A DNA stretch of 64,000 bases, taken from the NCBI GenBank assembly GCA_963205455.1, contig CAUJJL010000086.1, positions 1-64,000 on the forward strand, read 5' to 3'. Positions 1-64,000 of the stretch are shown here, piece by piece (within the stretch, counting starts at the first letter, position 1; every line of letters starts with the position of its first letter). This DNA comes from Verrucomicrobiota bacterium (GTDB lineage Bacteria; Verrucomicrobiota; Verrucomicrobiia; Opitutales; Opitutaceae). The position numbers and the translations under genes were made by a program. The notes under the pieces are model-generated. The model did no database searches. It was not told the origin of the DNA and saw nothing but the letters and a program-made list of their open reading frames with translations.

Positions 1-909
1 GCCGCATCGCTTGGGATTCACGCGATGGTGGTGCTGCTCATCCTGCTCTCCGCCCATTTTTTGAGCCGGAATGCCGACGACGGCCCCAAGATTTTCACCC
101 TGGTCGGCGGTGAAGGCACAAACTACTCGGCGACCCAGGCGCCGGCAGCGGGTGAGCCGGGTGCAGCCGGGGCCGAGCAGGTGAAGTTGCCTCCGATTGT
201 CACACCGGTGCGGCAGCCCGAACCGGCCCCCCTCACACCCGTTTCCCAGCCGCCAGATCCGGCACCGCTGAAGGCGGTCGAGGCGCCCAAGGCCCAGCCC
301 CGCGTTGAGCCGAAACCGGCGGATTTCACCAAGAACATCGTCCGTCTCTCTGAAAAGCGGAAGGCGAACATCGAGAAAAAATTCAAGGCGGACCTCGCCC
401 GGGAAGCCAGACTCCAGGCGGAACGCGAGCGAAAGGAGGCGGAAGCGCGACGCTCGCAAATGACCAAAGCCGAATTCGACAAGGCGAACAAGGCGGCCAA
501 GTCTACGCCATCGAAATCCACAGCGTCCGCAAGGATACCTTCGGTCGCTGACGGCGTACGGCGCGGCATGGCGGGCGCTGCGCGCAGCTCCACGCAGGAG
601 GGTGCAGGCGGCACCGCGCAGGAACGCGCCGATGCCGACATGATGTCCGCCTACATCTCGATGATCGTCGCGCGCATCCGCCAGGCGATGACCGAGGCAA
701 ATTTCAGCGCCGTGCTGTCGGTGGAGCTTCAATTCAGCATTTCGTCGGGAGGGGTCATCACCGGGACACGAATCCTTGGGGGAAGCGGGAGCAGCGACTT
801 CGACCACGCCGTCCTGGATGCCTTCAATGCCATTCCGAATCTGGGACCCCCGCCCAATGGAAAAGGGGGGACGTTCAGCTTCCGGCTGAGCATGCGGGAT
901 GAGGAGTAG
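1..909 (+). CDS. TonB/TolA-like energy-transduction protein, 5' end outside the window
   Basis: The frame is open from base 1, so the true start lies upstream; the first in-frame ATG is at 25. The visible N-terminus is a hydrophobic segment (roughly residues 1-14 from that ATG), as expected for a single inner-membrane anchor. It is followed by a Pro/Ala-rich stretch and a highly charged Lys/Arg/Glu helix, the usual periplasm-spanning layout of TonB and TolA. The last 90 residues contain the IVARIRQAM and GVITGTRI type segments of the TonB C-terminal fold. TonB and TolA proteins transmit proton-motive force to the outer membrane. I cannot tell TonB from TolA without upstream genes; the Ala/Lys/Glu-rich middle slightly favours TolA or a TolA-like TonB. 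Confidence 0.75.
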   Translation, partial: AASLGIHAMVVLLILLSAHFLSRNADDGPKIFTLVGGEGTNYSATQAPAAGEPGAAGAEQVKLPPIVTPVRQPEPAPLTPVSQPPDPAPLKAVEAPKAQPRVEPKPADFTKNIVRLSEKRKANIEKKFKADLAREARLQAERERKEAEARRSQMTKAEFDKANKAAKSTPSKSTASARIPSVADGVRRGMAGAARSSTQEGAGGTAQERADADMMSAYISMIVARIRQAMTEANFSAVLSVELQFSISSGGVITGTRILGGSGSSDFDHAVLDAFNAIPNLGPPPNGKGGTFSFRLSMRDEE

Positions 910-980
910 GTCGCCGGCAGGCCCAAGCCTCGGATGCCTGCCGACCCGCGCGTATTGCGCAATGGAGGCAACCGGGGAGT

Positions 981-1056
981 TGGTGGACCCGATCAGAATC
1001 GAACTGACGACCTCCTCAATGCCATTGAGGCGCTCTGCCAACTGAGCTACGAGCCC
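981..1056 (-). tRNA. tRNA-Ala (anticodon GGC), CCA encoded
   Basis: The minus strand folds into a full 76-nt cloverleaf. The 7-bp acceptor pairs GGGCTCG with CGGGTCC (one G-U and one U-G pair). The D-arm is GCTC/GAGC, the anticodon stem CCTCA/TGAGG encloses loop ATGGCAT, and the T-arm is GTCAG/CTGAT with loop TTCGATT. The anticodon GGC reads GCC codons, and the 3' CCA is encoded at 981-983. It lies antisense to the flanking genes, in the gap between the TonB-like gene and fabD. Confidence 0.95.
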
Positions 1057-1240
1057 GCATCCAACTGAACCCGTGGAAAATCAATCTTCGGGAAACAAAC
1101 GCAAGCGGTTTTTTCACACCGGTTCCTGATTGAAGTTGCGCAGTGCCGCGTCGCTGTAAATGCAAGCAACCCATGATTGCTGATGCTTTTAGGACTTGGT
1201 TTTTCCCCGCCCAGCCGGTTTTCTTGAGGGTTTCATCGCC

Positions 1241-2155
1241 ATGGCCATCGCAATTCTCTTTGCAGGGCAGGGAGCCCAGAAAGTCGGAATGGGCAGGTCG
1301 CTTTACGAAGCGTCTGCCGCCGCGCGCGCTCTCTATGACGAGGCCGACCGCACGCTGGGCTGGAAATTGACGCAAGTCAGTTTCGAGGGTCCAGAGGCGG
1401 CACTTACTGAAACAAAAGTCTGCCAGCCAGCGCTGTTTGTTCATGGACTGGCGCTACTGGCATCAATGCACGAAGTCGGCCGTATCCCGGCCGGTGAGCC
1501 GCTCGCCGCATTGGGACTCTCCTTGGGCGAAGTCACCGCGTGCACGGCGGCAGGTGTTTTCGATTTTGCGACGGGACTCAGAGTCGTCGCTGAACGGGGA
1601 CGTCTGATGCAGGCTGCCTGTGAGAAAACGACTGGAGGCATGGCGGCTGTGATCGGAGAGGATCGTGCCCGAGTGGCCGAACTCTGCCGTGAGTTCGATA
1701 TTGAGGCGGCAAATTTCAATGCGCCTGGGCAGATCATCGTTTCCGGAGAGAAATCGAAAATTGAATCGACGATCGTCGCATGCAAGGAGCGGGGATGGAA
1801 ACGGGTCATGGCACTCAACGTCGCCGGCGCCTATCACTCCCGCCTGATGGAACCCGCACGTTTGGCATTTTCGACGTTCCTGGATTCCGTCCCGTTTACC
1901 GCCCCGAGATTCACTATTTTTACCAATACAACGGGAAATGCCATCCGCGGTCCCGAGGCAATCAAGGCTGCACTTGTAAAGCAGGTCGTTTCACCGGTGC
2001 TTTGGGAAGATTGCATGCGATCCGCCGTCGGCGCGGGAGTCACCCAGTTCTGGGAGCTTGGCCCCGGGGGGGTGCTGGCCGGCCTTGCCCGCCGTACGGA
2101 GAAGACCTGGACGGTGAAATCCTTTTCAGAATTCTCCGACCTGACCCTGGCCTGA
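1241..2155 (+). CDS. fabD: Malonyl-CoA:ACP transacylase FabD
   Basis: A 304-residue protein of normal FabD length. It moves the malonyl group from CoA to acyl carrier protein, supplying the extender unit for type II fatty acid synthesis in the cytoplasm. The N-terminal FAGQGAQ motif and the nucleophile elbow GLSLGEVTA are present; the Ser follows Leu, where most family members have His. The AYHSRLM block with the catalytic His and the C-terminal WELGPGGVLAGL segment also fit. I chose the ATG at 1241 because it begins the conserved MAIAILFAGQG block and has a GAGGG element about ten bases upstream. An in-frame GTG at 1196 would add 15 unconserved residues. Confidence 0.95.
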   Translation: MAIAILFAGQGAQKVGMGRSLYEASAAARALYDEADRTLGWKLTQVSFEGPEAALTETKVCQPALFVHGLALLASMHEVGRIPAGEPLAALGLSLGEVTACTAAGVFDFATGLRVVAERGRLMQAACEKTTGGMAAVIGEDRARVAELCREFDIEAANFNAPGQIIVSGEKSKIESTIVACKERGWKRVMALNVAGAYHSRLMEPARLAFSTFLDSVPFTAPRFTIFTNTTGNAIRGPEAIKAALVKQVVSPVLWEDCMRSAVGAGVTQFWELGPGGVLAGLARRTEKTWTVKSFSEFSDLTLA

Positions 2156-2192
2156 CGCCGTTTGCGACGCAGCTTTTCAGCGACTCCCTATT

Positions 2193-4013
2193 TTGAGCCA
2201 ACAAGAATCATCGCCATCCGTGGACGTCCCGTTCACCCGCAATTTCTGCATCATCGCCCACGTCGACCACGGCAAGACGACGTTGTCCGACCGGTTGCTG
2301 GAGTACACCAATACCGTGCAGCAGCGCGTCATGACCGAGCAGCATCTCGACTCCATGGACCTCGAGAAGGAGCGCGGGATCACGATCAAGAGCCACCCCG
2401 TCACCATGTCGTACAAGGCCAAGGACGGTCAGCTCTACAAGTTGAACCTCATGGATACGCCCGGGCACGTGGACTTCTCCTACGAGGTGTCGCGCTCGCT
2501 TGCGGCATGTGAAGGCGTCCTGCTCCTTATCGATGCCGCCCAGGGAGTCGAGGCGCAGACGGTGGCCAACGCCCATCTCGCAGTCGGACAGGGACTCAAG
2601 ATCATACCCGTCATCAACAAGATCGACCTGCCGAGCGCCAACCTTGAACTCTGCATGAAGCAGCTCGAGGACATCCTCACCATCCCTGCCGAAGAGGCCA
2701 TTCTGGCGAGTGGAAAGTCAGGCATCGGCATCGAGGAGATCCTCGAAGCCGTCGTCACCCGGATACCGCCGCCCCGCTGGGCGTCCTACCCACAGGTTCG
2801 CGCCCTGGTTTTTGATTCGCTCTATGATTCGTACCGCGGTGTGATTGCCTACACGCGCGTGTTCTCGGGCTCGATCAAGGCGGGAGACATGATGAGGCTG
2901 ATGAGCTCCGATCAGCGGTCGGAAGTAAAGGAGGTGGGTGTCTTCACGCCAAAGATGTCCAAGACCGAATCCCTGGATGCGGGAGATGTCGGTTATGTCG
3001 TCTCGACCATCAAGGATACTGCGGACATCAAAATCGGCGATACCATCACGCTGGCACGTCAACCCGCGAGTGAGATGCTGCCGGGCTACAAGGAGGTCCG
3101 GCCGATGGTGTTCTGCGGTCTCTATCCGCTCGACAGTTCCGACTACGAAAAACTCAAGGCCGCGCTCGGACGCTTCCGGCTCAATGACGCGGCGTTTGTC
3201 TACCAGTCGGAAAGCTCAGTGGCGCTCGGCTTTGGTTTCCGCTGCGGTTTTCTCGGCCTGCTTCATATGGAGATCACGCAGGAGCGCATCCGTCGTGAGC
3301 ATGACGTGGAAATCATCTCGACCTATCCCAGCGTTGTCTACCAGGTGGTGAAACACGGCGGGGATATCCTCGAGGTCGACAACCCCGTCAATCTTCCCGA
3401 CCCCGGGACGATTACGGAAATCCGCGAACCCACGATAAGAGCCGCGATTCACATCCCGAATGAAAATCTCGGCGACATTCTCTCGCTGGTGATGGAAAAA
3501 CGCGGCATTTGCGATCATACCGACACGCTGGATGCGCATCGGGTGATGCTGACGTGCATCCTACCGCTGAACGAAATTCTCGTCGACTTCAACGACCGCC
3601 TGAAGAGCATCACTCATGGCTACGGCTCAATGGACTATGAACTCGGTGACTACCGCGCGAGCGATCTCGTGAAGATGGAGATCCTCATCAATGGCGATCC
3701 CGTCGATGCGTTTGCGAGCATCGTGCACCGGGAAAAGGCCGAGGGGAAGGGGCGGCAGTTGTGCGAGAAGCTTGCGGAGATCATTCCTCCGCAGATGTTC
3801 AAGGTTGCGGTTCAGGCCGCCATTGGCGGAAAGATCATCGCCCGCGACAACGTCCGTGAAATGCGAAAGGACGTCACCGCGAAATGTTATGGCGGCGACA
3901 TCTCTCGCAAGCGCAAGCTGCTCGACAAACAAAAGGAAGGTAAGAAGAAGATGAAGCAGATCGGGCGAGTCTCGATTCCTCCTGATGCCTTCATTCAGGT
4001 TCTCAAGAACTGA
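2193..4013 (+). CDS. lepA: Elongation factor 4 (LepA), back-translocating ribosomal GTPase
   Basis: A 606-residue translational GTPase of LepA/EF4 length. The G1 motif AHVDHGKT, the G3 motif DTPGH and the G4 motif NKID are all present. The C-terminus ends in the LepA-specific region rich in Lys/Arg (GGDISRKRKLLDKQKEGKKKMKQ in part), followed by the IPPDAF block. EF4 acts on stalled or post-translocation ribosomes. The first usable start is a TTG at 2193; an in-frame GTG at 2220 would remove nine poorly conserved residues and is equally possible. There is no ATG before the G1 motif, so a non-ATG start is certain. The gene lies 37 bases after fabD and 41 before lepB; lepA-lepB adjacency is common in bacteria. 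Confidence 0.96.
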   Translation: MSQQESSPSVDVPFTRNFCIIAHVDHGKTTLSDRLLEYTNTVQQRVMTEQHLDSMDLEKERGITIKSHPVTMSYKAKDGQLYKLNLMDTPGHVDFSYEVSRSLAACEGVLLLIDAAQGVEAQTVANAHLAVGQGLKIIPVINKIDLPSANLELCMKQLEDILTIPAEEAILASGKSGIGIEEILEAVVTRIPPPRWASYPQVRALVFDSLYDSYRGVIAYTRVFSGSIKAGDMMRLMSSDQRSEVKEVGVFTPKMSKTESLDAGDVGYVVSTIKDTADIKIGDTITLARQPASEMLPGYKEVRPMVFCGLYPLDSSDYEKLKAALGRFRLNDAAFVYQSESSVALGFGFRCGFLGLLHMEITQERIRREHDVEIISTYPSVVYQVVKHGGDILEVDNPVNLPDPGTITEIREPTIRAAIHIPNENLGDILSLVMEKRGICDHTDTLDAHRVMLTCILPLNEILVDFNDRLKSITHGYGSMDYELGDYRASDLVKMEILINGDPVDAFASIVHREKAEGKGRQLCEKLAEIIPPQMFKVAVQAAIGGKIIARDNVREMRKDVTAKCYGGDISRKRKLLDKQKEGKKKMKQIGRVSIPPDAFIQVLKN

Positions 4014-4054
4014 CCCAGCTCTCGCGTCGCTCATTCATCATCGCATCTCCTCCC

Positions 4055-5404
4055 GTGTTTGGCCTATTCGCTTCCCAGGAAAAGAAACTGCGCACCCTTG
4101 CCGGCAACTGGCTGGAACTATCGGACAAGGTCTATAATTTCAGGCGCGATGTCATGGAGCCGACCGAAGTCGCAGAGCTTCAGGCGAAGGCGGCGGGTGT
4201 GCGTGCCTTGCTCAAGGAGAAGAAGGGTGACTCTTCGCGCCTCAAACTGAGCCTTGAGACGCTTGAGGAGACCCTGCGCAAGTACGGCGGCAAGATCTAT
4301 CCAAAATCCTCGTTCGTGGAGAACGTGGAGTTCTTTCTGGTCGCCGCGATCTTGATCCTGGGGATACGCTCTTACTTTATCCAGCCCTTCAAGATTCCGA
4401 CAAATTCGATGTGGCCGAGCTACTATGGCATGACACCGGAGGTGTTCCGTCAGGCATCGGATGAACCCAACATCGCACAGCGAGCGTTTCGATTTCTTGC
4501 CTTCGGAGCGCGTGCGCGGCGGATCGACGCACCTGCCGCTGGAGAGATCGAATTTACCTACGGAGGCGGTGAAGGACGGGGCATCATTTCCAATCGTATC
4601 GTCAATGGGCGCAGTTGGCTCATCCTGCCCACGAAACTGAAGGAGTACACGCTGTTCGTCGGAGGAGTGCCGGTGTCCTTCACCGTACCGCTTGATTTCG
4701 ATTTCGACTGGGCACTTCGCGAAGCGTTTTTTCCCGAGGAAACCAGCCTTGAGGTCGCCCTTGAGAAACTGAATGCGCGGGGACAATCCCAGATTCGCAC
4801 GGTGAGCATCGCCGGGCGTCCCCAGAACCTTCGTTTCTTCAGGACAGGGAAGTCGGTGGAAAAGGGGGAGCGCATCCTCTCGTTTGATATCCTGACCGGT
4901 GATCAACTCTTCGTCGACCGGATGAGTTATCATTTCATCCAGCCTCCGATAGGCAGCGGATTCGTCTTTCGCACCGGAAACATTCCGGGAATCCGCGATA
5001 CCCATGGTGACCAATACTACATCAAACGCCTTGTTGGTGGGCCGGGAGACACCATTGAAATTCGCGATGGAGCCTCGGACAATGGCAGCGGTTCCGCCAA
5101 TGGAAGCAGGCCGGGTACCGAACGTACGGGGATTCTGATGCGCAACGGAAAACCAATTGAAGGCGCAAAGGCCTTTCTGCAAAACAATGAGAAGCAAGGC
5201 CTCTATGCCGGTTATGTTCCGTACGGTGAGCTGGCGTTGGGAAAAGTTCTGACGATTCCGGAAAATAGTTTTTTTGCCCTTGGGGACAATTCACGGAACA
5301 GCCTGGACGGCCGCTATTGGGGCTTTGTACCAAGCCGTGACGTTGTCGGACGTCCCTTGTGGATCTACTATCCGTTCACGAAGCGCTGGGGACCGGCGAG
5401 GTAG
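4055..5404 (+). CDS. lepB: Signal peptidase I, enlarged form
   Basis: A 449-residue type I signal peptidase, longer than the roughly 250-330 residues common in bacteria. Residues 1-80 form a charged cytoplasmic helix, and one transmembrane segment spans about 92-106. The box B nucleophile is Ser118 in PTNSMWPS, and the general-base Lys is about residue 324 in YYIKRLVGGPGD. Box E reads ALGDNSRNSLDGRYW. The extra length sits between Ser118 and Lys324, so the periplasmic non-catalytic domain is expanded. The enzyme removes signal peptides from exported proteins at the inner membrane. The start is a GTG at 4055; the next Met lies inside the conserved N-terminal helix. It follows lepA closely on the same strand. 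Confidence 0.94.
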   Translation: MFGLFASQEKKLRTLAGNWLELSDKVYNFRRDVMEPTEVAELQAKAAGVRALLKEKKGDSSRLKLSLETLEETLRKYGGKIYPKSSFVENVEFFLVAAILILGIRSYFIQPFKIPTNSMWPSYYGMTPEVFRQASDEPNIAQRAFRFLAFGARARRIDAPAAGEIEFTYGGGEGRGIISNRIVNGRSWLILPTKLKEYTLFVGGVPVSFTVPLDFDFDWALREAFFPEETSLEVALEKLNARGQSQIRTVSIAGRPQNLRFFRTGKSVEKGERILSFDILTGDQLFVDRMSYHFIQPPIGSGFVFRTGNIPGIRDTHGDQYYIKRLVGGPGDTIEIRDGASDNGSGSANGSRPGTERTGILMRNGKPIEGAKAFLQNNEKQGLYAGYVPYGELALGKVLTIPENSFFALGDNSRNSLDGRYWGFVPSRDVVGRPLWIYYPFTKRWGPAR

Positions 5405-5446
5405 ACAGACAGCTCGGCATCAGACTGGCCGACTCAGGGGATCCCA

Positions 5447-5707
5447 TCAGACACCGGGCGCGGCGTTTTCGAGGATTTCCGATACAAGAGTCGCATTGAT
5501 GTTTTTGATCTGATCGCCGTCGTCATAGATGACATTGCCACTGAGGCCGATCAGCAAAAAGTCCTCGTGAGGTACGTGAAAAGTCTTTCCGTTGACCATC
5601 ACGATGGTGAAAGCGTGAAAGGGCAACGCATGCACGAGCTCGCGGAGGCGGGTTATGACGGGGTGTTGCACACCCTCACATGGGGCGGAGATTTCGCATC
5701 GTGTCAA
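5447..5707 (-). CDS. Small conserved protein of unknown function
   Basis: An open frame of up to 86 residues with a TTG at 5707 as first start; an in-frame GTG at 5671 is an alternative. The core (LPFHAFTIVMVNGKTF, then VPHEDF and a VIYDDGDQ segment) resembles a family of roughly 80-residue proteins I have seen in Verrucomicrobia and Planctomycetes, with the pattern PFxxFxIxxxxGxxxxVxHPDF. No catalytic motif is visible, and no function can be named. It lies convergent with lepB, 42 bases after its stop, at the edge of the accessory pocket that also holds a toxin-antitoxin pair. Confidence 0.6.
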   Translation of the reverse strand: MTRCEISAPCEGVQHPVITRLRELVHALPFHAFTIVMVNGKTFHVPHEDFLLIGLSGNVIYDDGDQIKNINATLVSEILENAAPGV

Positions 5708-5839
5708 TGTGCAAATGAATGTCTGGTGTCATGAGGGTGTGGGACTGGAGTAGAAACTCCCCGAGATCGTATTCGCACAATAAACATTATGTTCATTATA
5801 TAGTGCTGGCAAGTATCACCTGCTCTGGAGTTTCGTCTA
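5708..5839. other. AT-richer intergenic stretch with a short palindrome
   Basis: This gap between the small protein gene and the interrupted toxin gene is visibly lower in GC than the surrounding genes. It holds a perfect 11-base palindrome AACATTATGTT at 5783-5793 next to the AT-rich run TTCATTATATAG. No open frame of note is present. Both flanking genes read leftward, so it could hold the promoter of the 5447-5707 gene. I see no confident -35/-10 pair. Confidence 0.4.
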
Positions 5840-6172
5840 TCAATAAACCTCGATCAATCGTGCCTCGGCATCGAGCTGCTGAGTAATCGTCGGCCACGCA
5901 CGCTCCATCGTCGCGAGCAGCGCCGCTGTGCGTCAATTACCGACGCGCAACCAGATCACGGAGACTGGCTCCGGTAACAGCACTGTCATTAGGGCAAAAT
6001 CTTCGTCCTTGGAGACGACGATTGCGCCTTCACGGGCGGCACGCCGCCAAATGTCAGTATCGGGCGACTGTGCGAGGCCGATGGCGAGCACATGCTCGGC
6101 GTGGCTGTCCTTGGTTTTCAGCCAGCTTGCCAGCGCGGCCGGTAGCTGGTTATCGACAAGGAAACGTCTCAC
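5840..6172 (-). pseudogene. PIN-like toxin (DUF5615 family) interrupted by an in-frame TGA
   Basis: Read on the minus strand, the first 79 codons encode a typical DUF5615 PIN-like protein. It has MRRFLVDNQLP at the start (metal-binding Asp), DTDIWRRAAREGAIVVSKDEDF in the middle and VSVIWLRVGN at the end. A TGA then falls at 5933-5935, but the same frame continues without a shift as RTAALLATMERAWPTI and ends LIEVY before a second TGA at 5840-5842. The family motif usually reads GNCRT at this point, so the TGA most likely replaces a TGC or TGT cysteine codon. Undamaged, the product would be 110 residues. The start ATG overlaps the stop of the DUF433 gene by four bases. The truncated 79-residue product might be inactive or partly active; a base-calling error must be excluded. 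Confidence 0.8.
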
Positions 6173-6408
6173 GATGCGCGCAGCACCACATGGTCATTCT
6201 GTGCAGCTGCAAACTCCAGGCATGCGCGGATGTCATCGGACTCCAAGAACGGGTGATCGGCAAGGATCTCATCCCAGGAGGCGCCGTGCGCCAGCAGTTC
6301 CAGCACATCTTTCACGCGCAGCCGGTAGCCGCGGATACAAGGACGACCGCCACATTTACCAGCCTCGACGGTAATGCGAGTGAGCAGGGAGTTCATGAGC
6401 GAAACCAT
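6169..6408 (-). CDS. DUF433 antitoxin
   Basis: A 79-residue protein with the DUF433 core: LLTRITVEAGKCGGRPCIRGYRL near the start, then VLELLAHGAS and a DIRACLEFAA segment. DUF433 proteins are small winged-helix type antitoxins commonly paired with PIN-like DUF5615 toxins. That is the arrangement here, with an ATGA overlap at 6169-6172 and the antitoxin gene first. An in-frame ATG at 6396 would start the protein at MNSLLTRITV and is a reasonable alternative. The antitoxin looks intact while its toxin partner carries a premature stop, so the module may be decaying. Confidence 0.85.
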   Translation of the reverse strand: MVSLMNSLLTRITVEAGKCGGRPCIRGYRLRVKDVLELLAHGASWDEILADHPFLESDDIRACLEFAAAQNDHVVLRAS

Positions 6409-6442
6409 ATAGTCAGAAGAGGGCTAAAGGAAAGTCTGGGTT

Positions 6443-6601
6443 TCAGGCGTGAACCTCAGCACCAAGACAAAGGCGTTCCTTTTCGGTCTCGCCGGCAATC
6501 AGGAGATGTAAACTCACGCGGCTCTCGTGGCCGGGATGCGACAGTACCGATGAATACGCGTCAACGTTGACAAACCGGATGGGGTTTTCGCGATTGACCA
6601 C
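6443..6601 (-). CDS. Possible 52-residue ORF, unrecognised
   Basis: A minus-strand frame from a GTG at 6599-6601 to a TGA at 6443-6445. The conceptual product contains DAYSSVLSHPGHESRV and LLIAGETEKERLCL segments. It does not match a family I know and has no clear ribosome-binding site. It sits in the 211-base gap between oleB and the antitoxin, beside a perfect 10-base palindrome TCAACGTTGA at 6561-6570. It may be a small gene, a remnant of a larger one, or chance. Confidence 0.22.
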   Translation of the reverse strand: MVNRENPIRFVNVDAYSSVLSHPGHESRVSLHLLIAGETEKERLCLGAEVHA

Positions 6602-6619
6602 GGAGAGACTGTGGCACCG

Positions 6620-7507
6620 CTATAGCCCGTTCAACAGCGAGTGGATGGCTGGCTCGTCTCTGCCGTCATCAAGGACGTAGTGGCCGACGTTGGGCAGCAG
6701 CGTCATGGCGGCTTGCGGCAGGAATGTTTTCCACTCTTCAAGGAAGTGCTGATTGAAACAAAAATCCTTTCCGCCCCAGACGATGTTCACCGGGTGCGAG
6801 CGGAACTGGCCAAGTCCCGCTTCGATCGTCTGGAGCGTGGAAAAGGAAACGTGGTCCGGCTCCAGCGGGATGTCCTTGACGAAGGCGTCCACCGCCACGC
6901 GGTTGGCCCAGGAATTGTACGGGAAGAGGTATCCTTGCCTTTCGGCTGCGGTCAGGCGCCGGGCGTGCATGGCCATGGTGACCGCCGGGCCCGCGAAGCC
7001 GTTCAGGCCGCGAACGATCCAGGTGCCGAACGGACGTGAACGGCACAGTGCGATGCGCCTGGGGATGCAGTCCGAACGGAAGGCCGCCGTATTCAGGATC
7101 ACGATACGGCCGATGCGCGCGGGGTCTTTCACTGCGAGTCCGAAACCGATCGCTCCTCCCCAGTCGTGTACGATCAGGTGAATCCTTTTGATTCCCAGTG
7201 AGGATATCAGGGCCTCGATGTCCGCAATCCGTGTGGCCAGCGTGTATGGATAAGCCTCGGGCTTGTCCGACAGGCCCATCCCGATGTGATCCGGCACCAG
7301 GCAGCGGTGACGCGACCGAAGCGCCAGCAGAGCATTGCGATAAAAGAACGACCAGGTGGGGTTCCCGTGCAGCATCACAACCGCTTCGTCGCAGCGCGGC
7401 CCTTCGTCGACGTAGCTCATGCGCGCGCCTCGTGGCGTCGTAAACACGGCTGGCGTGAATGGATACAACCCGCGCACTGCCGGAGGGAGCGAATTGGGTG
7501 TCACCAT
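6620..7507 (-). CDS. oleB: OleB-like alpha/beta hydrolase (beta-lactone decarboxylase family)
   Basis: A 295-residue alpha/beta hydrolase of the haloalkane-dehalogenase-like group. The oxyanion region MLHGNPTWSFFYRN, the nucleophile Asp115 in VHDWGGAIG, the late acid Asp248 in WGGKDFCF and His276 in NVGHYV are all visible. The late Asp and the KDFCF signature match OleB rather than ordinary dehalogenases. OleB converts the cis-beta-lactone made by OleC into an alkene and CO2. Its ATG lies within the last bases of oleA (7-base overlap), so the two are probably translationally coupled. OleC and OleD are not encoded nearby. If they are absent from the genome, another hydrolase role must be considered. 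Confidence 0.8.
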   Translation of the reverse strand: MVTPNSLPPAVRGLYPFTPAVFTTPRGARMSYVDEGPRCDEAVVMLHGNPTWSFFYRNALLALRSRHRCLVPDHIGMGLSDKPEAYPYTLATRIADIEALISSLGIKRIHLIVHDWGGAIGFGLAVKDPARIGRIVILNTAAFRSDCIPRRIALCRSRPFGTWIVRGLNGFAGPAVTMAMHARRLTAAERQGYLFPYNSWANRVAVDAFVKDIPLEPDHVSFSTLQTIEAGLGQFRSHPVNIVWGGKDFCFNQHFLEEWKTFLPQAAMTLLPNVGHYVLDDGRDEPAIHSLLNGL

Positions 7508-8541
7508 TCGAGCGCGAGCATGAGACAGTTCAATCCACTGCCGATTCCCAGCAGCGCCACGCGCTGCCCCGGTTTGACTTCTCCGGCTTCGATGGCGGCC
7601 GCGAGGGTTGCGGGCAAAGAAACCGAGCCCATGTTGCCGAGGGTTTCGAAGGTTGAGAAATCCTTGGCCAGATCCAGTGCCAGGATCTCATAGAGACGGC
7701 GCCGATGGGTGTTGCCGACCTGATGGCAAATGAAGCGTGCAAAACTCGCGGCGCTGCCGTCGACAACGCGGCAGAATTCGTCCCAGGTTTCTTTGGCCAA
7801 CGCCACACCTGCGTCCAGCAGTCGCTCCGAGTCCGTCTGCATGGCCAGCGCATCCGCCCCATGGGTGTCACCCTTGCACAGGTCGCTATGCGCGGTGGCG
7901 GCCCGGGCCACCCCACCCACCAGGCGGTGGGGCTGGCGCCCACCGACCAGCAAGGAGCGGTGGCATACGACGGCGGCGACGGCGCCCGATCCGATTGTCA
8001 GATTGGCAAAATACGGCTTGATCTCGTTTCGCGTCAGCGGCTTTTCGAGCAGCGTCGCCAGAGTCTGCTCCACCAGCGGACGGCCGTTCTCACCGGCCAC
8101 CACCAGCGCGCAGCGGATCTGCCCCGCCTCAATCATGCTCCCGGCCACGGTGAGCGCGTTGAGAAATCCCAGGCAGGCGTTGGACAGGTCGAAGATCTGT
8201 GCGTGCGAGGGCAGACCAATCTTGCGGTGAGCAAAAGCGGCAGTGGCGGGCTCCAGCATGTCGCGACATACTGCGCTATGGATGAACAGGTCGATCTGCT
8301 CCGGACGCACACCCGAGCGTGCCAGAGCCGCGCGCCCTGCCTGGGCGCTGGCGTCGGACGGCAGCGTGCCCCGCGCCCAGACCCGCCGCTCGCGGATGCC
8401 GGTCATCAACTCGAGCCGACCCTCCGGCAGATTGAGCCGTCGATAGAGCGGCTGGAGGCGTCGCTCGATTTCATCGGAGCTCAAGACCTCCGTCGGCAGC
8501 ACCGTCGCAAGGGATTCAATGCAAGTGTGATCGAAACGCAT
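7501..8541 (-). CDS. oleA: OleA-like acyl-CoA condensing thiolase
   Basis: A 346-residue KAS III-fold enzyme. Catalytic residues are visible: Cys123 in LSNACLGFLN, His273 in CHQVGNTHR and Asn303 in LGNMGS. Glu97 in DMLEPATA matches the glutamate that OleA contributes across the dimer interface. The start (CIESLATVLPTEVLSSDE) and the LELMTGIRERR block are OleA-like rather than FabH-like. OleA joins two acyl-CoA chains head to head to give a beta-keto acid, the first step to long-chain olefins or ketones. It follows fabI by 14 bases and overlaps oleB. A plain FabH role is less likely given these motifs and the oleB partner. Confidence 0.85.
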   Translation of the reverse strand: MRFDHTCIESLATVLPTEVLSSDEIERRLQPLYRRLNLPEGRLELMTGIRERRVWARGTLPSDASAQAGRAALARSGVRPEQIDLFIHSAVCRDMLEPATAAFAHRKIGLPSHAQIFDLSNACLGFLNALTVAGSMIEAGQIRCALVVAGENGRPLVEQTLATLLEKPLTRNEIKPYFANLTIGSGAVAAVVCHRSLLVGGRQPHRLVGGVARAATAHSDLCKGDTHGADALAMQTDSERLLDAGVALAKETWDEFCRVVDGSAASFARFICHQVGNTHRRRLYEILALDLAKDFSTFETLGNMGSVSLPATLAAAIEAGEVKPGQRVALLGIGSGLNCLMLALEW

Positions 8542-8555
8542 CGTGCCGCACGCTG

Positions 8556-9371
8556 CTACTTTGCCTCCGGCCGCATCGCCAGCCGGATGATTTCCGCATC
8601 AAAAGCGTTCGACCCCAGACCCGCGTCGACCACCAGTGTGGTGCCATTCATCCCGCTGCTGCGAGGGCTGAGGAGAAAGAGCACGGCATTGGCGACCTCC
8701 TCGGTTGCAAGTGCGCGTTTGCGGAACGTGAGTTTCTCCGCGTAGAGGTAGCTCTCGAGATACCCGGGAATACCTGCGGACGCACTGGTCTTGAGTGGTC
8801 CGGCTCCAACAACATTGAACCGGATCTCGCTGTCTGCACTGAAGGACTTCGCCAGGAAACGCGATGTTGACTCCAAGGATGCCTTGATCGGCCCCATGTA
8901 GCCGTAGTTGTCGGGCGTCACTAGCAACGAAGAAATCCCGATCGACACGACCGAAGCAGCGGGATCCAGCAACGGCTTCAGGGCCCGCGCCAGTTCGACG
9001 AGCGAGAATGATGAAATGGCTGTGGCTTCGAGGAAATCGCTTCGCTTGGTTTCCTGAAAGGCCTTGAATCCATCGGAGTAGTTCGCGAAGGCGATCGAGT
9101 GAACCAACCCATGGATGACCGTGATGCCTGCGGCGGAGAGTTCACTCACCAGACCATCCGCAGCTCCTTCTTGCGCCACATCGCAGACAAACACAGGCCT
9201 GTCCTTCAGCAGTCCCTGCAAGGAGGAACGACGCGCCTCTGAGCGAACGCTGTAGGCTACCTTTGCTCCCTGCTCTTCCAACGCCCTGCCGACAAACCAG
9301 GCGACGCTTTTGCGATTGGCGACGCCGGTGACGACGATGGTTTTTCCGGCAAGTGCGAGAAAGTCGGCCAT
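8556..9371 (-). CDS. fabI: NADH-dependent enoyl-ACP reductase FabI
   Basis: A 271-residue atypical short-chain dehydrogenase. The cofactor loop reads VTGVANRKSVAW, as in FabI. The catalytic Tyr-x6-Lys pair lies in NYGYMGPIKASLES, using the first Tyr, and a SIAFANY-type segment precedes it. FabI reduces the enoyl-ACP double bond in the last step of each elongation cycle. I start at the ATG at 9369-9371 because it begins the conserved MADFLALAGKTIVVTG block; the longer frame from 9431 would overlap fabZ by nearly 50 bases. It lies 11 bases downstream of fabZ. Confidence 0.93.
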   Translation of the reverse strand: MADFLALAGKTIVVTGVANRKSVAWFVGRALEEQGAKVAYSVRSEARRSSLQGLLKDRPVFVCDVAQEGAADGLVSELSAAGITVIHGLVHSIAFANYSDGFKAFQETKRSDFLEATAISSFSLVELARALKPLLDPAASVVSIGISSLLVTPDNYGYMGPIKASLESTSRFLAKSFSADSEIRFNVVGAGPLKTSASAGIPGYLESYLYAEKLTFRKRALATEEVANAVLFLLSPRSSGMNGTTLVVDAGLGSNAFDAEIIRLAMRPEAK

Positions 9372-9382
9372 GATGCTGCGGA

Positions 9383-9853
9383 TCACGATGCCTGCGATGC
9401 CACATCCTTGCTTCCGGATGGGGTTTTCCACGCAACAGCGAATTCGACGGTGAGGATACGCGTATTATCCGGTTTCCGGACGGCGCCTGTCATCATTGTG
9501 AATCCGCCCAGCACATCCTTCCGCTTGACTTCGATCAGAATGGTGTCGCCGGGGAACACCGGATTCCGGAAGCGGACGTCATGGATTTTCGCCAGAAGCG
9601 GCACACCTGCGCCCAACTCGGTTTTTTGCGCCGAAGCCTGCCTGGAAAGAAAGACCGCGCCTGCCTGGAAGACCGCCTCGCAAAGAAGTACGCCTGGAGT
9701 GATGGGTGCGCCGGGATAGTGCCCGCGATAGAAGTCCTCCTCCGCCCGCCAGGTCCGGCGGGCGATGAGGCCATCGGGTGATTCCGACACAATGTCGTCG
9801 ACGAACAAGAACGGAGGACGGTGTGGTATGAGATCGGTGACAGCTGACGTCAT
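9383..9853 (-). CDS. fabZ: 3-hydroxyacyl-ACP dehydratase, FabZ type
   Basis: A 156-residue hot-dog-fold dehydratase. The catalytic helix region reads GHYPGAPITPGVLLCEA, giving the FabZ His (here HYPG rather than HFPG) and the helix Glu. The N-terminal LIPHRPPFLFVDDI block is also diagnostic. It removes water from 3-hydroxyacyl-ACP in fatty acid elongation. It is the first gene of a tight minus-strand run fabZ-fabI-oleA-oleB, so its promoter should lie in the 159-base gap shared with the divergent SPFH gene. No clear promoter hexamers are recognisable there. Confidence 0.93.
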   Translation of the reverse strand: MTSAVTDLIPHRPPFLFVDDIVSESPDGLIARRTWRAEEDFYRGHYPGAPITPGVLLCEAVFQAGAVFLSRQASAQKTELGAGVPLLAKIHDVRFRNPVFPGDTILIEVKRKDVLGGFTMMTGAVRKPDNTRILTVEFAVAWKTPSGSKDVASQAS

Positions 9854-10012
9854 GCGAATGAATAAAGGAAGGTAATGAACGGATTGAACGGAAGGCTAAG
9901 CAAGAGCCTTTCAGCGCTGAGCTGCAAATTTCACGCATGAAGGCTTGCATTTCTTATTCGCAACCTCGGTCGCTTTCGCGTGTTTTCCTTCAAAGCACAC
10001 TCAACTCGAATC

Positions 10013-11095
10013 ATGGGACTCCTCGACTACCTCAAATCACAGTTCATCGAAATCATCCAGTGGGAGGACGACTCCCGTGACACCCTGTCATGGCGTTTCC
10101 CCGATGAGGACAAGGAAATCAAGCGCGGCGCTCAGCTCATCGTGCGAGAATCGCAGACTGTCCAATTCGTCTACCTGGGGCAGTTTGGCGATACCTTCGG
10201 ACCGGGAAAACACACACTCACCACGGACAATATTCCGATCCTGTCGACGCTGAAGGGCTGGAAATTCGGATTTGAGAGCCCTTTCAAGGCGGACGTCTAT
10301 TACGTCAACACCCGCCTTTTTACGGGGAACAAATGGGGCACATCCAATCCCGTCATGCTTCGCGACGCGGATTTTGGGATCGTTCGTGTGCGCGCGTTTG
10401 GCACCTATGATTTTCGGATCTCAAACGTACCGACGTTTCTAAAGGAGGTCGCAGGCACGGACCATCATTTCCGCCTCGACGAATTTGCCGACACGATGCG
10501 GTCGCGGCTCGTGAGTGTTTTCACGGATGCCCTTGCCACTTCGAAGGTGCCGGCCCTGGACATCGCTTCGCGCTACGGTGAACTGGGCGAGGCCCTGCTC
10601 CCGCTTATCAATCCGACGCTGAAGGAAAAGTACGGGCTCGAACTGGGAAGTTTCATCATCGAAAACGTGTCGGTTCCTCCGGAAGTCGAGCAGGCCATCG
10701 ACAAGCGCTCGAGCATGGCGGCAATCGGAAATCTTAACGACTACATCAAATTCAAGATGGCCGAAGGCATGGGTGCGGGTGGTGGTGGCGGCCCGGCTGG
10801 CACTGCGGCTGAACTGGCGATGGGCTTCGGAATGGCCCAGCAGATGATGAACCAGCCAGGCGGCATGTTTGGGCCGCAGGGCACTCCGCCCGCGGGCGGT
10901 ATTCCCGTAGCCGTAGGCGCAACCCAGGCTCCAGTAGCGATGGACCTCCTCGGACCGGCCCAGGCGGCGCAGAGCCTGGGGGTCTCTGAAGCCGATGTGC
11001 TCGCAGAGCTCGAGAAAGGTTCGCTCAAAGGGAAAAAGATCGGTTCGACCTGGCGTATCACCCGGGCATCACTGACCGAGTTCATGAACAGTTGA
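10013..11095 (+). CDS. SPFH-domain (YdjI/virion-core-like) protein with C-terminal excisionase-type helix-turn-helix
   Basis: A 360-residue protein starting at the ATG at 10013 (MGLLDYLKSQFIEIIQWED). About residues 30-260 form an SPFH domain of the bacterial virion-core-like type, with the YVNTRLFTGNKWGT strand and the VPPEVEQAIDKRSSM linker. A Gly/Pro-rich, Met-rich segment follows (about 250-310). The last 50 residues (AAQSLGVSEADVLAELEKG, then KIGSTWRITRASLTEFM) look like an excisionase/MerR-type helix-turn-helix. In this setting the helix-turn-helix may be a protein-interaction module rather than a DNA reader. The next gene starts 22 bases on and encodes a zinc-ribbon membrane protein, a common neighbour of SPFH proteins. 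The role is unknown, probably membrane-linked quality control or stress. Confidence 0.82.
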   Translation: MGLLDYLKSQFIEIIQWEDDSRDTLSWRFPDEDKEIKRGAQLIVRESQTVQFVYLGQFGDTFGPGKHTLTTDNIPILSTLKGWKFGFESPFKADVYYVNTRLFTGNKWGTSNPVMLRDADFGIVRVRAFGTYDFRISNVPTFLKEVAGTDHHFRLDEFADTMRSRLVSVFTDALATSKVPALDIASRYGELGEALLPLINPTLKEKYGLELGSFIIENVSVPPEVEQAIDKRSSMAAIGNLNDYIKFKMAEGMGAGGGGGPAGTAAELAMGFGMAQQMMNQPGGMFGPQGTPPAGGIPVAVGATQAPVAMDLLGPAQAAQSLGVSEADVLAELEKGSLKGKKIGSTWRITRASLTEFMNS

Positions 11096-11117
11096 GCTGG
11101 CGGCAGCCGGATTGCGC

Positions 11118-12227
11118 ATGGACGCCGTCGCTCGCTCAAAGTTTTCCTGTCCGTCGTGTGGTGCAGAGGCCACCTGGAACCCTGCAAAGAAGGCCCTTGT
11201 CTGCAGCTTTTGCGGGACGGTTTCCCCGGCAACGGTTGAGTTGACCGGGTTCAGCCAGGCACCGGATGCCATAGTCGAACACGAATTGGTGCAGGCGCTG
11301 CGCAATATTCCCGATTCTGCGCGCGGCTGGCAGGCAAAGAAGATCCAGGTGAAGTGTCAGTCGTGCCAGGCAATATCGGTTTTTGATGAGAAGAACGTGG
11401 GGCAGCGCTGCGACTTCTGTGGCTCGGCCTCACTGGTTCCCTACGAGGAGATCAAGGAATCATTCCGTCCGGAGAGCCTGCTCCCCCTCAAGCTCAGCAA
11501 TACCCAGGTGCGGGATTCGATAAGGAAGTGGTATGGCTCACGATGGTTCGCTCCCAACCGGCTCAAGCGAGGCGCCATGACGGACACCGTCAAGGGACTC
11601 TACATTCCGTATTGGACCTTTGACGCGCAGGTTCATGCCGATTGGACAGCGATGTCTGGGGACTATTATTACGAAACGGAGTCATACACGGACGCGAAAG
11701 GACAACGCCAGACGCGGCAGGTGCGCAAGGTGCGCTGGTATCCTTCCTCCGGTGCACTGGATCACTTCTTTGACGACGAACTTGTTTCGGCCTCGCGTGG
11801 CGTTCACCCTGAACTTGTTCACGGCGTGGAGCCGTTTCCCACGAAGGAACTGGTGCCCTATAATCCGAGTTTCATCTCTGGCTGGGTCGTCGAGCGCTAC
11901 CAGATCGATCTGCCCAGTGCGGCTCAGGCTGCCAGGGCCAAAATGGAATCAAAGACGGTGAGTCTGTGCGCCTCGCAGGTCCCGGGGGACACGCATCGCG
12001 ATCTCAATGTCCGCTCCGCCTATTCAGCCCAGACCTTCAAGCACATCCTCGTGCCAATCTGGATGGTGAGCTATGATTTTCATGGCAGGAGTTTCCAGTG
12101 CGTGATCAACGGCTACACGGGTTCCATTGCGGGCGAGTACCCGAAGAGCTGGATCAAGATCGCTCTCGCCACGCTCGGGATTGCGGCGCTTGTCATTCTT
12201 TTCCTCTGGTGGGGAAATCGCCAGTAG
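11118..12227 (+). CDS. Zinc-ribbon protein with C-terminal membrane anchor
   Basis: A 369-residue protein. Two CxxC...CxxC zinc ribbons occupy the N-terminus: CPSCGAEA with CSFCGTVS at about 10-40, then CQSCQAIS with CDFCGSAS at about 80-110. The middle carries the KGLYIPYWTFDAQV block found in large bacterial zinc-ribbon proteins. One transmembrane helix ends the chain (about 345-365, LATLGIAALVILFLWW). It probably sits on the inner membrane facing the cytoplasm beside the SPFH protein just upstream. The ATG at 11118 is preferred to a TTG at 11112. Its 3' end overlaps the convergent sulfurtransferase gene by 35 bases. No enzymatic motif is visible. Confidence 0.8.
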   Translation: MDAVARSKFSCPSCGAEATWNPAKKALVCSFCGTVSPATVELTGFSQAPDAIVEHELVQALRNIPDSARGWQAKKIQVKCQSCQAISVFDEKNVGQRCDFCGSASLVPYEEIKESFRPESLLPLKLSNTQVRDSIRKWYGSRWFAPNRLKRGAMTDTVKGLYIPYWTFDAQVHADWTAMSGDYYYETESYTDAKGQRQTRQVRKVRWYPSSGALDHFFDDELVSASRGVHPELVHGVEPFPTKELVPYNPSFISGWVVERYQIDLPSAAQAARAKMESKTVSLCASQVPGDTHRDLNVRSAYSAQTFKHILVPIWMVSYDFHGRSFQCVINGYTGSIAGEYPKSWIKIALATLGIAALVILFLWWGNRQ

Positions 12228-13056
12228 CAATCGGGCGCGAGGGATCGGCTACCCAGTCGCTCCACGAACCCACGTAGAGCCTCGAACCCGAAAGGCCGGA
12301 GTGCTCCATGGCGAAGAGATTCACACACGAAGTTATCCCCGAGCCGCAATGGTGCACCACCGATGCTGGCGGGCGAAGTTTGATTAATGACTCAAACTCC
12401 TGCCTTAGAATTTCGCGCGGTTTGAAGGTCATGTCGCTATTGAGATTGGCTTTGAAAAAGCGGTTGACCGCACCAGGGATGTGCCCGGCCACACGGTCGA
12501 TGGGCTCGACGTCTCCGCGATAGCGGTCGCCGGAGCGCGCGTCCACGACCAGAAAATTCCCGTCGCTCAGGTGCGACATCAACTCCTCCGCAGATGCCGT
12601 CGCGCGTGAATCAGCCTCGTTCGTCATGGGCGTGACAACTTTTTGGGAAGGTGCGACGGTGGTAAGGTTTCTCGCCTCAGCCTTCCACTTGGTGACTCCC
12701 CCATCAAGGAGTCCGACCTTCTTGTGCCCCAACCAGCGCGACATCATCCACCAAAGTCGTCCTGCAAAAAAGCCCCCTGCGTCATCGTATGCCACGACTG
12801 TCGCGGCCGGGGTCACGCCACAGCGCGCAAGGAATCCGAGAAAGGCGGATCTGTCCGGCAGCGGATGGCGCCCTCCCCTTTCACCTTTTTTCCCTGAAAG
12901 ATCCCCGTCGATCCGGGCAAGGAATGCGCCCGGTATGTGACCCTCATTGTAGACCCGTTCGCCCTTGGCGGTATCGGCAAGATCATGCCGACAGTCGAAA
13001 ACGATCCAGTCGGGATCATTCAGGTGAGCACTAAGTTCGTCAGTCGAGAAGAGCAT
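12193..13056 (-). CDS. Two-domain sulfurtransferase (thiosulfate / 3-mercaptopyruvate type)
   Basis: A 287-residue tandem-rhodanese protein. The first, inactive domain contains VFDCRHDL and YNEGHIPGA. The second contains VVDARSGDRY, GHIPGAVN and the active loop HCGSGITSC, with the catalytic Cys opening the CGSGIT motif. CGSG[VI]T loops are typical of mercaptopyruvate sulfurtransferases, while thiosulfate enzymes usually carry CRKGVT. It moves a sulfane sulfur to thiols or cyanide in the cytoplasm. The ATG at 13056 begins the conserved MLFSTDEL start; the frame could extend to 13167, but that part lacks rhodanese similarity. It is divergent from the PagL-like gene. Confidence 0.9.
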   Translation of the reverse strand: MLFSTDELSAHLNDPDWIVFDCRHDLADTAKGERVYNEGHIPGAFLARIDGDLSGKKGERGGRHPLPDRSAFLGFLARCGVTPAATVVAYDDAGGFFAGRLWWMMSRWLGHKKVGLLDGGVTKWKAEARNLTTVAPSQKVVTPMTNEADSRATASAEELMSHLSDGNFLVVDARSGDRYRGDVEPIDRVAGHIPGAVNRFFKANLNSDMTFKPREILRQEFESLIKLRPPASVVHHCGSGITSCVNLFAMEHSGLSGSRLYVGSWSDWVADPSRPIATGDFPTRGKE

Positions 13057-13191
13057 TGTGGATTCGAGGGGATCAATTGCGGGAGCAGAAAATTGGATGC
13101 AGGCTGGTCCCTGCTGTTCTTGGAGGCAACGTTTCGATTTCCGGGATTTGGGTGTGACACTTTTCACTTGAGCTGGCAGGGGTGAGGCTCA

Positions 13192-13812
13192 GTGAAATCA
13201 AACTGCACACGCATGTTTTCCTCCGGTTGGCAGCTGACGATTATTCTCATCCTCATGGGCTTCCTTCACGGAGCCGACTGCATCGCGGAGAATGCCGCCC
13301 TTGCCGCAGAACAATCTTCGGTAGATTTGGAAGTTGGGACAATCTGGCAGGTGGGAACAGGCACGCCTCTGTCGTATCGACTATTTCCGACGCAACTCTC
13401 CTGGAGATCAAAGGAAGCGTGGGGGTGTGATGTGGGAAGCTCGCTTCGCCTGCGTTTTAGGCATCGCCTCACATTTCAAGCGACGTGGATCGATCAAGGT
13501 CCCGAATCTCACTACATTGCACTTGGCGGTTCTCCATCACTTGAACTTTGGGATCGCCGCGAACGCTGGGGTCTGACGGGTGGCGCCGGTGGTGGACTTG
13601 GACTTCTGGATTCACGAGGAGTCAAGGGAGGACAGGGCCAGGATTTCACACTGCACTGGTTTGCACGTGGTGGGATCGAGCACGTCGTCGCGCCGGGTCG
13701 TCGGATGAGCGTGGGCATACTCTTCCAGCACATGTCGAACGGGGGGCAGACCAAACCCAATCCCGGGATCGATGCCGTTGGCTTCACCCTGGGCTATTCG
13801 TGGATCTATTGA
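13192..13812 (+). CDS. pagL: PagL-like lipid A 3-O-deacylase (outer-membrane beta-barrel)
   Basis: A 206-residue protein with an N-terminal signal peptide (hydrophobic LTIILILMGFLHG at about 15-27). The rest has the alternating pattern of a small beta-barrel and ends in an aromatic residue (YSWIY), as outer-membrane proteins do. The catalytic pair His180-Ser182 lies in FQHMSNGG, the PagL signature. PagL removes the 3-position acyl chain of lipid A in the outer membrane and alters envelope recognition and permeability. I prefer the GTG at 13192, which follows a purine-rich AGGGGTGAGG stretch; an ATG at 13213 would also keep the signal peptide. The flanking genes both encode rhodanese-type proteins and show no obvious link. 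Confidence 0.85.
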   Translation: MKSNCTRMFSSGWQLTIILILMGFLHGADCIAENAALAAEQSSVDLEVGTIWQVGTGTPLSYRLFPTQLSWRSKEAWGCDVGSSLRLRFRHRLTFQATWIDQGPESHYIALGGSPSLELWDRRERWGLTGGAGGGLGLLDSRGVKGGQGQDFTLHWFARGGIEHVVAPGRRMSVGILFQHMSNGGQTKPNPGIDAVGFTLGYSWIY

Positions 13813-13875
13813 TGCAGACTCGTTTGTTCGCTTGGCGATCGTTGCGCTGAAGTGTCAGGATCTCTGCTCTTGTCC

Positions 13876-14718
13876 ATGGACACGATTCTTCATCTTGCCG
13901 GGTACCGATTCACCAGGTTAACCGGCTTGCAGGAATTGAAATCCGACCTGCTTGGTTTTTGCCGCGAAAGGGAGCTTTGCGGTACGATCCTTCTGAGTGA
14001 GGAAGGAGTCAATTTCTACGTCGCTGGGAAACCGACAGCCGGTGAAGCGCTGTTGGGCAAATTGCGCTCCATACCGGGTCTCGACGGACTGACCGCACGC
14101 CGAAGCCTCTGCGCCAATCGGCCGTACGAACATATGCGGGTGAAGATCAAGCGGGAGATTATCGCCTTCGGCATTGATGGCGTGGATCCCGCAATGCGGA
14201 CATCGCCAAAACTTTCCCCTCGCGAATTGAAGGAGTGGCTGGATGAAGGGCGCGATGTCACCCTTCTGGACACCCGGAACAACTATGAAATCCACTCCGG
14301 CACATTCAAGGGAGCTGTGCCGGCGGACATCGACCACTTCCGTGAATTTCCAGAGGCGGTGCGAAAACTGCCGGGCGATTGGAAAGCGCGACCGATCGTG
14401 ATGTTCTGCACGGGAGGAATCCGCTGCGAAAAGGCCGGCCCGTTCATGGAGCAAGAGGGATTCCAAAACGTATTCCAACTCGATGGCGGCATTCTCGGGT
14501 ATTTCGCGGAATGCGGAACCGCGCACTATCAGGGCGAATGTTTCGTCTTCGATCAGCGCATCGGTCTGAATGCGGCCTTGGCTGGGACCGGATCGATCCT
14601 TTGCCCCCGATGCCAGATGCCGGTCACGGTCGCTGAGCAGTCCCGAACCGGCTACACACCGGGAGCAAGTTGTCCGCATTGCAGGAGCAACGCCAACGCC
14701 GAGCAGCGGAGCGGATAG
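13876..14718 (+). CDS. trhO: tRNA uridine(34) hydroxylase TrhO (YceA-type rhodanese)
   Basis: A 280-residue protein. The N-terminal acylphosphatase-like domain (about 1-95, with GTILLSEEGVNFYVAG) is followed by a rhodanese domain (about 110-220). Its active loop FCTGGIRCEKA holds Cys178, with Cys184 nearby. The family uses prephenate-independent, oxygen-dependent chemistry to make 5-hydroxyuridine at tRNA position 34. Two CxxC pairs at about 243/246 and 266/269 form a C-terminal zinc-ribbon-like tail. The ATG at 13876 matches the family start; a GTG at 13852 would add eight residues. It runs convergent with the metal-transport operon, 57 bases away. Confidence 0.9.
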   Translation: MDTILHLAGYRFTRLTGLQELKSDLLGFCRERELCGTILLSEEGVNFYVAGKPTAGEALLGKLRSIPGLDGLTARRSLCANRPYEHMRVKIKREIIAFGIDGVDPAMRTSPKLSPRELKEWLDEGRDVTLLDTRNNYEIHSGTFKGAVPADIDHFREFPEAVRKLPGDWKARPIVMFCTGGIRCEKAGPFMEQEGFQNVFQLDGGILGYFAECGTAHYQGECFVFDQRIGLNAALAGTGSILCPRCQMPVTVAEQSRTGYTPGASCPHCRSNANAEQRSG

Positions 14719-14775
14719 GTTCGAAAAGCCGGTCACAGCCAGGATTGCCAGGCTGGTGCATGTCTCTGCTGAGAA

Positions 14776-15765
14776 TCATTTCAGCTCAGAAACGGGACTG
14801 GAGTTGCTGCTCATTGCCGAGGGCAACGCAGGCGTTCTGCGTCGCCGCCAGCGGGCGACCAGTCCTTCGTTCGGACTGACGATCCAGATCAATGCAAACA
14901 ACAGCGCTCCTGCGACGACCATCGCGGCTGCGATTGAGCAATCCAGCCATACTCCAAGCGTCACACCAAGCCATGAGCTGATGGCTGCGTGGACAAGCGA
15001 AAGCAGGTGAACTCTCGAAAGGCGGGTGGAAAGCAGCGATGCCGTTGCGCCGGGAAGGATCAGCATGGCCACCACAAGAATTGCGCCAACCGATTCAAAT
15101 GCGCTGACAACAACAACGGAGAGCGCCGCCATCAAACCATAGTGCATCAGGGTCGGATTGGTGCCCAGGGATCGTGCCAGTCCGGGGTCAAATGCGCTGA
15201 CGAGCAGCTCCTTGTAGAATGCGGCGATCAGGAGCCCGACCATGAGCAGCACCGCGGCCATTCTGACAAACGGAACGGGGCCCAGAACGAGGCCACCCAG
15301 GTTGATCATCGGCTCAAGCGGAACAAAGGCGATTTCGCCATAGAGGACACAGTCGGCGTCGAGATCCACCTGGCCCGCGTAGAGGCTGGTCATGACCACG
15401 CCGATCGCGAACAACGTTGAGAACGTAATGCCGATGGCGGCATCCTGCTTCACACGGGTCAGCTTGTGAATGCTCTCGATGGCTATCGTCGTGAAACCTC
15501 CCGCTGCGAGGGCGCCGGCGAACATGGGAAGAGTTCCACGGCTGCTTGTAACAAGAAACGCCGCAACGAGGCCGGGCAGGACGCTATGGCTGACCGCATC
15601 GCCCATCAGCGCCATGCGCCGCAGCATCAGGTAATTTCCCACAAGACCGCAGGCACCGGTCACCGCGAAGCCCATTGCAGCAATCCATCCAAAAAGGGAA
15701 AGGTTCTCCGTCCATGGCGCGACCAGCACCGCATGGGCATCGAAGGCAGGGATCATGGCATTCAT
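14776..15765 (-). CDS. Metal ABC transporter permease (ABC-3 family)
   Basis: A 329-residue integral membrane protein with about eight to nine hydrophobic helices. It carries the ABC-3 blocks RRMALMGDAVSHSVLPG near the start and AFYKELLVSAFDPGLARSLG in the middle, which face the ATPase. The family imports manganese, zinc or iron. It is the last gene of the five-gene minus-strand operon, and its ATG overlaps the stop of the fused permease gene by four bases. Two different permease polypeptides in one operon suggest a heterodimeric channel. Confidence 0.9.
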   Translation of the reverse strand: MNAMIPAFDAHAVLVAPWTENLSLFGWIAAMGFAVTGACGLVGNYLMLRRMALMGDAVSHSVLPGLVAAFLVTSSRGTLPMFAGALAAGGFTTIAIESIHKLTRVKQDAAIGITFSTLFAIGVVMTSLYAGQVDLDADCVLYGEIAFVPLEPMINLGGLVLGPVPFVRMAAVLLMVGLLIAAFYKELLVSAFDPGLARSLGTNPTLMHYGLMAALSVVVVSAFESVGAILVVAMLILPGATASLLSTRLSRVHLLSLVHAAISSWLGVTLGVWLDCSIAAAMVVAGALLFALIWIVSPNEGLVARWRRRRTPALPSAMSSNSSPVSELK

Positions 15766-17207
15766 TTTCCGGTTCCGTTGCCGCCCTCGCGTCGCGCGTC
15801 GCCTCCGTGAATCGCCCGCGCGCTCGGAATCGCCCGGCCGTGGGGATCGAAGGTTGCATAACCCAGGCGCCGCTCAAGATCGCGCACGACCGACTCGCCA
15901 AGGATGTGTTCGATCTTCTCCGCATCCTCGTGCACATGGTCAGCGGCGATGTTTGCCGATTGCGTCAGGTAGAGCTCCCAGAGGCGGTGATTGCGCACAA
16001 TCTCCCCTGCCCTCTTGCGTCCCGGAGGTGTGAAATAGAGAGCATCCCCTGAGAGCGTCGCCAGTCCGTGGCGAACGAGATCCCGTCCCAGACGCTGGGC
16101 ATCATCGATCGTTTCACGCCGCCGGATTGCCAGGTCATGGAGCGTGACCCCCTCCGTGCGGAATTGGGTCGCCTCCATGACGTGAAACATCGACTTGAGC
16201 GTGTTCTCACGTTGGGTTCGAGCTGCGCCTCTTCGGCGCAACATCCATCGGGCGACCACACCATGCCTCGGGCCGAAAAGAAAGGCGGCTGAGAACAAAG
16301 CACTCGCGCCAATCACCATGAGCGGTCCGGTCGGAAGACTGGGACCTACAAAGGACAGGAAGGCACCCGCCATGCCTGCACCCACGCCGAAGGCCGCTGC
16401 CATCACGACCAAGCGGTGAAGCCTGTCCGTGAGCAGGTAGGCCGCAGATGCGGGAGTGATCAGCATGGCCGACACCAGCACCACACCGACGGCCTGAAGC
16501 GCGATGACAACCGATGCAGTCAGCAGCAGCATGAGTCCGTGGTGTATCCAGCGCGTCGGCAAACCGATTGATCGCGAAAATCCGGGATCGAAACTCGATG
16601 CAAGCAGCTCCTTGTAGAAGGCGACGACCATGACGACGGCTATCGTGGTGACGAGGGCCATCAGTGTGATGTCCTCTGCACTGAGCGCGGCAGCCTGGCC
16701 GAAGAGAAACTTGTCCAGCCCGCTCTTGTTGCCTGTCGGCAGGCGCTGAATCATGGTGACAAGACAGATTCCAATCGCGAAGAACGTCGCGAGCACGAGG
16801 CCGAGCGCGGCGTCCTCCTTGAGGCGGGTTGTGCGGGAAATCGCCGAGACAAGAAATGTGCCCAGCAGTCCCGCAATCGTCGCCCCGATGAGGATCGCGA
16901 GGGGGTCCTTCGTCATGTTCCAGAGAAACCCTATCGCTACGCCGGGCAGAACAGCGTGAGAAAGCGCATCCCCCATCAGCGCCATCTTGCGCACCACGAT
17001 GAAGCTTCCCAAAAGACCGCAGCTCAGTCCGAGCAACACCGATCCGATGAGCGCGAAACGAACCGACGCGTCCTGCAGCGTGAGAAAGCGCACGATCTGG
17101 GTGCTCCAATCTGAGCTGACAAACTCACGCACACCGGCTGCTTCAACCGGAGATGTCGCCGCGGCCACTAGCAGAATCAGAAGAGCTCTCGATGCTGTTC
17201 GACTCAT
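15762..17207 (-). CDS. Metal ABC permease fused to a C-terminal DtxR/MntR-like metal-sensor domain
   Basis: A 481-residue fusion. It begins with a signal-peptide-like segment (residues 1-25), followed by an ABC-3 permease body to about 335 (VRKMALMGDALSHAVLPG, then FYKELLASSFDPGFSRSIG). The last 140 residues read as a DtxR-family regulator: a helix-turn-helix-like stretch (VTLHDLAIRRRETIDDAQRL), then NHRLWELYL and HEDAEKIEHIL, which carry the metal-binding and dimerisation His/Glu residues, and DPHGRAIPS. The sensor should lie on the cytoplasmic side. It could gate transport according to metal load, or bind DNA while membrane-anchored. Such fusions occur in Bacteroidetes and Planctomycetes relatives as far as I know. 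An alternative GTG start at 17240 lies just beyond the ATPase stop. Confidence 0.88.
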   Translation of the reverse strand: MSRTASRALLILLVAAATSPVEAAGVREFVSSDWSTQIVRFLTLQDASVRFALIGSVLLGLSCGLLGSFIVVRKMALMGDALSHAVLPGVAIGFLWNMTKDPLAILIGATIAGLLGTFLVSAISRTTRLKEDAALGLVLATFFAIGICLVTMIQRLPTGNKSGLDKFLFGQAAALSAEDITLMALVTTIAVVMVVAFYKELLASSFDPGFSRSIGLPTRWIHHGLMLLLTASVVIALQAVGVVLVSAMLITPASAAYLLTDRLHRLVVMAAAFGVGAGMAGAFLSFVGPSLPTGPLMVIGASALFSAAFLFGPRHGVVARWMLRRRGAARTQRENTLKSMFHVMEATQFRTEGVTLHDLAIRRRETIDDAQRLGRDLVRHGLATLSGDALYFTPPGRKRAGEIVRNHRLWELYLTQSANIAADHVHEDAEKIEHILGESVVRDLERRLGYATFDPHGRAIPSARAIHGGDARREGGNGTGK

Positions 17208-17240
17208 GGTTGGCGGTTTGTCAGAAACGGGATGGGACAC

Positions 17241-18020
17241 CTATCGCGACGCTCCATGCGCGCCGAGCGCCTGCGCGACTTCACTGAGAATGGTCAGGCG
17301 CCCACCATAGGTCTTCTGCAGAAGTTCCGCGGTGAAGACCTCCGCTGTTTTTCCGAAGGCGACCACGTTCATGTTGAGAAGGAGCAGATCGTCAAAATAC
17401 TGGCGGGCCGTTGGAAGGTCGTGGTGGACGACGAGCAGTGTCTTCCCCATGTCGCGAAGTTCGCGCAGCACGGCAATGATGGCCGCTTCGGTAGCCGCAT
17501 CCACACCCGCGAACGGCTCGTCCATGAAATAGATGTCCGCCTCCTGGGCAAGCGCGCGCGCAAGGAAGACTCGCTGCTGCTGCCCGCCCGACAGATTCGC
17601 AATCTGGCGGTTCGCATAAGGCAGGAGGTGGACTTTTTCCAGACAGGCGCGGGCAATAATCCGGTCAGCTTTGCTTGGGCGACGCAGGAGTCCGAGGCGT
17701 CCGTATCTTCCCATCAAGACCACATCCATCACGTTGACTGGAAAGTCCCAATCCACCGATTCACGTTGAGGCACGTACCCCACGCGTCGCGCCATCTTGT
17801 GAAATGATTCGCCGAAGAATTTAACCCAACCGCTTTGCAGTGGCAGCAGTCCCATGCAAGCCTTGATAAGTGTCGACTTGCCTGCCCCATTGGGTCCCAC
17901 GATCCCGATGAGGCGTCCGGGCTCAATGACGAGGTCGACTCCCCACAGGACGGGCTTCTTGTGGTAGGCGACAGTCAGGTCGTGTATCTCCAGAGGTGCG
18001 TAGGGCTCGCTCATGATCAA
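17241..18020 (-). CDS. Metal ABC transporter ATP-binding protein (MntB/ZnuC type)
   Basis: A 259-residue ABC ATPase. Walker A is GPNGAGKST, the Q-loop is YVPQRESVDWDFP, the signature is LSGGQQQR and Walker B is IYFMDEPFAGVD, followed by the H-loop in VVHHDLP. The VDWDFPV stretch after the Q-loop is characteristic of manganese/zinc/iron chelate transporters. It energises the two permeases encoded directly downstream. It lies between the barrel gene (stop and start almost touch) and the permease-DtxR fusion. Confidence 0.92.
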   Translation of the reverse strand: MIMSEPYAPLEIHDLTVAYHKKPVLWGVDLVIEPGRLIGIVGPNGAGKSTLIKACMGLLPLQSGWVKFFGESFHKMARRVGYVPQRESVDWDFPVNVMDVVLMGRYGRLGLLRRPSKADRIIARACLEKVHLLPYANRQIANLSGGQQQRVFLARALAQEADIYFMDEPFAGVDAATEAAIIAVLRELRDMGKTLLVVHHDLPTARQYFDDLLLLNMNVVAFGKTAEVFTAELLQKTYGGRLTILSEVAQALGAHGASR

Positions 18021-18842
18021 TCAGAAACGTTGTGAGAAACCCAGGGTCACCACCAGATCGGGCGCCGTTCGGGTCAATCCGATGGCCACGCCCGCATCGA
18101 GCTGCAGGTTGTCGTTAACCATAAAAGTCAGTCCGGTATTGAAGCCCAAGGCTGGTTTGCCTGCACCCGTCTCAATCGTGAGTTCCACAAAGGCGCCAAG
18201 CGTGTCGGTGAGATCCCGACCAAGCGTGACCGTATTGATCCAAATCTTGTCGTAGCTGTCGCGTTCGTTGCGCGAGAGGTCCAGCTCCGTCATTGCCCCC
18301 AGGCTCATCTCTCGCCCCAGTTTCATCGCGAAGGGAAAGATAATGCCTCCTTCGACGAAATCGTTGCCGAGCCCATCTGACGCGGTGGGCAGCTTGACGA
18401 AGGGCATCACGCCGAAGGCCGTTTTTCCGCCATCGTTTCCCCAGAAATTACATTTGGCCCGCAGCGTGATATCGCCCAGCCCCCGCTGTCGAATGCGAAT
18501 GCCCAGCGGCCGATCCTCAACCTTTACGTCGAGGTGTCCGTCAACCACCACCTGCAGTTCCCACCGCGGTGTCAGCCCCAGGCGCAGGTTAAAAGGCAGG
18601 AAATTCCAGATTTCCACGCGTATGCCGTCCCATTCGGAAGTGTATCTCTCCCGCAGCCAGCTTGCCGCACTTGCTTCCAGTTGCATGCGTCCGGGCTCGA
18701 GTGTGAAGGGACTCTCTGTCGCATCGGGGCGATCCGTGCTGAATTCACGCGCAGCCTCGATTTCGCATGGGCACACCATCACGGCAAAGAGGACAACGGG
18801 ATGGAAAAGATGACGCGGATTCTGAAAAAAGAATCGGTTCAT
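18021..18842 (-). CDS. Outer-membrane beta-barrel protein (transporter/MetA-like family) within the metal operon
   Basis: A 273-residue protein with a signal peptide (about 1-30, FHPVVLFAVMVCPCEIEA). Amphipathic strands begin with STDRPDATESPFTLEPG, a start I associate with the phenol-degradation MetA-like outer-membrane family, and the last residue is Phe (TLGFSQRF). It is probably a channel or structural barrel in the outer membrane. Its ATG overlaps the stop of the binding-protein gene (ATGA at 18839-18842) and it ends one base from the ATPase start. It is therefore an integral part of the operon and may admit the metal or its chelate across the outer membrane. Confidence 0.75.
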   Translation of the reverse strand: MNRFFFQNPRHLFHPVVLFAVMVCPCEIEAAREFSTDRPDATESPFTLEPGRMQLEASAASWLRERYTSEWDGIRVEIWNFLPFNLRLGLTPRWELQVVVDGHLDVKVEDRPLGIRIRQRGLGDITLRAKCNFWGNDGGKTAFGVMPFVKLPTASDGLGNDFVEGGIIFPFAMKLGREMSLGAMTELDLSRNERDSYDKIWINTVTLGRDLTDTLGAFVELTIETGAGKPALGFNTGLTFMVNDNLQLDAGVAIGLTRTAPDLVVTLGFSQRF

Positions 18843-19762
18843 TTGAGAGAGTCGACGATCGTTGTCAGGTTATGCTTGATCATGCCTTCGTAGGTTCCGA
18901 GGTCATAGCCGTTTTCGATGGCACCCGGTGTTCCCATCGCATCGGAGAACAACTCCCCGCCGATCCTCACGCCGGCATCCCGTGAGACCCGCTCAATGGT
19001 GGCGTGAGGCACGCTGGATTCGACGAAGATCGCCTTGACGCGGTGGGATCGGATGAAATCGACGAGTTTGGCCATGTCCGACAAGGCGGCTTCGCTGACG
19101 GTGGATATTCCCTGGAGGCCGATCACCTTGAAACCATAGGCGCGACCAAAGTAATTGTAGGCATCGTGGCTGGTGACGAGGATGCGACGATCCACGGTCA
19201 ATTCAGTGGCCTTGGCCAGAGACCAGCGGTGCAGCGCCTCAAGGGAGCGTCGCAGCGCGATTCCGCGGGCCTCGAATTGCGTTTTGTGCGCGGGGTCATT
19301 TGCCGCCAGCGTTTCCACGACCGGCTGGATGCATTGGATCCAAAGGGAAACATCGAACCAAATGTGAGGATCGGGATGCCCCTCGAATTTTGGCGGATGC
19401 AGCAAACTCTCCCTCGGGATTTCGCGCGAGACTGCGACCACGGGCTTGTGTTTCTCGAGCCGTTCAAACAGCTCGGCCATCTTTCCCTCGAGCATCAGGC
19501 CATTGTAGAAAATGACGTCGGCCTTCTGCAGTTCGATGACGTCAGAAGCGCGCGCCTTGTAAAGGTGGGGATCGACCCCAGGCCCCATCAGTCCGGTGAC
19601 CGATGTCGCCTCCCCGCCAATCTGCCTGACCAGATCCGTGATCATCGTCGTGGTGGTGACCACACGCAGCGGGGACGCCAGAGCAGCCGCGGAGAGGAGG
19701 AGCGAGAGTGCGGCGCTCGTAAGGGCAGCGTAACGTGGCTTCAGGATCATGAATGCATGCAA
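18839..19762 (-). CDS. Metal-binding periplasmic protein (TroA/ZnuA family)
   Basis: A 307-residue cluster A-I solute-binding protein with a signal peptide (about 1-29). Likely metal ligands are His66 in VDPHLYKA, His133 in PDPHIWFD, His199 in TSHDAYNYF and Asp274 in LFSDAMG. The His-His-His-Asp set is the TroA pattern (zinc or manganese); the PsaA-type manganese proteins have Glu at the third place. It delivers metal to the permeases in the periplasm. It is the first gene of the operon, with two palindromes just upstream. An in-frame ATG at 19750 is an alternative start. Confidence 0.93.
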   Translation of the reverse strand: MHAFMILKPRYAALTSAALSLLLSAAALASPLRVVTTTTMITDLVRQIGGEATSVTGLMGPGVDPHLYKARASDVIELQKADVIFYNGLMLEGKMAELFERLEKHKPVVAVSREIPRESLLHPPKFEGHPDPHIWFDVSLWIQCIQPVVETLAANDPAHKTQFEARGIALRRSLEALHRWSLAKATELTVDRRILVTSHDAYNYFGRAYGFKVIGLQGISTVSEAALSDMAKLVDFIRSHRVKAIFVESSVPHATIERVSRDAGVRIGGELFSDAMGTPGAIENGYDLGTYEGMIKHNLTTIVDSLK

Positions 19763-19767
19763 ACCCG

Positions 19768-19780
19768 GGTAATGATTACC
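19768..19780. promoter_or_regulatory. Perfect palindrome GGTAATGATTACC, candidate metalloregulator operator
   Basis: This is a 6-1-6 perfect inverted repeat lying five bases upstream of the binding-protein ATG at 19762 (or 17 from the ATG at 19750). The shape resembles the 7-1-7 boxes of Fur-family regulators such as Zur (TAAT-N-ATTA core). No Fur/Zur gene lies in the window, so the assignment is inferred from shape and position. Confidence 0.5.
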
Positions 19781-19794
19781 GCAAGCAAAAAATG

Positions 19795-19808
19795 TTAGCC
19801 AAGGCTAA
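19795..19808. promoter_or_regulatory. Inverted repeat TTAGCC-AA-GGCTAA, candidate DtxR/MntR-type operator
   Basis: A perfect 6-2-6 inverted repeat 33 bases upstream of the binding-protein ATG and 63 bases upstream of the divergent fused permease gene. TTAGC-type half sites are reminiscent of DtxR-family boxes. The operon itself encodes a DtxR-like domain fused to a permease, making this a plausible target. No experimental evidence can be read from sequence. Confidence 0.5.
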
Positions 19809-19871
19809 TTATGAACATATGGGGATCCTGATCTTGCCCTGCCGGATTGCTCGCGCCCACTCTCAGAAAGC

Positions 19872-21566
19872 ATGTCGAAATCGGCCGCGCGTATTGTTTT
19901 TCTTGTTACAGCGCTCTTTTTTGCGGCATTCTTTGTCTGGCCAATCCTGCAGATCCTGAAGGGCGGCTTTATCGATGCGGATGGCAAATTGACGTTTGCT
20001 TACTTTGTCGCCCTCCTCGCCGACCCCCTCTATCGTGAGGGCCTCGTAAATTCGTTTCTGCTGGCCTGCCTGACCACCAGCCTTGCGCTCTTGATTGCAG
20101 TTCCGCTGGCGTTCATCAGCGACCGCTTCGTATTCCCGGGAAAATCTGCGCTCAGCTCCCTGGTCCTGATCCCGATGATCCTGCCACCCTTCGTTGGTGC
20201 GATCGGCATCAAGCAGATCTTCGGTCAATACGGTGCATTCAACTCCCTGCTGATTGCGCTCGGTCTTCGACCGGAAGGATGGACCTATGACTGGTTTGCA
20301 TTGCATCAGTTCGGAGGCATAGCGGTGGTCAATGCGCTCACCCTCTACCCCATCCTCTACCTGAACTGCGTGGCTGCATTGGCGAACATCGATCCGGCAA
20401 TGGAGGAGGCCGCCGAGAACCTTGGTTGCACCGGATTCCGACGGTTCCGGCTGATCACGCTGCCTCTGATCAAGTCCGGATTGTTTGCAGGCGGAACGAT
20501 CGTCTTCATCTGGGCATTCACCGAACTCGGAACTCCCCTGGTGTTTGACTATGCGCGCCTCACGAGCGTGCAGATCTTCTATGGGCTGAAGGACATTGGA
20601 GGAAATCCGTTTCCCTATGCTCTCGTGGCAGCAATGCTTGTATCTACGACACTGCTGTACGCCTTGGGTAAGGGAATCTTTGGTCGACAGAACCATGCCA
20701 TGATGGCCAAGGCGACCGCCAGCAGCGGCCCGCGTCGGCCGGGCGCCCTCGGGGCCTGGTTGTGTACCGCCGCCTTTGCCGGCATCACCTTTCTGGCCGT
20801 TCTTCCCCACCTCGGCGTGGTGCTGGTCGCGTTTTCCGACGACTGGTATGCGGGTGTCCTTCCGCGACAATTTACGCTGGAGAATTTCAGGATTGCGCTC
20901 GGACACGATCTCACAGTCCCGGCGATCGCAAACAGCCTCAAATTCGCGAGCATCTCGACGGTCCTCGACGTCATTTTGGGCATCGCTATAGCCTACGTCG
21001 TCGTTCGATCGAAAGTTGCCGGCCGACAGGTGCTCGATTTCCTTTCGATGCTTCCGCTAGCGGTCCCGGGCCTGGTTCTTGCCTTCGGATACCTCGCAAT
21101 GTCCCAGGATGGAAGGCTGTTCTCCTTCCTCAATCCGACCCGTGATCCGACCATCTTGTTGATCATCGCCTACTCCGTGAGACGACTTCCCTACGTCGTG
21201 CGATCGGCGGCCGCAGGCTTCCAGCAGACGAGCGAAACCCTGGAAGAGGCGGCGCAGAATATGGGCGCGTCACCGTTGCGTGCGCTGCGCAAGATCACCC
21301 TGCCGCTCATCATGGCGAACCTGATCGCGGGCGGCCTTCTGGCATTCGCGTTTGCGATGCTCGAGGTGAGCGATTCGCTCATCCTTGCCCAGAAGCAGGC
21401 GTTCTATCCGATTACGAAGGCGATCCTTGAACTGCTGCAACTCCTCGGTGACGGAAAGTTCATTGCAAGCGCGCTCGGCGTCTGGGCGATGGCCTTCCTT
21501 GGAATCACGATCGTGGGAATGACCATCCTGCTTGGAAAGAAACTGGGCGCCATCTTCCGCATTTGA
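19872..21566 (+). CDS. Fused two-domain ABC permease (iron(III)/AfuB-FbpB-like)
   Basis: A 564-residue protein containing two consecutive BPD-type permease units of about six helices each. Each carries an EAA loop: EEAAENLGCTGFRRFRLITLPL in the first half and EEAAQNMGASPLRALRKITLPL in the second. Fused double permeases of this form serve Fe3+ (FbpB/AfuB), 2-aminoethylphosphonate or sulfate-type importers. No ATPase or binding protein accompanies it here, so partners must be encoded elsewhere. It diverges from the metal operon across the 109-base gap with two palindromes, which may mean shared metal control. The substrate cannot be fixed from sequence alone. Confidence 0.85.
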   Translation: MSKSAARIVFLVTALFFAAFFVWPILQILKGGFIDADGKLTFAYFVALLADPLYREGLVNSFLLACLTTSLALLIAVPLAFISDRFVFPGKSALSSLVLIPMILPPFVGAIGIKQIFGQYGAFNSLLIALGLRPEGWTYDWFALHQFGGIAVVNALTLYPILYLNCVAALANIDPAMEEAAENLGCTGFRRFRLITLPLIKSGLFAGGTIVFIWAFTELGTPLVFDYARLTSVQIFYGLKDIGGNPFPYALVAAMLVSTTLLYALGKGIFGRQNHAMMAKATASSGPRRPGALGAWLCTAAFAGITFLAVLPHLGVVLVAFSDDWYAGVLPRQFTLENFRIALGHDLTVPAIANSLKFASISTVLDVILGIAIAYVVVRSKVAGRQVLDFLSMLPLAVPGLVLAFGYLAMSQDGRLFSFLNPTRDPTILLIIAYSVRRLPYVVRSAAAGFQQTSETLEEAAQNMGASPLRALRKITLPLIMANLIAGGLLAFAFAMLEVSDSLILAQKQAFYPITKAILELLQLLGDGKFIASALGVWAMAFLGITIVGMTILLGKKLGAIFRI

Positions 21567-21577
21567 CCGAGTCGGGC

Positions 21578-22450
21578 ATGATCTGGTTGCTGATCGTCTC
21601 GTTTGTGTGGGCATTTTCCTTCGGACTGATCAAGGGCCGACTGGGCGGGATTGATCCCGTCATTGTTGCGTTTGTGCGCATGGCCATTGCGACGGCGGTG
21701 TTTCTTCCCTTTCTCAAGCCGAGGGCATTGGGCGTCGGGCTTGTCACGCGCCTCTTTGCAATCGGAGCCCTTCAATTTGGGCTGATGTACGTCCTGTATC
21801 TTCACGCCTACAGGTATCTGCAGGCGCATGAAATCGCGCTCTTCACGATTCTCACGCCATTCTACCTGGCATTGCTTGATGCGCTCCTCGAGAAGCGCTT
21901 CCAGATGCGATTTCTGGCAGGAGGTGTGCTCGCAGTTGCTGGTGGTGCCGCCGTCACCTGGCACCGGACAGACGGAACCGGCCTGGCGACAGGTTTTTTT
22001 CTCGTCCAGGGGTCGAACCTTTGCTTTGCAGCGGGACAGCTTTTCTACCGCCGGTTGCGGCCAAATTTCCCCGATGGCATCAACGATCATCAGGTGTTTG
22101 CCTGGCTTGGTTCAGGCGCGAGCGTCATCGCGGGCTTGATGACCCTTGTCACGTCTTCGTGGTCAGATTTCACGCCGACATTGCCGCAGTTACTCGTGCT
22201 CATTTACCTCGGTGCGATTGCGTCCGGACTCGGATTCTTCCTATGGAACTTTGGAGCAACTCAGGTGAACGCAGGTGTGCTCAGTGTGTTCAACAATCTT
22301 AAAATCCCCCTGGGCATCCTATGCTCGTTGGCGTTTTTTCACGAACGAACCGACCCGGTCAGGCTGCTTGCAAGCCTGGGGCTGATGCTCCTCGCACTCT
22401 GGCTGATACAAGCGAAAGGCAAAACAGGTAACGCTCCGGTTCGAAGATGA
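21578..22450 (+). CDS. EamA/DMT-family transporter
   Basis: About 290 residues and ten predicted hydrophobic helices, with two EamA repeats. The first begins LIVSFVWAFSFGLIKGRLGG, with FVRMAIATAVFLPFL in the next helix. The second ends in NLKIPLGILCSLAFFHE, matching the EamA pattern in helix nine. The family exports metabolites such as amino acids or nucleotide precursors. The ATG at 21578 fits the family start, while a TTG at 21563 overlaps the stop of the preceding permease gene. The substrate is unknown. Confidence 0.85.
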   Translation: MIWLLIVSFVWAFSFGLIKGRLGGIDPVIVAFVRMAIATAVFLPFLKPRALGVGLVTRLFAIGALQFGLMYVLYLHAYRYLQAHEIALFTILTPFYLALLDALLEKRFQMRFLAGGVLAVAGGAAVTWHRTDGTGLATGFFLVQGSNLCFAAGQLFYRRLRPNFPDGINDHQVFAWLGSGASVIAGLMTLVTSSWSDFTPTLPQLLVLIYLGAIASGLGFFLWNFGATQVNAGVLSVFNNLKIPLGILCSLAFFHERTDPVRLLASLGLMLLALWLIQAKGKTGNAPVRR

Positions 22451-22490
22451 AGCATTTGCGGGACAGGCAAATTCCGCTATCGAAGGGAAT

Positions 22491-23714
22491 ATGTCCCGAG
22501 CCACCCTCGCGCCTGAAGTCGGCACTGTTTCCGCGGATTCCACCGCAATCGGTATCCTCGCGGCGCTCAGCGTTTCTCACCTCCTGAACGATACGATCCA
22601 GGGCATGTTGCCCGCGATCTATCCCATGCTGAAGCATACCTTTTCGCTGAACTTCACGCAGGTCGGGCTCATTACGCTCGCATTTCAGGGCACCGCTTCG
22701 CTGCTTCAGCCGTTGGTCGGGACCCTGACAGATCGAAAGCCGCTGCCTTTTTCCCTGGGCGTTGGCATGACCATAACGCTGCTGGGAATCGTCTGCCTCT
22801 CCCGTGCGCCGAATTATGCGTTTGTGCTCGTGAGTTCGGTCCTCATCGGCTTCGGATCCGCAGTTTTTCACCCGGAGGCGTCACGTCTTGCCCGACTCGC
22901 ATCCGGGGGACGTCACGGATTGGCTCAATCCGTCTTTCAGGTCGGCGGGAATCTCGGCAGTTCTCTCGGCCCTCTCCTCGCTGCGGTGCTCGTGATGTCA
23001 GGAGGACAGACACACACGCTTTGGTTTGCGCCACTCGCCGTCATTGCGATCGTGATCCTTGTCCGTGTGGGAGGCTGGTACAGGGCCCACCTACAATCGT
23101 TGCATTCACCAGGTGTCCGACGCGTGTCCCAGGCAGAGATGCCTTTCAAGCGCGGTGTCACACTGCGTGCCTTGCTGGTGCTGATCTGTCTCATATTTTC
23201 CAAGTACATCTATCTTACAAGCCTCACGAGCTACTTTACCTTCTATCTCATAGACAAGTTTCATGTGCAGCCTTCGAGCGCACAGCTCCTGCTTTTCCTT
23301 TTTCTGTTCGCGGTTGCTGCCGGGACAATCATCGGCGGCCCGGTGGGTGATCGGATCGGGCGCAGGATAGTCATTTGGATTTCGATACTCGGAGTCGCAC
23401 CATTCACGCTCCTGCTCCCGCATGTGGGCCTGCATGCCACGGTCCTGCTCAGCATGGTGATAGGCCTGGTTCTCGCGTCGGCCTTCTCGGCGATCATTGT
23501 CTATGCGCAGGAGCTGGTTCCCGGAAAGGTGGGGCTCATTTCCGGTCTGTTCTTCGGTCTCGCCTTCGGCATGGCTGGCATCGGGTCAGCGCTCCTCGGC
23601 AGCCTGGCAGATCATACAAGCATACAGTTCGTGTTCCACGCCTGCGCCTTTCTTCCTCTCCTCGGCATGCTCACGGTTTTTCTGCCGAAGCTTCCCCGCA
23701 TCCACGCGCGCTAG
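22491..23714 (+). CDS. MFS transporter of the fosmidomycin-resistance (Fsr) type
   Basis: A 407-residue major facilitator with twelve hydrophobic helices. The start (SVSHLLNDTIQGMLPAIYPML) is the hallmark of Fsr-like transporters, as are GLITLAFQGTASLLQPLVG and the FHPEASRLARLASG segment. These proteins export fosmidomycin and related compounds in some bacteria, but in most genomes the natural substrate is unknown. It follows the EamA gene by 40 bases on the same strand and ends 24 bases from the convergent CNB gene. Confidence 0.88.
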   Translation: MSRATLAPEVGTVSADSTAIGILAALSVSHLLNDTIQGMLPAIYPMLKHTFSLNFTQVGLITLAFQGTASLLQPLVGTLTDRKPLPFSLGVGMTITLLGIVCLSRAPNYAFVLVSSVLIGFGSAVFHPEASRLARLASGGRHGLAQSVFQVGGNLGSSLGPLLAAVLVMSGGQTHTLWFAPLAVIAIVILVRVGGWYRAHLQSLHSPGVRRVSQAEMPFKRGVTLRALLVLICLIFSKYIYLTSLTSYFTFYLIDKFHVQPSSAQLLLFLFLFAVAAGTIIGGPVGDRIGRRIVIWISILGVAPFTLLLPHVGLHATVLLSMVIGLVLASAFSAIIVYAQELVPGKVGLISGLFFGLAFGMAGIGSALLGSLADHTSIQFVFHACAFLPLLGMLTVFLPKLPRIHAR

Positions 23715-23738
23715 CCGGTACTACCGCGTCTTGGGAGG

Positions 23739-25688
23739 CTATTGAATGTCGAACGAGGCCTGTAGCGGAAACACAGGCCTGCCCAGCCTCCGGCTCGACC
23801 GGGACTCAAATGACAGTGCAACGCGATGGTTGTGAGTGACGAAGCGTATAAAATCCACGCGTGTCACGCAGAGGCAGCGAGTCTCTTCGGCAGCAATGAC
23901 ATCGGTACCAGCGGAACTGTTCTGCAGAAGTTCCGTATCACCAAACGCGTCTCCCTCATCAAACTGTTCGATGACCTGCCCATGGGAAACACGCTGCACC
24001 CGACCCTCCCAGATGATGTGAAAGGTCCGTGGATCTTCGGCATACTGCACAATGCGCTCCCCTTTTTCAAACTTGCGCATTCGAGCGATGTCGCTGAGGC
24101 GGATGACGGATGCGAGCTGCCAGCCGGCGCACAAGGGCAATGATCGAAGAAACGAGCAGATATGCGCGAGTGAATGTACCCGGAGAACACCCAGATTCTG
24201 AACGATGCGCTCCTGAAAAATCTTGGCTGGAAGCGTCAGCGCAAGCACGGGCGTGCGGCTTCTTACCTCTACGGGCGAACCATCCGGATCAACAAGGCTG
24301 TGGGCTCCGAAGATATCCCCCTCTGCAAGAGGCTGCACCCTGCCCGCGCGTCCCGCAGCGTTGCGCCGGACAACGGATGCGCTTCCCCTCACGATCAGGC
24401 CGATTTCCTTATCTTCGTTCGGGGCGGACAGTATCCGCCAAGGATTGTAGCGCTTGAGCACAAACTTTCGGATGATCTCGAGTTGCTTCTGCATGGGCAA
24501 GGTGCGGAAGAGCGGGCTCCTTGACATCGCCTTCAGCGTTTCCGCGTGTGCAAGTCGGCCTGACGGCAGAACCTTCCAGCGTCGCGATTGCTGACGGACA
24601 TCAGTGATCAACCGCGCACCGCGGCGCTTGGCGAATGTGGAGAGGACCCAGCCAAGAATGCCGAGGACAAACAGTCCGATCAGCCCGCCGGAAATGATTC
24701 CTATCCGCTCCCAATACCAGGAGTTGGCAAGCAGCTCCAGGACGCGCATGTCCAGCGCCTGGTAGATCACATGCGTCGTGATCGCAAGCCAGACAAGGCT
24801 CATCGCCAGAAGCGTGATCAACGCGTTGCCATCCAGATGGCGACGAAACGAACGGATCATCCTCTTCGGATGGAGATTGGTTGAGAACAGGAAATCGCGA
24901 TCGGTGTCGATGCGGAGCTGACTGGAAAAAAGGCGCCGCCAGCGGGCCATGGGACCGTACCAGGGATTCAGTGCCACGATCGCTCCGACCATGGGCAGGA
25001 CCGCCCAGCTCTGCTGAAGCGCACACGCAGCGGCGGCCGCGGCAATCAGTGGCGCAATGCAAATCAACTCAACCGCTGAGCGCACGCGCTGCGGCTGAAG
25101 GATGGAATCAATCAATTCGATATGAACGTGGGGAACGAGTCGGAAAAACCTCCGTTGAGGCGGAGGAAACCGACCGCCCGCATGGTGCAGGACCGACGCT
25201 CCGAGAAAGTATCCCAACGACAGCGCGGCCCCCCAGACTCCCCAGCCGATCAACAGATCAGAAATGCCGACTGGCAGGGTCAAAGGCGTGACAACGATCG
25301 ACGCGAGGAAACTGAGGCCGGATAACGCCGAAACAATGGTCGCGACCTGCCATGGCAGCCGTGGCCAGCGTGCGGATGGCCTGGGTGCTGGCGTAAATGT
25401 CGGCTTGCTGTCGCTGGTGAGGATGCCTGCACGGTGAGCCTTCAGGATCAGTTCATAAAACTCCCCCAGTTCAAGACAGGTGCGTGTGAGGATGGCTCGG
25501 CCGAGCATCTGCGGAACCGTCTGCGGAGTTCGGAACGCCTCCAGCGTCACGCGCTGGGCTTCATTCACGCACAGGTATGTTCCGCTCGATGTGTTCTTGA
25601 GCGCCAGAACTCCACGATCCGACACACCCGTCCTGACCTCAGGACTATATTTGAGGACTTCGAGCGTGAGAAGAAAGTTCTCGTCCAT
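23739..25688 (-). CDS. Membrane protein with PqqD-like N-terminus, polytopic core and two cyclic-nucleotide-binding domains
   Basis: A 649-residue protein. Residues 1-95 look like a PqqD-type small domain (LALKNTSSGTYLCVNEAQ). About 110-365 hold six or so hydrophobic helices. About 415-520 and 545-640 are two cNMP-binding jelly-rolls (GDIFGAHSLVDPDG and GDAFGDTELLQNSSAG segments). The layout resembles site-2-protease-like proteins with CNB tails, but where a HExxH motif would be expected I see SVLHHAGGRF, so metalloprotease activity is doubtful. It lies 18 bases downstream of a response regulator gene on the same strand. Function unknown; possibly a signalling sensor or a degenerate protease. 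Confidence 0.7.
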   Translation of the reverse strand: MDENFLLTLEVLKYSPEVRTGVSDRGVLALKNTSSGTYLCVNEAQRVTLEAFRTPQTVPQMLGRAILTRTCLELGEFYELILKAHRAGILTSDSKPTFTPAPRPSARWPRLPWQVATIVSALSGLSFLASIVVTPLTLPVGISDLLIGWGVWGAALSLGYFLGASVLHHAGGRFPPPQRRFFRLVPHVHIELIDSILQPQRVRSAVELICIAPLIAAAAAACALQQSWAVLPMVGAIVALNPWYGPMARWRRLFSSQLRIDTDRDFLFSTNLHPKRMIRSFRRHLDGNALITLLAMSLVWLAITTHVIYQALDMRVLELLANSWYWERIGIISGGLIGLFVLGILGWVLSTFAKRRGARLITDVRQQSRRWKVLPSGRLAHAETLKAMSRSPLFRTLPMQKQLEIIRKFVLKRYNPWRILSAPNEDKEIGLIVRGSASVVRRNAAGRAGRVQPLAEGDIFGAHSLVDPDGSPVEVRSRTPVLALTLPAKIFQERIVQNLGVLRVHSLAHICSFLRSLPLCAGWQLASVIRLSDIARMRKFEKGERIVQYAEDPRTFHIIWEGRVQRVSHGQVIEQFDEGDAFGDTELLQNSSAGTDVIAAEETRCLCVTRVDFIRFVTHNHRVALSFESRSSRRLGRPVFPLQASFDIQ

Positions 25689-25706
25689 GGAGCTAGGCGC
25701 GCTGCA

Positions 25707-26159
25707 TCAGTCTGTCGAGGACGAGAGTGATCCTAGGAGTTCCTCGATCAGCTCGGTCAGCTCGGAGACTTCGAAGGGTTTCGAAACGAAGAGGCATCCG
25801 CTCTCGCTTGCGAGCCAGCGCGTGTCCTCGTCGAGGCGTCCACTCACAAGCACGATTTGTATCCTCGGATCCCGCCGACGCAATTCGGCGATCAAGGTGA
25901 GGCCATCCACGGCGGGCATCACAACATCGACCAAGGCTAGTCCCATTTCTCCGCCATCCCTGGCCCATGCCTGCATCGCCGCCTCGGCGGAGTGTGTCTT
26001 CCACGTCTTGTAGCCGATTGCCGAAATGACCTCGGCAATCATATCGCAGAAGGCGGGCTCGTCATCTACGATCAGAACTCCCTTGCGGAGCTTTTCTTCA
26101 CGAACGGACTTTTTCCACAGCTTGGTGACTTCGGGCAGAACGGGGGCATCAATGGTCAT
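25707..26159 (-). CDS. Single-domain response regulator
   Basis: 150 residues with one receiver domain and no output domain. Motifs: acidic pocket VLIVDDEPAF, phosphoacceptor Asp in ALVDVVMPAVDG, switch Ser in VLVSGR and the conserved Lys in VSKPFE. The ATG at 26159 is preferred over an upstream start at 26204. A stand-alone receiver usually acts as a phosphorelay shuttle or allosteric switch. It is co-oriented with, and 18 bases upstream of, the double-CNB membrane protein, which it may control. No histidine kinase is adjacent; the hybrid kinase at 41.6 kb is the only one in the window. Confidence 0.9.
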   Translation of the reverse strand: MTIDAPVLPEVTKLWKKSVREEKLRKGVLIVDDEPAFCDMIAEVISAIGYKTWKTHSAEAAMQAWARDGGEMGLALVDVVMPAVDGLTLIAELRRRDPRIQIVLVSGRLDEDTRWLASESGCLFVSKPFEVSELTELIEELLGSLSSSTD

Positions 26160-26269
26160 GGCGATGATGGGTTTAGAGGCGAGATTCGCCCTAACCATCG
26201 GCACCGCAGGGGGCTGCCTGAAAAAAATCGATCAAGGTAGCCCGCCACCAACAAGCCAGGCACTGCAAC

Positions 26270-27028
26270 CTACTGGCGCTGATGGTCCAGCCACTGCTCA
26301 AATCGGTGTGCGTCATCGGGAACGTCGACGCCAATGGTCGGATCCTCGGTTAATTCGCAGGCAATTGGATATCCGTTCTCGAGCACACGAAGTTGTTCCA
26401 ACTTCTCGATTTGCTCTAGTGTCCCCGGTCGCAGAGACGCAAATTTTTCCAATAGATCGGCCTGATAGGCGTACATGCCCAAGTGACGATAACAGGGATT
26501 TGTTCCAATCCACGCATCGTCCACATTGCCCGCGCGATCCCGGGCAAACGGGATGCATGAACGCGAGAAATACAGTGCACGCCTGGATGCTTCGGCAAGA
26601 ACGACCTTCACCTGATTCGGATTTCGGAAATCTGCGGCATTCGTGAAGCGGGTGGCGAGGGTCGCCATCGGAGCATCGGCTTGAATCGCTTTGGCGAGGG
26701 CGAGGATGTGGCTGCGGCCCACCAGCGGCTCGTCAGCCTGAACGTTGACGACAAAACGTGCGCCGATCCCGCGATTTGCTTCGGCGATTCGGTCCGTGCC
26801 GCTTGCATGCGTCGCGCTCGTCATGATCGTTGAAAACCCGCCCGCCTTGAGAGGCGCGGCGAGCAAAGGGTCATCAATGGCGAAATGGAGCGGAAATTCG
26901 GGTGCCACGGCCGCAAGCCGTTCTGCGACCCACTGAAGGAGTGCCTTGCCACGAATTGGATGAAGAAGCTTGCGGGGAAACCGCGTCGATTCGAGGCGGC
27001 AAGGGACGATGATCGCGAAGCCGGACAT
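26270..27028 (-). CDS. kdsB: CMP-Kdo synthetase (3-deoxy-manno-octulosonate cytidylyltransferase)
   Basis: A 252-residue nucleotidyltransferase. It starts FAIIVPCRLESTRFPRKLL, with the P-loop-like sugar-nucleotide motif, and contains VVNVQADEPLV and the YFSRSCIPFAR block typical of KdsB. The C-terminus has LEQIEKLEQLRVLENGYPI. It activates Kdo with CTP for addition to lipid A in the cytoplasm, showing that the organism makes lipopolysaccharide. It diverges from ptsH with a 72-base intergenic region. Confidence 0.95.
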   Translation of the reverse strand: MSGFAIIVPCRLESTRFPRKLLHPIRGKALLQWVAERLAAVAPEFPLHFAIDDPLLAAPLKAGGFSTIMTSATHASGTDRIAEANRGIGARFVVNVQADEPLVGRSHILALAKAIQADAPMATLATRFTNAADFRNPNQVKVVLAEASRRALYFSRSCIPFARDRAGNVDDAWIGTNPCYRHLGMYAYQADLLEKFASLRPGTLEQIEKLEQLRVLENGYPIACELTEDPTIGVDVPDDAHRFEQWLDHQRQ

Positions 27029-27100
27029 GCCTCAAAGCGTGGCCGGGAGATTTTGGGTTGCAAGCCGGGCGCTTGTCTCAAGGTTTGCAGGGGTACACGC

Positions 27101-27400
27101 ATGGACAAAATCGACCCGTCAGTACCCGTTCATCCACTCACAAAGGAGCTGGTGGTGCAGAACAAAATGGGCATTCATGCACGTCCGGCCGCCATGATCG
27201 TGCGGGTCACAAACAAGTTCAAGGCCGACGTCTTTGTTGAAAAGGACGAAGAGCAGGTCAATGGCAAGAGCATCATGGGGTTGATGATGCTGGCTGCGGG
27301 CAAGGGATCGAAAGTGAAATTCATCGTTACCGGGGACGATGCCCCCCAGATGCTGGCCGAGCTCGATACCCTTTTTAGTCGAAAGTTCGACGAGGCCTGA
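27101..27400 (+). CDS. ptsH: HPr-family phosphocarrier protein
   Basis: 99 residues. The phosphorylatable His lies in MGIHARPAAM and the regulatory Ser in NGKSIMGLMML. The start at 27101 is preceded by an AGGGG element; the open frame continues upstream to 26885 but that part is antisense to kdsB. HPr carries phosphate from enzyme I to sugar PTS components. The Ser motif (as in HPr kinase targets) hints at HPr kinase-type regulation. The N-terminal extension of about a dozen residues is slightly longer than usual. No other PTS gene is nearby. Confidence 0.92.
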   Translation: MDKIDPSVPVHPLTKELVVQNKMGIHARPAAMIVRVTNKFKADVFVEKDEEQVNGKSIMGLMMLAAGKGSKVKFIVTGDDAPQMLAELDTLFSRKFDEA

Positions 27401-27519
27401 AGCGGTTGAGGCGGTACAGGCGTGAGATGTGGCCTGCATCCGAGCCTTTCCATTTCGATCCAGTCACGACGTTGCGTGACCTTTCCGTTTGGCGATCATC
27501 GAGGGGCATTAGTGGCAGC

Positions 27520-28320
27520 CTAAAACTGGAAGAACTCCCGTGCGTTTTGGGTCGTTTGCCGCGTAATTTCATCAAGGGACAATCCCAGGAGGTCGGCTGC
27601 CACTCCGGCGGTGTGGATGAGGTGGGCGGGTTCGTTGGGTTTTCCGCGATGAGGAACGGGGGCAAGATACGGGGCATCTGTTTCAAGCATCAGTTTCTCA
27701 CGACCCTGTCGCTTTAGCGCGGCCCGGACGTTTTCTGCGTTCTTGTAGGTCAGCACTCCTGTGAAGGAACCGCGCCCTCCGCGCTCAATCAGGGCCTCGA
27801 TTTCCTCAGGTCCTTCGACAAAGCAATGAAAGACTACGCGTGTCCAATCCACTCCGCTGGCGTCGATCATGTCGACACACTCCGCGAAGGCACCACGTGA
27901 GTGCACGACAACTGGAGTCGCAAGCGCCCGCGCCAGCCTGAGGCATTCGGCAAATGCCGCGCGTTGATTGGAAAAAATGCGATCTGCATCAACTGCATCC
28001 TTCGGCAGATGAAACCGATCGAGTCCGGTCTCACCGAGAGCCACCGGGCGCGGACCGCTGCCGTCCGTCCAGTATGTTTCAATCTGCGCAACCTGCTCGG
28101 GCCAATCTTCGTCGACCGAACACGGGTGCAGCCCCACGGCATAGGCAACAAAATCGGGTGTGGATGCAGCCAGGGTCCGGTAAAGCTCCCAGTCGTCCGT
28201 GGAAGTTCCGATTGTGATGATCCGCTCAAGGCCGACTTCGCGCGCGCGGCCAAGAATGGCAGGAAGTTCACCGCGGCGGGTGAACGTCTCCAGGTGGGCG
28301 TGAGTGTCGGTCAGTCCCAT
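27520..28320 (-). CDS. tatD: TatD-family metal-dependent hydrolase (DNase)
   Basis: A 266-residue amidohydrolase-like protein. It opens with the metal site DTHAHLE and carries VGLHPCSV, ALGETGLDRF, VVHSRGA, VFHCFVEG and the final metal Asp in LETDAPYLAPV. TatD enzymes are cytoplasmic 3'-5' exonucleases or phosphodiesterases in DNA repair and RNA turnover. The ATG at 28320 begins at the conserved start. It is followed upstream by a repeat-bearing gap. Confidence 0.92.
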   Translation of the reverse strand: MGLTDTHAHLETFTRRGELPAILGRAREVGLERIITIGTSTDDWELYRTLAASTPDFVAYAVGLHPCSVDEDWPEQVAQIETYWTDGSGPRPVALGETGLDRFHLPKDAVDADRIFSNQRAAFAECLRLARALATPVVVHSRGAFAECVDMIDASGVDWTRVVFHCFVEGPEEIEALIERGGRGSFTGVLTYKNAENVRAALKRQGREKLMLETDAPYLAPVPHRGKPNEPAHLIHTAGVAADLLGLSLDEITRQTTQNAREFFQF

Positions 28321-28330
28321 GTGGGGAAAG

Positions 28331-28474
28331 GTAGAAGGTAGAAATCGGAGGTCAGAGGGTAGGTGGGAAGCTGGGGAGGTCCGTCCGGGTGGAGATTGGT
28401 AGGAGGCTCAATATTGGAGTTTTTGAGTCGAACACTGAACTCCGATCTCCGATCTCCGACCTCTGACTTCTGTC
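28331..28474. repeat. Heptamer repeats in both orientations between tatD and the M32 peptidase gene
   Basis: The right part, 28440-28474, is a tandem of 7-base units: CTCCGAT, CTCCGAT, CTCCGAC, CTCTGAC, TTCTGTC. The left part, 28344-28357, holds ATCGGAG-GTCAGAG, the reverse complement of the same unit type, preceded by GTAGAAG and GTAGAAA. The two arms could form a stem with an internal loop of about 80 bases. It reads as a degenerating satellite or repeat element unrelated to either gene. Confidence 0.65.
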
Positions 28475-28490
28475 TCCCTGTTTCAACGTC

Positions 28491-30008
28491 TCACATTTGC
28501 TTTTTCCCATCGCCCATGAGGTACAGCGGGGAATATCGTTCGCGCAGGTACCGCAGCAAATAGCGGGGCGAGAGATCTTCGCCTGTCACATGTCGGACGA
28601 TGCCGAGGGTGTCGAAGCGCCGACCTTGCTCATGGATGGAGCGCCGCAGCCATCCCAGCAGGCGGCCAAAGTTTCCTGAGGCGAAGTCCGCCTCTAGTCC
28701 GGGCAGGTCGGCATTGGCTTTGTACCAAAGTTGCGCGGCGATCATGTTTCCGAGGCAATAGCTGGGAAAATATCCAAACATGCCGCCGCTCCAGTGCACA
28801 TCCTGCAGCACGCCTTTCGAATCGCTGGGTGGAGACATTCCGAGAATCCTGGCAGAGCGCTCATTCCAGGCGGATGGAAGGTCACGAACTGCCACCTCAC
28901 CGCGAAAAAGGCTCTGCTCAATTTCAAAGCGCAGCAGGATGTGGAGGTTGTAGGTGACCTCGTCCGCATCGACGCGAATCAACGTGGGCTCGACGGCGTT
29001 GATCGTCCGATACAACTGGTCGCTGGAGAGCGATTGCGTCTGTGGCGAAAAATGAGCTCGAAAGCGAGGCTCAAAAAATGTCCAAAAGGCACGGCTGCGG
29101 GAAACCTGATTTTCCCAGAGACGACTTTGCGACTCGTGTACTGCCATCCCGATTGCCTGCCCAAGCGGAGTACCCTGGTCCGACAGCGGCAGGCCCTGGT
29201 CGTAAAGCCCGTGCCCCGTTTCATGAATGGAACTGAAGAGCGCATCCAGCGGCTCATCCTCATTGAAACGTGTGGTCATTCGAACATCGGCCCCGGCCCC
29301 TTCGCAGAAGGGGTGAAGCGATACGTCCAAACGCCCGCGGCGGTAATTGAAGCCAAGGCGTTCGGTGACCTCCCGAAGAAAGCGTCTTTGCTCCTCGATC
29401 GGAAAACCGCGAAAGAGACCGGTTGGGGACTTGTGGGGGGATGACAGAACCTCCGCGACCAGGGGAATCAATCCCGCCTTCAATTCTGAAAACAGCGCGG
29501 TAATGACATCGCAGGTCGTTCCCGGATCATGTTTGTCGAGGGCGTAGTCGTACGGCCGATCGCCCCACCCCAGGTACTCGGCCTCACGGCGTGCCATCTC
29601 AAGATGCTTTTCCAGAAACGGCGCAAACCCGGGGAAATCATTGTCAGCTCGAGCCCGCGCCCAGGCGTGGTAGGCATTGCTGTTCAGACGTGCGCGCTCC
29701 GCGACAAAGGCAGCGGGAAGTCGGGTAACGCGATCGTAGTCACGTCTCGCATGACGGACGACCGTCTGCTGGTCATCGTCAAGCATTGCCCGGCTGTTCT
29801 CGAGTTCCTGAAGCAGGCGCCCGATCTCGGCGTCCGCGGCAGCCGAATGCCCGAGTTCAGCCAGCAGCGCCATTTGCTCCGCACGCTGGTCCGAACTGTC
29901 AGGCGGCAGATTGACCTGTTCATCCCATCCCAGCAGACCCGAGACAGTCCCCAACAGATGGCTGCGTTTCAGTTTCTCGATCAGTCTTGGATAGGAAGAG
30001 GAAGACAT
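28491..30008 (-). CDS. Metallocarboxypeptidase, M32 (Taq) family
   Basis: A 505-residue protein, normal for M32. The zinc motif HETGH lies in SSIHETGHGLYDQG. Other family blocks are HPFCEGAGADVRMTTR, the GMAVHESQSRLWEN motif and a DEVTYNLHI segment. The enzyme removes C-terminal residues from peptides in the cytoplasm, independent of ATP. The start at 30008 begins MSSSSYPRLIEKL, with a helical N-terminus of usual length. The 3' end is followed immediately by the heptamer repeat region. Confidence 0.95.
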   Translation of the reverse strand: MSSSSYPRLIEKLKRSHLLGTVSGLLGWDEQVNLPPDSSDQRAEQMALLAELGHSAAADAEIGRLLQELENSRAMLDDDQQTVVRHARRDYDRVTRLPAAFVAERARLNSNAYHAWARARADNDFPGFAPFLEKHLEMARREAEYLGWGDRPYDYALDKHDPGTTCDVITALFSELKAGLIPLVAEVLSSPHKSPTGLFRGFPIEEQRRFLREVTERLGFNYRRGRLDVSLHPFCEGAGADVRMTTRFNEDEPLDALFSSIHETGHGLYDQGLPLSDQGTPLGQAIGMAVHESQSRLWENQVSRSRAFWTFFEPRFRAHFSPQTQSLSSDQLYRTINAVEPTLIRVDADEVTYNLHILLRFEIEQSLFRGEVAVRDLPSAWNERSARILGMSPPSDSKGVLQDVHWSGGMFGYFPSYCLGNMIAAQLWYKANADLPGLEADFASGNFGRLLGWLRRSIHEQGRRFDTLGIVRHVTGEDLSPRYLLRYLRERYSPLYLMGDGKKQM

Positions 30009-30450
30009 CGTGCATCACACCTTCGCGCTGTTGTCACATTTGAAATGCACCCGAGAACGGCGCAGGGCGTGGGCGCGCATGGCGGCATCCTTGTTTCCCT
30101 CGCGACGCTGGAGGCCGAAATTCGCAGCGGATGAATCGATCGGGGTTGATTCGCCGGCTGCCGCATCCGCAAGACAAAGCAGCGCCTCTGCGGATGCCGG
30201 AAGCCTCCGCGCAGGAAACCCCGCATGGGTCGACAACCAGCGCAGCATGGGCACCGATGGAAAGTTACGAACCGAGTCACTCACTCCACTACCCTGCCCT
30301 CGGGCGCGGGCGCCGTCAACGCCCGCAAGCACGAGACTCCTATTGGCAAAACGTCAAGGGGTTCAACGCGATGGAATAACCCTTGCTGCTCTACTGCAAC
30401 TGCATGCTCAAGCGACGCATGCCACCGGCCGCGGCTATTCCTGTTTCCAG
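30009..30450. other. 442-base gap without a supported gene
   Basis: Open frames exist on both strands (for example 30015-30332 minus, 105 codons; and a long plus-strand frame crossing into the next gene). None carries a recognisable domain, ribosome-binding site or family start, so I do not call them. The stretch is GC-rich and lacks clear repeats or a T-tract terminator. It may be a decayed gene or a leader. Confidence 0.4.
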
Positions 30451-30747
30451 TCACCCGCCTTTGTCGGCAGCCAGAAGGGCTTCAACCATCACCGACCATT
30501 CTTCAGCCAAAGATGTCCCGGGCGGTGGGATCGCGCGGCCGACTCGGGAGTACCAGTAGCGGGCGTTGGCCAGGTCGCCTTCCTTTCGGTGCAGGTAGGC
30601 GTGAACCCAATCGCCCTCACGGTTGCCCGCCGTCTGGCAAATCTCATGCGCCCGCGCCCAATCGCCGGCCGCATCATGCCAGAGCGCCTGCAGGGGCAGA
30701 CTCAGGTGATCGACGGAGGCAAGGCGTTTCAAATCTTCGTTGTTCAT
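30451..30747 (-). CDS. Small conserved protein, function unknown
   Basis: 98 residues starting at the ATG at 30747 (MNNEDLKRLASVDHLSLPLQ). The sequence LQALWHDAAGDWARAHEICQ followed by DWVHAYLHRKEGDLANARYWYSRVGR is a helical repeat resembling a single tetratricopeptide-like unit. I recognise it as a family common in Proteobacteria and Verrucomicrobia without an assigned role. The frame could extend upstream to 30882 but that part is not family-like. It diverges from nadC by 114 bases. Confidence 0.7.
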   Translation of the reverse strand: MNNEDLKRLASVDHLSLPLQALWHDAAGDWARAHEICQTAGNREGDWVHAYLHRKEGDLANARYWYSRVGRAIPPPGTSLAEEWSVMVEALLAADKGG

Positions 30748-30861
30748 CAAACTTGAGCAGAAACAAAGACTCCCGGGAGATGTACGCAAGCGGTGCATGC
30801 AAGTGTGCTGATTGCGAGGGAGTAGCTTGAAAAAACATGCTGGTCGCATTGGTCTTTCGGA

Positions 30862-31818
30862 ATGCCTGCAGTTATCGAGCATTTAGTCCGACGCGTGAGC
30901 TGGGATGAGCTCGACAAGTCCTATCTGCGCAGACTCGTTGAAATCGCCCGGGATGAGGACCTGAACGGGCTCGGGCTGCACCAGCCGCCGTCCAGGAAGG
31001 GTGATGCCTCAACCGCGAGCATCGGAGGAACTCCGCCTGCTGCTGCGGCGGATCTAGTGGCACGTCAGCAAATGACCGCATGCGGCCTGCCACTGGTACC
31101 TCTCATCCTTTCCGTTTATGGCGGACGCGCTACCGTGCAATTCCGGGTGAACGATGGCGTCGTCGTTTCAGAAGGACAGGTGCTGGCAACACTCTCAGGA
31201 GACCCGAGGACACTGCTTGCGGCGGAACGCATCGTGCTCAATTTTCTCCAACGCCTTTCGGGTGTTGCCACGCAAACGCGCCGTTACGCGGAAGCCCTCG
31301 GACACGGCCGGACGCGGCTGCTCGATACCCGCAAGACAACACCCGCTTTTCGTATGCTTGAAAAGTATGCTGTCGCCTGTGGTGGCGGCTGGAACCATCG
31401 CCTCGGTCTCTTTGATCGGGTCATGCTCAAGGACAATCATCTCGCCCTTCTCGGATTCCGCAGCGGGGGTGATTCCCCTGCCGCAAAGGGTTCGCCCGGC
31501 CGTGACCTGGCGGCAGCGGTGGGCAGGGCAAAGAGCACGGCGCCGGAACTGCCGGTTGAAGTGGAGGTCGATACGCTGGAGCAAATCCCGGCCGTTATTG
31601 ATGCAGGTGCGGACGTGATCCTACTCGATAATTTCAATCTCCCCCGCCTGAAGAAAGCCCTCAAACTCATCCGTGGCCGCACGTTTACCGAAGCGAGCGG
31701 CGGCATCACGCTCAAGGCCCTCCCGCGCCTTGCGGGCCTAGGTCTTGATTTTGTTTCCACCGGTGCACTGGTCCACAGGAGCGCTTGGGCGGACATCGGA
31801 CTCGATTGGAAAACCTGA
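30862..31818 (+). CDS. nadC: Nicotinate-nucleotide pyrophosphorylase (quinolinate phosphoribosyltransferase)
   Basis: A 318-residue enzyme, slightly long for NadC because of an insert near residues 45-60 and another near 195-210. Core motifs are ERIVLNFLQRLSGVAT, LLDTRKTTPAFRMLEKYA, GGGWNHRLGLFDRVMLKDNH and the C-terminal ASGGITLKALPRLAGLGLDF. It converts quinolinate and PRPP to nicotinate mononucleotide in de novo NAD synthesis. birA starts three bases after its stop, so the two form an operon. Confidence 0.95.
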   Translation: MPAVIEHLVRRVSWDELDKSYLRRLVEIARDEDLNGLGLHQPPSRKGDASTASIGGTPPAAAADLVARQQMTACGLPLVPLILSVYGGRATVQFRVNDGVVVSEGQVLATLSGDPRTLLAAERIVLNFLQRLSGVATQTRRYAEALGHGRTRLLDTRKTTPAFRMLEKYAVACGGGWNHRLGLFDRVMLKDNHLALLGFRSGGDSPAAKGSPGRDLAAAVGRAKSTAPELPVEVEVDTLEQIPAVIDAGADVILLDNFNLPRLKKALKLIRGRTFTEASGGITLKALPRLAGLGLDFVSTGALVHRSAWADIGLDWKT

Positions 31819-31821
31819 ACC

Positions 31822-32817
31822 ATGGACTCCCTCGAATCCTACATTCTCCGCGAGCTGCTGATGTTTGAGGGCGACTACATCTCGGGATCCGCGCTCGCAA
31901 AGAAGCTCGGCATCAGCCGTGTGGCGATCTGGCAACATATGGAAAACCTGCGCGCCCAAGGCTATATTTTCGAAGCGGTGCGCGCGAGGGGGTATCGTCT
32001 CATCTCCAAGCCGGACCGCCTCGATGCCGCTCTCGTGCGCGCCTACCTTCCGCTTCGCAACCGTCCGCTTACGCTGACCATCCTGGACACGGTGGATTCG
32101 ACCAATGACGAAGCAGCAAGGGAACTCGCGGGAGGCAGGACCGCACCGTTTGTCATCATCGCTCGGGAACAGACTCAGGGACGGGGGCGCCTCGGGCGCC
32201 AGTGGCTCTCCGAGCCAAACGGAAACCTGTACCTATCTTTCGCGTTCCGACCAAAGGTGGCAACCCACAGGATGCCGACCTTCACGCTCTGGATGGGAGC
32301 CAACCTTTGCGAACTGATCGCCAATTTCTGCCGCATTTCGCCCGGTTTGAAATGGCCCAACGATATCTATTTCGGCGGACTCAAGGCGGGCGGCATGCTG
32401 ACTGAGGCGCGACTCGATGCTGACGAAATCCGGGATCTCGTTTTTGGATTGGGACTCAATCTGCATGCGCCTGCCGGAGGATGGCCGGAACCGCTTCGGG
32501 CACTTGCGACATCGCTCGAGGCACAGGCTGCCGCTCCGATTGATGTCAACAAGTTCACCGCTGCCGTGATTGGCCGAATGTTGCTCGCCTACGAAAAATT
32601 TGTCGAAGGGCTCCCCCTCGGGGTGCTTGCCGATATGTGGAACCGTCACGATATCCTGCGCGGTCAGCGGATCAGTGCGTCTCATGGTGGAGGGCTTGTG
32701 ACGGGAACCGCATCAGGAATTGACGATGAAGGCGCACTCCTTGTCCGCACCGACAATGGCCGGATAGAACGCTTGCGGGCGGGAGAGGTCACGCTAAGCC
32801 CACGGAACAAGGCGTGA
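31822..32817 (+). CDS. birA: Biotin-protein ligase with DNA-binding domain (BirA)
   Basis: A 331-residue bifunctional protein. Residues 1-60 are a winged helix (SGSALAKKLGISRVAIWQHMENL). The ligase core has the biotin/ATP loop GRGRLGRQWLS and KWPNDIYFGGLKAGGML. A C-terminal SH3-like domain ends with DNGRIERLRAGEVTLSPR. It attaches biotin to acetyl-CoA carboxylase and likely represses biotin genes when loaded. It follows nadC by three bases. No biotin synthesis gene or obvious BirA operator is visible in the window. Confidence 0.94.
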   Translation: MDSLESYILRELLMFEGDYISGSALAKKLGISRVAIWQHMENLRAQGYIFEAVRARGYRLISKPDRLDAALVRAYLPLRNRPLTLTILDTVDSTNDEAARELAGGRTAPFVIIAREQTQGRGRLGRQWLSEPNGNLYLSFAFRPKVATHRMPTFTLWMGANLCELIANFCRISPGLKWPNDIYFGGLKAGGMLTEARLDADEIRDLVFGLGLNLHAPAGGWPEPLRALATSLEAQAAAPIDVNKFTAAVIGRMLLAYEKFVEGLPLGVLADMWNRHDILRGQRISASHGGGLVTGTASGIDDEGALLVRTDNGRIERLRAGEVTLSPRNKA

Positions 32818-33130
32818 CCGGACCGCTGTGCCATTTCAGCGTGGACTTCGGCGCGCAAGGCGAGACTTGCGTCGGTTTCCCTGTCGGTGAACGATGGTGA
32901 ACCTTCCTTCATGGCATCCTACGGTTTGCAAAATCGAAACCCCCTCGCTCGCGATCGCTTCGCTTGCAAGACCCATGTGAAAGGTCGAAGAACCCCGCGC
33001 ACAGACCGGGATGTATCCAAGGAGGCCGAAGTAGCCGGAAGTTATTCTCCACCTACCCTCGGGTGGCAATTCCAGCGACCTCATGCGACGGCGCCTCTGC
33101 CTCGGTTCCGAGCGAAGATTGCAACAAGCC
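32818..33130. other. Structured 313-base intergenic region, possible non-coding RNA
   Basis: No credible ORF on either strand. Several local hairpins are visible: CGCAAG-GCGAGA-CTTGCG near 32855-32872, GACCCATGTGAAAGGTC near 32970-32987, the self-complementary GCGATCGC at 32951-32958, and CCACCTACCCTCGGGTGG at about 33049-33066. GGTT...AACC pairing also brackets a segment near 32875-32903. Stem density is high for a spacer between birA and an ABC gene. Its identity is unknown, and no Rfam-type motif is matched with confidence. Confidence 0.35.
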
Positions 33131-34153
33131 ATGACTGACAGCCCCTCCGCACCCGCCTTTGAGGTTTCCGAACTCGTGAAATCCTACCGGGGCATCACAG
33201 CCGTCAACAAGATCAGCTTCAGCGTGGCCCGAGGAGAAATCATCGGTTTCCTGGGGCCCAACGGCGCAGGAAAATCAACAACCATGCGCATCCTGACCGG
33301 CTACATCCCCGCAACTTCCGGCACCGTCAGGGTCTGCGGCATTCCAGTCGCGACCCGTGCGGAAGAGGTCAAGCGCATCGTCGGATACATGCCTGAGAAC
33401 AATCCGCTGCCGGAGGACATGAGGGTCTCCGAATACCTCTATTATCGGGGAAGGCTTAAGGAAATTCCCAGGAGTCGGCTAGGGCCCCGTCTCGACGAGG
33501 TCCTTGAACGTTGCGATCTCACGCGTGTACGTCATCGCATCCTCGGGCAACTCTCCAAGGGCAACCGGCAGCGCGTGGGAATCGCCGAGGCGATTCTTGC
33601 GGAGCCGCCGGTGATCATCATGGATGAGCCCACGATAGGGCTTGATCCGCACCAGATCCTCATCGTTCGCGACCTCATTGCCAGTCTGAGAGGCCGCATG
33701 ACTGTCATCATCTCCTCCCACATCCTGCCCGAGATTGAAATGACGTGTGACCGCGTCCTGATCATCAACCGCGGTCAGTTGGTCGCCCAAGGTACTCCTT
33801 CCGAACTTCGCCGCGAGTTCCTTGGTCGCACGCGCTACCTTGTGGAGTATGCGGGAGACAGCGCTTTGCTTGCCGGCTCGCTAAGGCTTATCGACCCAAC
33901 CCTGCAGATTGAATCTCCCCCGGGCGAGGGCACGGGTGAGGCTTCGCGAGCCGAGTCTCCCGATGGATTCCGGAAGGTTTTCCTGACAACCAGGCAGGAA
34001 TCGGATCAGGGAGAGTCCATCATTCGCATCCTTGCGGCCCAGCCGGGCATCCGGCTGCGCTCGTTCACCCACTCTCATGCAAGCCTTGAGGATGTCTTTC
34101 TTGCCGCAACCAAGCGCAGCTGGGACATTGTCGATTCACCGCTCCCGCGCTGA
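33131..34153 (+). CDS. ABC transporter ATP-binding protein (GldA-like)
   Basis: 340 residues. ABC motifs: Walker A GPNGAGKST, Q-loop YMPENNPLPEDM, signature LSKGNRQRVGIAEAIL, Walker B IIMDEPTIGLDP and the H-loop SSHILPEIE. The C-terminal third (about 240-340) has an extra domain found in GldA/NosF-type proteins. The ATG at 33131 begins MTDSPSAPAFEVSELV. It opens a four-gene run (ATPase, permease, GldG-like, DUF4340) that moves an unknown substrate or supports envelope secretion. The real gliding function in Bacteroidetes is not implied. Confidence 0.9.
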   Translation: MTDSPSAPAFEVSELVKSYRGITAVNKISFSVARGEIIGFLGPNGAGKSTTMRILTGYIPATSGTVRVCGIPVATRAEEVKRIVGYMPENNPLPEDMRVSEYLYYRGRLKEIPRSRLGPRLDEVLERCDLTRVRHRILGQLSKGNRQRVGIAEAILAEPPVIIMDEPTIGLDPHQILIVRDLIASLRGRMTVIISSHILPEIEMTCDRVLIINRGQLVAQGTPSELRREFLGRTRYLVEYAGDSALLAGSLRLIDPTLQIESPPGEGTGEASRAESPDGFRKVFLTTRQESDQGESIIRILAAQPGIRLRSFTHSHASLEDVFLAATKRSWDIVDSPLPR

Positions 34154-34177
34154 GAACTGCCGCGTTTGCCTAAATCG

Positions 34178-34936
34178 ATGCGCCACTACTTCACGATACT
34201 CAACCACGAGACCCGGATGCTGCTTGTCAATCCGGGCACATACATTGCCGCCGTCCTTTTCCTCGCGGTGATGGGATTCTTTTTCACAGGGATGCTTGAA
34301 GGCTATGGCGGTGCCGGCCAGGAACAGTCGCCCGCCACGATTTTCTTTCGCTTCTTCTTCATCCCCGTTTTTTTCATGGTGCCCCTGCTGACGATGAAGT
34401 GTTTTGCGGAGGAGCGCAGGCTGGGCACGCTGGAGACCCTGCTGACGACTCCGGTCACGACAACGGAGGTTGTACTGGCCAAGTTTGGTTCGGCATACAT
34501 CCTCTATCTTGCGCTCTGGGCGTCCACCGGGGGGTTCTTCTACGTCCTGTACCGGTTTGCTGGGGACCGATTCATTGATCCGGGTCCGTTAGTGGGAGGT
34601 TATCTCTTCATAGCCATTTCCGGTTTGTTGTTCGTCGCGATCGGCGTGTTCGCGAGTTCGCTGTCCCGCAATGTCGCCGTTGCCGCCATCCTGTCGTTCA
34701 CGCTGCTGTTCGGCCTGATCGTGGGGCTCAATTTTCTGGAAACGATGGCGGTGATCGACCTTGAGTTCATGCGACCCGTCAAGGCAGCCGTCGGTTACGC
34801 GCAGGTGTTTGAGCACCTCGACGACTTCAGTCGCGGCGTCGTCGACACACGGCAGGTCATCTTCTATCTGAGCGGAACGATACTCACGCTGATCTTCAGC
34901 ATCCTCGGCGTTGAGGCCAAGCTCCTGCAAGGCTGA
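34178..34936 (+). CDS. ABC-2 type permease (GldF-like)
   Basis: About 252 residues with six hydrophobic helices. The N-terminus (MRHYFTILNHETRMLLVNPGTYIAAVLFLAVM in part) and ERRLGTLETLLTTPVTTTEVVLAKF match ABC-2 exporters such as GldF/NosY. It forms the membrane channel with the preceding ATPase; a TTG at 34166 is an alternative start. The gene starts within 25 bases of the ATPase stop and ends five bases before the GldG-like gene. Confidence 0.88.
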   Translation: MRHYFTILNHETRMLLVNPGTYIAAVLFLAVMGFFFTGMLEGYGGAGQEQSPATIFFRFFFIPVFFMVPLLTMKCFAEERRLGTLETLLTTPVTTTEVVLAKFGSAYILYLALWASTGGFFYVLYRFAGDRFIDPGPLVGGYLFIAISGLLFVAIGVFASSLSRNVAVAAILSFTLLFGLIVGLNFLETMAVIDLEFMRPVKAAVGYAQVFEHLDDFSRGVVDTRQVIFYLSGTILTLIFSILGVEAKLLQG

Positions 34937-34941
34937 GCAAC

Positions 34942-36432
34942 ATGATCCTCGCCGAAAGTTTTCGCGCCGCGCGCTGGATCCGCCTCATCAACCTGGTCCT
35001 CCAGGCACTTCTTTTCACGACCCTTTTTGCCGGCCTCAACTACATCGCACCGCACTACTTCACGCGTTACGATCTCACCCAGTTTCGGCGCCATTCGTTG
35101 TCGCCCGAAACCATCTCCTACCTCACCAGCCTGCGGGCACCGGTCGAAATCATCGTCACACTCTCCGAGGACGACGAGAATGAGGAAATTTCGCAGGCGG
35201 CCCGTGATCTTGCAGGCATTCTGAAGGAGTATGTTTACCAGACTGAAGGAAATCTGGATGCATCAAGAGGGTATGATGGCAGGATTACGGTGAAGTTTCT
35301 CGACGTCTATCAGCGACGTCGGGATGCGGAGCAGATCGAGGTCGGTCCGAACACGGTTCTTGTGAGAAGCGGAGACCGTCGCCGCGTGGTTGGCCTGGAA
35401 GAACTCTATAAGATTGAGAACCGAAAGAAGACAGCCTTCCAGGCGGAGCAGGCGTTGACCGCAGCGATCCTCAGCGTCGCCAATCCCGAGCGGAAGAAGA
35501 TCATTTTTCTCCTGGGTCATGGTGAAATGCATCCTGACGATGTTGAACGCACGCGAGGACTTTCCCTGTTGAGAGACAGCCTTCGGCTGCGCAATTTCGA
35601 CCTCGAAGGCATGGATCTCGCGCAAGTCCGCACGATTCCCAAGGACGCGCTGGTGATCATACCAGGACCCATTGCGCGATACGGGGCACCCGAAGTGAAC
35701 CTGCTCCGAACATGGATGTCGACCGATGCAGGCCGTTTGATTGTCCTGATTGGACCAGGAGCGAACCATGGACTGGAACGTCTCCTCGACGAATGGGGTA
35801 TCCTTGCGGACGACGTTCGGATTTTCGATGACGGCCCCGACGGACAGAACGAGGAAGGCGACTTGATCATGCGTGGACTCAACAAGGACAGTCCGATCAC
35901 TGCCTCGCTTCATTCGAATGGCCTGCCCGTTCGTTTCGGCACCGCTCGGCCTGCCCGCCCGGATCCAGGACGTACGCCCGATGCGGGGCTTCAAGTGGTG
36001 CCGCTTGTGCAGACTGCGGCGAGCGCGTGGGGGGAACGGAGCTATAGGTTGAATATCACTCCCAGAAACGATCCCGGTGTCGACCTGCCGGGACCGATCG
36101 TGGTCGCATCCTCCTCGGAACGGGTCGCACCTCCCAAGGCATCCAATCTGCCTTTTAGCGTGCGGGGTGGACGCATCGTCGTTTTTGGCTGCGCCGATTT
36201 TGTCGCCAACGACCGCATCGAAGCCCAGGGGAATTTGACGGTGCTGCTCAATGCGATCAACTGGTGCGTCGATCGTGATGCCCAATTGAATGTCCCGGCA
36301 CAACCCATCACCCGGCTGCAACTCTCCCTGACCCAAAAAGAGCTGTCGCGCCTCCGCTACAGCCTGCTGCTTGGAGTGCCTGGGGCTGCGGCACTGCTGG
36401 GCCTGATTGTCTTTTGGACCCGCCGCCGTTAG
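34942..36432 (+). CDS. GldG-like ABC auxiliary protein
   Basis: A 496-residue protein. It has one N-terminal transmembrane helix (about 12-35) and a large periplasmic region of the GldG/ABC-transporter auxiliary type. That region includes HSLSPETISYL, VEIIVTLSEDDENEEI, a KIIFLLGHGEMHPDD strand and the FGCADFVANDRI block. A second helix ends the chain (about 470-490). The fold resembles an intraflagellar-transport-like substrate-binding module. It sits between the permease and the DUF4340 gene, typical of this gene set in Verrucomicrobia and Bacteroidetes. No enzymatic motif. Confidence 0.85.
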   Translation: MILAESFRAARWIRLINLVLQALLFTTLFAGLNYIAPHYFTRYDLTQFRRHSLSPETISYLTSLRAPVEIIVTLSEDDENEEISQAARDLAGILKEYVYQTEGNLDASRGYDGRITVKFLDVYQRRRDAEQIEVGPNTVLVRSGDRRRVVGLEELYKIENRKKTAFQAEQALTAAILSVANPERKKIIFLLGHGEMHPDDVERTRGLSLLRDSLRLRNFDLEGMDLAQVRTIPKDALVIIPGPIARYGAPEVNLLRTWMSTDAGRLIVLIGPGANHGLERLLDEWGILADDVRIFDDGPDGQNEEGDLIMRGLNKDSPITASLHSNGLPVRFGTARPARPDPGRTPDAGLQVVPLVQTAASAWGERSYRLNITPRNDPGVDLPGPIVVASSSERVAPPKASNLPFSVRGGRIVVFGCADFVANDRIEAQGNLTVLLNAINWCVDRDAQLNVPAQPITRLQLSLTQKELSRLRYSLLLGVPGAAALLGLIVFWTRRR

Positions 36433-36446
36433 ACTGATCCACTCCC

Positions 36447-38462
36447 ATGCGCACAAAAGTCACGCTGGTTCTCATTTTCCTGAACGCTGCGCTCTTTCTG
36501 TTCATCTTCTATTTCCTGCGTCCATCGATAAATGAAGCGACTCGGGAGCATTCCCGTCGCCTCGTGCTCGGGCCCCAGGCGGCGAACATCCAGAAGATTG
36601 AAATCATCGGAAATGCCGAACCCATCCGCATGGAACTGCGCCCGGACGGCTGGTACCTGACCGCACCGCTGGAATGGCCGGTCGCCGAGCACGCCATACG
36701 TACGATCCTCAATGAACTTCAACTGCTTGAGCGCGAGGCGAGCTTCAGCCGGGAAGACCTCCAGAAAAGCGGCCTGACGCTTGCGGATTACGGCTTGGAC
36801 AAACCCGCGTTCATTCTGACCCTGACTCCAGGAACGGCGACCGGAACACCAGGTCCGTCCGCCAACCCGCCGATTGTCCTCAAGGTGGGCGCCGAGACCA
36901 AGGGAGGGAACCGCCTCTACATCCTATCACCTGACGGCGACCGCGTGCTGGTTGTGAGGCGAACACTTTTGGACAGCCTGCGACTGCCCGTCGACCAGTT
37001 GCGGCGGGACAAGCTCTTCTCGATTCCTCACTATGAAGTGCGATCGCTCAGCCTGCAGGTTGCTGCCGCAAGCACTCTCCGGGTCCGTCTGCGTCACGAA
37101 GGAAACCGCTGGCTCTTCGAAACCCCGATTCGCACGCGGGCGAGCAAGGACCGTACAGAACTTGCCATTAGCCAGCTCAATGGGCTCACCGCAGCCACGT
37201 TTCTTCCCCAAGCAACAATGGATCTGGCACGCACCGGCCTCGCCAACCCAGTGCTTCGCGTTACACTCGAAGGAATCAACCGCCGGGAGACCCTTCTTCT
37301 TGGATCCGCGGTTACAGCGGAAGGCAACGGAACCCCTCCTCCTCCCTCCGGCGACGACGTTCTGACCTACGCAAAACTGGAAGACAGGGCGGCGGTATTC
37401 ACGACGTCCGTACCAAAGGTGCTGCTCGCGACGCTTCGAGACTCCCAGGAGGAACTGAGGGAACGGCGAATTCTGGATCTAGACGGGCGAACGATCACCT
37501 CCATTGGTCTGCGTGCAGGCAACCGCCCGGAGCTTACCCTCCAACGACTCGACACGAATCCCGCAGAATCCGGCGGAGAAGCACCCGGAGCCTGGCAGGT
37601 GGTGCGCCCGCTGGCTTCGGGTGGTGGAGTGCAAACACTGCCAGCGGACACTGCCACCGTAGATCGCCTCATCCAGCAACTCGCGTTTCTTGACGCTAAG
37701 AAATTCTTGAGCGATGCACCGAGCGCGGCCGATCTGGAGAACTGGGGCTTCAGTCGACCCCTGAGGGAGATCTCGGTTTCGCTCGCAAAGGCCGCCCCGT
37801 CATCGGGTGAATCCGCAGGAACCCCGGGGCCCATTGTCCTGCAGGTCGGTATTGAGAGCCCCACGCAGGGACTCTACTATGCGCGCCTGGATAAACAGGA
37901 TTACGTTTACCTCGTTGATGGCAGCATCCTGAGTCAGACGCCGGTTGAGGCACGCATCTACCGTGAAAAGCGCCTGCGTGAGCTCCCGGCAGGCGCGTCA
38001 ATCACCGGGCTGTCGCTCAGCAGATTGGACGGCTCGGTCATCTTTTCAAGGAAGCTGACCGCGCCGGAGACTTGGACTGAAGTTCTGGCGACCCTTTCCA
38101 GCAGAGAGCGGACCGCGGTGGAGTCGCTGCTCCAGCACCTGCGAATCCTGCGCGCCAAAAGCATCGTGGTGGACACGTTTCAACCCACGGTTCTGCTCGA
38201 CGGCGTGGAAAAGCCCTGGAGCTATCGGTTGGATCTGACCCTCGCGTTCAGCGGCGCGGGCGCAAAGACCGAAGAATCGACGATATTCCTCAGTGAAAGG
38301 ACGGGCGGTGGAACCCAATTGGCGGGCACCTCCGACTTTGGCGGCGTTGTATTCGAAGTGGAGCAACCCCTGTTGGATGCTCTCTGGGTTCTCACCTACG
38401 GACCGCGCGATCCCGGGCCTCTCCCCGTCAGTCCAGCGGCAACCAAAGCCGGTGCCCCCTGA
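36447..38462 (+). CDS. DUF4340 membrane-anchored protein
   Basis: 671 residues with one N-terminal transmembrane helix (about 5-24). Repeated DUF4340-type blocks follow: VAEHAIRTILNELQLLEREASF, LTLADYGLDKPAFILTL, then a second copy around LIQQLAFLDAKKFL and LENWGFSRPLREISV. DUF4340 proteins commonly follow GldG-like genes and are thought to be part of the same ABC complex on the periplasmic side. It lies 14 bases after the GldG-like gene. The internal duplication makes it longer than single-unit members. Confidence 0.85.
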   Translation: MRTKVTLVLIFLNAALFLFIFYFLRPSINEATREHSRRLVLGPQAANIQKIEIIGNAEPIRMELRPDGWYLTAPLEWPVAEHAIRTILNELQLLEREASFSREDLQKSGLTLADYGLDKPAFILTLTPGTATGTPGPSANPPIVLKVGAETKGGNRLYILSPDGDRVLVVRRTLLDSLRLPVDQLRRDKLFSIPHYEVRSLSLQVAAASTLRVRLRHEGNRWLFETPIRTRASKDRTELAISQLNGLTAATFLPQATMDLARTGLANPVLRVTLEGINRRETLLLGSAVTAEGNGTPPPPSGDDVLTYAKLEDRAAVFTTSVPKVLLATLRDSQEELRERRILDLDGRTITSIGLRAGNRPELTLQRLDTNPAESGGEAPGAWQVVRPLASGGGVQTLPADTATVDRLIQQLAFLDAKKFLSDAPSAADLENWGFSRPLREISVSLAKAAPSSGESAGTPGPIVLQVGIESPTQGLYYARLDKQDYVYLVDGSILSQTPVEARIYREKRLRELPAGASITGLSLSRLDGSVIFSRKLTAPETWTEVLATLSSRERTAVESLLQHLRILRAKSIVVDTFQPTVLLDGVEKPWSYRLDLTLAFSGAGAKTEESTIFLSERTGGGTQLAGTSDFGGVVFEVEQPLLDALWVLTYGPRDPGPLPVSPAATKAGAP

Positions 38463-38541
38463 TACCGTCACGGAACGACTCCAGGCGGCCTGTCGAGCGA
38501 AAGCGGCAGATCCTTGAACGAACAGGCGCAATCGGCAAATC

Positions 38542-41334
38542 GTGAAACGCATCCTGAAACTTCTTCGGGTGACGACCTGGTATTGCACCACCTGCGTGTC
38601 GACGGTGCTGCTATGGACTTTCTGGCTCGCACTTGCGGCACTCATCGTCATCCAGGCAACCATCGCGACAAGCAGGGAACTCGCACTTCCTGTCTGGGCG
38701 CGTACGCAGATTGAAAACCGCCTCGCCCGCATGGGCATACGCGGCAGCTTTGGACCGACGGTGTTTGATACAAGCGGTCGCATATGGGTGAGGGACCTGA
38801 AAATTCTTCATCCCACCCTCGATGAGCCGTTGTTGGATGCCGCGTCGATATATGTGCGATTTGATCCCCGCTGGATTTCGGTCGGACGTTTTGAACCTTT
38901 GGAAATCGAAGTCGATGGTGCCACGCTGTGGCTTCCCTCAATGCACTCCGCGACGGGACGCGCCGAGCCGACCTTCAAGGATATCTCTTTGCACGTTGCC
39001 TCTGAAGGGTCGAGACTTTCGCTTTCAGGATTGTCGACGCAGCTCGGAAACCTCGCGATTTCGATTCACGGTCAGCTCAATCTTCCGCGCAAACCTCGGA
39101 GCCTTCAGCGAACAGGCATCGACGATCTCTGGCAGGAAGGCATCCGCATCTATCTTAGGCAGATGCGCCAGGTTCAACGCATCTTGGAGTGGCTTGGGCG
39201 TTTTGACGATGCGCACTTGAATGTGGAACTCAGGGAGAGTCCAGCCAGAGGCCTTTTCGGCACGGCGAATGTCGAATTCACCGCCAGCCACTTTCGCGTC
39301 CCGGACAACTGGACCCGCCCGCTCGGAGGCTCTGCCTCGCTGCAAGGCCTGACGGTACACACGTTCGTTCCACTGGGGGGCGATGGACCGGAGGATATCC
39401 AGATCACCTGCGCCGCGGTTCGCGTGCAGGGTGTCGAGGGCCGATTCGCAAACGACATGGATGCGCTCTTGATCGCGACGCTTGACCCAAACTTCACTCG
39501 CGTGACTCCCCTTGCCCTCAAAGCGCGTATTGCGAAGCTCGCCGCTCCACCCTGGTCGGCGGATGCAGTTGGGCTCGAAACCAAGTTTCCCAGCCTCGAC
39601 ACCCAGATCACCGCAAGGATTGGCGGCGAGCCTTGGAGCGTGAATGTTCGATCGCTGGATGTGAAAAAAGGACACATGGACCTTCGCCTGGACGCTGGGG
39701 TGTCTCCTCAGATTATTGAATGGGCTGGCGGGATCCTGAAGCGCTCCCTTGAGAAGGAACTGACCCTCACGTCCAACCCGCGGCTGCTTGTGGATATTGA
39801 CCTGGACAACGGTTGGAAACTGCAGCGATGCAAGGGACGGATTTCCGTTGATTCAGTGGTCGCACACAAGGTCGCGCTGGATCGGGCGAGTGCGGCGTTT
39901 GAACTGGCTGGCACCTCGTTGCGATTCGACGACATCATTCTGAAACAGGGGCCCAGCATCGCCAAGGGTAGTTATTGGATGGATACCGGCAGCTTGGACT
40001 TCCGCTTCCTGCTCGACGGTCGGCTCCGCCCCGAGGGCATCAGTGGATGGTTTCACGACTGGTGGCCGGTTTTCTGGGAGAACTTCGATTTCACAAAGTC
40101 AGTGCCGTCAGCCTCCGTCGATATCCAGGGCCGCTGGGGACGGAACGCGGATTTGTCGGTGTTTGTCGCAGTTGAGAACGGACCGACTGCCATCCATGGA
40201 ATATGGTTTGACCAGGCCCGAACACGTCTCCTTGTGCGCCCGCATTTCTATGACGCGCTCTATTTTCGCGTGAACCAGGGCGATCGGACTGCCTACGGCA
40301 GATTTTCGCGAACCGTGAATTGGGAGAAAAGGCTTTGGTCAAAACTGGAGTTCGATGCGACGTCGAATGTTGATTTGGCCGACGCAGCGCGTGTGATCGG
40401 AATCGAGGGATTGGGTATTGTAGAGCCATTTTCCTTTTCGCAGCCTCCACAGCTCAAGCTGCACGGACACCTCGATGGTCCCGGTGCCCCCAAGGGGGAG
40501 CACAGGGACGTGAGCCTCGCCTTCTATGCAGCGGGTCCTGGAAGCTATTACGAGTTTCCCCTGAAAGACGTTTCAGTGAGCGGGACCATCAAGGATGACG
40601 ACATCGTGCTGGATCCGTTTGCCACGGACTTCGCGCAGGGGACAGCGGAGGGGCGGTTCCATCTCAGCGGCAAGGAAGGCAACCGGCGCCTCGGATTTGA
40701 TCTCCGGGTGAAAAATGCAGCACTGGGCGAGGCGATACGGGTACTTGAGGAATTCAGCGCAAAGCGAGCCGGCCGTGAGATTCCAAAGGAGAGCAAACTC
40801 CAGAAACAGATTGCCGCCGGCCGCATTGACGTCGCCATTTCGGCAGACGGAATGTTCGACAACCTCCTGAGTTATCAGGGGCAAGGGAACGCGCAACTCA
40901 CCGGTGCAGACCTCGCAGAGATCAACCTGTTCGGTGTCCTGTCGCAGGTTCTGAAGCGGACCCTGTTCAACTTCACAACGCTCAAGCTTGACGCTATGCA
41001 GGCGAACTTCGCGATCCAAGGCCCCAAACTCAATTTCTCCCAGCTTCGTGTGACTGGCCCCCGTGCCCTCATCGACGCAAAGGGTGATTACCTGCTCGAC
41101 AAAAGTGCGCTCGACGTAAAGGCGAAATTGTATCCGTTCGGGCAGGACAATTTTATTCTCAGCAATGCGGTGGGGCTGGTCCTTTCACCGCTTTCTGAGG
41201 TCCTCGAATTCAAGCTCACCGGTCAGCTCGACGACCCCAACTGGAGCTTTGTCTATGGGCCCTCCAATTTCCTGCGCGCGCTGCGAGGTGGAGATTCAAA
41301 GCCGTCAGACTCGTCTCATCCTCCTGAAAAATAG
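38542..41334 (+). CDS. AsmA-like envelope protein
   Basis: 930 residues, GTG start at 38542. One N-terminal transmembrane helix (about 22-45) is followed by a long beta-rich periplasmic region. The C-terminal 200 residues (GRIDVAISADGMFDNLLSYQGQGNAQLTG, a span of the AsmA C-terminal module) and the DVKAKLYPFGQDNFILSNAVGLVLSP stretch are of AsmA/TamB type. Proteins of this sort act in lipid transport between inner and outer membranes. It follows the DUF4340 gene by 79 bases but may be a separate unit. No enzymatic motif. Confidence 0.72.
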   Translation: MKRILKLLRVTTWYCTTCVSTVLLWTFWLALAALIVIQATIATSRELALPVWARTQIENRLARMGIRGSFGPTVFDTSGRIWVRDLKILHPTLDEPLLDAASIYVRFDPRWISVGRFEPLEIEVDGATLWLPSMHSATGRAEPTFKDISLHVASEGSRLSLSGLSTQLGNLAISIHGQLNLPRKPRSLQRTGIDDLWQEGIRIYLRQMRQVQRILEWLGRFDDAHLNVELRESPARGLFGTANVEFTASHFRVPDNWTRPLGGSASLQGLTVHTFVPLGGDGPEDIQITCAAVRVQGVEGRFANDMDALLIATLDPNFTRVTPLALKARIAKLAAPPWSADAVGLETKFPSLDTQITARIGGEPWSVNVRSLDVKKGHMDLRLDAGVSPQIIEWAGGILKRSLEKELTLTSNPRLLVDIDLDNGWKLQRCKGRISVDSVVAHKVALDRASAAFELAGTSLRFDDIILKQGPSIAKGSYWMDTGSLDFRFLLDGRLRPEGISGWFHDWWPVFWENFDFTKSVPSASVDIQGRWGRNADLSVFVAVENGPTAIHGIWFDQARTRLLVRPHFYDALYFRVNQGDRTAYGRFSRTVNWEKRLWSKLEFDATSNVDLADAARVIGIEGLGIVEPFSFSQPPQLKLHGHLDGPGAPKGEHRDVSLAFYAAGPGSYYEFPLKDVSVSGTIKDDDIVLDPFATDFAQGTAEGRFHLSGKEGNRRLGFDLRVKNAALGEAIRVLEEFSAKRAGREIPKESKLQKQIAAGRIDVAISADGMFDNLLSYQGQGNAQLTGADLAEINLFGVLSQVLKRTLFNFTTLKLDAMQANFAIQGPKLNFSQLRVTGPRALIDAKGDYLLDKSALDVKAKLYPFGQDNFILSNAVGLVLSPLSEVLEFKLTGQLDDPNWSFVYGPSNFLRALRGGDSKPSDSSHPPEK

Positions 41335-41564
41335 CATGCACCGAAAATGGATTGCCTGAATGGGGCGGAAGGGATAACTCCTGAAGTATCAGGAATTCAT
41401 TGATTCCCATGGAATAATAGCCGGAGAAGACGATGGATGCTATTGACTTGCGCTGCAATGTTCAGCCCCTTGGATCGGGGCGAATCGGATGAGGCCAGCA
41501 GGGGCGCTCCTTCCCTCAGCAATGCGCATGATGTGACGCTAATAATCGTTTATAGAGTCCTCTG

Positions 41565-44500
41565 ATGGCAACACTTCCCACGCTACCTCAAATCCAGTGG
41601 CTTCGGCGCCTATCCGCAATCTCTGCGGTTGCGCTGATTGCCTTGGGGGTTGCGATCCTGTCGGGTTGGTCATCAGCACCGGAATTGCCAACAGCGCTCC
41701 CTGGAGGCGATTTCCATGTAAGACTGAAGTCAGGCTTGGGTCTGATGTTCTTCGGCACTGCATTGCTCGGATATTATCTCGGTCTGCGTGCGGCCGCATG
41801 GGGTGCGCTCGTGCCGGCTGCATTCGGTGGATTGGCCGTCTGGGAGTTTGTCGTGCAACAATCCAGCGCTCTTGGACGGGAGATTGTTCGAAATCCGCAG
41901 AGCATCGACAGCACGACCCGTGTGCACTTCCCGCTGATGCTTTCCTTTGGATTCCTGGCAGGAGGATTGGTCATTGCATGGCTGGCCAGACGGAAACGTC
42001 CGCGTTATCGCACACCCGCGCTCGCCCTTATGGGGACCGTGGCGCTGGCGGTCGGATTTGCAACGACGGTTGGGTATCTGCTGAACCTCCCGCCGATCTA
42101 TGGCTGGGGAACCTCGCCGGAACTGGCACTCATAAGCGCTGCCTCACTTCTTGGGCTCGGGGCCACGAGCATGATTTTTGCATGGAGGGAAGCTTCGAAA
42201 GTTCGGCCTGGCGCTCCAGCGTGGATTCCGTTGCCAGTCATCGTCGGTTCGCTGGCGCTCACTCTCATCTTTGCCTCGGGGCTGAGAACTCGCGACATCG
42301 AATACGGGCGCACCAACACAGAGTTTCAGCTCAATGGATTCGCAAGCGCGACAGATCTCGAACTCGACCGGCAGGCGGGAGCGTTTGCCCGATTGGGCCG
42401 GCGCTGGGGGGCGGATGCGGAACTCGCTCCGGCCGTGCGCGACGCCGATGCCGCGGCTCATCTAGCGGATTCACCGGGAGCGCACTCGATCGTTTTGCTC
42501 GACGCGGCGCGCAATCCCGTCCGGGTATTTCCACTCCGCGGGAACGAGGGTTCCCTCGGAGTTTCCTATGATCAGGAAGCTGTCCGACGCGAGACACTCA
42601 ACATTGCTGAGAACACGCTCACCGCGGCAGTGTCCGGCACACTGGAGATTCCCGGACTAGGTTTGGGGTTTGTCATCTTTGCCCCGCTCTTGAGAGAGAA
42701 CCGCGTCGTGGGATACGTGGGTGCCGAGTTCACCTATCGCCGCTTTTTCGGGGCGATCGACATGAAGATGAAGCTCGCCGGACGCTACCACTGTGTTGTC
42801 CTGATCGACGGTATCAGGGTTTATCCGGCGGTCGACGATGCGACCGGGATTCCGGATGAGGCCATTGTGAAGACATTCACCGTACACGATCGGCGTGTTC
42901 GCATCGAACTTTCCCCTACCCTTGCGCTCTTGCGCTCCAACCGCCGTTACCTGCCGGAACTCGCGCTGATAGCCGGAATCGGCATCAGCCTCCTCCTCGG
43001 CCTCTCGGTCCACCTCGCCAGGGCCGCCCGTTCGGGCCTGAGGGCAGCCGAACAATCGAACAAGCGGTTGCTAGCCGAGAACGATGAAAGACGACGGGTG
43101 GAAGGCATGCTGAAGGTTTCAGATGAACGTCTTCGCCTGGCGCTGGATTCCACGCTGCTTGGCATCTTCGAGTGGCAGCTTGCGACCAACCGTGTCTATT
43201 ACAGCCCGGGCATCTGGTCCATCGTCGGTCTCGATCCATCGTCGGCTCCCATGACAAATGAAGTCTGGGAATCGCTTGTGCATCCCGACGACCTTGAGCA
43301 TTACCGGAATGCCTGGAACCTGCATCTCCGCGGCGAACGGAGTTTCATCGATCCGGAATACCGAATCCGCGTTGCTGATGGCTCGTGGCGCTGGATCTAC
43401 GCTCGTTCACGGGGGTTCACCGCCAATGACCAGCCCGGTGTTCCCACGCGTATTGTCGGCACCGTTCAGGACATCACTTCGCTCAAGGCGAGCGAGCACG
43501 CTCTGCGCGAAAGCCAATCAGCGGCGCGCAAACTTTCCCTCGTCGCTTCGCGAACGGACAATCTGGTCATCATTGCAAAGCCGGACGGCACAATTGAGTG
43601 GGTGAATGAATCCTTCCTGCGCGTCATGGAATACACCCTCGCCGAGGTTGTCGGACGGGGCCCGCAATTCTTCATGATGGGTCCAGAGAGTGATCCCCGC
43701 ATCGTGCGGCGCGTAAGATCCGCGATGGAGCGCGGAGAGGGAATTTCGACCGATCTCGTCAACTACTCCAAATCGGGACGCAAGTACCACGTGCATCTCG
43801 AAATACAGCCGGTCAGGAACGAACAGGGCATCCTCGAAAACTTTATCGCGATCGAGGCGGATATCACTGGCCGGGTTGCCACCGAGAACGCGTTGCGCAA
43901 GGCGAAGGCTGAAGCCGACGATGCGTCGCGGGCCAAGAGTGAATTCCTGGCATCGATGTCTCACGAGATCCGCACGCCGATGAATGGTGTGATTGGGATG
44001 ACCAGCCTGCTGCTCGAAACCCCGCTTTCACCGGAACAGGCCGATTATGTTGCAACCATACGTTCCTCGGGCGAGGCGCTGCTCACGATCATCAACGACA
44101 TCCTTGATTTCTCCAAGATCGAGTCGGGCAAGATGGAACTCGAGCAGCAGCCGGTCGACCTGCAGGCCTGCATCGAGGAGGCCTTCGATCTCTTTGCGAT
44201 GGCGGCAGCAGTCAGAAACGTTGAACTAACCTACCTCATTCATGAGGGCGTGCCGGATTGGATCTCCGGGGATGCGACCCGCCTCCGACAGATTCTTGTC
44301 AATCTGGTCAACAACGCGGTCAAGTTCACGCCCGCCGGAACCGTTGCGGTGGAGGTTTCGATCGTTGAACCACCTGCCGACGCACCCCCTGATCCGCGCG
44401 GCACCTGGGCGCGCTTCTCGGTTCATGATACAGGAATCGGCATACCGCCGGAAAGAGTCGACCGGCTCTTCAAGCCCTTCAGCCAGGTAGACTCCTCGAC

Positions 44501-45497
44501 GACCAGAAAATATGGCGGCACGGGACTCGGTCTGGCGATCTGTCAGCGACTCACCTCGCTCATGGGCGGAACGATCAGCGTCGAAAGTGAAGTCAATCGC
44601 GGATCCATTTTTTCTTTTACCATCCCCATTGACGCGCTCCCGCAGGCTGCGGACCCGCTCCAACTCACGGTGCCCCGCGAACTCGCATACCAGAAAGTGC
44701 TCTGCGTCGACGACGACGTACGGACACTTCAACGACTCGCTCGACTCCTCCGCACCGGTGAGGCGGTTCCCGATCTTGCGGAGTCCATCGAGGCTGCAGA
44801 GGCATCCATTGCGAAAGCAAAACCTGCCGCTGTGATCGTCGACTTCGGTCTGCTTTCGTCCGCACGAGGTGAATCGCTTTCCTCTCAACTGGCATCGCTG
44901 GGATTGGCCACCGTCCTGCTGATGCCGATCGGCAAGAACTCTGGACATTTCCATACCCATGCGTCGGTGGCCACGGCTGCCAAACCACTCAAGACACAGT
45001 CACTTCTCCGCGCCCTGGGTGCAATCATGGCGTCGAGTCGCAAACCTGTGATCGACAGTGCTCCATCGGCAGCCGCACAGAGCCTTGCGAGCGAAATCCC
45101 TCTGAGTGTGCTGGTTGTCGAAGACAATCCCGTGAACCAGAAGGTCGCCCTCAGATTTCTGGAACGGCTTGGCTATCGAGCCGCCACGGCGGCAAACGGC
45201 CTGGAGGCGCTTGCCGCACTTGAGAGTCATCCCTACGAACTCGTGTTCATGGACCTCCAGATGCCGGAAATGGATGGTTTTGAGGCATCAAAGAAGATTC
45301 GGGATATGTTTCCGAAATCCCGGCAACCAACGATCGTTGCGCTCACGGCCAATGCATTGCAGGGGGACCGCGAGGCATGCCTGAATGCAGGCATGGACGA
45401 TTATGTCTCCAAGCCCGTAAAGCTTCAGGAGATCGGCGAAGTGATCCGGAAACATTTTGCCGCCCGAAAAGGTGACGTTGCGCTTCCATCGGCCTGA
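41565..45497 (+). CDS. Hybrid sensor histidine kinase with CHASE, two PAS and two receiver domains
   Basis: 1310 residues. About 1-230 hold several transmembrane helices. About 230-430 form a periplasmic CHASE-like sensor. Two PAS-PAC units follow at about 530-660 and 665-780. The dimerisation His is residue 800 in SMSHEIRTPMN. The ATPase has NLVNNAVKF, DTGIGIPPERV and GGTGLGLAIC. The first receiver (about 1043-1150) is degenerate around its Asp, while the second has VLVVEDNPVNQ, phosphoacceptor Asp1230 in FMDLQMPEMDGF and VSKPVK. Phosphate probably flows to the second receiver and then to a partner. The nearest candidate output is the stand-alone receiver at 25.7 kb, which is not adjacent. 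The ligand is unknown. Confidence 0.92.
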   Translation: MATLPTLPQIQWLRRLSAISAVALIALGVAILSGWSSAPELPTALPGGDFHVRLKSGLGLMFFGTALLGYYLGLRAAAWGALVPAAFGGLAVWEFVVQQSSALGREIVRNPQSIDSTTRVHFPLMLSFGFLAGGLVIAWLARRKRPRYRTPALALMGTVALAVGFATTVGYLLNLPPIYGWGTSPELALISAASLLGLGATSMIFAWREASKVRPGAPAWIPLPVIVGSLALTLIFASGLRTRDIEYGRTNTEFQLNGFASATDLELDRQAGAFARLGRRWGADAELAPAVRDADAAAHLADSPGAHSIVLLDAARNPVRVFPLRGNEGSLGVSYDQEAVRRETLNIAENTLTAAVSGTLEIPGLGLGFVIFAPLLRENRVVGYVGAEFTYRRFFGAIDMKMKLAGRYHCVVLIDGIRVYPAVDDATGIPDEAIVKTFTVHDRRVRIELSPTLALLRSNRRYLPELALIAGIGISLLLGLSVHLARAARSGLRAAEQSNKRLLAENDERRRVEGMLKVSDERLRLALDSTLLGIFEWQLATNRVYYSPGIWSIVGLDPSSAPMTNEVWESLVHPDDLEHYRNAWNLHLRGERSFIDPEYRIRVADGSWRWIYARSRGFTANDQPGVPTRIVGTVQDITSLKASEHALRESQSAARKLSLVASRTDNLVIIAKPDGTIEWVNESFLRVMEYTLAEVVGRGPQFFMMGPESDPRIVRRVRSAMERGEGISTDLVNYSKSGRKYHVHLEIQPVRNEQGILENFIAIEADITGRVATENALRKAKAEADDASRAKSEFLASMSHEIRTPMNGVIGMTSLLLETPLSPEQADYVATIRSSGEALLTIINDILDFSKIESGKMELEQQPVDLQACIEEAFDLFAMAAAVRNVELTYLIHEGVPDWISGDATRLRQILVNLVNNAVKFTPAGTVAVEVSIVEPPADAPPDPRGTWARFSVHDTGIGIPPERVDRLFKPFSQVDSSTTRKYGGTGLGLAICQRLTSLMGGTISVESEVNRGSIFSFTIPIDALPQAADPLQLTVPRELAYQKVLCVDDDVRTLQRLARLLRTGEAVPDLAESIEAAEASIAKAKPAAVIVDFGLLSSARGESLSSQLASLGLATVLLMPIGKNSGHFHTHASVATAAKPLKTQSLLRALGAIMASSRKPVIDSAPSAAAQSLASEIPLSVLVVEDNPVNQKVALRFLERLGYRAATAANGLEALAALESHPYELVFMDLQMPEMDGFEASKKIRDMFPKSRQPTIVALTANALQGDREACLNAGMDDYVSKPVKLQEIGEVIRKHFAARKGDVALPSA

Positions 45498-45507
45498 GTA
45501 GCGCTTG

Positions 45508-45535
45508 ACGTTAAGCTATGCGTGTTGCTTAACGT
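45508..45535. promoter_or_regulatory. Inverted repeat ACGTTAAGC-N10-GCTTAACGT
   Basis: Perfect 9-base arms separated by ten bases, starting 10 bases after the kinase stop and 69 bases before the LacI-family ATG. There is no downstream T-run, so a terminator is unlikely. Each arm contains a near-palindromic TTAACGTT core, as LacI-family operators do. Autoregulation by the downstream gene is a reasonable guess. Confidence 0.5.
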
Positions 45536-45604
45536 TGATTCCCGATACCATGATTTCCGTTCGGGGCGACATGCAACCGTCCTTCTAAAATTTGCTCCTC
45601 CTGC

Positions 45605-46723
45605 ATGCGACGCCACGCATCCGGTCCCTCATTACGCTCAATCGCACAGCGCGCGGAGGTTTCCGTTGCCGCGGTTTCGATGGCGCTTCGCAATCATCCC
45701 CGCATACCCGCTCCAACGCGCACGCGCATTCAAAAGCTCGCTCTCGCCCTCGGCTGGAAACCGAATCCGCTCCTGGCCGAGGCAATGAGTGCCATTCGTG
45801 CGGGTCAGCCCGTTACGGATCGCGTCACCCTTGCCTGGATCACCGCGCACCCCAGACGCGACGGATGGAAACGAATCCCATTCTTTCGGCGCGCCTACGA
45901 GGGGGCATGCGCACGGGCGACGGCTGCCGGCTATCATCTTGATCACTTCTGGCTTGGGGACGCCGATGGCCACGCGGCGCGCCTGAGCGACATCGTCGCC
46001 GCCCGAGGCATAAGTGGAGTGATGATCGCTCCCCTGCCGGCACCAAATTCACTGGCACTCGACTGGAGCCAGTTCTCGGCGGCGGCGATCGCCTATACCC
46101 TCACCGCACCGCGCCTGCACAGGGCAAGCGACAATCATGTGGCTTCAGCGCGAACAGCAGTCACGGCGTTGTCTGTAGGAGGTCACCGGAGAATCGGGTT
46201 GGCACTTTCGCGCGACCAGGATCGTCGCGTCACGGGACTGTGGACCGCTGGCTACATGCTTCAGATGTTGAATGATGGACGCGGGCAATCGTCCACCATC
46301 CACCGCCCGGCCGAACTTGAGGAAGGTGAATTCCTTGAATGGGTTGACCGGCACAATCTCGACGCTGTCATCGGCTCCGACAATCGCATAGTTCCGTGGC
46401 TGAAAATGAGCGGCCGCAGAGTACCGGATGATGTCTCTTATGCAGACCTCGATGTCGAGAGATCGGACGGCGCAACCGCGGGAATCCTGCAGGATGCTGA
46501 AGGGATTGGAGCCGCCGCGCTCGATCTGCTCGCGGGACAGCTCCTTCGGCATGAGCGTGGCATACCCGACCGGCCAAAATTGATCCTGATTGAGAGCAAA
46601 TGGACAAACGGCCAGACGGCTCCCCCTGTCACAGCTCAAGCCATTGGCCGTGCGGTTTCGGGCGATCATGCCATGGCTGGCGACTCTTCCTTTCCGGTAG
46701 TTCGCCCGGCGGCGTTCGATTGA
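45605..46723 (+). CDS. LacI-family transcriptional regulator
   Basis: 372 residues. Helix-turn-helix at about 9-28 (LRSIAQRAEVSVAAVSMALRN) with a hinge helix around PLLAEAMSAI. The sugar-binding core has GISGVMIAPLP and GGHRRIGLALSRDQ segments; the C-terminal tail of about 25 residues is divergent. It likely binds an operator and responds to a sugar or related small molecule. No sugar-use genes adjoin it. The first downstream unit is the amidase/bacillithiol run after a 256-base gap, so it may regulate that, itself, or distant genes. Confidence 0.88.
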   Translation: MRRHASGPSLRSIAQRAEVSVAAVSMALRNHPRIPAPTRTRIQKLALALGWKPNPLLAEAMSAIRAGQPVTDRVTLAWITAHPRRDGWKRIPFFRRAYEGACARATAAGYHLDHFWLGDADGHAARLSDIVAARGISGVMIAPLPAPNSLALDWSQFSAAAIAYTLTAPRLHRASDNHVASARTAVTALSVGGHRRIGLALSRDQDRRVTGLWTAGYMLQMLNDGRGQSSTIHRPAELEEGEFLEWVDRHNLDAVIGSDNRIVPWLKMSGRRVPDDVSYADLDVERSDGATAGILQDAEGIGAAALDLLAGQLLRHERGIPDRPKLILIESKWTNGQTAPPVTAQAIGRAVSGDHAMAGDSSFPVVRPAAFD

Positions 46724-46979
46724 AGGGGCTGCATGCCGCGAGGCACCCTTCCGCTGAGGGATCCTGCGAGATGTCCTGCATGAAATGGCGCCGCCGCTGA
46801 CGTCACGAGGGAGTGGATGGTTACACTTTGTTCCGAGAAAAATCAGCCTCTGACAAGATTCCATCCTCGTCTTATCTTTCAGGTCAATTTGCATGGATGG
46901 TCGCGAAGCGTATCCCGTTCAATCCTTCTCCGCTCACGACTCTATGCCGGGATCGGTGCGCACACAGAACATTCAGCCA

Positions 46980-49517
46980 ATGTCTTCTTCCAAGATTCTG
47001 ACCGCAACCCTTGCCGTTGTCCTGACGACATTCGCAAATCTGGGCGCAATCGAACCGAGTGGAGTTGAAAAGCACCCTGCGCCGACCTCGCTTGGATCCG
47101 GTGCGATTCTTCAGGAACTACACTCCTTTCTCCAGCTTGGGCGCGTGCTTTATGTTGCCGCGCACCCGGACGACGAGAACACACGGCTTTTGTCCTATTT
47201 TGCCAAAGGCCGCGGCTATAAGACAGGCTACCTGTCATTGACCCGAGGGGACGGCGGACAGAATCTGTTGGGGTCCGAACTTCGCGATCAACTCGGCGTC
47301 ATTCGCACACAGGAACTGCTGGCGGCGCGTCGCATCGACGGTGCCGTTCAATTCTTTACCCGGGCGAATGACTTCGGATTCTCCAAGACGCCTGATGAAA
47401 CCTTCCGGATCTGGGACAGAACAGCCGTTCTCTCCGATGTCGTCCGGATCATCCGCCGATTTCGCCCGGATGTAGTCATCACGCGCTTTTCGACTGAGCC
47501 GGGTACGACCCACGGTCACCACACGGCCTCTGCGATTCTTGCAGTTGAAGCGTTTTCCATGGCAGGAGACAGCGCGGCCTTCCCTGAGCAAATTGCCCTG
47601 GACGGATTGCAGCCCTGGCAGCCGACCCGAGTGCTCTGGAATTCATTTTCCGCGGGCGTACGCAGCGGAAATCGGGAGTCCAATGCCGTGGCCCTTCAGG
47701 TGGATTCAGGCGCCTATAATGCCTTCCTTGGAGAATCGTTCGGTGAAATTGCCGCACGGAGCAGGACCCAGCACAAGAGCCAGGGATTCGGAAGCGTGGC
47801 CAACCGCGCCTCGGGAACCGATTCCTTCACGGTCGTGGCAGGCAAGCCCGCAAGCCATGACATTTTTGAAGGAATCGAGACATCCTGGTCACGCATTCCT
47901 GGAGGAGAGAGAATAGGGCGTGCGGCCCTCGCGATCCTGGATGCCTTCAATCCAGGAAAGCCGTCTGCCAGTGTACCGGCTCTCCTTGATTTGCGGGACC
48001 AAGTCCTGCATGCGGCCTATCCCGAGAATCCCGCCATCCTGGCAGACAAGCTGGCTCAGCTTGACAGGGTGATTTTTGCCTGCCTCGGCATGTTCGTTGA
48101 AACGACGACCTCGCGCGCGGAGCTCATGCCGGGCGAAAAGGTCGATGTGAGATTCCGAGTCCTTGTACGCGACCTCGCACCAAACCTGAAAGTGCGCTGG
48201 GTGCAAAGTCGGCTCGGGGGAGGCGGCGTCTCAGTTGCCCCTGGCCAGGTCCTTTCCCCGGGGCGCTTGTCTGAACAAGCAGCCTCGACTACAATCGCGG
48301 AAGACTCTCCTCCCAGCACCCCCTATTGGCTCAGGGAACACGGCGATGAGGGAATGTTCCGCGTCGACAATGTCCGGCTGATCGGCACGCCCGAGAACAG
48401 CCCGGTGCTGCCCGTCGAGCACGTTTTTGAAATCAACGGGAAGAGACTCACTGCGTCGGATTCCGTTGTTGAGGTGATTGATGATCCAATTCGCGGAGAA
48501 ATTCGGCGACAGGTTCAGGTCGTTCCCCCGGTAACGCTTTATTTCCCGCAGGATCTCGAACTTTTTTCTCCCGGCGAGTCAAAGACCGTCTGGGTGGAGG
48601 TCGAAGCTACGCGCGCGGGCACTGCCGGGCGCATTGATATCGAGGCGCCTTCCGGATGGACAGCAAAGTCTCCTTCCCAAACGTTCGATCTCAAGGACCG
48701 AGGCGCGCGCGCGCGGATTTCTTTCACGATTGCGGCTCCACATGAACCCGCGACCGCGATGCTCGGTGTCCGTGCGACCGTCAACGGGTCGGTTATCCGA
48801 ACCAGCCGGATCGACATTCGATACAATCATATTCCCGCGCAGTTGTTGCAACCGCAGGCTCAGGCCAAACTCGTAAGCCTGGACCTCGCCATCAAGGGGA
48901 AGTCCGTCGGTTACCTCCCGGGCGCGGGCGATCTCGTTGCGGAAGGCATCCGCCGGATGGGCTGCGACGTGACGATCCTAGGAAACGGGGATCTCACGGT
49001 CGACCGCCTTCGCACCTTCGACAGCGTGGTGTTGGGAGTTCGGGCGTTCAATACGCGCGCGGACATTGAGCCGTCCCTGCCTGCCCTGTTTGACTACGCA
49101 AAGCAGGGAGGGACGGTAATTGTTCAGTACAACACTACTGCGGACCTCAAATCGACCCGTTTTGCGCCGTACCCTCTCACGCTGTCACGTGAGCGTGTCG
49201 TCGACGAGGCCGCCCCCGTGACAATCCTCGCCAAGGATCACCCTGCGATGATCGGACCCAACAGGATCACGTCTGCAGACTTCGATCATTGGGTCCAGGA
49301 ACGCGGACTGTATTTCCCCAGTCGTTGGGATGAGCGATTCACGCCGCTTCTTTCATGCGCGGATCCGGGAGAACCGCAGCGCCAAGGCGCATTGCTTGTC
49401 GCGAAACATGGCAAGGGGTGGTTCGTTTATACAGGACTCTCGTTCTTTCGCGAGCTCCCGGCTGGGGTCCCTGGTGCCTATCGCCTCTTCGCCAATCTAC
49501 TTTCACTTGGAAAGTAG
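46980..49517 (+). CDS. Exported PIG-L-family deacetylase with C-terminal GATase-like domain
   Basis: 845 residues from the ATG at 46980; longer forms from 46893 are possible but lack a good start. A signal peptide covers about 1-24 (ILTATLAVVLTTFANLG). The PIG-L (LmbE) domain has the zinc motif AAHPDDEN and THGHHTAS, followed by a beta-rich region resembling NEW3 domains. The last 200 residues read as a ThuA/GATase-like fold (GYLPGAGDLVAEGIRRMG, then GGTVIVQYNTT). PIG-L enzymes remove N-acetyl groups or cleave amides on amino sugars and their thiol conjugates. Exported, it would act in the periplasm or outside. It heads the run leading into the bacillithiol genes. Confidence 0.83.
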   Translation: MSSSKILTATLAVVLTTFANLGAIEPSGVEKHPAPTSLGSGAILQELHSFLQLGRVLYVAAHPDDENTRLLSYFAKGRGYKTGYLSLTRGDGGQNLLGSELRDQLGVIRTQELLAARRIDGAVQFFTRANDFGFSKTPDETFRIWDRTAVLSDVVRIIRRFRPDVVITRFSTEPGTTHGHHTASAILAVEAFSMAGDSAAFPEQIALDGLQPWQPTRVLWNSFSAGVRSGNRESNAVALQVDSGAYNAFLGESFGEIAARSRTQHKSQGFGSVANRASGTDSFTVVAGKPASHDIFEGIETSWSRIPGGERIGRAALAILDAFNPGKPSASVPALLDLRDQVLHAAYPENPAILADKLAQLDRVIFACLGMFVETTTSRAELMPGEKVDVRFRVLVRDLAPNLKVRWVQSRLGGGGVSVAPGQVLSPGRLSEQAASTTIAEDSPPSTPYWLREHGDEGMFRVDNVRLIGTPENSPVLPVEHVFEINGKRLTASDSVVEVIDDPIRGEIRRQVQVVPPVTLYFPQDLELFSPGESKTVWVEVEATRAGTAGRIDIEAPSGWTAKSPSQTFDLKDRGARARISFTIAAPHEPATAMLGVRATVNGSVIRTSRIDIRYNHIPAQLLQPQAQAKLVSLDLAIKGKSVGYLPGAGDLVAEGIRRMGCDVTILGNGDLTVDRLRTFDSVVLGVRAFNTRADIEPSLPALFDYAKQGGTVIVQYNTTADLKSTRFAPYPLTLSRERVVDEAAPVTILAKDHPAMIGPNRITSADFDHWVQERGLYFPSRWDERFTPLLSCADPGEPQRQGALLVAKHGKGWFVYTGLSFFRELPAGVPGAYRLFANLLSLGK

Positions 49518-49539
49518 AATCGTGTCCGCCCTTTCCTGC

Positions 49540-49686
49540 ATGACAGATTCAAAGTCTCCCAAAGTGTCGGACGACAAACCCGGGGTTCCCGGATTCCCAT
49601 CATGGGCCGCGGTCTACGTTTTTGTAGTCGCCGTCTTCGCCCTGAATGTCGCCTTCCTGAGCATCCTTCCCTTGATTGCCCGATGA
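49540..49686 (+). CDS. 48-residue single-helix membrane peptide upstream of the symporter
   Basis: MTDSKSPKVSDDKPGVPGFP followed by a transmembrane helix (WAAVYVFVVAVFALNVAFLSILPLIA). Its stop overlaps the symporter start by the ATGA at 49683-49686. Small hydrophobic subunits accompany several solute:sodium symporter families. It lies 22 bases after the PIG-L gene, so the whole stretch is transcribed together. A GTG at 49522 is an alternative start. Confidence 0.65.
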   Translation: MTDSKSPKVSDDKPGVPGFPSWAAVYVFVVAVFALNVAFLSILPLIAR

Positions 49687-51398
49687 GGCCGCTCGACTAT
49701 CTCGTGCTGGTCGCATCGATGCTGGGTATTGCGGCCTATGGCGTTTGGCGTTCCCGAAACAGGGCCACGTTGGAAGGCTACCTGAGCGGCCAGAAGGATG
49801 TGGGATGGGGCACGATTGGCCTTTCGGTCATGGCGACCCAGGCAAGCGCGGTCACTTTTCTTTCCACCCCGGGGCAGGGATTCGAAAGCGGGATGGGGTT
49901 TGTTCAGAACTATTTCGGCCTGCCCTTTGCGCTGATCATCGTGGCCGCTGTTTTTCTGCCGCTCTACCGGCGCAGCGGCGTCTACACCGCCTATGAGTAC
50001 CTTGGAAAACGATTTGACGGTAAAACCCGCCTGCTGGGGGCCTCGCTCTTTCTGCTGCAGCGTGGCTTCGCGTCAGGCATCACGATCTATGCACCCGCAA
50101 TCGTCCTATCGACCGTCATGGGATGGGACCTGGACCTGACAATCCTGGGCACCGGGATCCTGGCCATCATCTACACTGCCGTCGGCGGAAATGACGCGGT
50201 CAACATCACCCAGAAGTACCAGATGGCCGTCATCTTTGTCGGAATGGTGACGGCCTTTGTGATCCTCTTTCTCAAACTGCCGGCCGAGGTTTCCGCGGGC
50301 GACGCATTTGCCCTCGCTGCAGGTTTCGACAAGCTCAATGCGGTCGTCTATTCCCTGGACATCAACCAGCGTTACACGATCTGGTCCGGAATTTTCGGTG
50401 GAATATTCCTATCGCTTTCCTATTTTGGCACGGACCAATCCCAGGTTCAGCGGTACCTTTCGGGAACATCCGTTCGTGAAAGCAGGCTTGGATTGATGTT
50501 CAATGCTGTGATGAAGATCCCGATGCAGTTCTTCATCCTTCTGCTGGGCGTGATGCTTTTTGTCTTCTATCAATTCGCACCAGCTCCCGTTTTTTTTGAT
50601 CATTCTACCTGGGAACGGCATGTGAATGCGGAGGGCGGAGCATCCCTGCGCACCTATGAAGCGGCGTACGCGGAGAAAATGGATGCGAAACGATCCGCCA
50701 TCCGCTCGTGGCTCGATGCCCGGTCGCAGAATGATCAGGCTGCCACGGAGCGCACCCTCAACGATATCCGCGCCGCTCATGCAGAAGCCCAGAACGTACG
50801 CGCGGAGGCCAAGGCCGCGCTGCTGCAGAGGGATCCTGCGGTGAAGACCAAGGATTCTGACTATGTTTTCATCACCTTCATCCTTGAGCAATTGCCCGTG
50901 GGTCTGGTCGGACTGCTCATCGCAGTGATTTTTGCGGCGGCGCTTTCGTCGCTTTCGGCCGAGATGAGTGCACTCGGAACAACGACATCGATCGACATCT
51001 ATCATCACGTCATCAACCCCAAAAGCTCCGATCAGCAGTCCCTGCGAGTCTCGAAGTTTGCAACTGCCGGATGGGGGGTCGTGGGTATCCTTTTCGCGCT
51101 CTTTGCCAACGTCGTCGAGAACCTGGTCGAAGCGATCAACATACTCGGATCCCTGTTTTACGGGACCATCCTCGGCATGTTTCTTGTGGCTTTCTTCCTG
51201 CGAAGGGTGCAGGGCCATGCGGTATTCTGGGGGGCGGTCATCGCTCAGGCAGGCGTGCTTGTCTGCTATTCCAATCTCTCGATCGGCTACCTGTGGTACA
51301 ACCTGATTGGATGCGGCGGGTGCGTGCTGCTAAGCGCCATCATCCAGAGCTTCATGCGCCCTTCAGACCCGTCACAATCCGCGTCGGCAGCGTCATGA
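49683..51398 (+). CDS. Sodium:solute symporter (SSS family)
   Basis: 571 residues, about 13 hydrophobic helices. SSS features include SVMATQASAVTFLSTPGQGF in the first conserved block, YTAYEYLGKRFDGKTRLLG and the LSSLSAEMSALGTT segment, with a charged cytoplasmic insert at about 335-400. SSS proteins import sugars, amino acids, or organic anions with sodium. The ATGA overlap upstream joins it to the small peptide, and the next overlap at 51395-51398 joins it to the bshC-like gene. The substrate is unknown; a sugar or amino-sugar conjugate from the exported amidase is attractive. Confidence 0.9.
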   Translation: MRPLDYLVLVASMLGIAAYGVWRSRNRATLEGYLSGQKDVGWGTIGLSVMATQASAVTFLSTPGQGFESGMGFVQNYFGLPFALIIVAAVFLPLYRRSGVYTAYEYLGKRFDGKTRLLGASLFLLQRGFASGITIYAPAIVLSTVMGWDLDLTILGTGILAIIYTAVGGNDAVNITQKYQMAVIFVGMVTAFVILFLKLPAEVSAGDAFALAAGFDKLNAVVYSLDINQRYTIWSGIFGGIFLSLSYFGTDQSQVQRYLSGTSVRESRLGLMFNAVMKIPMQFFILLLGVMLFVFYQFAPAPVFFDHSTWERHVNAEGGASLRTYEAAYAEKMDAKRSAIRSWLDARSQNDQAATERTLNDIRAAHAEAQNVRAEAKAALLQRDPAVKTKDSDYVFITFILEQLPVGLVGLLIAVIFAAALSSLSAEMSALGTTTSIDIYHHVINPKSSDQQSLRVSKFATAGWGVVGILFALFANVVENLVEAINILGSLFYGTILGMFLVAFFLRRVQGHAVFWGAVIAQAGVLVCYSNLSIGYLWYNLIGCGGCVLLSAIIQSFMRPSDPSQSASAAS

Positions 51399-52171
51399 GC
51401 TCGGCTCCGGTCATCGCATTTGGGCAGCAGCCCTGTGGCTTCTTTCCGCGAAGGTTTCTCTACGCGAAGATACTCACGGCCAGGCGGCTGCGGGAAGAAA
51501 TCGGCGGCCGCATCGTCTTTTTCTATCACGACAGCGATCATGATCCCCGTGAAACTCAGACCGGGCTGCGCAATCGGAAGACTGGTGATTTGCATTGGCT
51601 GAATTTCGCCTTCGAGAACAAGATTCAAAGGAAGTACACTCCTCTCCATCTGAAGCGAATTCCTGAAGATTGGAAGCAACAGACCGCGCGGCAGCTTCCG
51701 GCCTATGTGTGCGCGTCCGCAGTCGAAGCGTTCCGGGCGAATCCCGCGACCACAGTCGGCGCATTCTGTCTGCGCCAGATGCACTCGATGGGACTGCTGC
51801 AAGGCATCGAGATCGTCCATTCGAGCGACCCGGAGGTGCGCGAGGCCGCGTGTGAGATTGACGATTGCTACGTCGACGTTCCGTTCGAAGGAGAGTCGGT
51901 GAGGGCTCGCCTTCGCAACGGATCGCTTGCCTTGCATGAAGGCGGTGCTTCGTTTCTGACATTGCCCTCGGTATCATGGAGCAAACGTCAGGTCTCCCCC
52001 ACCCGCGACACCCGCCTGCGTTGGATGCAGTCGGTGCTTCACTGTACCCACTATGTTTCAGGCGCGGGGGAACAGGCCTATCTCAACAAGGCGGACGCAC
52101 CGGAGATCATCTATGTGAACCGCGACTTCATTGAGCACTCCGACGAAGCCTATGCCAACTATCCCCACTGA
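51395..52171 (+). CDS. Short BshC-like protein (candidate bacillithiol cysteine-adding enzyme)
   Basis: 258 residues from an ATG overlapping the symporter stop by four bases. The N-terminus carries FGQQPCGFFPRRFLYAKI, then a Rossmann-like strand and FFYHDSDHDPRET. These fit the BshC blocks GQQ-x-GL...K and the HD/EDHD motif. Near the end, VSPTRDTRLRWMQSV followed by YVSGAGEQAY matches the BshC SPN..RP..Q and GGPGE.AY blocks. Canonical BshC has about 540 residues with a coiled coil; this one is half that length and lacks that region. BshC ligates cysteine to glucosaminyl-malate. Direct coupling to bshB and bshA supports the assignment; activity is unproven. Confidence 0.72.
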   Translation: MSSAPVIAFGQQPCGFFPRRFLYAKILTARRLREEIGGRIVFFYHDSDHDPRETQTGLRNRKTGDLHWLNFAFENKIQRKYTPLHLKRIPEDWKQQTARQLPAYVCASAVEAFRANPATTVGAFCLRQMHSMGLLQGIEIVHSSDPEVREAACEIDDCYVDVPFEGESVRARLRNGSLALHEGGASFLTLPSVSWSKRQVSPTRDTRLRWMQSVLHCTHYVSGAGEQAYLNKADAPEIIYVNRDFIEHSDEAYANYPH

Positions 52172-52880
52172 TCGGCGAGTCCTGCTCGCCTTTGGCGCAC
52201 ATCCGGACGACATTGAGTTTGGCGCGGGAGGAATCATTGCCTGTGAGATCCGCGCCGGAACGAAAGTTCACTTTGTCGTGTGCTCTGAAGGGGAATCGGC
52301 AACCTCCGGCACACCTGCGCAGCGCCGACAGGAAGCGATGCGCAGTGCCTCCATCCTAGGAGCGACAATCGAATTCATCGCCCTGGGGGGTGACTCGCAC
52401 TTCGAGCGCTCCATTGAATCCACTCTCACGGTCGCTCGAGCGATTCGACGAATCGCACCACAATGGGTGCTCTGCCCGACTGCAAAGCCCGACCAGCATC
52501 CCGACCACGCTGTGCTGGGCTCGCTGGTGCGCGATGGCGCCCGGCTCGCCCGTTACGGAGGCTTGGCCGAACTGCGCGACATTCCTGCACACGCGATAGA
52601 GCAACTCTGGTACTATGCGGTGGGTCCGGAGGGGGAACCCGCCGAGGCAACCGCGGTCTGGTATGATCTGTCGGATTCCGAGGTTGTCGACCTCTGGAAG
52701 GAGGCCATGAATGCCCACGAAACCCAACTTCGCACGCGACGTTACCTCGAGCTCCAACTCACCCGGGCCCGCTTGCTTGGGCTTCGCGCCGGTGTTGAAT
52801 ATGCGCAGGCGCTCTTTCCTGCGGATCCAATGCTCGTGAAATCATTGACCCAACTCGGGCGGGGTGCGCGTCAATTCTGA
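52152..52880 (+). CDS. bshB: Bacillithiol biosynthesis deacetylase BshB (PIG-L family)
   Basis: 242 residues. The PIG-L zinc motif reads AFGAHPDDIEFGAGG, with PDQHPDH further on. BshB removes the acetyl group of N-acetylglucosaminyl-malate in the cytoplasm. There is no signal peptide, in contrast with the large PIG-L protein upstream. The ATG at 52152 overlaps the bshC-like gene by 20 bases; a TTG at 52131 is an alternative. bshA follows 26 bases downstream. Confidence 0.87.
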   Translation: MPTIPTDRRVLLAFGAHPDDIEFGAGGIIACEIRAGTKVHFVVCSEGESATSGTPAQRRQEAMRSASILGATIEFIALGGDSHFERSIESTLTVARAIRRIAPQWVLCPTAKPDQHPDHAVLGSLVRDGARLARYGGLAELRDIPAHAIEQLWYYAVGPEGEPAEATAVWYDLSDSEVVDLWKEAMNAHETQLRTRRYLELQLTRARLLGLRAGVEYAQALFPADPMLVKSLTQLGRGARQF

Positions 52881-52906
52881 ACCGCACGCAGCATTGGATA
52901 TTGCGC

Positions 52907-54049
52907 ATGGAATCAAGGCTCCGCATCGGCATATGCTGTTTCCCATCGGTCGGTGGAAGCGGCATTCTCGCAACCTCGCTTGGCATCAACCTCGCGCGGC
53001 GAGGACATGAGGTCCACTTCTTCAGCTATGACCGTCCTGTCAGGCTGCCGACCGATGAACCGGGCACCACGTTCCATCCAGTGCAGATGCATGGATACGG
53101 GATCTTCAATCTCTCCGATTACACGCTTCCGCTTGCGGTAAGGATGGCCGCGGTCTGTCGGTCCAACCGCCTCGACATTCTTCACGCCCACTATGCGGTG
53201 CCGCATGCAACCGCTGCTGTCCTTGCACGGGAATTTCTGCCGGACGACTTAAAGCCCAAGGTGGTCGCGACCCTGCACGGTACCGACACCATGCTTTTGG
53301 GCAGGGATCCTGCCTATAAACCCGTCATCCGTCATGCCCTCGTGCATTCCGATGCCATCACGACCGTGTCTGAATTCCTTAAGGAGGAAACAGCGAGACT
53401 GATAGAGCCCGGGCACGATATCAGCGTGGTGCCCAATTTTTTTTCACCCGAGACTCCGACTCGCTCACGCATGGACGTGCGACACGAACTGGGAATGAAG
53501 GAGGGCGAGGCTCTCCTGATACATGTCTCGAATCTAAGGCGGGTGAAACGCATCGACCTGCTGATGGATGTCGTCTCGCGCATCCGTCCGAGGAAGTCCT
53601 TCAAACTCCTTGTCGTCGCAGGCGGCGACACACAGCCGCTTCTCGCCGATATCGAACGGCTGAAGCTGCAGGACAACGTGATCATTCTCGAAAACGTGAC
53701 ATCCGTTGAGGACTATTTTGCAGCGGCTGATCTTGGATTGATCACCTCGGAATATGAAAGCTTCTGCCTCAGCATCCTTGAAGGAATGACCTTCGGCTGC
53801 CCGACCGTGAGCACTGCGGCTGGAGGAATCCCTGAGGTGATTGAGGATGGAGAAACGGGTGTTTTGCGGCCCTTCGGTGACGCCCAGGGTCTTGCTCACG
53901 CCGTTGAACGCCTGATTGCCGACCCGCGAGAGCGCCGCAGGCTGGGCGACAACGCGAGGAACCGGGCGGCCTCCAGATTTTCCGCCCAGCAGATCGTTCC
54001 GACCTATCTTTCAGTCTATCGCTCTGCCCTGAGCCTGCAGGTCTCCTGA
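52907..54049 (+). CDS. bshA: BshA: N-acetyl-alpha-D-glucosaminyl L-malate synthase
   Basis: 380 residues, a GT4 glycosyltransferase. The start RIGICCFPSVGGSGILATSLG with RGHEVHFFSYDRPVRL matches BshA (usually GGSGVVATELG), and the ATLHGTD and ESFCLSILEGM (the E-x7-E pair) segments are present. BshA joins GlcNAc from UDP-GlcNAc to L-malate, the first step of bacillithiol synthesis. The ATG at 52907 is preferred to a TTG two codons upstream. It follows bshB by 26 bases and precedes the PIG-V gene by 66. Confidence 0.92.
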   Translation: MESRLRIGICCFPSVGGSGILATSLGINLARRGHEVHFFSYDRPVRLPTDEPGTTFHPVQMHGYGIFNLSDYTLPLAVRMAAVCRSNRLDILHAHYAVPHATAAVLAREFLPDDLKPKVVATLHGTDTMLLGRDPAYKPVIRHALVHSDAITTVSEFLKEETARLIEPGHDISVVPNFFSPETPTRSRMDVRHELGMKEGEALLIHVSNLRRVKRIDLLMDVVSRIRPRKSFKLLVVAGGDTQPLLADIERLKLQDNVIILENVTSVEDYFAAADLGLITSEYESFCLSILEGMTFGCPTVSTAAGGIPEVIEDGETGVLRPFGDAQGLAHAVERLIADPRERRRLGDNARNRAASRFSAQQIVPTYLSVYRSALSLQVS

Positions 54050-54115
54050 ACAACGGCACCATTGCAGATTCGTTATTCCCGCAGCCCCTGAATTTTCGGT
54101 CCACACGACACCGCC

Positions 54116-55234
54116 ATGATCGTCGGAAGAATTCTCTCTGTGCCTGGAATGCGACGCACGCTATGCGCATTCGTATTCAGCCGGGTCCTGATACTCGCGG
54201 TCGGGTTCCTCAGTACGGGAATCATTTTGGTCTCGCCGGAACAGGCAAAGGGAGGGCTTCTCGCACCTTTCGTCCGGTGGGATTCAAACTGGTACCTGGA
54301 GCTGGCGCGTCAGGGCTACGAATTCCTGCCCGACGGCCAGAGCAGCGTGGTTTTTTTCCCTCTCTACCCCCTCTTGATGCATGTGGGTTCCCTGGGGTTC
54401 ATGTCGCTCACGCACGGCGGGATGCTGGTCTCAAACATCTGCACATTTTTGGCTGCAATGCTGATCTGGCGTCTTGCAAGAATGGACTGGTCCGAATGCG
54501 CGGCGGATCTCGCGGTACGTTTTTTCCTCTTTGGCCCCGTAAGCTTTTTCTTTTCGACGGTTTATTCTGAGGGCGCATTCATACTCTTTGTCGCCGCAAG
54601 CCTGTACGGGGCACGGATGCGTCGCTGGTGGATTGCGGGACTGGCAGGTTACGCCGCGGCGCTGACGCGGAGCGTGGGTGTCCTGCTCGTAATTCCCCTC
54701 GCGGTCGAATTCCTTGCACAGGAACGCGCGGAATTTTCACCGCGCAAACCGGGAAGCTGGATGAGGCTGGCATGCGTCGGCCTGCCTGCGGCAGGCACGC
54801 TTACCTACATGGCGTACATGGCGCTCAAGTTTGGCGATCCACTGGTCTATCGCAGGGCGGAAGTTCACTGGGGACGCCAACTGATGCCCTTCTGGGAAAC
54901 GTTTGCGCACGCAAATGTCGCGTCGTTGCCTGTCGTGTATCTTGTCTGGTTCTGCGGTGCATTGCTGGTTGCATTGCTGCTTGTCGGTGTCGGCTTCTGG
55001 CTGAGAATGCGATTGGCCTACCTCGTCATGTGCATCGCCTATATCCTCCTGTACACGTCCACCGGCCTTCTGGAGGCAATGCCCCGATACCTGAGCGTGA
55101 TTGTCCCTTTCTACATCATACTTGCCGCGTGGGTCGACAGACGCCCCTCCCTTGAGCTGCCGTTCACCATTCTGAGCACCGCATTTCTCGCCTTTTCCAC
55201 GGTCGCCTTTTCGACAGGCTACTGGTTCACTTGA
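54116..55234 (+). CDS. Polytopic membrane mannosyltransferase-like protein (PIG-V family)
   Basis: 372 residues, nine or more hydrophobic helices. The lumen/periplasm motif RWDSNWYLELARQGYE near residue 60 and FFPLYPLLMH match PIG-V/GT76-like transferases. These use polyprenyl-phosphate-linked sugars to modify glycolipids or proteins at the membrane. Co-oriented with bshA, 66 bases on; a functional link is not established. The acceptor is unknown. Confidence 0.8.
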   Translation: MIVGRILSVPGMRRTLCAFVFSRVLILAVGFLSTGIILVSPEQAKGGLLAPFVRWDSNWYLELARQGYEFLPDGQSSVVFFPLYPLLMHVGSLGFMSLTHGGMLVSNICTFLAAMLIWRLARMDWSECAADLAVRFFLFGPVSFFFSTVYSEGAFILFVAASLYGARMRRWWIAGLAGYAAALTRSVGVLLVIPLAVEFLAQERAEFSPRKPGSWMRLACVGLPAAGTLTYMAYMALKFGDPLVYRRAEVHWGRQLMPFWETFAHANVASLPVVYLVWFCGALLVALLLVGVGFWLRMRLAYLVMCIAYILLYTSTGLLEAMPRYLSVIVPFYIILAAWVDRRPSLELPFTILSTAFLAFSTVAFSTGYWFT

Positions 55235-55255
55235 TTTTGAAATCTTTTTCCAACC

Positions 55256-56044
55256 ATGACAGTCTCCGAACCTCTCACCGTCGATCTCCCTACAGCGTCG
55301 GGACCCATGCGAACCTATGTTTATGCTCCAACGGCGCCTGGACGCTATCCTGGGCTCGTGCTCTTTTCCGAAATCTTTCAAGTCACCGCACCCATTCGCC
55401 GCACTGCCGCCTTTTTTGCAGGTCATGGATTTGTCGTCGCTGTTCCCGAGATCTACCATGAGTTCCTACCCGCAGGCACCGTGCTCGCCTACGACCAAGC
55501 CGGCGCTGACAAGGGAAATGCCCTCAAGACAACGAAGGAACTTGCGAGCTATGATGCGGATGCTCGTACGGTCCTATCCTATCTGAAGTCCAACGAACGC
55601 GTGAATGGGAAGCTGGGTTCGATTGGCATTTGCATTGGTGGACATCTTTCGTTCCGGGCTGCCATGAATCCGGAGGTGGATGCCGCGGTTTGTTTCTATG
55701 CGACAGATATCCACAAGCGTGGACTTGGAAAGGGAATGAGCGACAATTCGCTCGACCGTGTGGGGGAAATCAAGGGAGAGCTCCTCATGATTTTCGGACG
55801 TCAGGATCCGCATGTTCCCGCGGAGGGACGCGCGCGGATCTACTCGGCACTTGCCGCGGCAGGCGCTCACTTCACCTGGCATGAGTTCAACGGTGCGCAT
55901 GCCTTCTTGCGCGACGAAGGTTACCGTTACGACCCAGAATTGGCGCACTTGTCACTTGGCATGGGCGTCGCGCTCTTCAGGAGAAAACTCGGTGATGGTG
56001 ACTTGCGAACGTCATCAGACGGGCCGACAGAAACGCGCCATTGA
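55256..56044 (+). CDS. Dienelactone hydrolase-family protein
   Basis: 262 residues, alpha/beta hydrolase. Catalytic triad: Cys126 in GICIGG, Asp184 in FGRQDPHV and His215 in NGAHAF. A cysteine nucleophile is the mark of dienelactone hydrolase-type enzymes. It hydrolyses esters or lactones in the cytoplasm; the physiological substrate is unknown. The ATG at 55256 is 21 bases after the PIG-V gene. It may be the last gene of the run that includes the bacillithiol genes. Confidence 0.88.
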   Translation: MTVSEPLTVDLPTASGPMRTYVYAPTAPGRYPGLVLFSEIFQVTAPIRRTAAFFAGHGFVVAVPEIYHEFLPAGTVLAYDQAGADKGNALKTTKELASYDADARTVLSYLKSNERVNGKLGSIGICIGGHLSFRAAMNPEVDAAVCFYATDIHKRGLGKGMSDNSLDRVGEIKGELLMIFGRQDPHVPAEGRARIYSALAAAGAHFTWHEFNGAHAFLRDEGYRYDPELAHLSLGMGVALFRRKLGDGDLRTSSDGPTETRH

Positions 56045-56071
56045 CAGCTTGGCAACGGGCGCCTGCCCTGG

Positions 56072-56461
56072 CTAACCCGAGTATCCCCGGTTGCGGAGGC
56101 GATCAGCGAGCATCTGTTCGTGCTGCGCCTCCTCCACCCCTTCGATTGCGAGCCGTTCGACCGTCTCCTGTTCGTCATCGTCTGACAGCATCGGAATCTG
56201 GCGTCCATGCACGGAAACCGGATCACCTGGGTCGCGGTTGATGGAGACCGTGCTTGTCTCGTCATCTTCCGAGACTCCCTGCAAGCCCGCGCCACTCAGT
56301 TCATCCTTCGCCAAACGACGCGTCTCCTGGGATGCGCCGTCCATCTTTCCTTCAATCAGTGCAATCTCTTCGGCACGTCGCTCGATTGCCGACGATGAAA
56401 TTCCGCCAATTCCCTTGCCATGGTTCAGGATCTTTCCGTGGTGTGTGTTTTCGACATTCAT
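56072..56461 (-). CDS. Conserved hypothetical protein
   Basis: About 129 residues from the ATG at 56461 (MNVENTHHGKILNHGKGIGG). It includes AIERRAEEIALIEGK in the first third, an acidic middle, and VEEAQHEQMLADRLR near the end. It is soluble and lacks catalytic motifs. It resembles a family of acidic proteins of unknown function I have seen in Verrucomicrobia and Proteobacteria. It is convergent with the dienelactone hydrolase, 27 bases apart. The frame could extend to 56563 but the upstream part is unlike the family. Confidence 0.65.
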   Translation of the reverse strand: MNVENTHHGKILNHGKGIGGISSSAIERRAEEIALIEGKMDGASQETRRLAKDELSGAGLQGVSEDDETSTVSINRDPGDPVSVHGRQIPMLSDDDEQETVERLAIEGVEEAQHEQMLADRLRNRGYSG

Positions 56462-56794
56462 GATTGGACGACGGGTAAGACAGGATTGCGTGATCAGGCT
56501 TGGAATCAGGTCAGCTATCTGAACAAGAGTGCTTCGCCTCCGGTCCGCCTCGATGAGGCCCACCCTGTGATTTCCACTCGGACGCTGCTGCCGAAAACCT
56601 CAGAGAGGCCTGCACCTTGGCTGTAATGACGCCGGTGCGGAGATCTTGAGGAAAAGTAGCTGGAAGCCTACGCCATCGCAACCCTTCGTTTCACGAATTA
56701 TATCGAAAATTCCCTGGATGGATCAAAAAGGACTGCCGCTTGCACGGCTTGCAATCTTGCGCAACCTATCCCTCTCTCCCGTGTCTTTTAATCC
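56462..56794. other. 333-base gap between two divergent genes
   Basis: No supported ORF, tRNA or clear repeat. The gap should hold promoters for the minus-strand hypothetical gene and the plus-strand small membrane protein. I cannot pick hexamers with confidence: a TTGCAC-like element near 56735 sits upstream of an AT-poor stretch. An ORF spanning 56420-56626 on the plus strand has no family features and is not called. Confidence 0.4.
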
Positions 56795-57082
56795 ATGCGC
56801 TTCCTGCAGATGATCATTGCCATCGTGGTCGGGGCTCTCGCCCTCACTGCGGCCCTTATCGGAGCTATCGTCCTTGCGTCAATGGCAGTCCTTGCGTCCA
56901 TTAGACGGCGATTCAGCCGCACGGGCATCTCAACCGACGGAATCGGTCGGCACCAGCGCGGCACGCGGAGCAGCGAATCCGGTGAAGTGATTGACATCGT
57001 CGCCCACGAGGTCGCGGCGGAACCAGCGGCCAACGCTACCGCTGAGCGCCCCCTTCAGCCAACCCACGCCCGGGCGTTGTAG
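56795..57082 (+). CDS. Small membrane protein
   Basis: 95 residues. An N-terminal helix (about 6-32, [20 protein letters not shown]) is followed by an Arg-rich patch and a [11 protein letters not shown] segment, a pattern I have seen in small membrane proteins of Verrucomicrobia. The last 28 bases overlap the end of purL on the other strand. Function unknown. Confidence 0.55.
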
Positions 57083-60000
57083 AAGAGTTTCATCCACGGG
57101 CTGTCGTCCTCCCATCCAGCGGGATACCAGCTCATCGATGACGTCCGGTGCACGCGCTCCGGGTGAGGCATCATGATCGTGACCCGTCCGCTTTTGGTCG
57201 TCAGGGCCGTGATACCGTGCGGTGAGCCATTGGGATTGAGGGGATAGACCTCCGTTACCCGGTGGCGATTGTCGACATAACGCGCAGTAACATAACCTGA
57301 TTTGCTGCACATTTCAGCCGCGGCGGTATCTGAAAATTCAGCAAATCCTTCGCCGTGAGAGGCCACCACTGGCAATATCGAACCCTCCATGCCATTGAAG
57401 AGGATGCTCGGGCTGGTTTCGATCTTGAGGGAAACAAAACGGGCCTCGAAGCGCTCGGAGAGGTTTTGCACAAAACGCGGCCAATGTTCCGAGCCAGGAA
57501 TGATGCTCCGCAAATTGCTCATCATCTGGCAGCCATTGCACACACCCAGCGCAAAGCTGTCCTCGCGCGCAAAGAATTCGGAAAATTCCGCACGCGCGCG
57601 GGAGTTGAACAGGATGCTCTTTGCCCACCCCTGACCAGCGCCCAGCACATCTCCATAACTGAAACCACCACAGGCGGCCAATCCTCGGAAATCCCTGAGC
57701 GTACGCCTGCCGCTGAGAATGTCGGTCATGTGGACATCAACACATTCAAAGCCTGCACGATCGAATGCGGCGGCCATCTCCAACTGGCCATTGACCCCTT
57801 GTTCACGGAGTATAGCGATTGAGGGACGCTTCGCGCACCTTCGGGGCGACGACGGACTCGAGCGGAATGGGTATGGAAATGTGATCTTCGGAGAGATCCC
57901 GGGATCGTCGGCATCGAAGCGGCCTTCATGCTCAGCATGCGCACAGTGCGGGTTGTCCCTCAGCGCAGCGATGCGGTGCGTCACATCCGACCACTTTGCG
58001 CGGAGATCCTTGAGTCCCTGCTCAAAGAGTACGGTCTCCCCGCCCATCACGCGTAGCGAGTGCATCGCGTTCAACCGGCCGATGACTCGGGCGCATTCTC
58101 CAAGTCCCCAACTGCCGAGGACTGCCATGACCCGATCGAGGTCGGTGCGCCTGATCTGTACCACCGCGCCAATCTCTTCAGAAAAGAGATCGGGAAACCG
58201 TGAAGACAGCTCTCTGGCTTCGTCACCAAGCAGAAGGTCGACACCCACGTGGCCCGCAAACGCCATTTCGAGGAGTGTAATCACGAGCCCGCCATCTGAA
58301 CGATCGTGGTAGGCAAGGACCAGACCCGATTCGTTGAGCGACTGTATCGCATTCCAGAATCCCTTGAGATCGTCCGCCGAATCGACGTCAGGCGGAGCCT
58401 CGCCGAGTTGCGAGAGGACTTGAGCAAGAATGGATCCACCAAGCCGGTTCTTTCCACGGCCGAGATCGATCAGTACAAGTACCGTTTCTCCGACTTCGAT
58501 TCCATCCCGCGATACATCCGACGTCTGGCGCAATTGGGGTGTCAACGTGCGCCGGATGTCACGACAGGGAGCAAATGCAGAGACGATCAGCGAAACGGGC
58601 GCAGTCATGCGTTTCTGCGCTGAACCGTCCTTCCACACCGTGCTCATGCTCATGGAGTCCTTGCCCACGGGAATCGTGATGCCGAGCCTGGGACAAAGTT
58701 CCATCCCCACCGCTTTCACCGCTTCGTACAAGGCGGCGCCTTCGCCCGGGAGTGCGGGCGCAGCCATCCAGTTTGCAGAGAGACAGACCCTGCCAAGGTC
58801 TGAGATCGAGGCCGCAACGATATTGGTGAGCGCCTCCGCCACCGCGAGACGTGCGGATGCGGCCGCGTGGTTGAGCGCGACCGGTGTGCGTTCTCCAACA
58901 GCCATGGCCTCTCCCGCAAAGGAATCGAATGTTGCCGCCGTTACGCCGCAGTCCGCTACGGGCACCTGCCAGGGACCCACCATCTGATCGCGGGCAACCA
59001 GTCCTGTGACGGATCGATCCCCAATGGAAATGAGAAACGTCTTGTCGGCCACCGCCGGGTGGGAGACGACCCTGCGCAAGGCCTCGGCAAAGGAGATCCC
59101 GGACGTCACCAGCGGCACCAATTTCGGTTCAAGCGTACGGTCGCGCCTGTGCATGCGGGGAGGTTTTCCGAGCAGCACCTCAAGGGGCATGTCGATCGGA
59201 GTGTTCTTGAAGTGCGAATCTTCAAGCACGAGTTGCTTGCGTTCGGTGGCGCGTCCCACGACCGCAAAGGGGCAGCGCTCCCGACGACACAAAGCCTCGA
59301 ATGCGGCGAGGTGCTCATCGGGAACAGCCAGCACATACCTTTCCTGCGCTTCGTTGCACCAGATCTCGAGCGGGCTCATGCCAGGTTCGTCATTCGGCAC
59401 ATCGCGCAGTTGAAAATGACCGCCGCGCCCGCCGTCATTCACGAGTTCGGGCAACGCGTTCGAAATGCCACCCGCTCCGACATCGTGGATGAACGAAATG
59501 GGATTCCTTTCACCCAGCGCCCAGCACCGATCGATGACCTCCTGACACCGGCGCTGCATCTCGGCGTTGTCGCGTTGCACACTGGCAAAATCCAAATCCT
59601 CCTGCCCTGCCCCGCTCGCCAGTGAACTTGCTGCACCGCCACCCAGTCCGATCAGCATGGCGGGTCCACCCAGGACTATCAACGCATCGCCAGGCAGGAT
59701 CTTTCCTTTTTGCACGTGTTCGCGGCGGATGTTGCCAAGGCCGCCGGCAAGCATGATTGGTTTGTGGTAACCACGCAGGCTCGGGCCGTCCCTCCCTGGG
59801 GCTTCCATTTCAAAAGCACGGAAATATCCGCAGATGGCCGGACGCCCGAATTCATTGTTGAATGCTGCGCCGCCCAGCGGTCCTTCAATCATGATCTCGA
59901 GGGCGGAAGCGATCTTGGCAGGCCTGCCATGATCCTTTTCCCAAGGTTGCCTTGCACCGGGTAGTTGAAGATCGGATACCGAAAACCCGGTGAGCCCGGC

Positions 60001-61008
60001 TTTGGGCTTGGATCCCCGCCCCGTTGCACCCTCGTCGCGAATCTCGCCGCCGGATCCGGTCGCTGCACCCGGAAACGGCGAAATCGCCGTCGGGTGATTG
60101 TGGGTCTCGACCTTGCAGAGCAGGTCAATCGTCTCCTGAACCGCGCGGTAGATGCCGGTCTCGGGATCGACAAAAAATCGCCCTCCCTGACTGCCTTCGA
60201 GAACGGCTGCGTTGTCACGATAGGCAGATAGAATCCCATCGGAGTGCATGTGATGCGTGTTCCTTATCATCTGGAACAGCGACCTTTCCATTGACGATTC
60301 GTCGATCTCCCAGGTGGCGTTGAAGATCTTGTGGCGGCAGTGTTCCGAGTTCGCCTGCGCAAACATCATCAATTCGACGTCGGATGGATCCCGTCCCAGC
60401 CCCCGAAAAGCCTGCACGAGGTAGATGATTTCATCATCGGCAAGGGCGAGGCCCAGCGTGCGGTTGGCGGATTCAAGGGCCTTCCGCCCCTCGGCAAGTA
60501 CCGGAATTCGCACCGAAGACCGCGGCGACTCCTGCCTGAAGAGAATCGCGCAGTCGTCGAGCGACCCGAATACGGTCTGCGTCATCCGGTCGTGGATGAG
60601 TGAGCCAACCTGTTGAATGAACTTCTCCTTTCCGTCAGAGGTGTGGGTCTCACCGAGCGCAAAGGAGTAGAGAATCACACGCTCGATACGCTTGATCTTC
60701 GCAAGGCCGCAGATGTGCGCGATGTCCGTGGCCTTCGAGGACCAGGGCGACAAGGTTCCAGGCCTTGGCGCCACCACCCGCGCCTCCCCCGACATTGGGG
60801 GCGTCAGCTCACGCGAGCCATAGGTCAACAATTGGCCCAGCGTGCTGTTTTCAGCTTCTGATAAAGCTCCTTTTCCTTCTTCAAGTGCCACCAGGTGCAC
60901 ATAATGCGCGCTAAGATCGCGGAGGGAAATCCCGGCTGCGGCAAAATCTTGGAGCAGCTTCTGGCGGCGAAAGGAAGAGAGGGCCGACGACCCACGGAGC
61001 GTGAACAT
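57055..61008 (-). CDS. purL: Phosphoribosylformylglycinamidine synthase, single-chain PurL
   Basis: 1317 residues, the large single-chain form that fuses the synthase and glutaminase, as in Proteobacteria, unlike the split PurS/PurQ/PurL form. It has the N-terminal PurS-like region, the ATP-binding blocks [22 protein letters not shown] and [17 protein letters not shown], and the C-terminal glutaminase domain with nucleophile Cys in [10 protein letters not shown]. It makes FGAM from FGAR with glutamine in the fourth step of purine synthesis. The ATG at 61008 begins [13 protein letters not shown]. Confidence 0.96.
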
Positions 61009-61155
61009 GGTTGAAAAGCGATGTTCTCCATCGCCCCCGGGCGGTCAAGGCAAGGCAGGCACTTTGCCCTGGACGTGGACGCAAAAATGCCGTGGTGCAG
61101 ACTACACCACGGCGAAAGCGGAGCAACGTGTCAGGACGGCATCCCGATACGTGAA

Positions 61156-61602
61156 CTATTTCAAAACGCTGGCGTGGAACGCTGCCCAGTCGTCGAGCGC
61201 GTTGAGCTCAACAGCCGAGCCATGGACTGATCCATCATCCGGGTACCCGGCAGTCTTGAGGATTTCCGCACGAACCTCGTCGCGGTGATGATAGCCCATG
61301 ATGGACTGGTTCAACTTGTTGACGGAGGCACGGTCCAGCTTCACGCCAGGCTGCGCCTTGATCCAGGTTTCGAACTCTCCATACGTGGGTCGCTTGTCGG
61401 TGATGAACTTCTTCACAGCCTCTGGTGATAGGCCGAGTCCGGCAATTACCATCGAATCGAAGCCCTTGCCGATTCCTGGATAGCCCGGAGCAATCTTGCC
61501 CCTGGCCTCGAGCGAGACCTTGAGCCAGAGACGCGGCAGGTGAAGCACACCGAGTGGTCCTGCGACATTGCAGGGTATCATGGGAACATACGTATTACTC
61601 AT
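61156..61602 (-). CDS. DUF5069 protein
   Basis: 148 residues. The segments PRLWLKVSLEARGKI, YPGIGKGFDSM and WIKAQPGVKLDRASVNKLNQS fit DUF5069, a small helical family frequent in Verrucomicrobia. It has no predicted membrane segment or catalytic motif. It is divergent from trmO by 143 bases and 147 bases upstream of purL on the same strand. Confidence 0.82.
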   Translation of the reverse strand: MSNTYVPMIPCNVAGPLGVLHLPRLWLKVSLEARGKIAPGYPGIGKGFDSMVIAGLGLSPEAVKKFITDKRPTYGEFETWIKAQPGVKLDRASVNKLNQSIMGYHHRDEVRAEILKTAGYPDDGSVHGSAVELNALDDWAAFHASVLK

Positions 61603-61745
61603 GGTATTTGTTTTGGAATGGGTCCCGTCATTGCCTGTACCTCGGCCAGCGGACGGTAGCGCGTGGGAGAGGAAATGCGCAAAGGATTGCTCATTTCCAG
61701 CAAGGTTGCAACGTCATCGCGCATCGTTTGGCGAGTACGACATTC

Positions 61746-62561
61746 ATGGAAACTCCATCTCCCGCACTATCCGTTCAGCCCATCGGCTGGCTGCGGACTG
61801 GGAAGACGCTGAAGTTCCACGCGCTCCATCAACCAAGGGAGTCAATCGCTGAGAAAAATCGTGTCGAACTCCGCAAAGATTCACGATTTGAGGGAGCACT
61901 TCGGGATTTGAAGGGGTTCTCCAGGATCTGGCTGGTGTGGTGGTTTCATCGCAACCCGAATTGGCGCCCCATGGTGCTTCCTCCTCGGGGACCTGCCGTG
62001 AGGCGCGGTGTGTTTGCCACCCGTTCCCCCCATCGTCCGAATCCGATCGGCATCTCTGCGGTCCAGCTGATCGAAGTATCCGGCCTGACACTTCACGTTG
62101 GCCCCTGTGACCTCGTGGATGGCACCCCAATCCTCGATATCAAACCCTATCTCCCGGCCTACGATGCCTTCCCTGCTGAGAAGTCGGGCTGGTGGGAGGA
62201 AGTGGAAAATGTCGAGCGTGCCTCAGCGCAATTCACGATTCATTGGGCGCCGCTGGCACGTAAACAACGGGATTGGCTGAGATCGACCTGGAATGTAGAT
62301 TTCTCCGACCGCATGTGCGAATTGCTGGGCCGCGATCCCTCTCCGCACCGGTCCCGACGTATCAAGAAAAGGCGCTCCGGCGGATTTGAAATCGGCTGCG
62401 GCGCATGGCGGGCAATTTTTTCGATCGACCTCACACGGGTCACCATTCTCGAAATCATGCCTGCCTATCCGCTCCGTTTTCTGGTCGATCCGGAGCGCCC
62501 GGGAATTGCCGATTGCGATGCGCAGCTAGACTTCCTCAAGCACTGGCCCGAAAAAAACTAA
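61746..62561 (+). CDS. trmO: tRNA t6A37 N6-methyltransferase TrmO (TsaA-like)
   Basis: 271 residues, starting at the ATG at 61746 (METPSPALSVQPIGWL). Family blocks: FEGALRDLKGFSRIWLVWWFH, GVFATRSPHRPNPIG and the VDGTPILDIKPYLPAYD region. TrmO methylates t6A at position 37 of tRNA-Thr(GGU) using S-adenosylmethionine. The C-terminal third (about 170-271) is longer and more divergent than in the short TsaA forms, and includes RIKKRRSGGFEIG. An open frame continues upstream to 61554 but is not TrmO-like. Confidence 0.9.
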   Translation: METPSPALSVQPIGWLRTGKTLKFHALHQPRESIAEKNRVELRKDSRFEGALRDLKGFSRIWLVWWFHRNPNWRPMVLPPRGPAVRRGVFATRSPHRPNPIGISAVQLIEVSGLTLHVGPCDLVDGTPILDIKPYLPAYDAFPAEKSGWWEEVENVERASAQFTIHWAPLARKQRDWLRSTWNVDFSDRMCELLGRDPSPHRSRRIKKRRSGGFEIGCGAWRAIFSIDLTRVTILEIMPAYPLRFLVDPERPGIADCDAQLDFLKHWPEKN

Positions 62562-62612
62562 ATCCTCAGGTGAGGTCCGGCATTGGAACCTTCATATATC
62601 GCGCAAGGCTCG

Positions 62613-63983
62613 TCAGTCGACGTGCTGTACGGTGGGCCGATCAATCGAAGCGGATCTTCCCGAATAGGCTCGGGCCTGGGCCGGAGGGGATATGCTTTCA
62701 CGTCGGAACGTCGGAGGTGATTCCGTCCGGGTCGGGTAGGATGAGCGCTCCGGAACTGAATTGCGGGAAGATTGCGGTGGTGCGGGGGCTACGGTGCGCC
62801 GGTAGCCTGCGCTCGATTGCGCACGCTGCCGGTCTTGTGTTGTCACAGGTCCCATGAAATTGGCGTCGCCCGGTTGAGGTGTCTGCGATCCCCTCTGGCT
62901 GCGGCCTGCGCGTGCCTGTGAGGAAAGAGGCAGCGTCTGGGTCTGATGCGGATCCCGCGACACCCTGCCATGCTCATATCCCGGTTGCCGTGAGACCCTT
63001 GAAGGCACGTCGGTAGTGGAACGAGAATCCTGCGGCCTGATCACCCCACTGGATGAATTCCACGAATGCGGATTTGAAGGCAATGTCGCGGACCGTTGAT
63101 TTGGGTAAACCCTCCTGGCGTAGCCGTCCGACTGGGGATGCCGGTGAGCATTCGAGACGGTCGCAATACTTCTGGAGCGCCACACGTTCCATTGCCCGGC
63201 GTGCCGGTGATCCGCACGATAGTCATGGAGCGGGATCCGCCCAATCCGGCAGTCGTTCCAAACGCGGATCCTGTATTCCCTCCCGACGACGCAAACTCGG
63301 CGTCGGTGCCAGTCGCAATCATACGCCGCCCAATATCCCAGCGGAAACCCTATGCCAAAACTGATCAACGGGCCCTGCCACGCATAGGAGTATCCCATGT
63401 AGACCGCAAAGGGATCGTAGCGCGGGACAAAGATGAGATCGGCTTGGGCGGGAACAATGCGGATGACATCCGAATCTTCCACCACGGTCTGCTGGCTGTT
63501 GCTCGCAAGCGCTCCGGACGCACGGGCCTTCGCGCGAAGACGCTGAATCCCGTTCATGACATCCACCGGCTGACGCAGAAACGCTTCACCCAACCGCTTC
63601 GTCCATCCCAGATTCTCATCCAGCCATTTGATGACTTCAGGATAACGAGCAAGACTGCGAGCGGCATCCTCCCAAGGTTGGTCATCGAAGGCCGTAGACT
63701 TCGGGTGCGACGTCAGGTATCGGGAAGCAAGAACGACGTCTGACGGTGCCGTGGCCGCGGGCAGAATGATGGCAATGAGCGGATCCGGATAAAGTGCCAG
63801 CGGAGCCAGCAGCTCATCGATGTCCTTCTCCGAAAGCGATACTCCAACCGCATCGCGATCGTCGTCAGGAGCCATGACGGAATCTGAGGCCGCCGGAGCC
63901 GGTGCGTTGCCCGGGTCGGCGACCGCCAATGCAATCACGGACGTCGCGATTGCGAATCCAGTGAGAACCTGATGGCTTTTCAT
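62613..63983 (-). CDS. DUF3300 exported protein
   Basis: 456 residues. A signal peptide (about 1-22) is followed by the DUF3300 core: LLAPLALYPDPLIAIILPAATAPSDV, YPEVIKWLDENLGWTKRLGEAF and the IVPAQADLIFVPRYDPFAVY block. Past residue 230 the chain becomes low-complexity, rich in Arg, Ser, Gln and His, and may be disordered. DUF3300 proteins are common in the periplasm or outer envelope but have no known role. The ATG at 63983 leaves only 17 bases to the window end. It is convergent with trmO. Confidence 0.85.
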   Translation of the reverse strand: MKSHQVLTGFAIATSVIALAVADPGNAPAPAASDSVMAPDDDRDAVGVSLSEKDIDELLAPLALYPDPLIAIILPAATAPSDVVLASRYLTSHPKSTAFDDQPWEDAARSLARYPEVIKWLDENLGWTKRLGEAFLRQPVDVMNGIQRLRAKARASGALASNSQQTVVEDSDVIRIVPAQADLIFVPRYDPFAVYMGYSYAWQGPLISFGIGFPLGYWAAYDCDWHRRRVCVVGREYRIRVWNDCRIGRIPLHDYRADHRHAGQWNVWRSRSIATVSNAHRHPQSDGYARRVYPNQRSATLPSNPHSWNSSSGVIRPQDSRSTTDVPSRVSRQPGYEHGRVSRDPHQTQTLPLSSQARAGRSQRGSQTPQPGDANFMGPVTTQDRQRAQSSAGYRRTVAPAPPQSSRNSVPERSSYPTRTESPPTFRRESISPPAQARAYSGRSASIDRPTVQHVD

Positions 63984-64000
63984 GGGATCAAGGGGTTACC

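What the first reader, a model, noticed from the sequence alone, without database searches (positions are those of the whole stretch)
6620..9853. oleA and oleB embedded with fabZ and fabI, without oleC or oleD
The four minus-strand genes are spaced by 11, 14 and -7 bases. Known: making olefins needs OleC (beta-lactone synthetase) and OleD (reductase) between OleA and OleB. Here they are missing locally while fatty acid synthesis genes lie immediately upstream. Either oleC/oleD lie elsewhere, or the pathway ends differently, for example with ketones.
Basis: partly seen in the sequence, partly recalled or inferred. Interest (0 to 1): 0.6.

Follow-up and report, generated by a model that had tools for sequence, protein, structure and literature searches.

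The report
Split olefin-synthesis (ole) pathway, Opitutaceae
This Verrucomicrobial bacterium keeps two genes for making long-chain membrane hydrocarbons beside two spare fatty-acid-synthesis genes; the two 'missing' pathway genes are present elsewhere in its genome, as in most of its relatives, so the pathway looks complete but scattered rather than cut short.

Summary
The four minus-strand genes are real, with the spacings stated (+11, +14, -7). The window is from an Opitutaceae (Verrucomicrobiota) assembly. OleA carries all four known catalytic residues and OleB its nucleophile. The key inference, that oleC and oleD are missing, fails genome-wide: the same genome encodes an OleC homologue (contig C94) and an OleD homologue (C124), full-length and 45-48% identical to OleC and OleD of a contiguous oleABCD cluster. 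Among 57 genomes, 49 have oleA, oleC, oleD, the linked fabI and a CrtI-like FAD oxidoreductase (FADox), and 4 have none. OleA and OleC are never within 5 kb, and are megabases apart in single-contig genomes. Commonly one locus is FADox-fabZ-fabI-oleA-oleB and the other oleC-oleD; in the window's genus these are dispersed further. The fabI and fabZ are extra copies (FabV and another FabZ-like protein exist), and this FabI is a distinct subtype. Most likely: a complete but split Ole pathway with a dedicated acyl-supply module. The olefin product is inferred, not shown. ole genes in Opitutae were already reported; I found no description of the split layout and its partners in the library searched.

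The parts
9383..9853 (-). fabZ-like 3-hydroxyacyl-ACP dehydratase, first gene of the local operon; an extra copy beside a 466-aa-frame FabA-domain (probably LpxC/FabZ) protein elsewhere
   Evidence: PF07977 68 bits; FabZ models 88-93 bits, below their cut-offs; three FabA-domain proteins in the genome; HYPG..PGVLLCEA motif read directly
8556..9371 (-). FabI-type enoyl-ACP reductase subtype tied to oleA; second enoyl reductase besides FabV
   Evidence: PF13561 180 bits; best NCBIfam FabI 164 bits, below cut-off; solved FabIs E 3e-38; Ile for Tyr146 in 89/89 family members with Tyr156/Lys163 kept; FabV present in 53/57 genomes including those lacking the ole set
7501..8541 (-). oleA: head-to-head acyl condensing enzyme (thiolase fold)
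   Evidence: PRK09258 446 bits over cut-off 285; solved Xanthomonas-type OleA E 4e-65; E97, C123, H273, N303 invariant in 10 sequences, equal to E117, C143, H285, N315 of tagged XcOleA
6620..7507 (-). oleB: beta-lactone decarboxylase homologue (haloalkane dehalogenase-like); overlaps oleA by 7 bases
   Evidence: PF00561 89 bits; haloalkane dehalogenase models 121-137 bits, below cut-offs; N49, D115, W116, D248, H276 invariant, including OleB of a contiguous oleABCD cluster

Best explanation
The four genes are the OleA/OleB end of a complete olefin (Ole) pathway whose OleC and OleD are encoded at other loci of the same genome. OleA condenses two fatty-acyl thioesters head to head; OleD (contig C124) reduces the 2-alkyl-3-oxo acid; OleC (contig C94) closes the beta-lactone; OleB decarboxylates it to an internal cis-olefin. 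The FabZ and FabI in the same operon-like run are extra copies that probably complete chain-elongation cycles on acyl-ACP to feed OleA, much as the Pfa synthase feeds Shewanella OleA. The co-occurring CrtI-like FAD oxidoreductase possibly sets the saturation of the chain or product. Shown here: presence, conservation, catalytic residues of OleA and OleB, co-occurrence and dispersed layout of the parts. Inferred: the reaction sequence, the olefin product, and the roles of FabZ, FabI and the FAD enzyme.
For: OleC homologue in own genome: 569 aa, PRK09274 635 bits over cut-off 478; next best are the two olefin beta-lactone synthetase models (550, 439 bits), and the next family has 161 bits. OleD homologue: 334 aa, OleD models 384 and 324 bits against 112 for the next. 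Both align end to end (45-48% identity) with OleC/OleD of a contiguous oleA-B-C-D cluster in relative G036. Of 57 genomes, 49 have oleA+oleC+oleD+FADox+fabI, 4 have none, 4 have partial sets (Fisher p 2e-4 to 3e-8, not corrected for phylogeny). Not an assembly artefact: in single-contig G012, G013, G021, G028 oleA and oleC are 1.8-3.2 Mb apart, and close relative G005 matches all three own loci at 98/95/92%. FabV is the likely housekeeping reductase, present even in the four genomes lacking the ole set, which also lack this FabI. OleA alone gives ketone, and Shewanella OleA is argued to take acyl-ACP in vivo (PMC6463001).
Against: No product data. OleC and OleD score below the curated cut-offs of the OleC/OleD equivalog models (550 vs 900; 384 vs 580), though so do the proteins of the contiguous G036 cluster (694; 417). 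A lone OleD homologue could act on another substrate. G053 and G050 have oleC and FADox but no detected oleA, possibly incomplete assemblies. The roles of FabZ, FabI and FADox rest on position and co-occurrence only.
Confidence: 0.72

Rival explanations
1. The pathway is truncated: OleA makes a beta-keto acid that decarboxylates to a long-chain ketone, and OleB has some other esterase or hydrolase role.
For: No oleC or oleD within 5 kb of oleA in any of 50 genomes with both; OleA expressed alone does give ketones (PMC6463001).
Against: OleC and OleD homologues are in the same genome and co-occur with oleA; OleB keeps the residues of OleB from a contiguous cluster.
Confidence: 0.06
2. FabZ and FabI are ordinary fatty-acid-synthesis genes that happen to sit beside oleAB, with no dedicated role.
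For: fabD is also nearby (window 1196-2155); some relatives such as Ereboglobus have oleAB without fabZ/fabI alongside.
Against: This fabI is absent exactly where oleA is absent (51/0 against 0/6); FabV and other FabA-domain proteins exist for the core pathway; it is a distinct FabI subtype with 89/89 Ile at the Tyr146 position.
Confidence: 0.2
3. The product is a beta-lactone rather than an olefin.
For: oleACD sets without oleB make beta-lactone natural products (PMC7064751).
Against: oleB is present and overlaps oleA, with catalytic residues kept; no obvious natural-product tailoring genes among the neighbours scanned.
Confidence: 0.04

Closest known systems
oleABCD olefin pathway (Xanthomonas, Shewanella, Micrococcus)
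   Same: All four enzyme families are present, with the catalytic residues of OleA and OleB kept
   Different: Genes split over two or more loci instead of one cluster; fabZ, fabI and (in many relatives) a CrtI-like FAD enzyme are attached to the oleAB half
pfa-ole coupling in Shewanella (PMC6463001)
   Same: A dedicated acyl supply appears to feed OleA
   Different: Supply would be discrete FabZ/FabI, not a Pfa synthase; a Pfa-like synthase does sit beside the second, contiguous oleABCD cluster of relative G036
oleABCD reported in freshwater Opitutae (PMC5673642) and olefin genes/oleC in Opitutaceae MAGs (PMC10176705)
   Same: Same taxonomic group and genes
   Different: Described there as an operon, or by oleC; the split layout and the linked FabZ/FabI/FADox were not mentioned in the passages read

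Membership tests
OleA | Full-length match to the PRK09258/OleA family | tested here: met
   446 bits, cut-off 285; solved OleA E 4e-65 over 1-346
OleA | Catalytic Cys, His, Asn and the Glu that distinguishes OleA from FabH | tested here: met
   C123, H273, N303, E97 invariant
OleA | Non-decarboxylative Claisen condensation of two long acyl chains | not testable with these tools
   needs an enzyme assay
OleB | Haloalkane dehalogenase-like protein with Asp nucleophile, Trp/Asn, His | tested here: met
   N49, D115, W116, D248, H276 invariant
OleB | Beta-lactone decarboxylation | not testable with these tools
   needs an enzyme assay
OleC | Olefin beta-lactone synthetase family membership | tested here: inconclusive
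   PRK09274 over cut-off (635 vs 478); OleC equivalog models are the next best hits but below cut-off (550 vs 900), as is OleC of a contiguous cluster (694)
OleD | 2-alkyl-3-oxoalkanoate reductase family membership | tested here: inconclusive
   384 bits vs cut-off 580; contiguous-cluster OleD 417; next family 112
oleABCD gene cluster | Four genes contiguous or nearly so | tested here: not met
   oleA and oleC/oleD never within 5 kb in 50 genomes
FabI | Y-x6-K catalytic pair | tested here: met
   Y156/K163 equivalents in 89/89; Tyr146 replaced by Ile in 89/89
FabI | Curated FabI equivalog cut-off | tested here: not met
   best 164 bits vs 362

The most novel reading that the evidence does not exclude
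FabZ, the divergent FabI and the CrtI-like FAD enzyme are genuine Ole-pathway components that give Opitutales hydrocarbons a chain length or saturation pattern not made by known oleABCD bacteria; that is, a lineage-specific extended Ole pathway with its own partial fatty-acid synthase.
Probability: 0.35. Interest if true: 0.6.

Novelty: new variant of a known kind. Interest (0 to 1): 0.4.

Why it matters
Surveys that recognise Ole pathways by a contiguous oleABCD cluster, or that require flanking ole genes (PMC7064751), can miss or misread split pathways like this one, which is near-universal in the Opitutaceae sampled. The linked FabZ/FabI/FAD enzymes give a concrete handle on how an organism directs particular acyl chains to hydrocarbon synthesis.

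Tried and rejected
AlphaFold model of the FAD oxidoreductase (7-sequence alignment) was poor (mean pLDDT 47.7), so no fold search was run. Sequence search of solved structures gave only weak CrtI/amine-oxidase matches, so its reaction stays open. Promoter/terminator scan of the operon gave no more than chance. A first guess that the gene after oleC in the own genome was the FAD oxidoreductase was wrong: it is an AAA/TPR protein; the FAD gene is at C63. An apparent oleA-oleB fusion in Ereboglobus L174 was rejected: the two matches lie in different frames. Sukovich et al. 2010 is not held, so I could not check whether it already records the split layout in Verrucomicrobia.

Full report
Observation. 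Families are supported by Pfam, NCBIfam and solved structures. OleA matches PRK09258 at 446 bits (cut-off 285) and solved Xanthomonas-type OleA over its full length. Its Glu97, Cys123, His273 and Asn303 correspond, by the alignment, to Glu117, Cys143, His285 and Asn315 in the tagged XcOleA numbering used in the literature (numbering from my own knowledge), and are invariant in ten sequences. OleB keeps Asn49, Asp115, Trp116, Asp248 and His276, shared with OleB from a contiguous oleABCD cluster.

Where the window comes from. The closest named records are Opitutaceae / Opitutae metagenome assemblies (Verrucomicrobiota); the nearest, isolate BJ21, has OleA 98% identical. The own genome is 4.56 Mb in 210 contigs, 97.9% complete.

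oleC and oleD are not missing. The own genome has five AMP-binding proteins (six matches, two of them in one frame). One, at C94:40207-41913, matches PRK09274 at 635 bits (cut-off 478), and its next best models are the two olefin beta-lactone synthetase families; of the rest, one is an acetate-CoA ligase, one is like acyl-ACP ligase/acyltransferase and one is a more distant ligase; the fifth, at C84, was not classified. Of eleven 3-beta-HSD-type proteins, the best, at C124:4682-5683, has the two OleD models as its top hits (384 and 324 bits; next 112). Both proteins align end to end with OleC and OleD of a contiguous oleA-B-C-D cluster in relative G036 (45% and 48%). They fall below the strict equivalog cut-offs, but so do the proteins of that contiguous cluster.

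The arrangement is general. In 57 genomes of the order, 49 have oleA, oleC, oleD, the linked fabI and the FAD oxidoreductase; G040, G042, G043 and G051 have none; four have partial sets. The p-values ignore shared ancestry and should be read as descriptive. oleA is never within 5 kb of this oleC or oleD; in single-contig genomes the distance oleA-oleC is 1.8-3.2 Mb (G012, G013, G021, G028). oleC and oleD are neighbours in 29 of 50 genomes, and FADox lies beside fabZ-fabI in 26 of 50. In the own genome all of these are apart: FADox on C63, oleC on C94, oleD on C124. In 80 named loci the order FADox-fabZ-fabI-oleA-oleB is the commonest. In other lineages of the phylum oleA is found with oleB or alone, without fabZ/fabI beside it in the loci examined.

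FabZ and FabI look like dedicated copies. FabV-type enoyl reductase is found in 53 of 57 genomes, including the four without any ole gene, which also lack this FabI. The own genome has three FabA-domain proteins. Arg at position 40 in 89/89 would fit NADPH use, by analogy with S. aureus FabI (own knowledge, untested).

Mechanism. With OleA, B, C and D all encoded, the established route to internal olefins is the simplest reading. OleA of Shewanella has been argued to take acyl-ACP in vivo from a dedicated synthase, and gives ketone when expressed without OleBCD (PMC6463001). By analogy, FabZ and FabI would complete elongation cycles that feed OleA. FabZ/FabI acting after OleA is less likely, because OleA's product is a free acid while these enzymes use thioesters (established knowledge). 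The FAD oxidoreductase belongs to the CrtI/amine-oxidase superfamily; its role is a guess.

Novelty. Ole genes in Opitutae are known (PMC5673642; PMC10176705; phylum-level in PMC7158056; OleA in Opitutae in PMC7064751). I found no description of the split layout with FabZ/FabI/FADox, but the library lacks Sukovich et al. 2010.

Noticed in passing
L070 (G036:C4:12000-26000): A relative carries a second, contiguous oleA-B-C-D cluster directly downstream of a 2244-aa Pfa-like synthase (two KS, acyltransferase, three FabA regions), besides the split set.
   Followed up: partly
L209-L213, L215, L216, L219, L220: Other Verrucomicrobiota lineages have oleA (39-54% identical) with no oleB, oleC or clear oleD found nearby; in L213 it sits beside enolase and aconitase.
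   Followed up: partly
L174 and L180: Ereboglobus and a related Opitutaceae MAG have oleA-oleB without fabZ, fabI or FADox alongside.
   Followed up: no
window 1196-2155 +: fabD (TIGR00128 284 bits, over cut-off) followed by lepA and lepB, convergent with the fabZ-fabI-oleA-oleB operon.
   Followed up: partly
window 14776-19762 -: Metal uptake genes: ZnuA-like binding protein and ABC-3 permeases, one fused to an iron-dependent-repressor C-terminal domain.
   Followed up: no
window 8556-9371 - and 88 relatives: The ole-linked FabI has Ile at the Tyr146 position and Arg at position 40 in every sequence examined.
   Followed up: partly
G053, G050: oleC and the FAD oxidoreductase are present but no oleA was found; incomplete assembly or real loss not resolved.
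   Followed up: no

Follow-up and report, generated by a model that had tools for sequence, protein, structure and literature searches.

The window analysed here is the whole 64,000-nucleotide stretch of DNA from an Opitutaceae-type Verrucomicrobiota genome of 4.56 Mb. It contains an operon for a TroA-like binding protein, an outer-membrane-barrel-like protein, an ABC ATPase, a permease fused to a DtxR-like domain and a second permease, a content that is Tro/Ytg-like. The features are as follows.

14776 to 15765, reverse strand: second permease, 329 aa, without a sensor domain (PF00950, E 7e-48)
15765 to 17240, through stop codon 15762, reverse strand: permease-DtxR fusion, GTG start, 492 aa
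15825 to 16031, reverse strand: DtxR-like metal-binding and dimerisation domain of the fusion, residues 404-472 (Pfam PF02742)
16032 to 16208, reverse strand: winged-helix region of the fusion, residues 345-403, in which RRRETIDD stands where a DtxR/MntR recognition helix would be
16209 to 16274, reverse strand: membrane-to-sensor linker, residues 323-344, which opens a predicted continuous helix of residues 328-357
16275 to 17063, reverse strand: ABC-3 permease domain of the fusion, residues 60-322 (Pfam PF00950, E 9e-69)
17241 to 18020, reverse strand: ABC ATPase, for which the top-scoring NCBIfam models, with scores under their cut-offs, describe Mn and Mn/Fe transporters
18021 to 18842, reverse strand: outer-membrane-barrel-like protein (PF13557, E 1.6e-18)
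18839 to 19762, reverse strand: TroA-like substrate-binding protein (PF01297, E 2e-75)
19795 to 19808, no strand assigned: palindrome TTAGCCAAGGCTAA, which resembles an operator and precedes the operon

The best PDB match of the binding protein is Treponema pallidum TroA (E 1e-71), and with its ABC-3 permeases and metal-type ATPase the operon has the components of a Tro/Mnt/Yfe-type importer. A barrel match lies between the binding protein and the fusion in 22 of the 61 loci with both a binding protein and an ATPase in view, and the PF13557 protein is a possible metal channel.

An earlier, sequence-only reading had placed the fusion ORF at 15762-17207. The ORF is present and 17207 is an in-frame ATG, giving a product of 481 aa, but a longer form starts at the GTG at 17240. 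The proposed fusion of a permease to a DtxR-like region is borne out by profile search, which finds PF00950 and PF02742 within the one 492-aa ORF, and the NHRLWELYL, HEDAEKIEHIL and DPHGRAIPS segments singled out in that reading all occur in it. Pfam finds the same combination of ABC-3 permease and Fe_dep_repr_C in a single ORF in 28 of 28 relatives. The best Foldseek match of the full-length AlphaFold model is the PsaBC permease (7kyp, E 2e-15); since the permease dominates this fold search, residues 335-492 were modelled separately. The resulting model matches DtxR, IdeR and Mn-repressor structures (Foldseek E 1e-8), with TM scores normalised by the target of 0.80-0.89 for most two-domain chains.

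Fe_dep_repr_C (PF02742) matches residues 404-472 of the fusion with an E value of 3.4e-22 and a score of 78.7 bits, the cut-off being 27. The putative metal ligands of the fused domain are H418, E422, H437, E441, E444 and H445, C-terminal metal-site residues that are kept across the fusions: conservation in their columns is 93-100% over a non-redundant set of 69. N417, W421, Y424 and T426 are invariant and specific to the fusions, and PF02742 scores are ~78-88 bits in fusions of the window's clade versus 44-61 bits in MntR-type proteins. Replacement of MntR D8 and E11 by N346 and K349 was considered as a fusion-specific loss of N-terminal ligands and dropped, because standalone DtxRs share the replacements: among 23 standalone verrucomicrobial DtxRs the N346 column is Asn in 70% and the K349 column is Lys in 87%.

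The HTH-like part described from the sequence stands as a winged-helix fold in the model, but the fusion ORF has no match to PF01325 (Fe_dep_repress) at E 1e-3 and no DtxR/MntR recognition helix. PF01325 also matches none of 28 fusions at E 0.01, all of which match PF02742, and none of 22 fusion ORFs from 57 related genomes. The columns of residues 378-386 are 23-58% conserved in the 69 non-redundant fusions, and the recognition-helix columns of the 23 standalone DtxRs are 70-96% conserved at most positions. Fusion residues 379 and 380 align with MntR S37 and S38, which the available part of one report lists among the residues near DNA (PMC11275975); they are Asp or Glu in 50/69 and 58/69 fusions, respectively. 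Two loci, L105 (HRVWE, no HRLWE motif) and L120 (wrong reading frame), were left out before counts were made. Over 903 pairs from 43 genomes, identity within the fused part is 0.51 for the HTH versus 0.75 for the metal domain, and that within MntR of the same genomes is 0.61 versus 0.50; the HTH has the lower identity of the two in all fused pairs (100%) versus 14% of MntR pairs (2 of 45 genomes were left out, L100, which has a DtxR-type regulator, and L105). From these alignments, the fused domain seems to be a former repressor domain that has lost its DNA-reading part. The fusion winged helix keeps a conserved motif of its own, RRRET-L/I-D/E-D/E, and given this motif and the fold retained in the model, an untypical contact with DNA is possible. 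For IdeR, the accessible portion of one study describes indirect DNA readout in which Q43A and P39G are tolerated (PMC8464063).

The winged helix is joined to the membrane domain by a linker of fixed length. The P324-to-E345 spacing is 21 residues in 61 of 66 script-parsed fusions and, judged by eye, in the 5 misparsed and 13 unparsed fusions as well (the L053 sequence in this survey ends at a contig end), and pLDDT is ~90 across residues 331-410 of the AlphaFold model. The location of the sensor at the membrane beside the transporter, also anticipated from the sequence, is supported by its fusion to the ABC-3 permease in one ORF. A cytosolic regulatory domain joined to the transporter, as the architecture and AlphaFold model indicate, is one feature of transinhibited ABC importers. 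The window's operon has a single sensor domain. Among the matches listed, each of the two permeases bears a sensor domain in at least nine operons of the phylum; the two ligand sets complement one another, reading HEDDEH in PERM1 and HEHEEH in PERM2.

The palindrome at 19795-19808 was confirmed as TTAGCCAAGGCTAA and occurs as a single exact copy in the 4.56-Mb genome. Palindromes of this type precede the operons of relatives much more often than expected by chance, in a count that kept loci without full upstream DNA, which cannot score well. A genome-wide regulon derived from the palindrome with two mismatches was rejected: the scan gave 5 forward and 5 reverse matches, the true site being counted on both strands, versus 14 and 19 for a backwards-pattern control, and because the matches are fewer than those of the control only the exact site is meaningful.

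A separate HTH-bearing DtxR/MntR is found in 19 of the 21 fusion genomes among 57 related genomes surveyed, and a separate DtxR/MntR in 45 of 50 fusion genomes in a second survey; both MntR-type and DtxR-type standalone partners co-occur with fusions, and an MntR-like gene lies within the fusion locus in 12 of 80 loci. The fused helix keeps one motif while the operator type varies with the MntR recognition helix. With kinship ignored, MntR helix QASVT is accompanied by TTAGn6CTAA in 24 of 30 genomes (the remaining 6 reach only 7 of 8 on this pattern), QPSVT by GTTCnCCnnGnCAAAC in 5/5 and HVTV by TGTAGCn4GCTACA in 3/3. There are no cross-class operator matches among these three classes, none of the three operators was found in 4 RSTVS-type genomes, and L051 has a perfect TTAGCC operator, yet a different MntR helix. 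Operator motif score correlates with MntR identity (rho 0.63, p 3e-6, n=45, kinship ignored) and not with fused-domain identity, which spans a narrow range (rho -0.05), all identities being to the window's proteins only; the upstream stretch of L100 in the operator comparisons has masked bases and is possibly not a promoter. The fused domain was rejected as the main operator reader, because operator type tracks the separate MntR and the fused helix is constant. We predict from these comparisons that the 19795-19808 palindrome is bound by the standalone MntR (contig C88) and not by the fused domain. Action of the fused sensor on DNA, one of two roles suggested earlier, is disfavoured, since the contact positions are lost, the operator tracks the separate MntR and an intact standalone DtxR/MntR is present in almost every fusion genome. 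Of five genomes in which no MntR was detected, which are MAGs of uncertain completeness, three have TTAGn6CTAA, and in those three the fused domain might read it.

We think it rather probable that the separate MntR represses the operon and that the fused domain is no DNA reader but senses cytosolic metal and restrains the importer. The operon would then encode a Tro/Mnt/Ytg-type Mn(Fe) ABC importer whose transcription is most likely controlled by the canonical MntR at TTAGCC-n2-GGCTAA. The fused domain, with DtxR fold and C-terminal ligand residues kept and DNA reading apparently gone, would be kept at the cytosolic opening of the transporter by the helical linker of fixed length, and there it most likely senses Mn2+/Fe2+. 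By rearranging in response to metal, or by forming a pair with another sensor domain, it would restrain the importer through feedback or transinhibition, adding a fast post-translational brake to slower MntR repression. What rests on sequence and its comparison is the architecture, ligand conservation, lost recognition features, coexistence with MntR and the tracking of MntR by the operator; the identity of the metal, its binding, the inhibition of transport by that binding and the absence of cleavage of the fused domain we infer, favouring a sensor that acts on the channel over one that acts on DNA. A broader proposal, which we advance tentatively and rate a little short of an even chance, is that in Verrucomicrobiota and relatives a DtxR-family fold has become a permease-borne sensor directly gating Mn/Fe importers, one branch having complementary sensors on both permeases whose pairing could lock the transporter at high cytosolic metal.

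Release of the C-terminal domain by proteolysis, after which it would repress its own operon in response to metal, appears unlikely. It would account for the DtxR-like palindrome upstream, the winged-helix fold kept in the model and TTAGn6CTAA in the three genomes without a detected MntR, and architecture and operon type are shared with Chlamydia YtgCR, for which the available parts of the reports describe cleavage and repression. Against it stand the missing PF01325 match, the acids that replace DNA-contact residues, an operator type that varies with the separate MntR and not with the fused helix, which is unchanged, the separate HTH-bearing DtxR/MntR in 45/50 and 19/21 fusion genomes, and a constant-length linker modelled as one continuous helix.

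A role in transcription could also be indirect, with the fused domain pairing with the separate MntR, or holding it at the membrane, according to transport state. MalK-MalT and AmtB-GlnK are precedents for such sequestration between transporter and regulator, and the coexisting MntR/DtxR is a member of the family to which the retained dimerisation domain belongs; the fusion shares its locus with an MntR-like gene in the 12/80 cases above. The fused domain is, however, clearly distinct from MntR in its PF02742 scores and the partners of the fusions are of both types, and we judge sequestration to be quite improbable. The chances are similarly slim that the domain takes up metal leaving the permease as a chaperone or buffer, with no part in regulation: strongly conserved putative ligands beside the channel agree with a metal acceptor, but a whole DtxR fold, a dimerisation region, a fixed linker and the invariant N417, W421, Y424 and T426 exceed the needs of a chelator, and some lineages have a sensor on both permeases.

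A membrane-held sensor can be compared with several known systems. The operon resembles Treponema pallidum TroABCD-TroR in its TroA-closest binding protein, two permeases and DtxR-family protein; TroR is a separate repressor according to the accessible part of a review, whereas the DtxR-like domain here is fused to one permease and in some relatives to both. Its fold and C-terminal metal-site residues are those of MntR, DtxR and IdeR, but it has no PF01325 match, no recognition helix and no SH3 domain, and it is membrane-tethered. As a cytosolic regulatory domain on an importer it is comparable to the MetNI C2 and ModABC C-terminal domains, which are carried by the ATPase and differ in fold, whereas the window's domain places a DtxR fold on the permease; by analogy with them we propose transinhibition of the window's importer (PMC10710835).

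Chlamydia trachomatis YtgCR (CT069, ytgABCD) likewise joins an ABC-3-type permease to a C-terminal DtxR-like domain in a metal operon of binding protein, ATPase and two permeases, as given in the accessible parts of two reports (PMC5599777, PMC7755916). No Chlamydia record is among the best 80 fusion loci of our genome scan. YtgR is reported, in the portions available, to be released from the permease fusion and then to repress DNA (PMC5599777, PMC6504234, PMC7755916), its cleavage being followed by repression of trpBA as well as of the ytg operon itself; the available text of a review notes no obvious Fur/DtxR/Irr homologue by sequence in the C. trachomatis genome. In the literature found, as far as its accessible parts extend, YtgCR is the only characterised permease-DtxR fusion; it is explained there as a repressor cleaved by a protease yet to be named, with the puzzle that a repressor is made inside the membrane. 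In the window's fusion the DNA-contact residues are lost, and its genome also encodes a standalone MntR, with which the operator type goes. The architecture was already known from Chlamydia, and its sequence features suggest a different use here, namely that other bacteria, forming a large clade, use it not as a repressor but as a metal sensor left on the transporter. If true, a transcription-factor fold has been recycled as a transporter brake, which would give a simple reason for the existence of permease-repressor fusions and raises a testable question, in a system that can be reconstituted, of direct cytosolic-metal sensing by metal importers of the permease-DtxR class.

The importer operon and its fusion protein comprise the following features:

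19795-19808: operator-like palindrome TTAGCCAAGGCTAA
19762-18839, minus strand: substrate-binding protein (SBP), first gene of the operon
18842-18021, minus strand: barrel protein (PF13557), after the SBP
18020-17241, minus strand: ATPase, after the barrel and before the fusion
17240-15762, minus strand: fusion ORF, 492 aa
fusion residues 60-322: ABC-3 metal permease domain (PF00950, E 9e-69)
fusion residues 404-472: DtxR-type domain for metal binding and dimerisation, Fe_dep_repr_C (PF02742, E 3.4e-22)
15765-14776, minus strand: second permease, after the fusion

The sequence-only reading described a metal permease with a DtxR-family C-terminal region, and the Pfam, PDB and model matches together show this description to be right. 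Sequence searches of the PDB match the first half of the fusion to a PsaB-type Mn permease (E 1.5e-40) and the second half to DtxR-family repressors (E 1.7e-11 and weaker). In the full-length AlphaFold model (mean pLDDT 77, pTM 0.71) the last membrane helix stops at residue 322, and a single helix that follows the membrane part, 328-357, doubles as helix 1 of the winged-helix domain; the pLDDT of residues 331 to 410 is about 90. Modelled separately, residues 335-492 (mean pLDDT 83) are matched by Foldseek to the Mn repressor DR2539, IdeR and DtxR (E 1e-8). Wherever it was read, the linker between permease and sensor has a 21-residue spacing: a script gave this value for 61 of 66 fusions, and reading by eye gave it for the 5 misparsed and 13 unparsed ones (locus L053 is cut by the contig end).

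A contig scan with an alignment of the C-terminal region yielded at least 506 relatives. In the best 80 loci the ORF is always a fusion where the contig is long enough to tell, several being cut by a contig end; these loci are labelled Verrucomicrobiota (mostly Opitutaceae, Verrucomicrobiales, Pedosphaera and Chthoniobacterales, and one Kiritimatiellia) with a single Klebsiella exception; this locus, L071, is a verrucomicrobial operon under a Klebsiella pneumoniae label and probably a mislabelled MAG. The architecture is not new, because Chlamydia YtgCR is the same permease-DtxR fusion; its C-terminal YtgR is described, in the available text of three papers, as released, metal-binding and repressing ytg and trpBA (PMC5599777, PMC6504234, PMC7755916). 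The accessible part of the review among these credits orthologous fusions in 11 phyla to Thompson et al. 2012 (PMC5599777).

The palindrome at 19795-19808 is a member of a family: 30 of 64 regions upstream of SBP genes score at least 10/12 against TTAGCCnnGGCTAA, where dinucleotide shuffling predicts 0.35. A second palindrome, GGTAATGATTACC, lies at 19769-19781, directly before the SBP start and 13 bases from the first. Searched with PF01325, the DtxR DNA-binding HTH, 45 of 50 fusion genomes (of 54 first listed) contain a standalone regulator, and an MntR-like gene lies within the fetched locus itself in 12/80 loci. When operators are grouped by that regulator's recognition helix (raw counts, kinship ignored), TTAGn6CTAA accompanies the QASVT type in 24/30 genomes, GTTCnCCnnGnCAAAC the QPSVT type in 5/5 and TGTAGCn4GCTACA the HVTV type in 3/3, and no genome of these groups has another group's motif; mononucleotide-shuffle expectations over all 50 genomes are 0.2, 0.02 and 0. 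None of the three motifs is found in the four RSTVS-type genomes or the single PGTAT genome (L100). Two genomes have other helices, L061 with no site and L051 with a perfect TTAGCC site; of the 5 genomes with no detected regulator, 3 have TTAGn6CTAA, and these and L051 are exceptions that count against an operator that follows MntR. With kinship ignored, a higher TTAGCC motif score goes with an MntR more nearly identical to that of the window genome (rho 0.63, n=45), whereas identity of the fused domain shows no such correlation (rho -0.05). The RRRET motif of the fused helix is essentially unchanged across the QASVT, QPSVT and HVTV groups, and the fused domains of QPSVT-type genomes are 74-79% identical to that of the nearest QASVT-type genome, but the operators are different. 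In two order-level relatives, G044 and G037, a DtxR gene is divergent next to the operon, with TTTGAnTAATCAAA between them (by eye in G037).

Among 57 related genomes the fusion is present in 21 (22 ORFs; split across two contigs in G004), and PF01325 matches 0/22 of these ORFs, while it generally does match the standalone DtxR/MntR proteins of 140-300 aa. A direct profile scan of 28 fusions found PF02742 in 28/28 and PF01325 in 0/28 at E 0.01. In 69 non-redundant fusions the columns of H418, E422, H437, E441, E444 and H445 are 93-100% conserved, and those of the recognition helix, residues 378 to 386, 23-58%; in 23 standalone DtxRs the latter read V-x-PGTATT-M-x-K and are 70-96% conserved. 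The fusions instead share RRRET-(L/I)-(D/E)-(D/E). Asp/Glu is found at residue 379 in 50/69 and at 380 in 58/69. In our alignment these two positions correspond to Ser37 and Ser38 of MntR, which the accessible text on the MntR-DNA structure places, with His35, Pro36, Thr40, Lys41 and Gln44, near bases or phosphates (PMC11275975). Across 43 genomes with both proteins (903 pairs), fusions average 0.51 identity in the HTH and 0.75 in the metal domain, and MntR proteins 0.61 and 0.50. Every fusion pair is less alike in the HTH than in the metal domain, against 14% of MntR pairs. Residue loss alone is no proof, since IdeR, as far as the source text available goes, reads DNA indirectly and tolerates single contact mutations (PMC8464063). 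Chlamydia YtgR, set beside the fused domain by its published description, does bind DNA, which speaks against a non-repressor. N417, W421, Y424 and T426 are common to the fusions and mostly absent from standalone proteins, which suggests a partner surface particular to fusions.

Verrucomicrobia also encode a second class of standalone DtxR-like proteins (311-404 aa; L114, L116, L119, L126, L132, L137, L140, L141, L143, L144), which keep the metal-site motifs and DPHGDPIP, have neither recognition helix nor PF01325 match, and carry a long C-terminal extension, FeoA-like by eye; this is possibly another DtxR fold put to non-DNA use.

Several of 193 genomes drawn evenly from the phylum have two tandem long PF02742 ORFs among the matches listed. 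Of 20 stretches fetched, permease tails were read in 13, and in nine (L209-L216, L220) each of the two permeases has a DtxR-like domain at its C-terminal end; in seven of these (L209-L214, L216) the stretch also contains a DtxR-like gene that matches a standalone DtxR over its full length. The six ligand columns are H-E-D-D-E-H in 9/9 first-permease and H-E-H-E-E-H in 9/9 second-permease domains, and the recognition-helix columns are scrambled in both. With two sensors per heterodimeric transporter, each of constant type, pairing within one transporter appears to fit better than two independent repressors.

The cargo is likely Mn/Fe, since the closest PDB match of the SBP is TroA (E 1e-71) and the ATPase is nearest the Mn and Mn/Fe subfamilies, with scores below their cut-offs. 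A separate ABC system on contig C132 (binding protein, ATPase, ABC-3-like permease), next to a His-rich protein, looks by eye like a zinc importer. A PF13557 barrel-like protein lies between SBP and fusion in 22/61 loci in view; that of the window (18021-18842) may be an outer-membrane metal channel. The operon shares its operator region with a divergent gene at 19872-21566, which encodes a two-domain BPD_transp_1 permease (Fe3+/molybdate/2-aminoethylphosphonate type) and is likewise divergent in L033, L034, L039, L040, L046 and L047 (6/80) and in L150.

We propose that MntR would control the amount of importer made and the fused domain its activity. A rise in cytosolic Mn2+/Fe2+ would fill the metal site of the fused domain, which would then rearrange or pair and, via the fixed helix 328-357, keep the permease and ATPase at rest; the constant 21-residue spacing is what such mechanical coupling would predict. 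In the accessible text of open-licence papers we found no report of non-repressor permease-DtxR fusions or of dual fusions, and the term DtxR is absent from the available text of a transinhibition review (PMC10710835). That text presents transinhibition by attached domains as established for MetNI and ModABC, and it is by analogy with these inhibitory domains that the domain attached to the window permease may inhibit transport.
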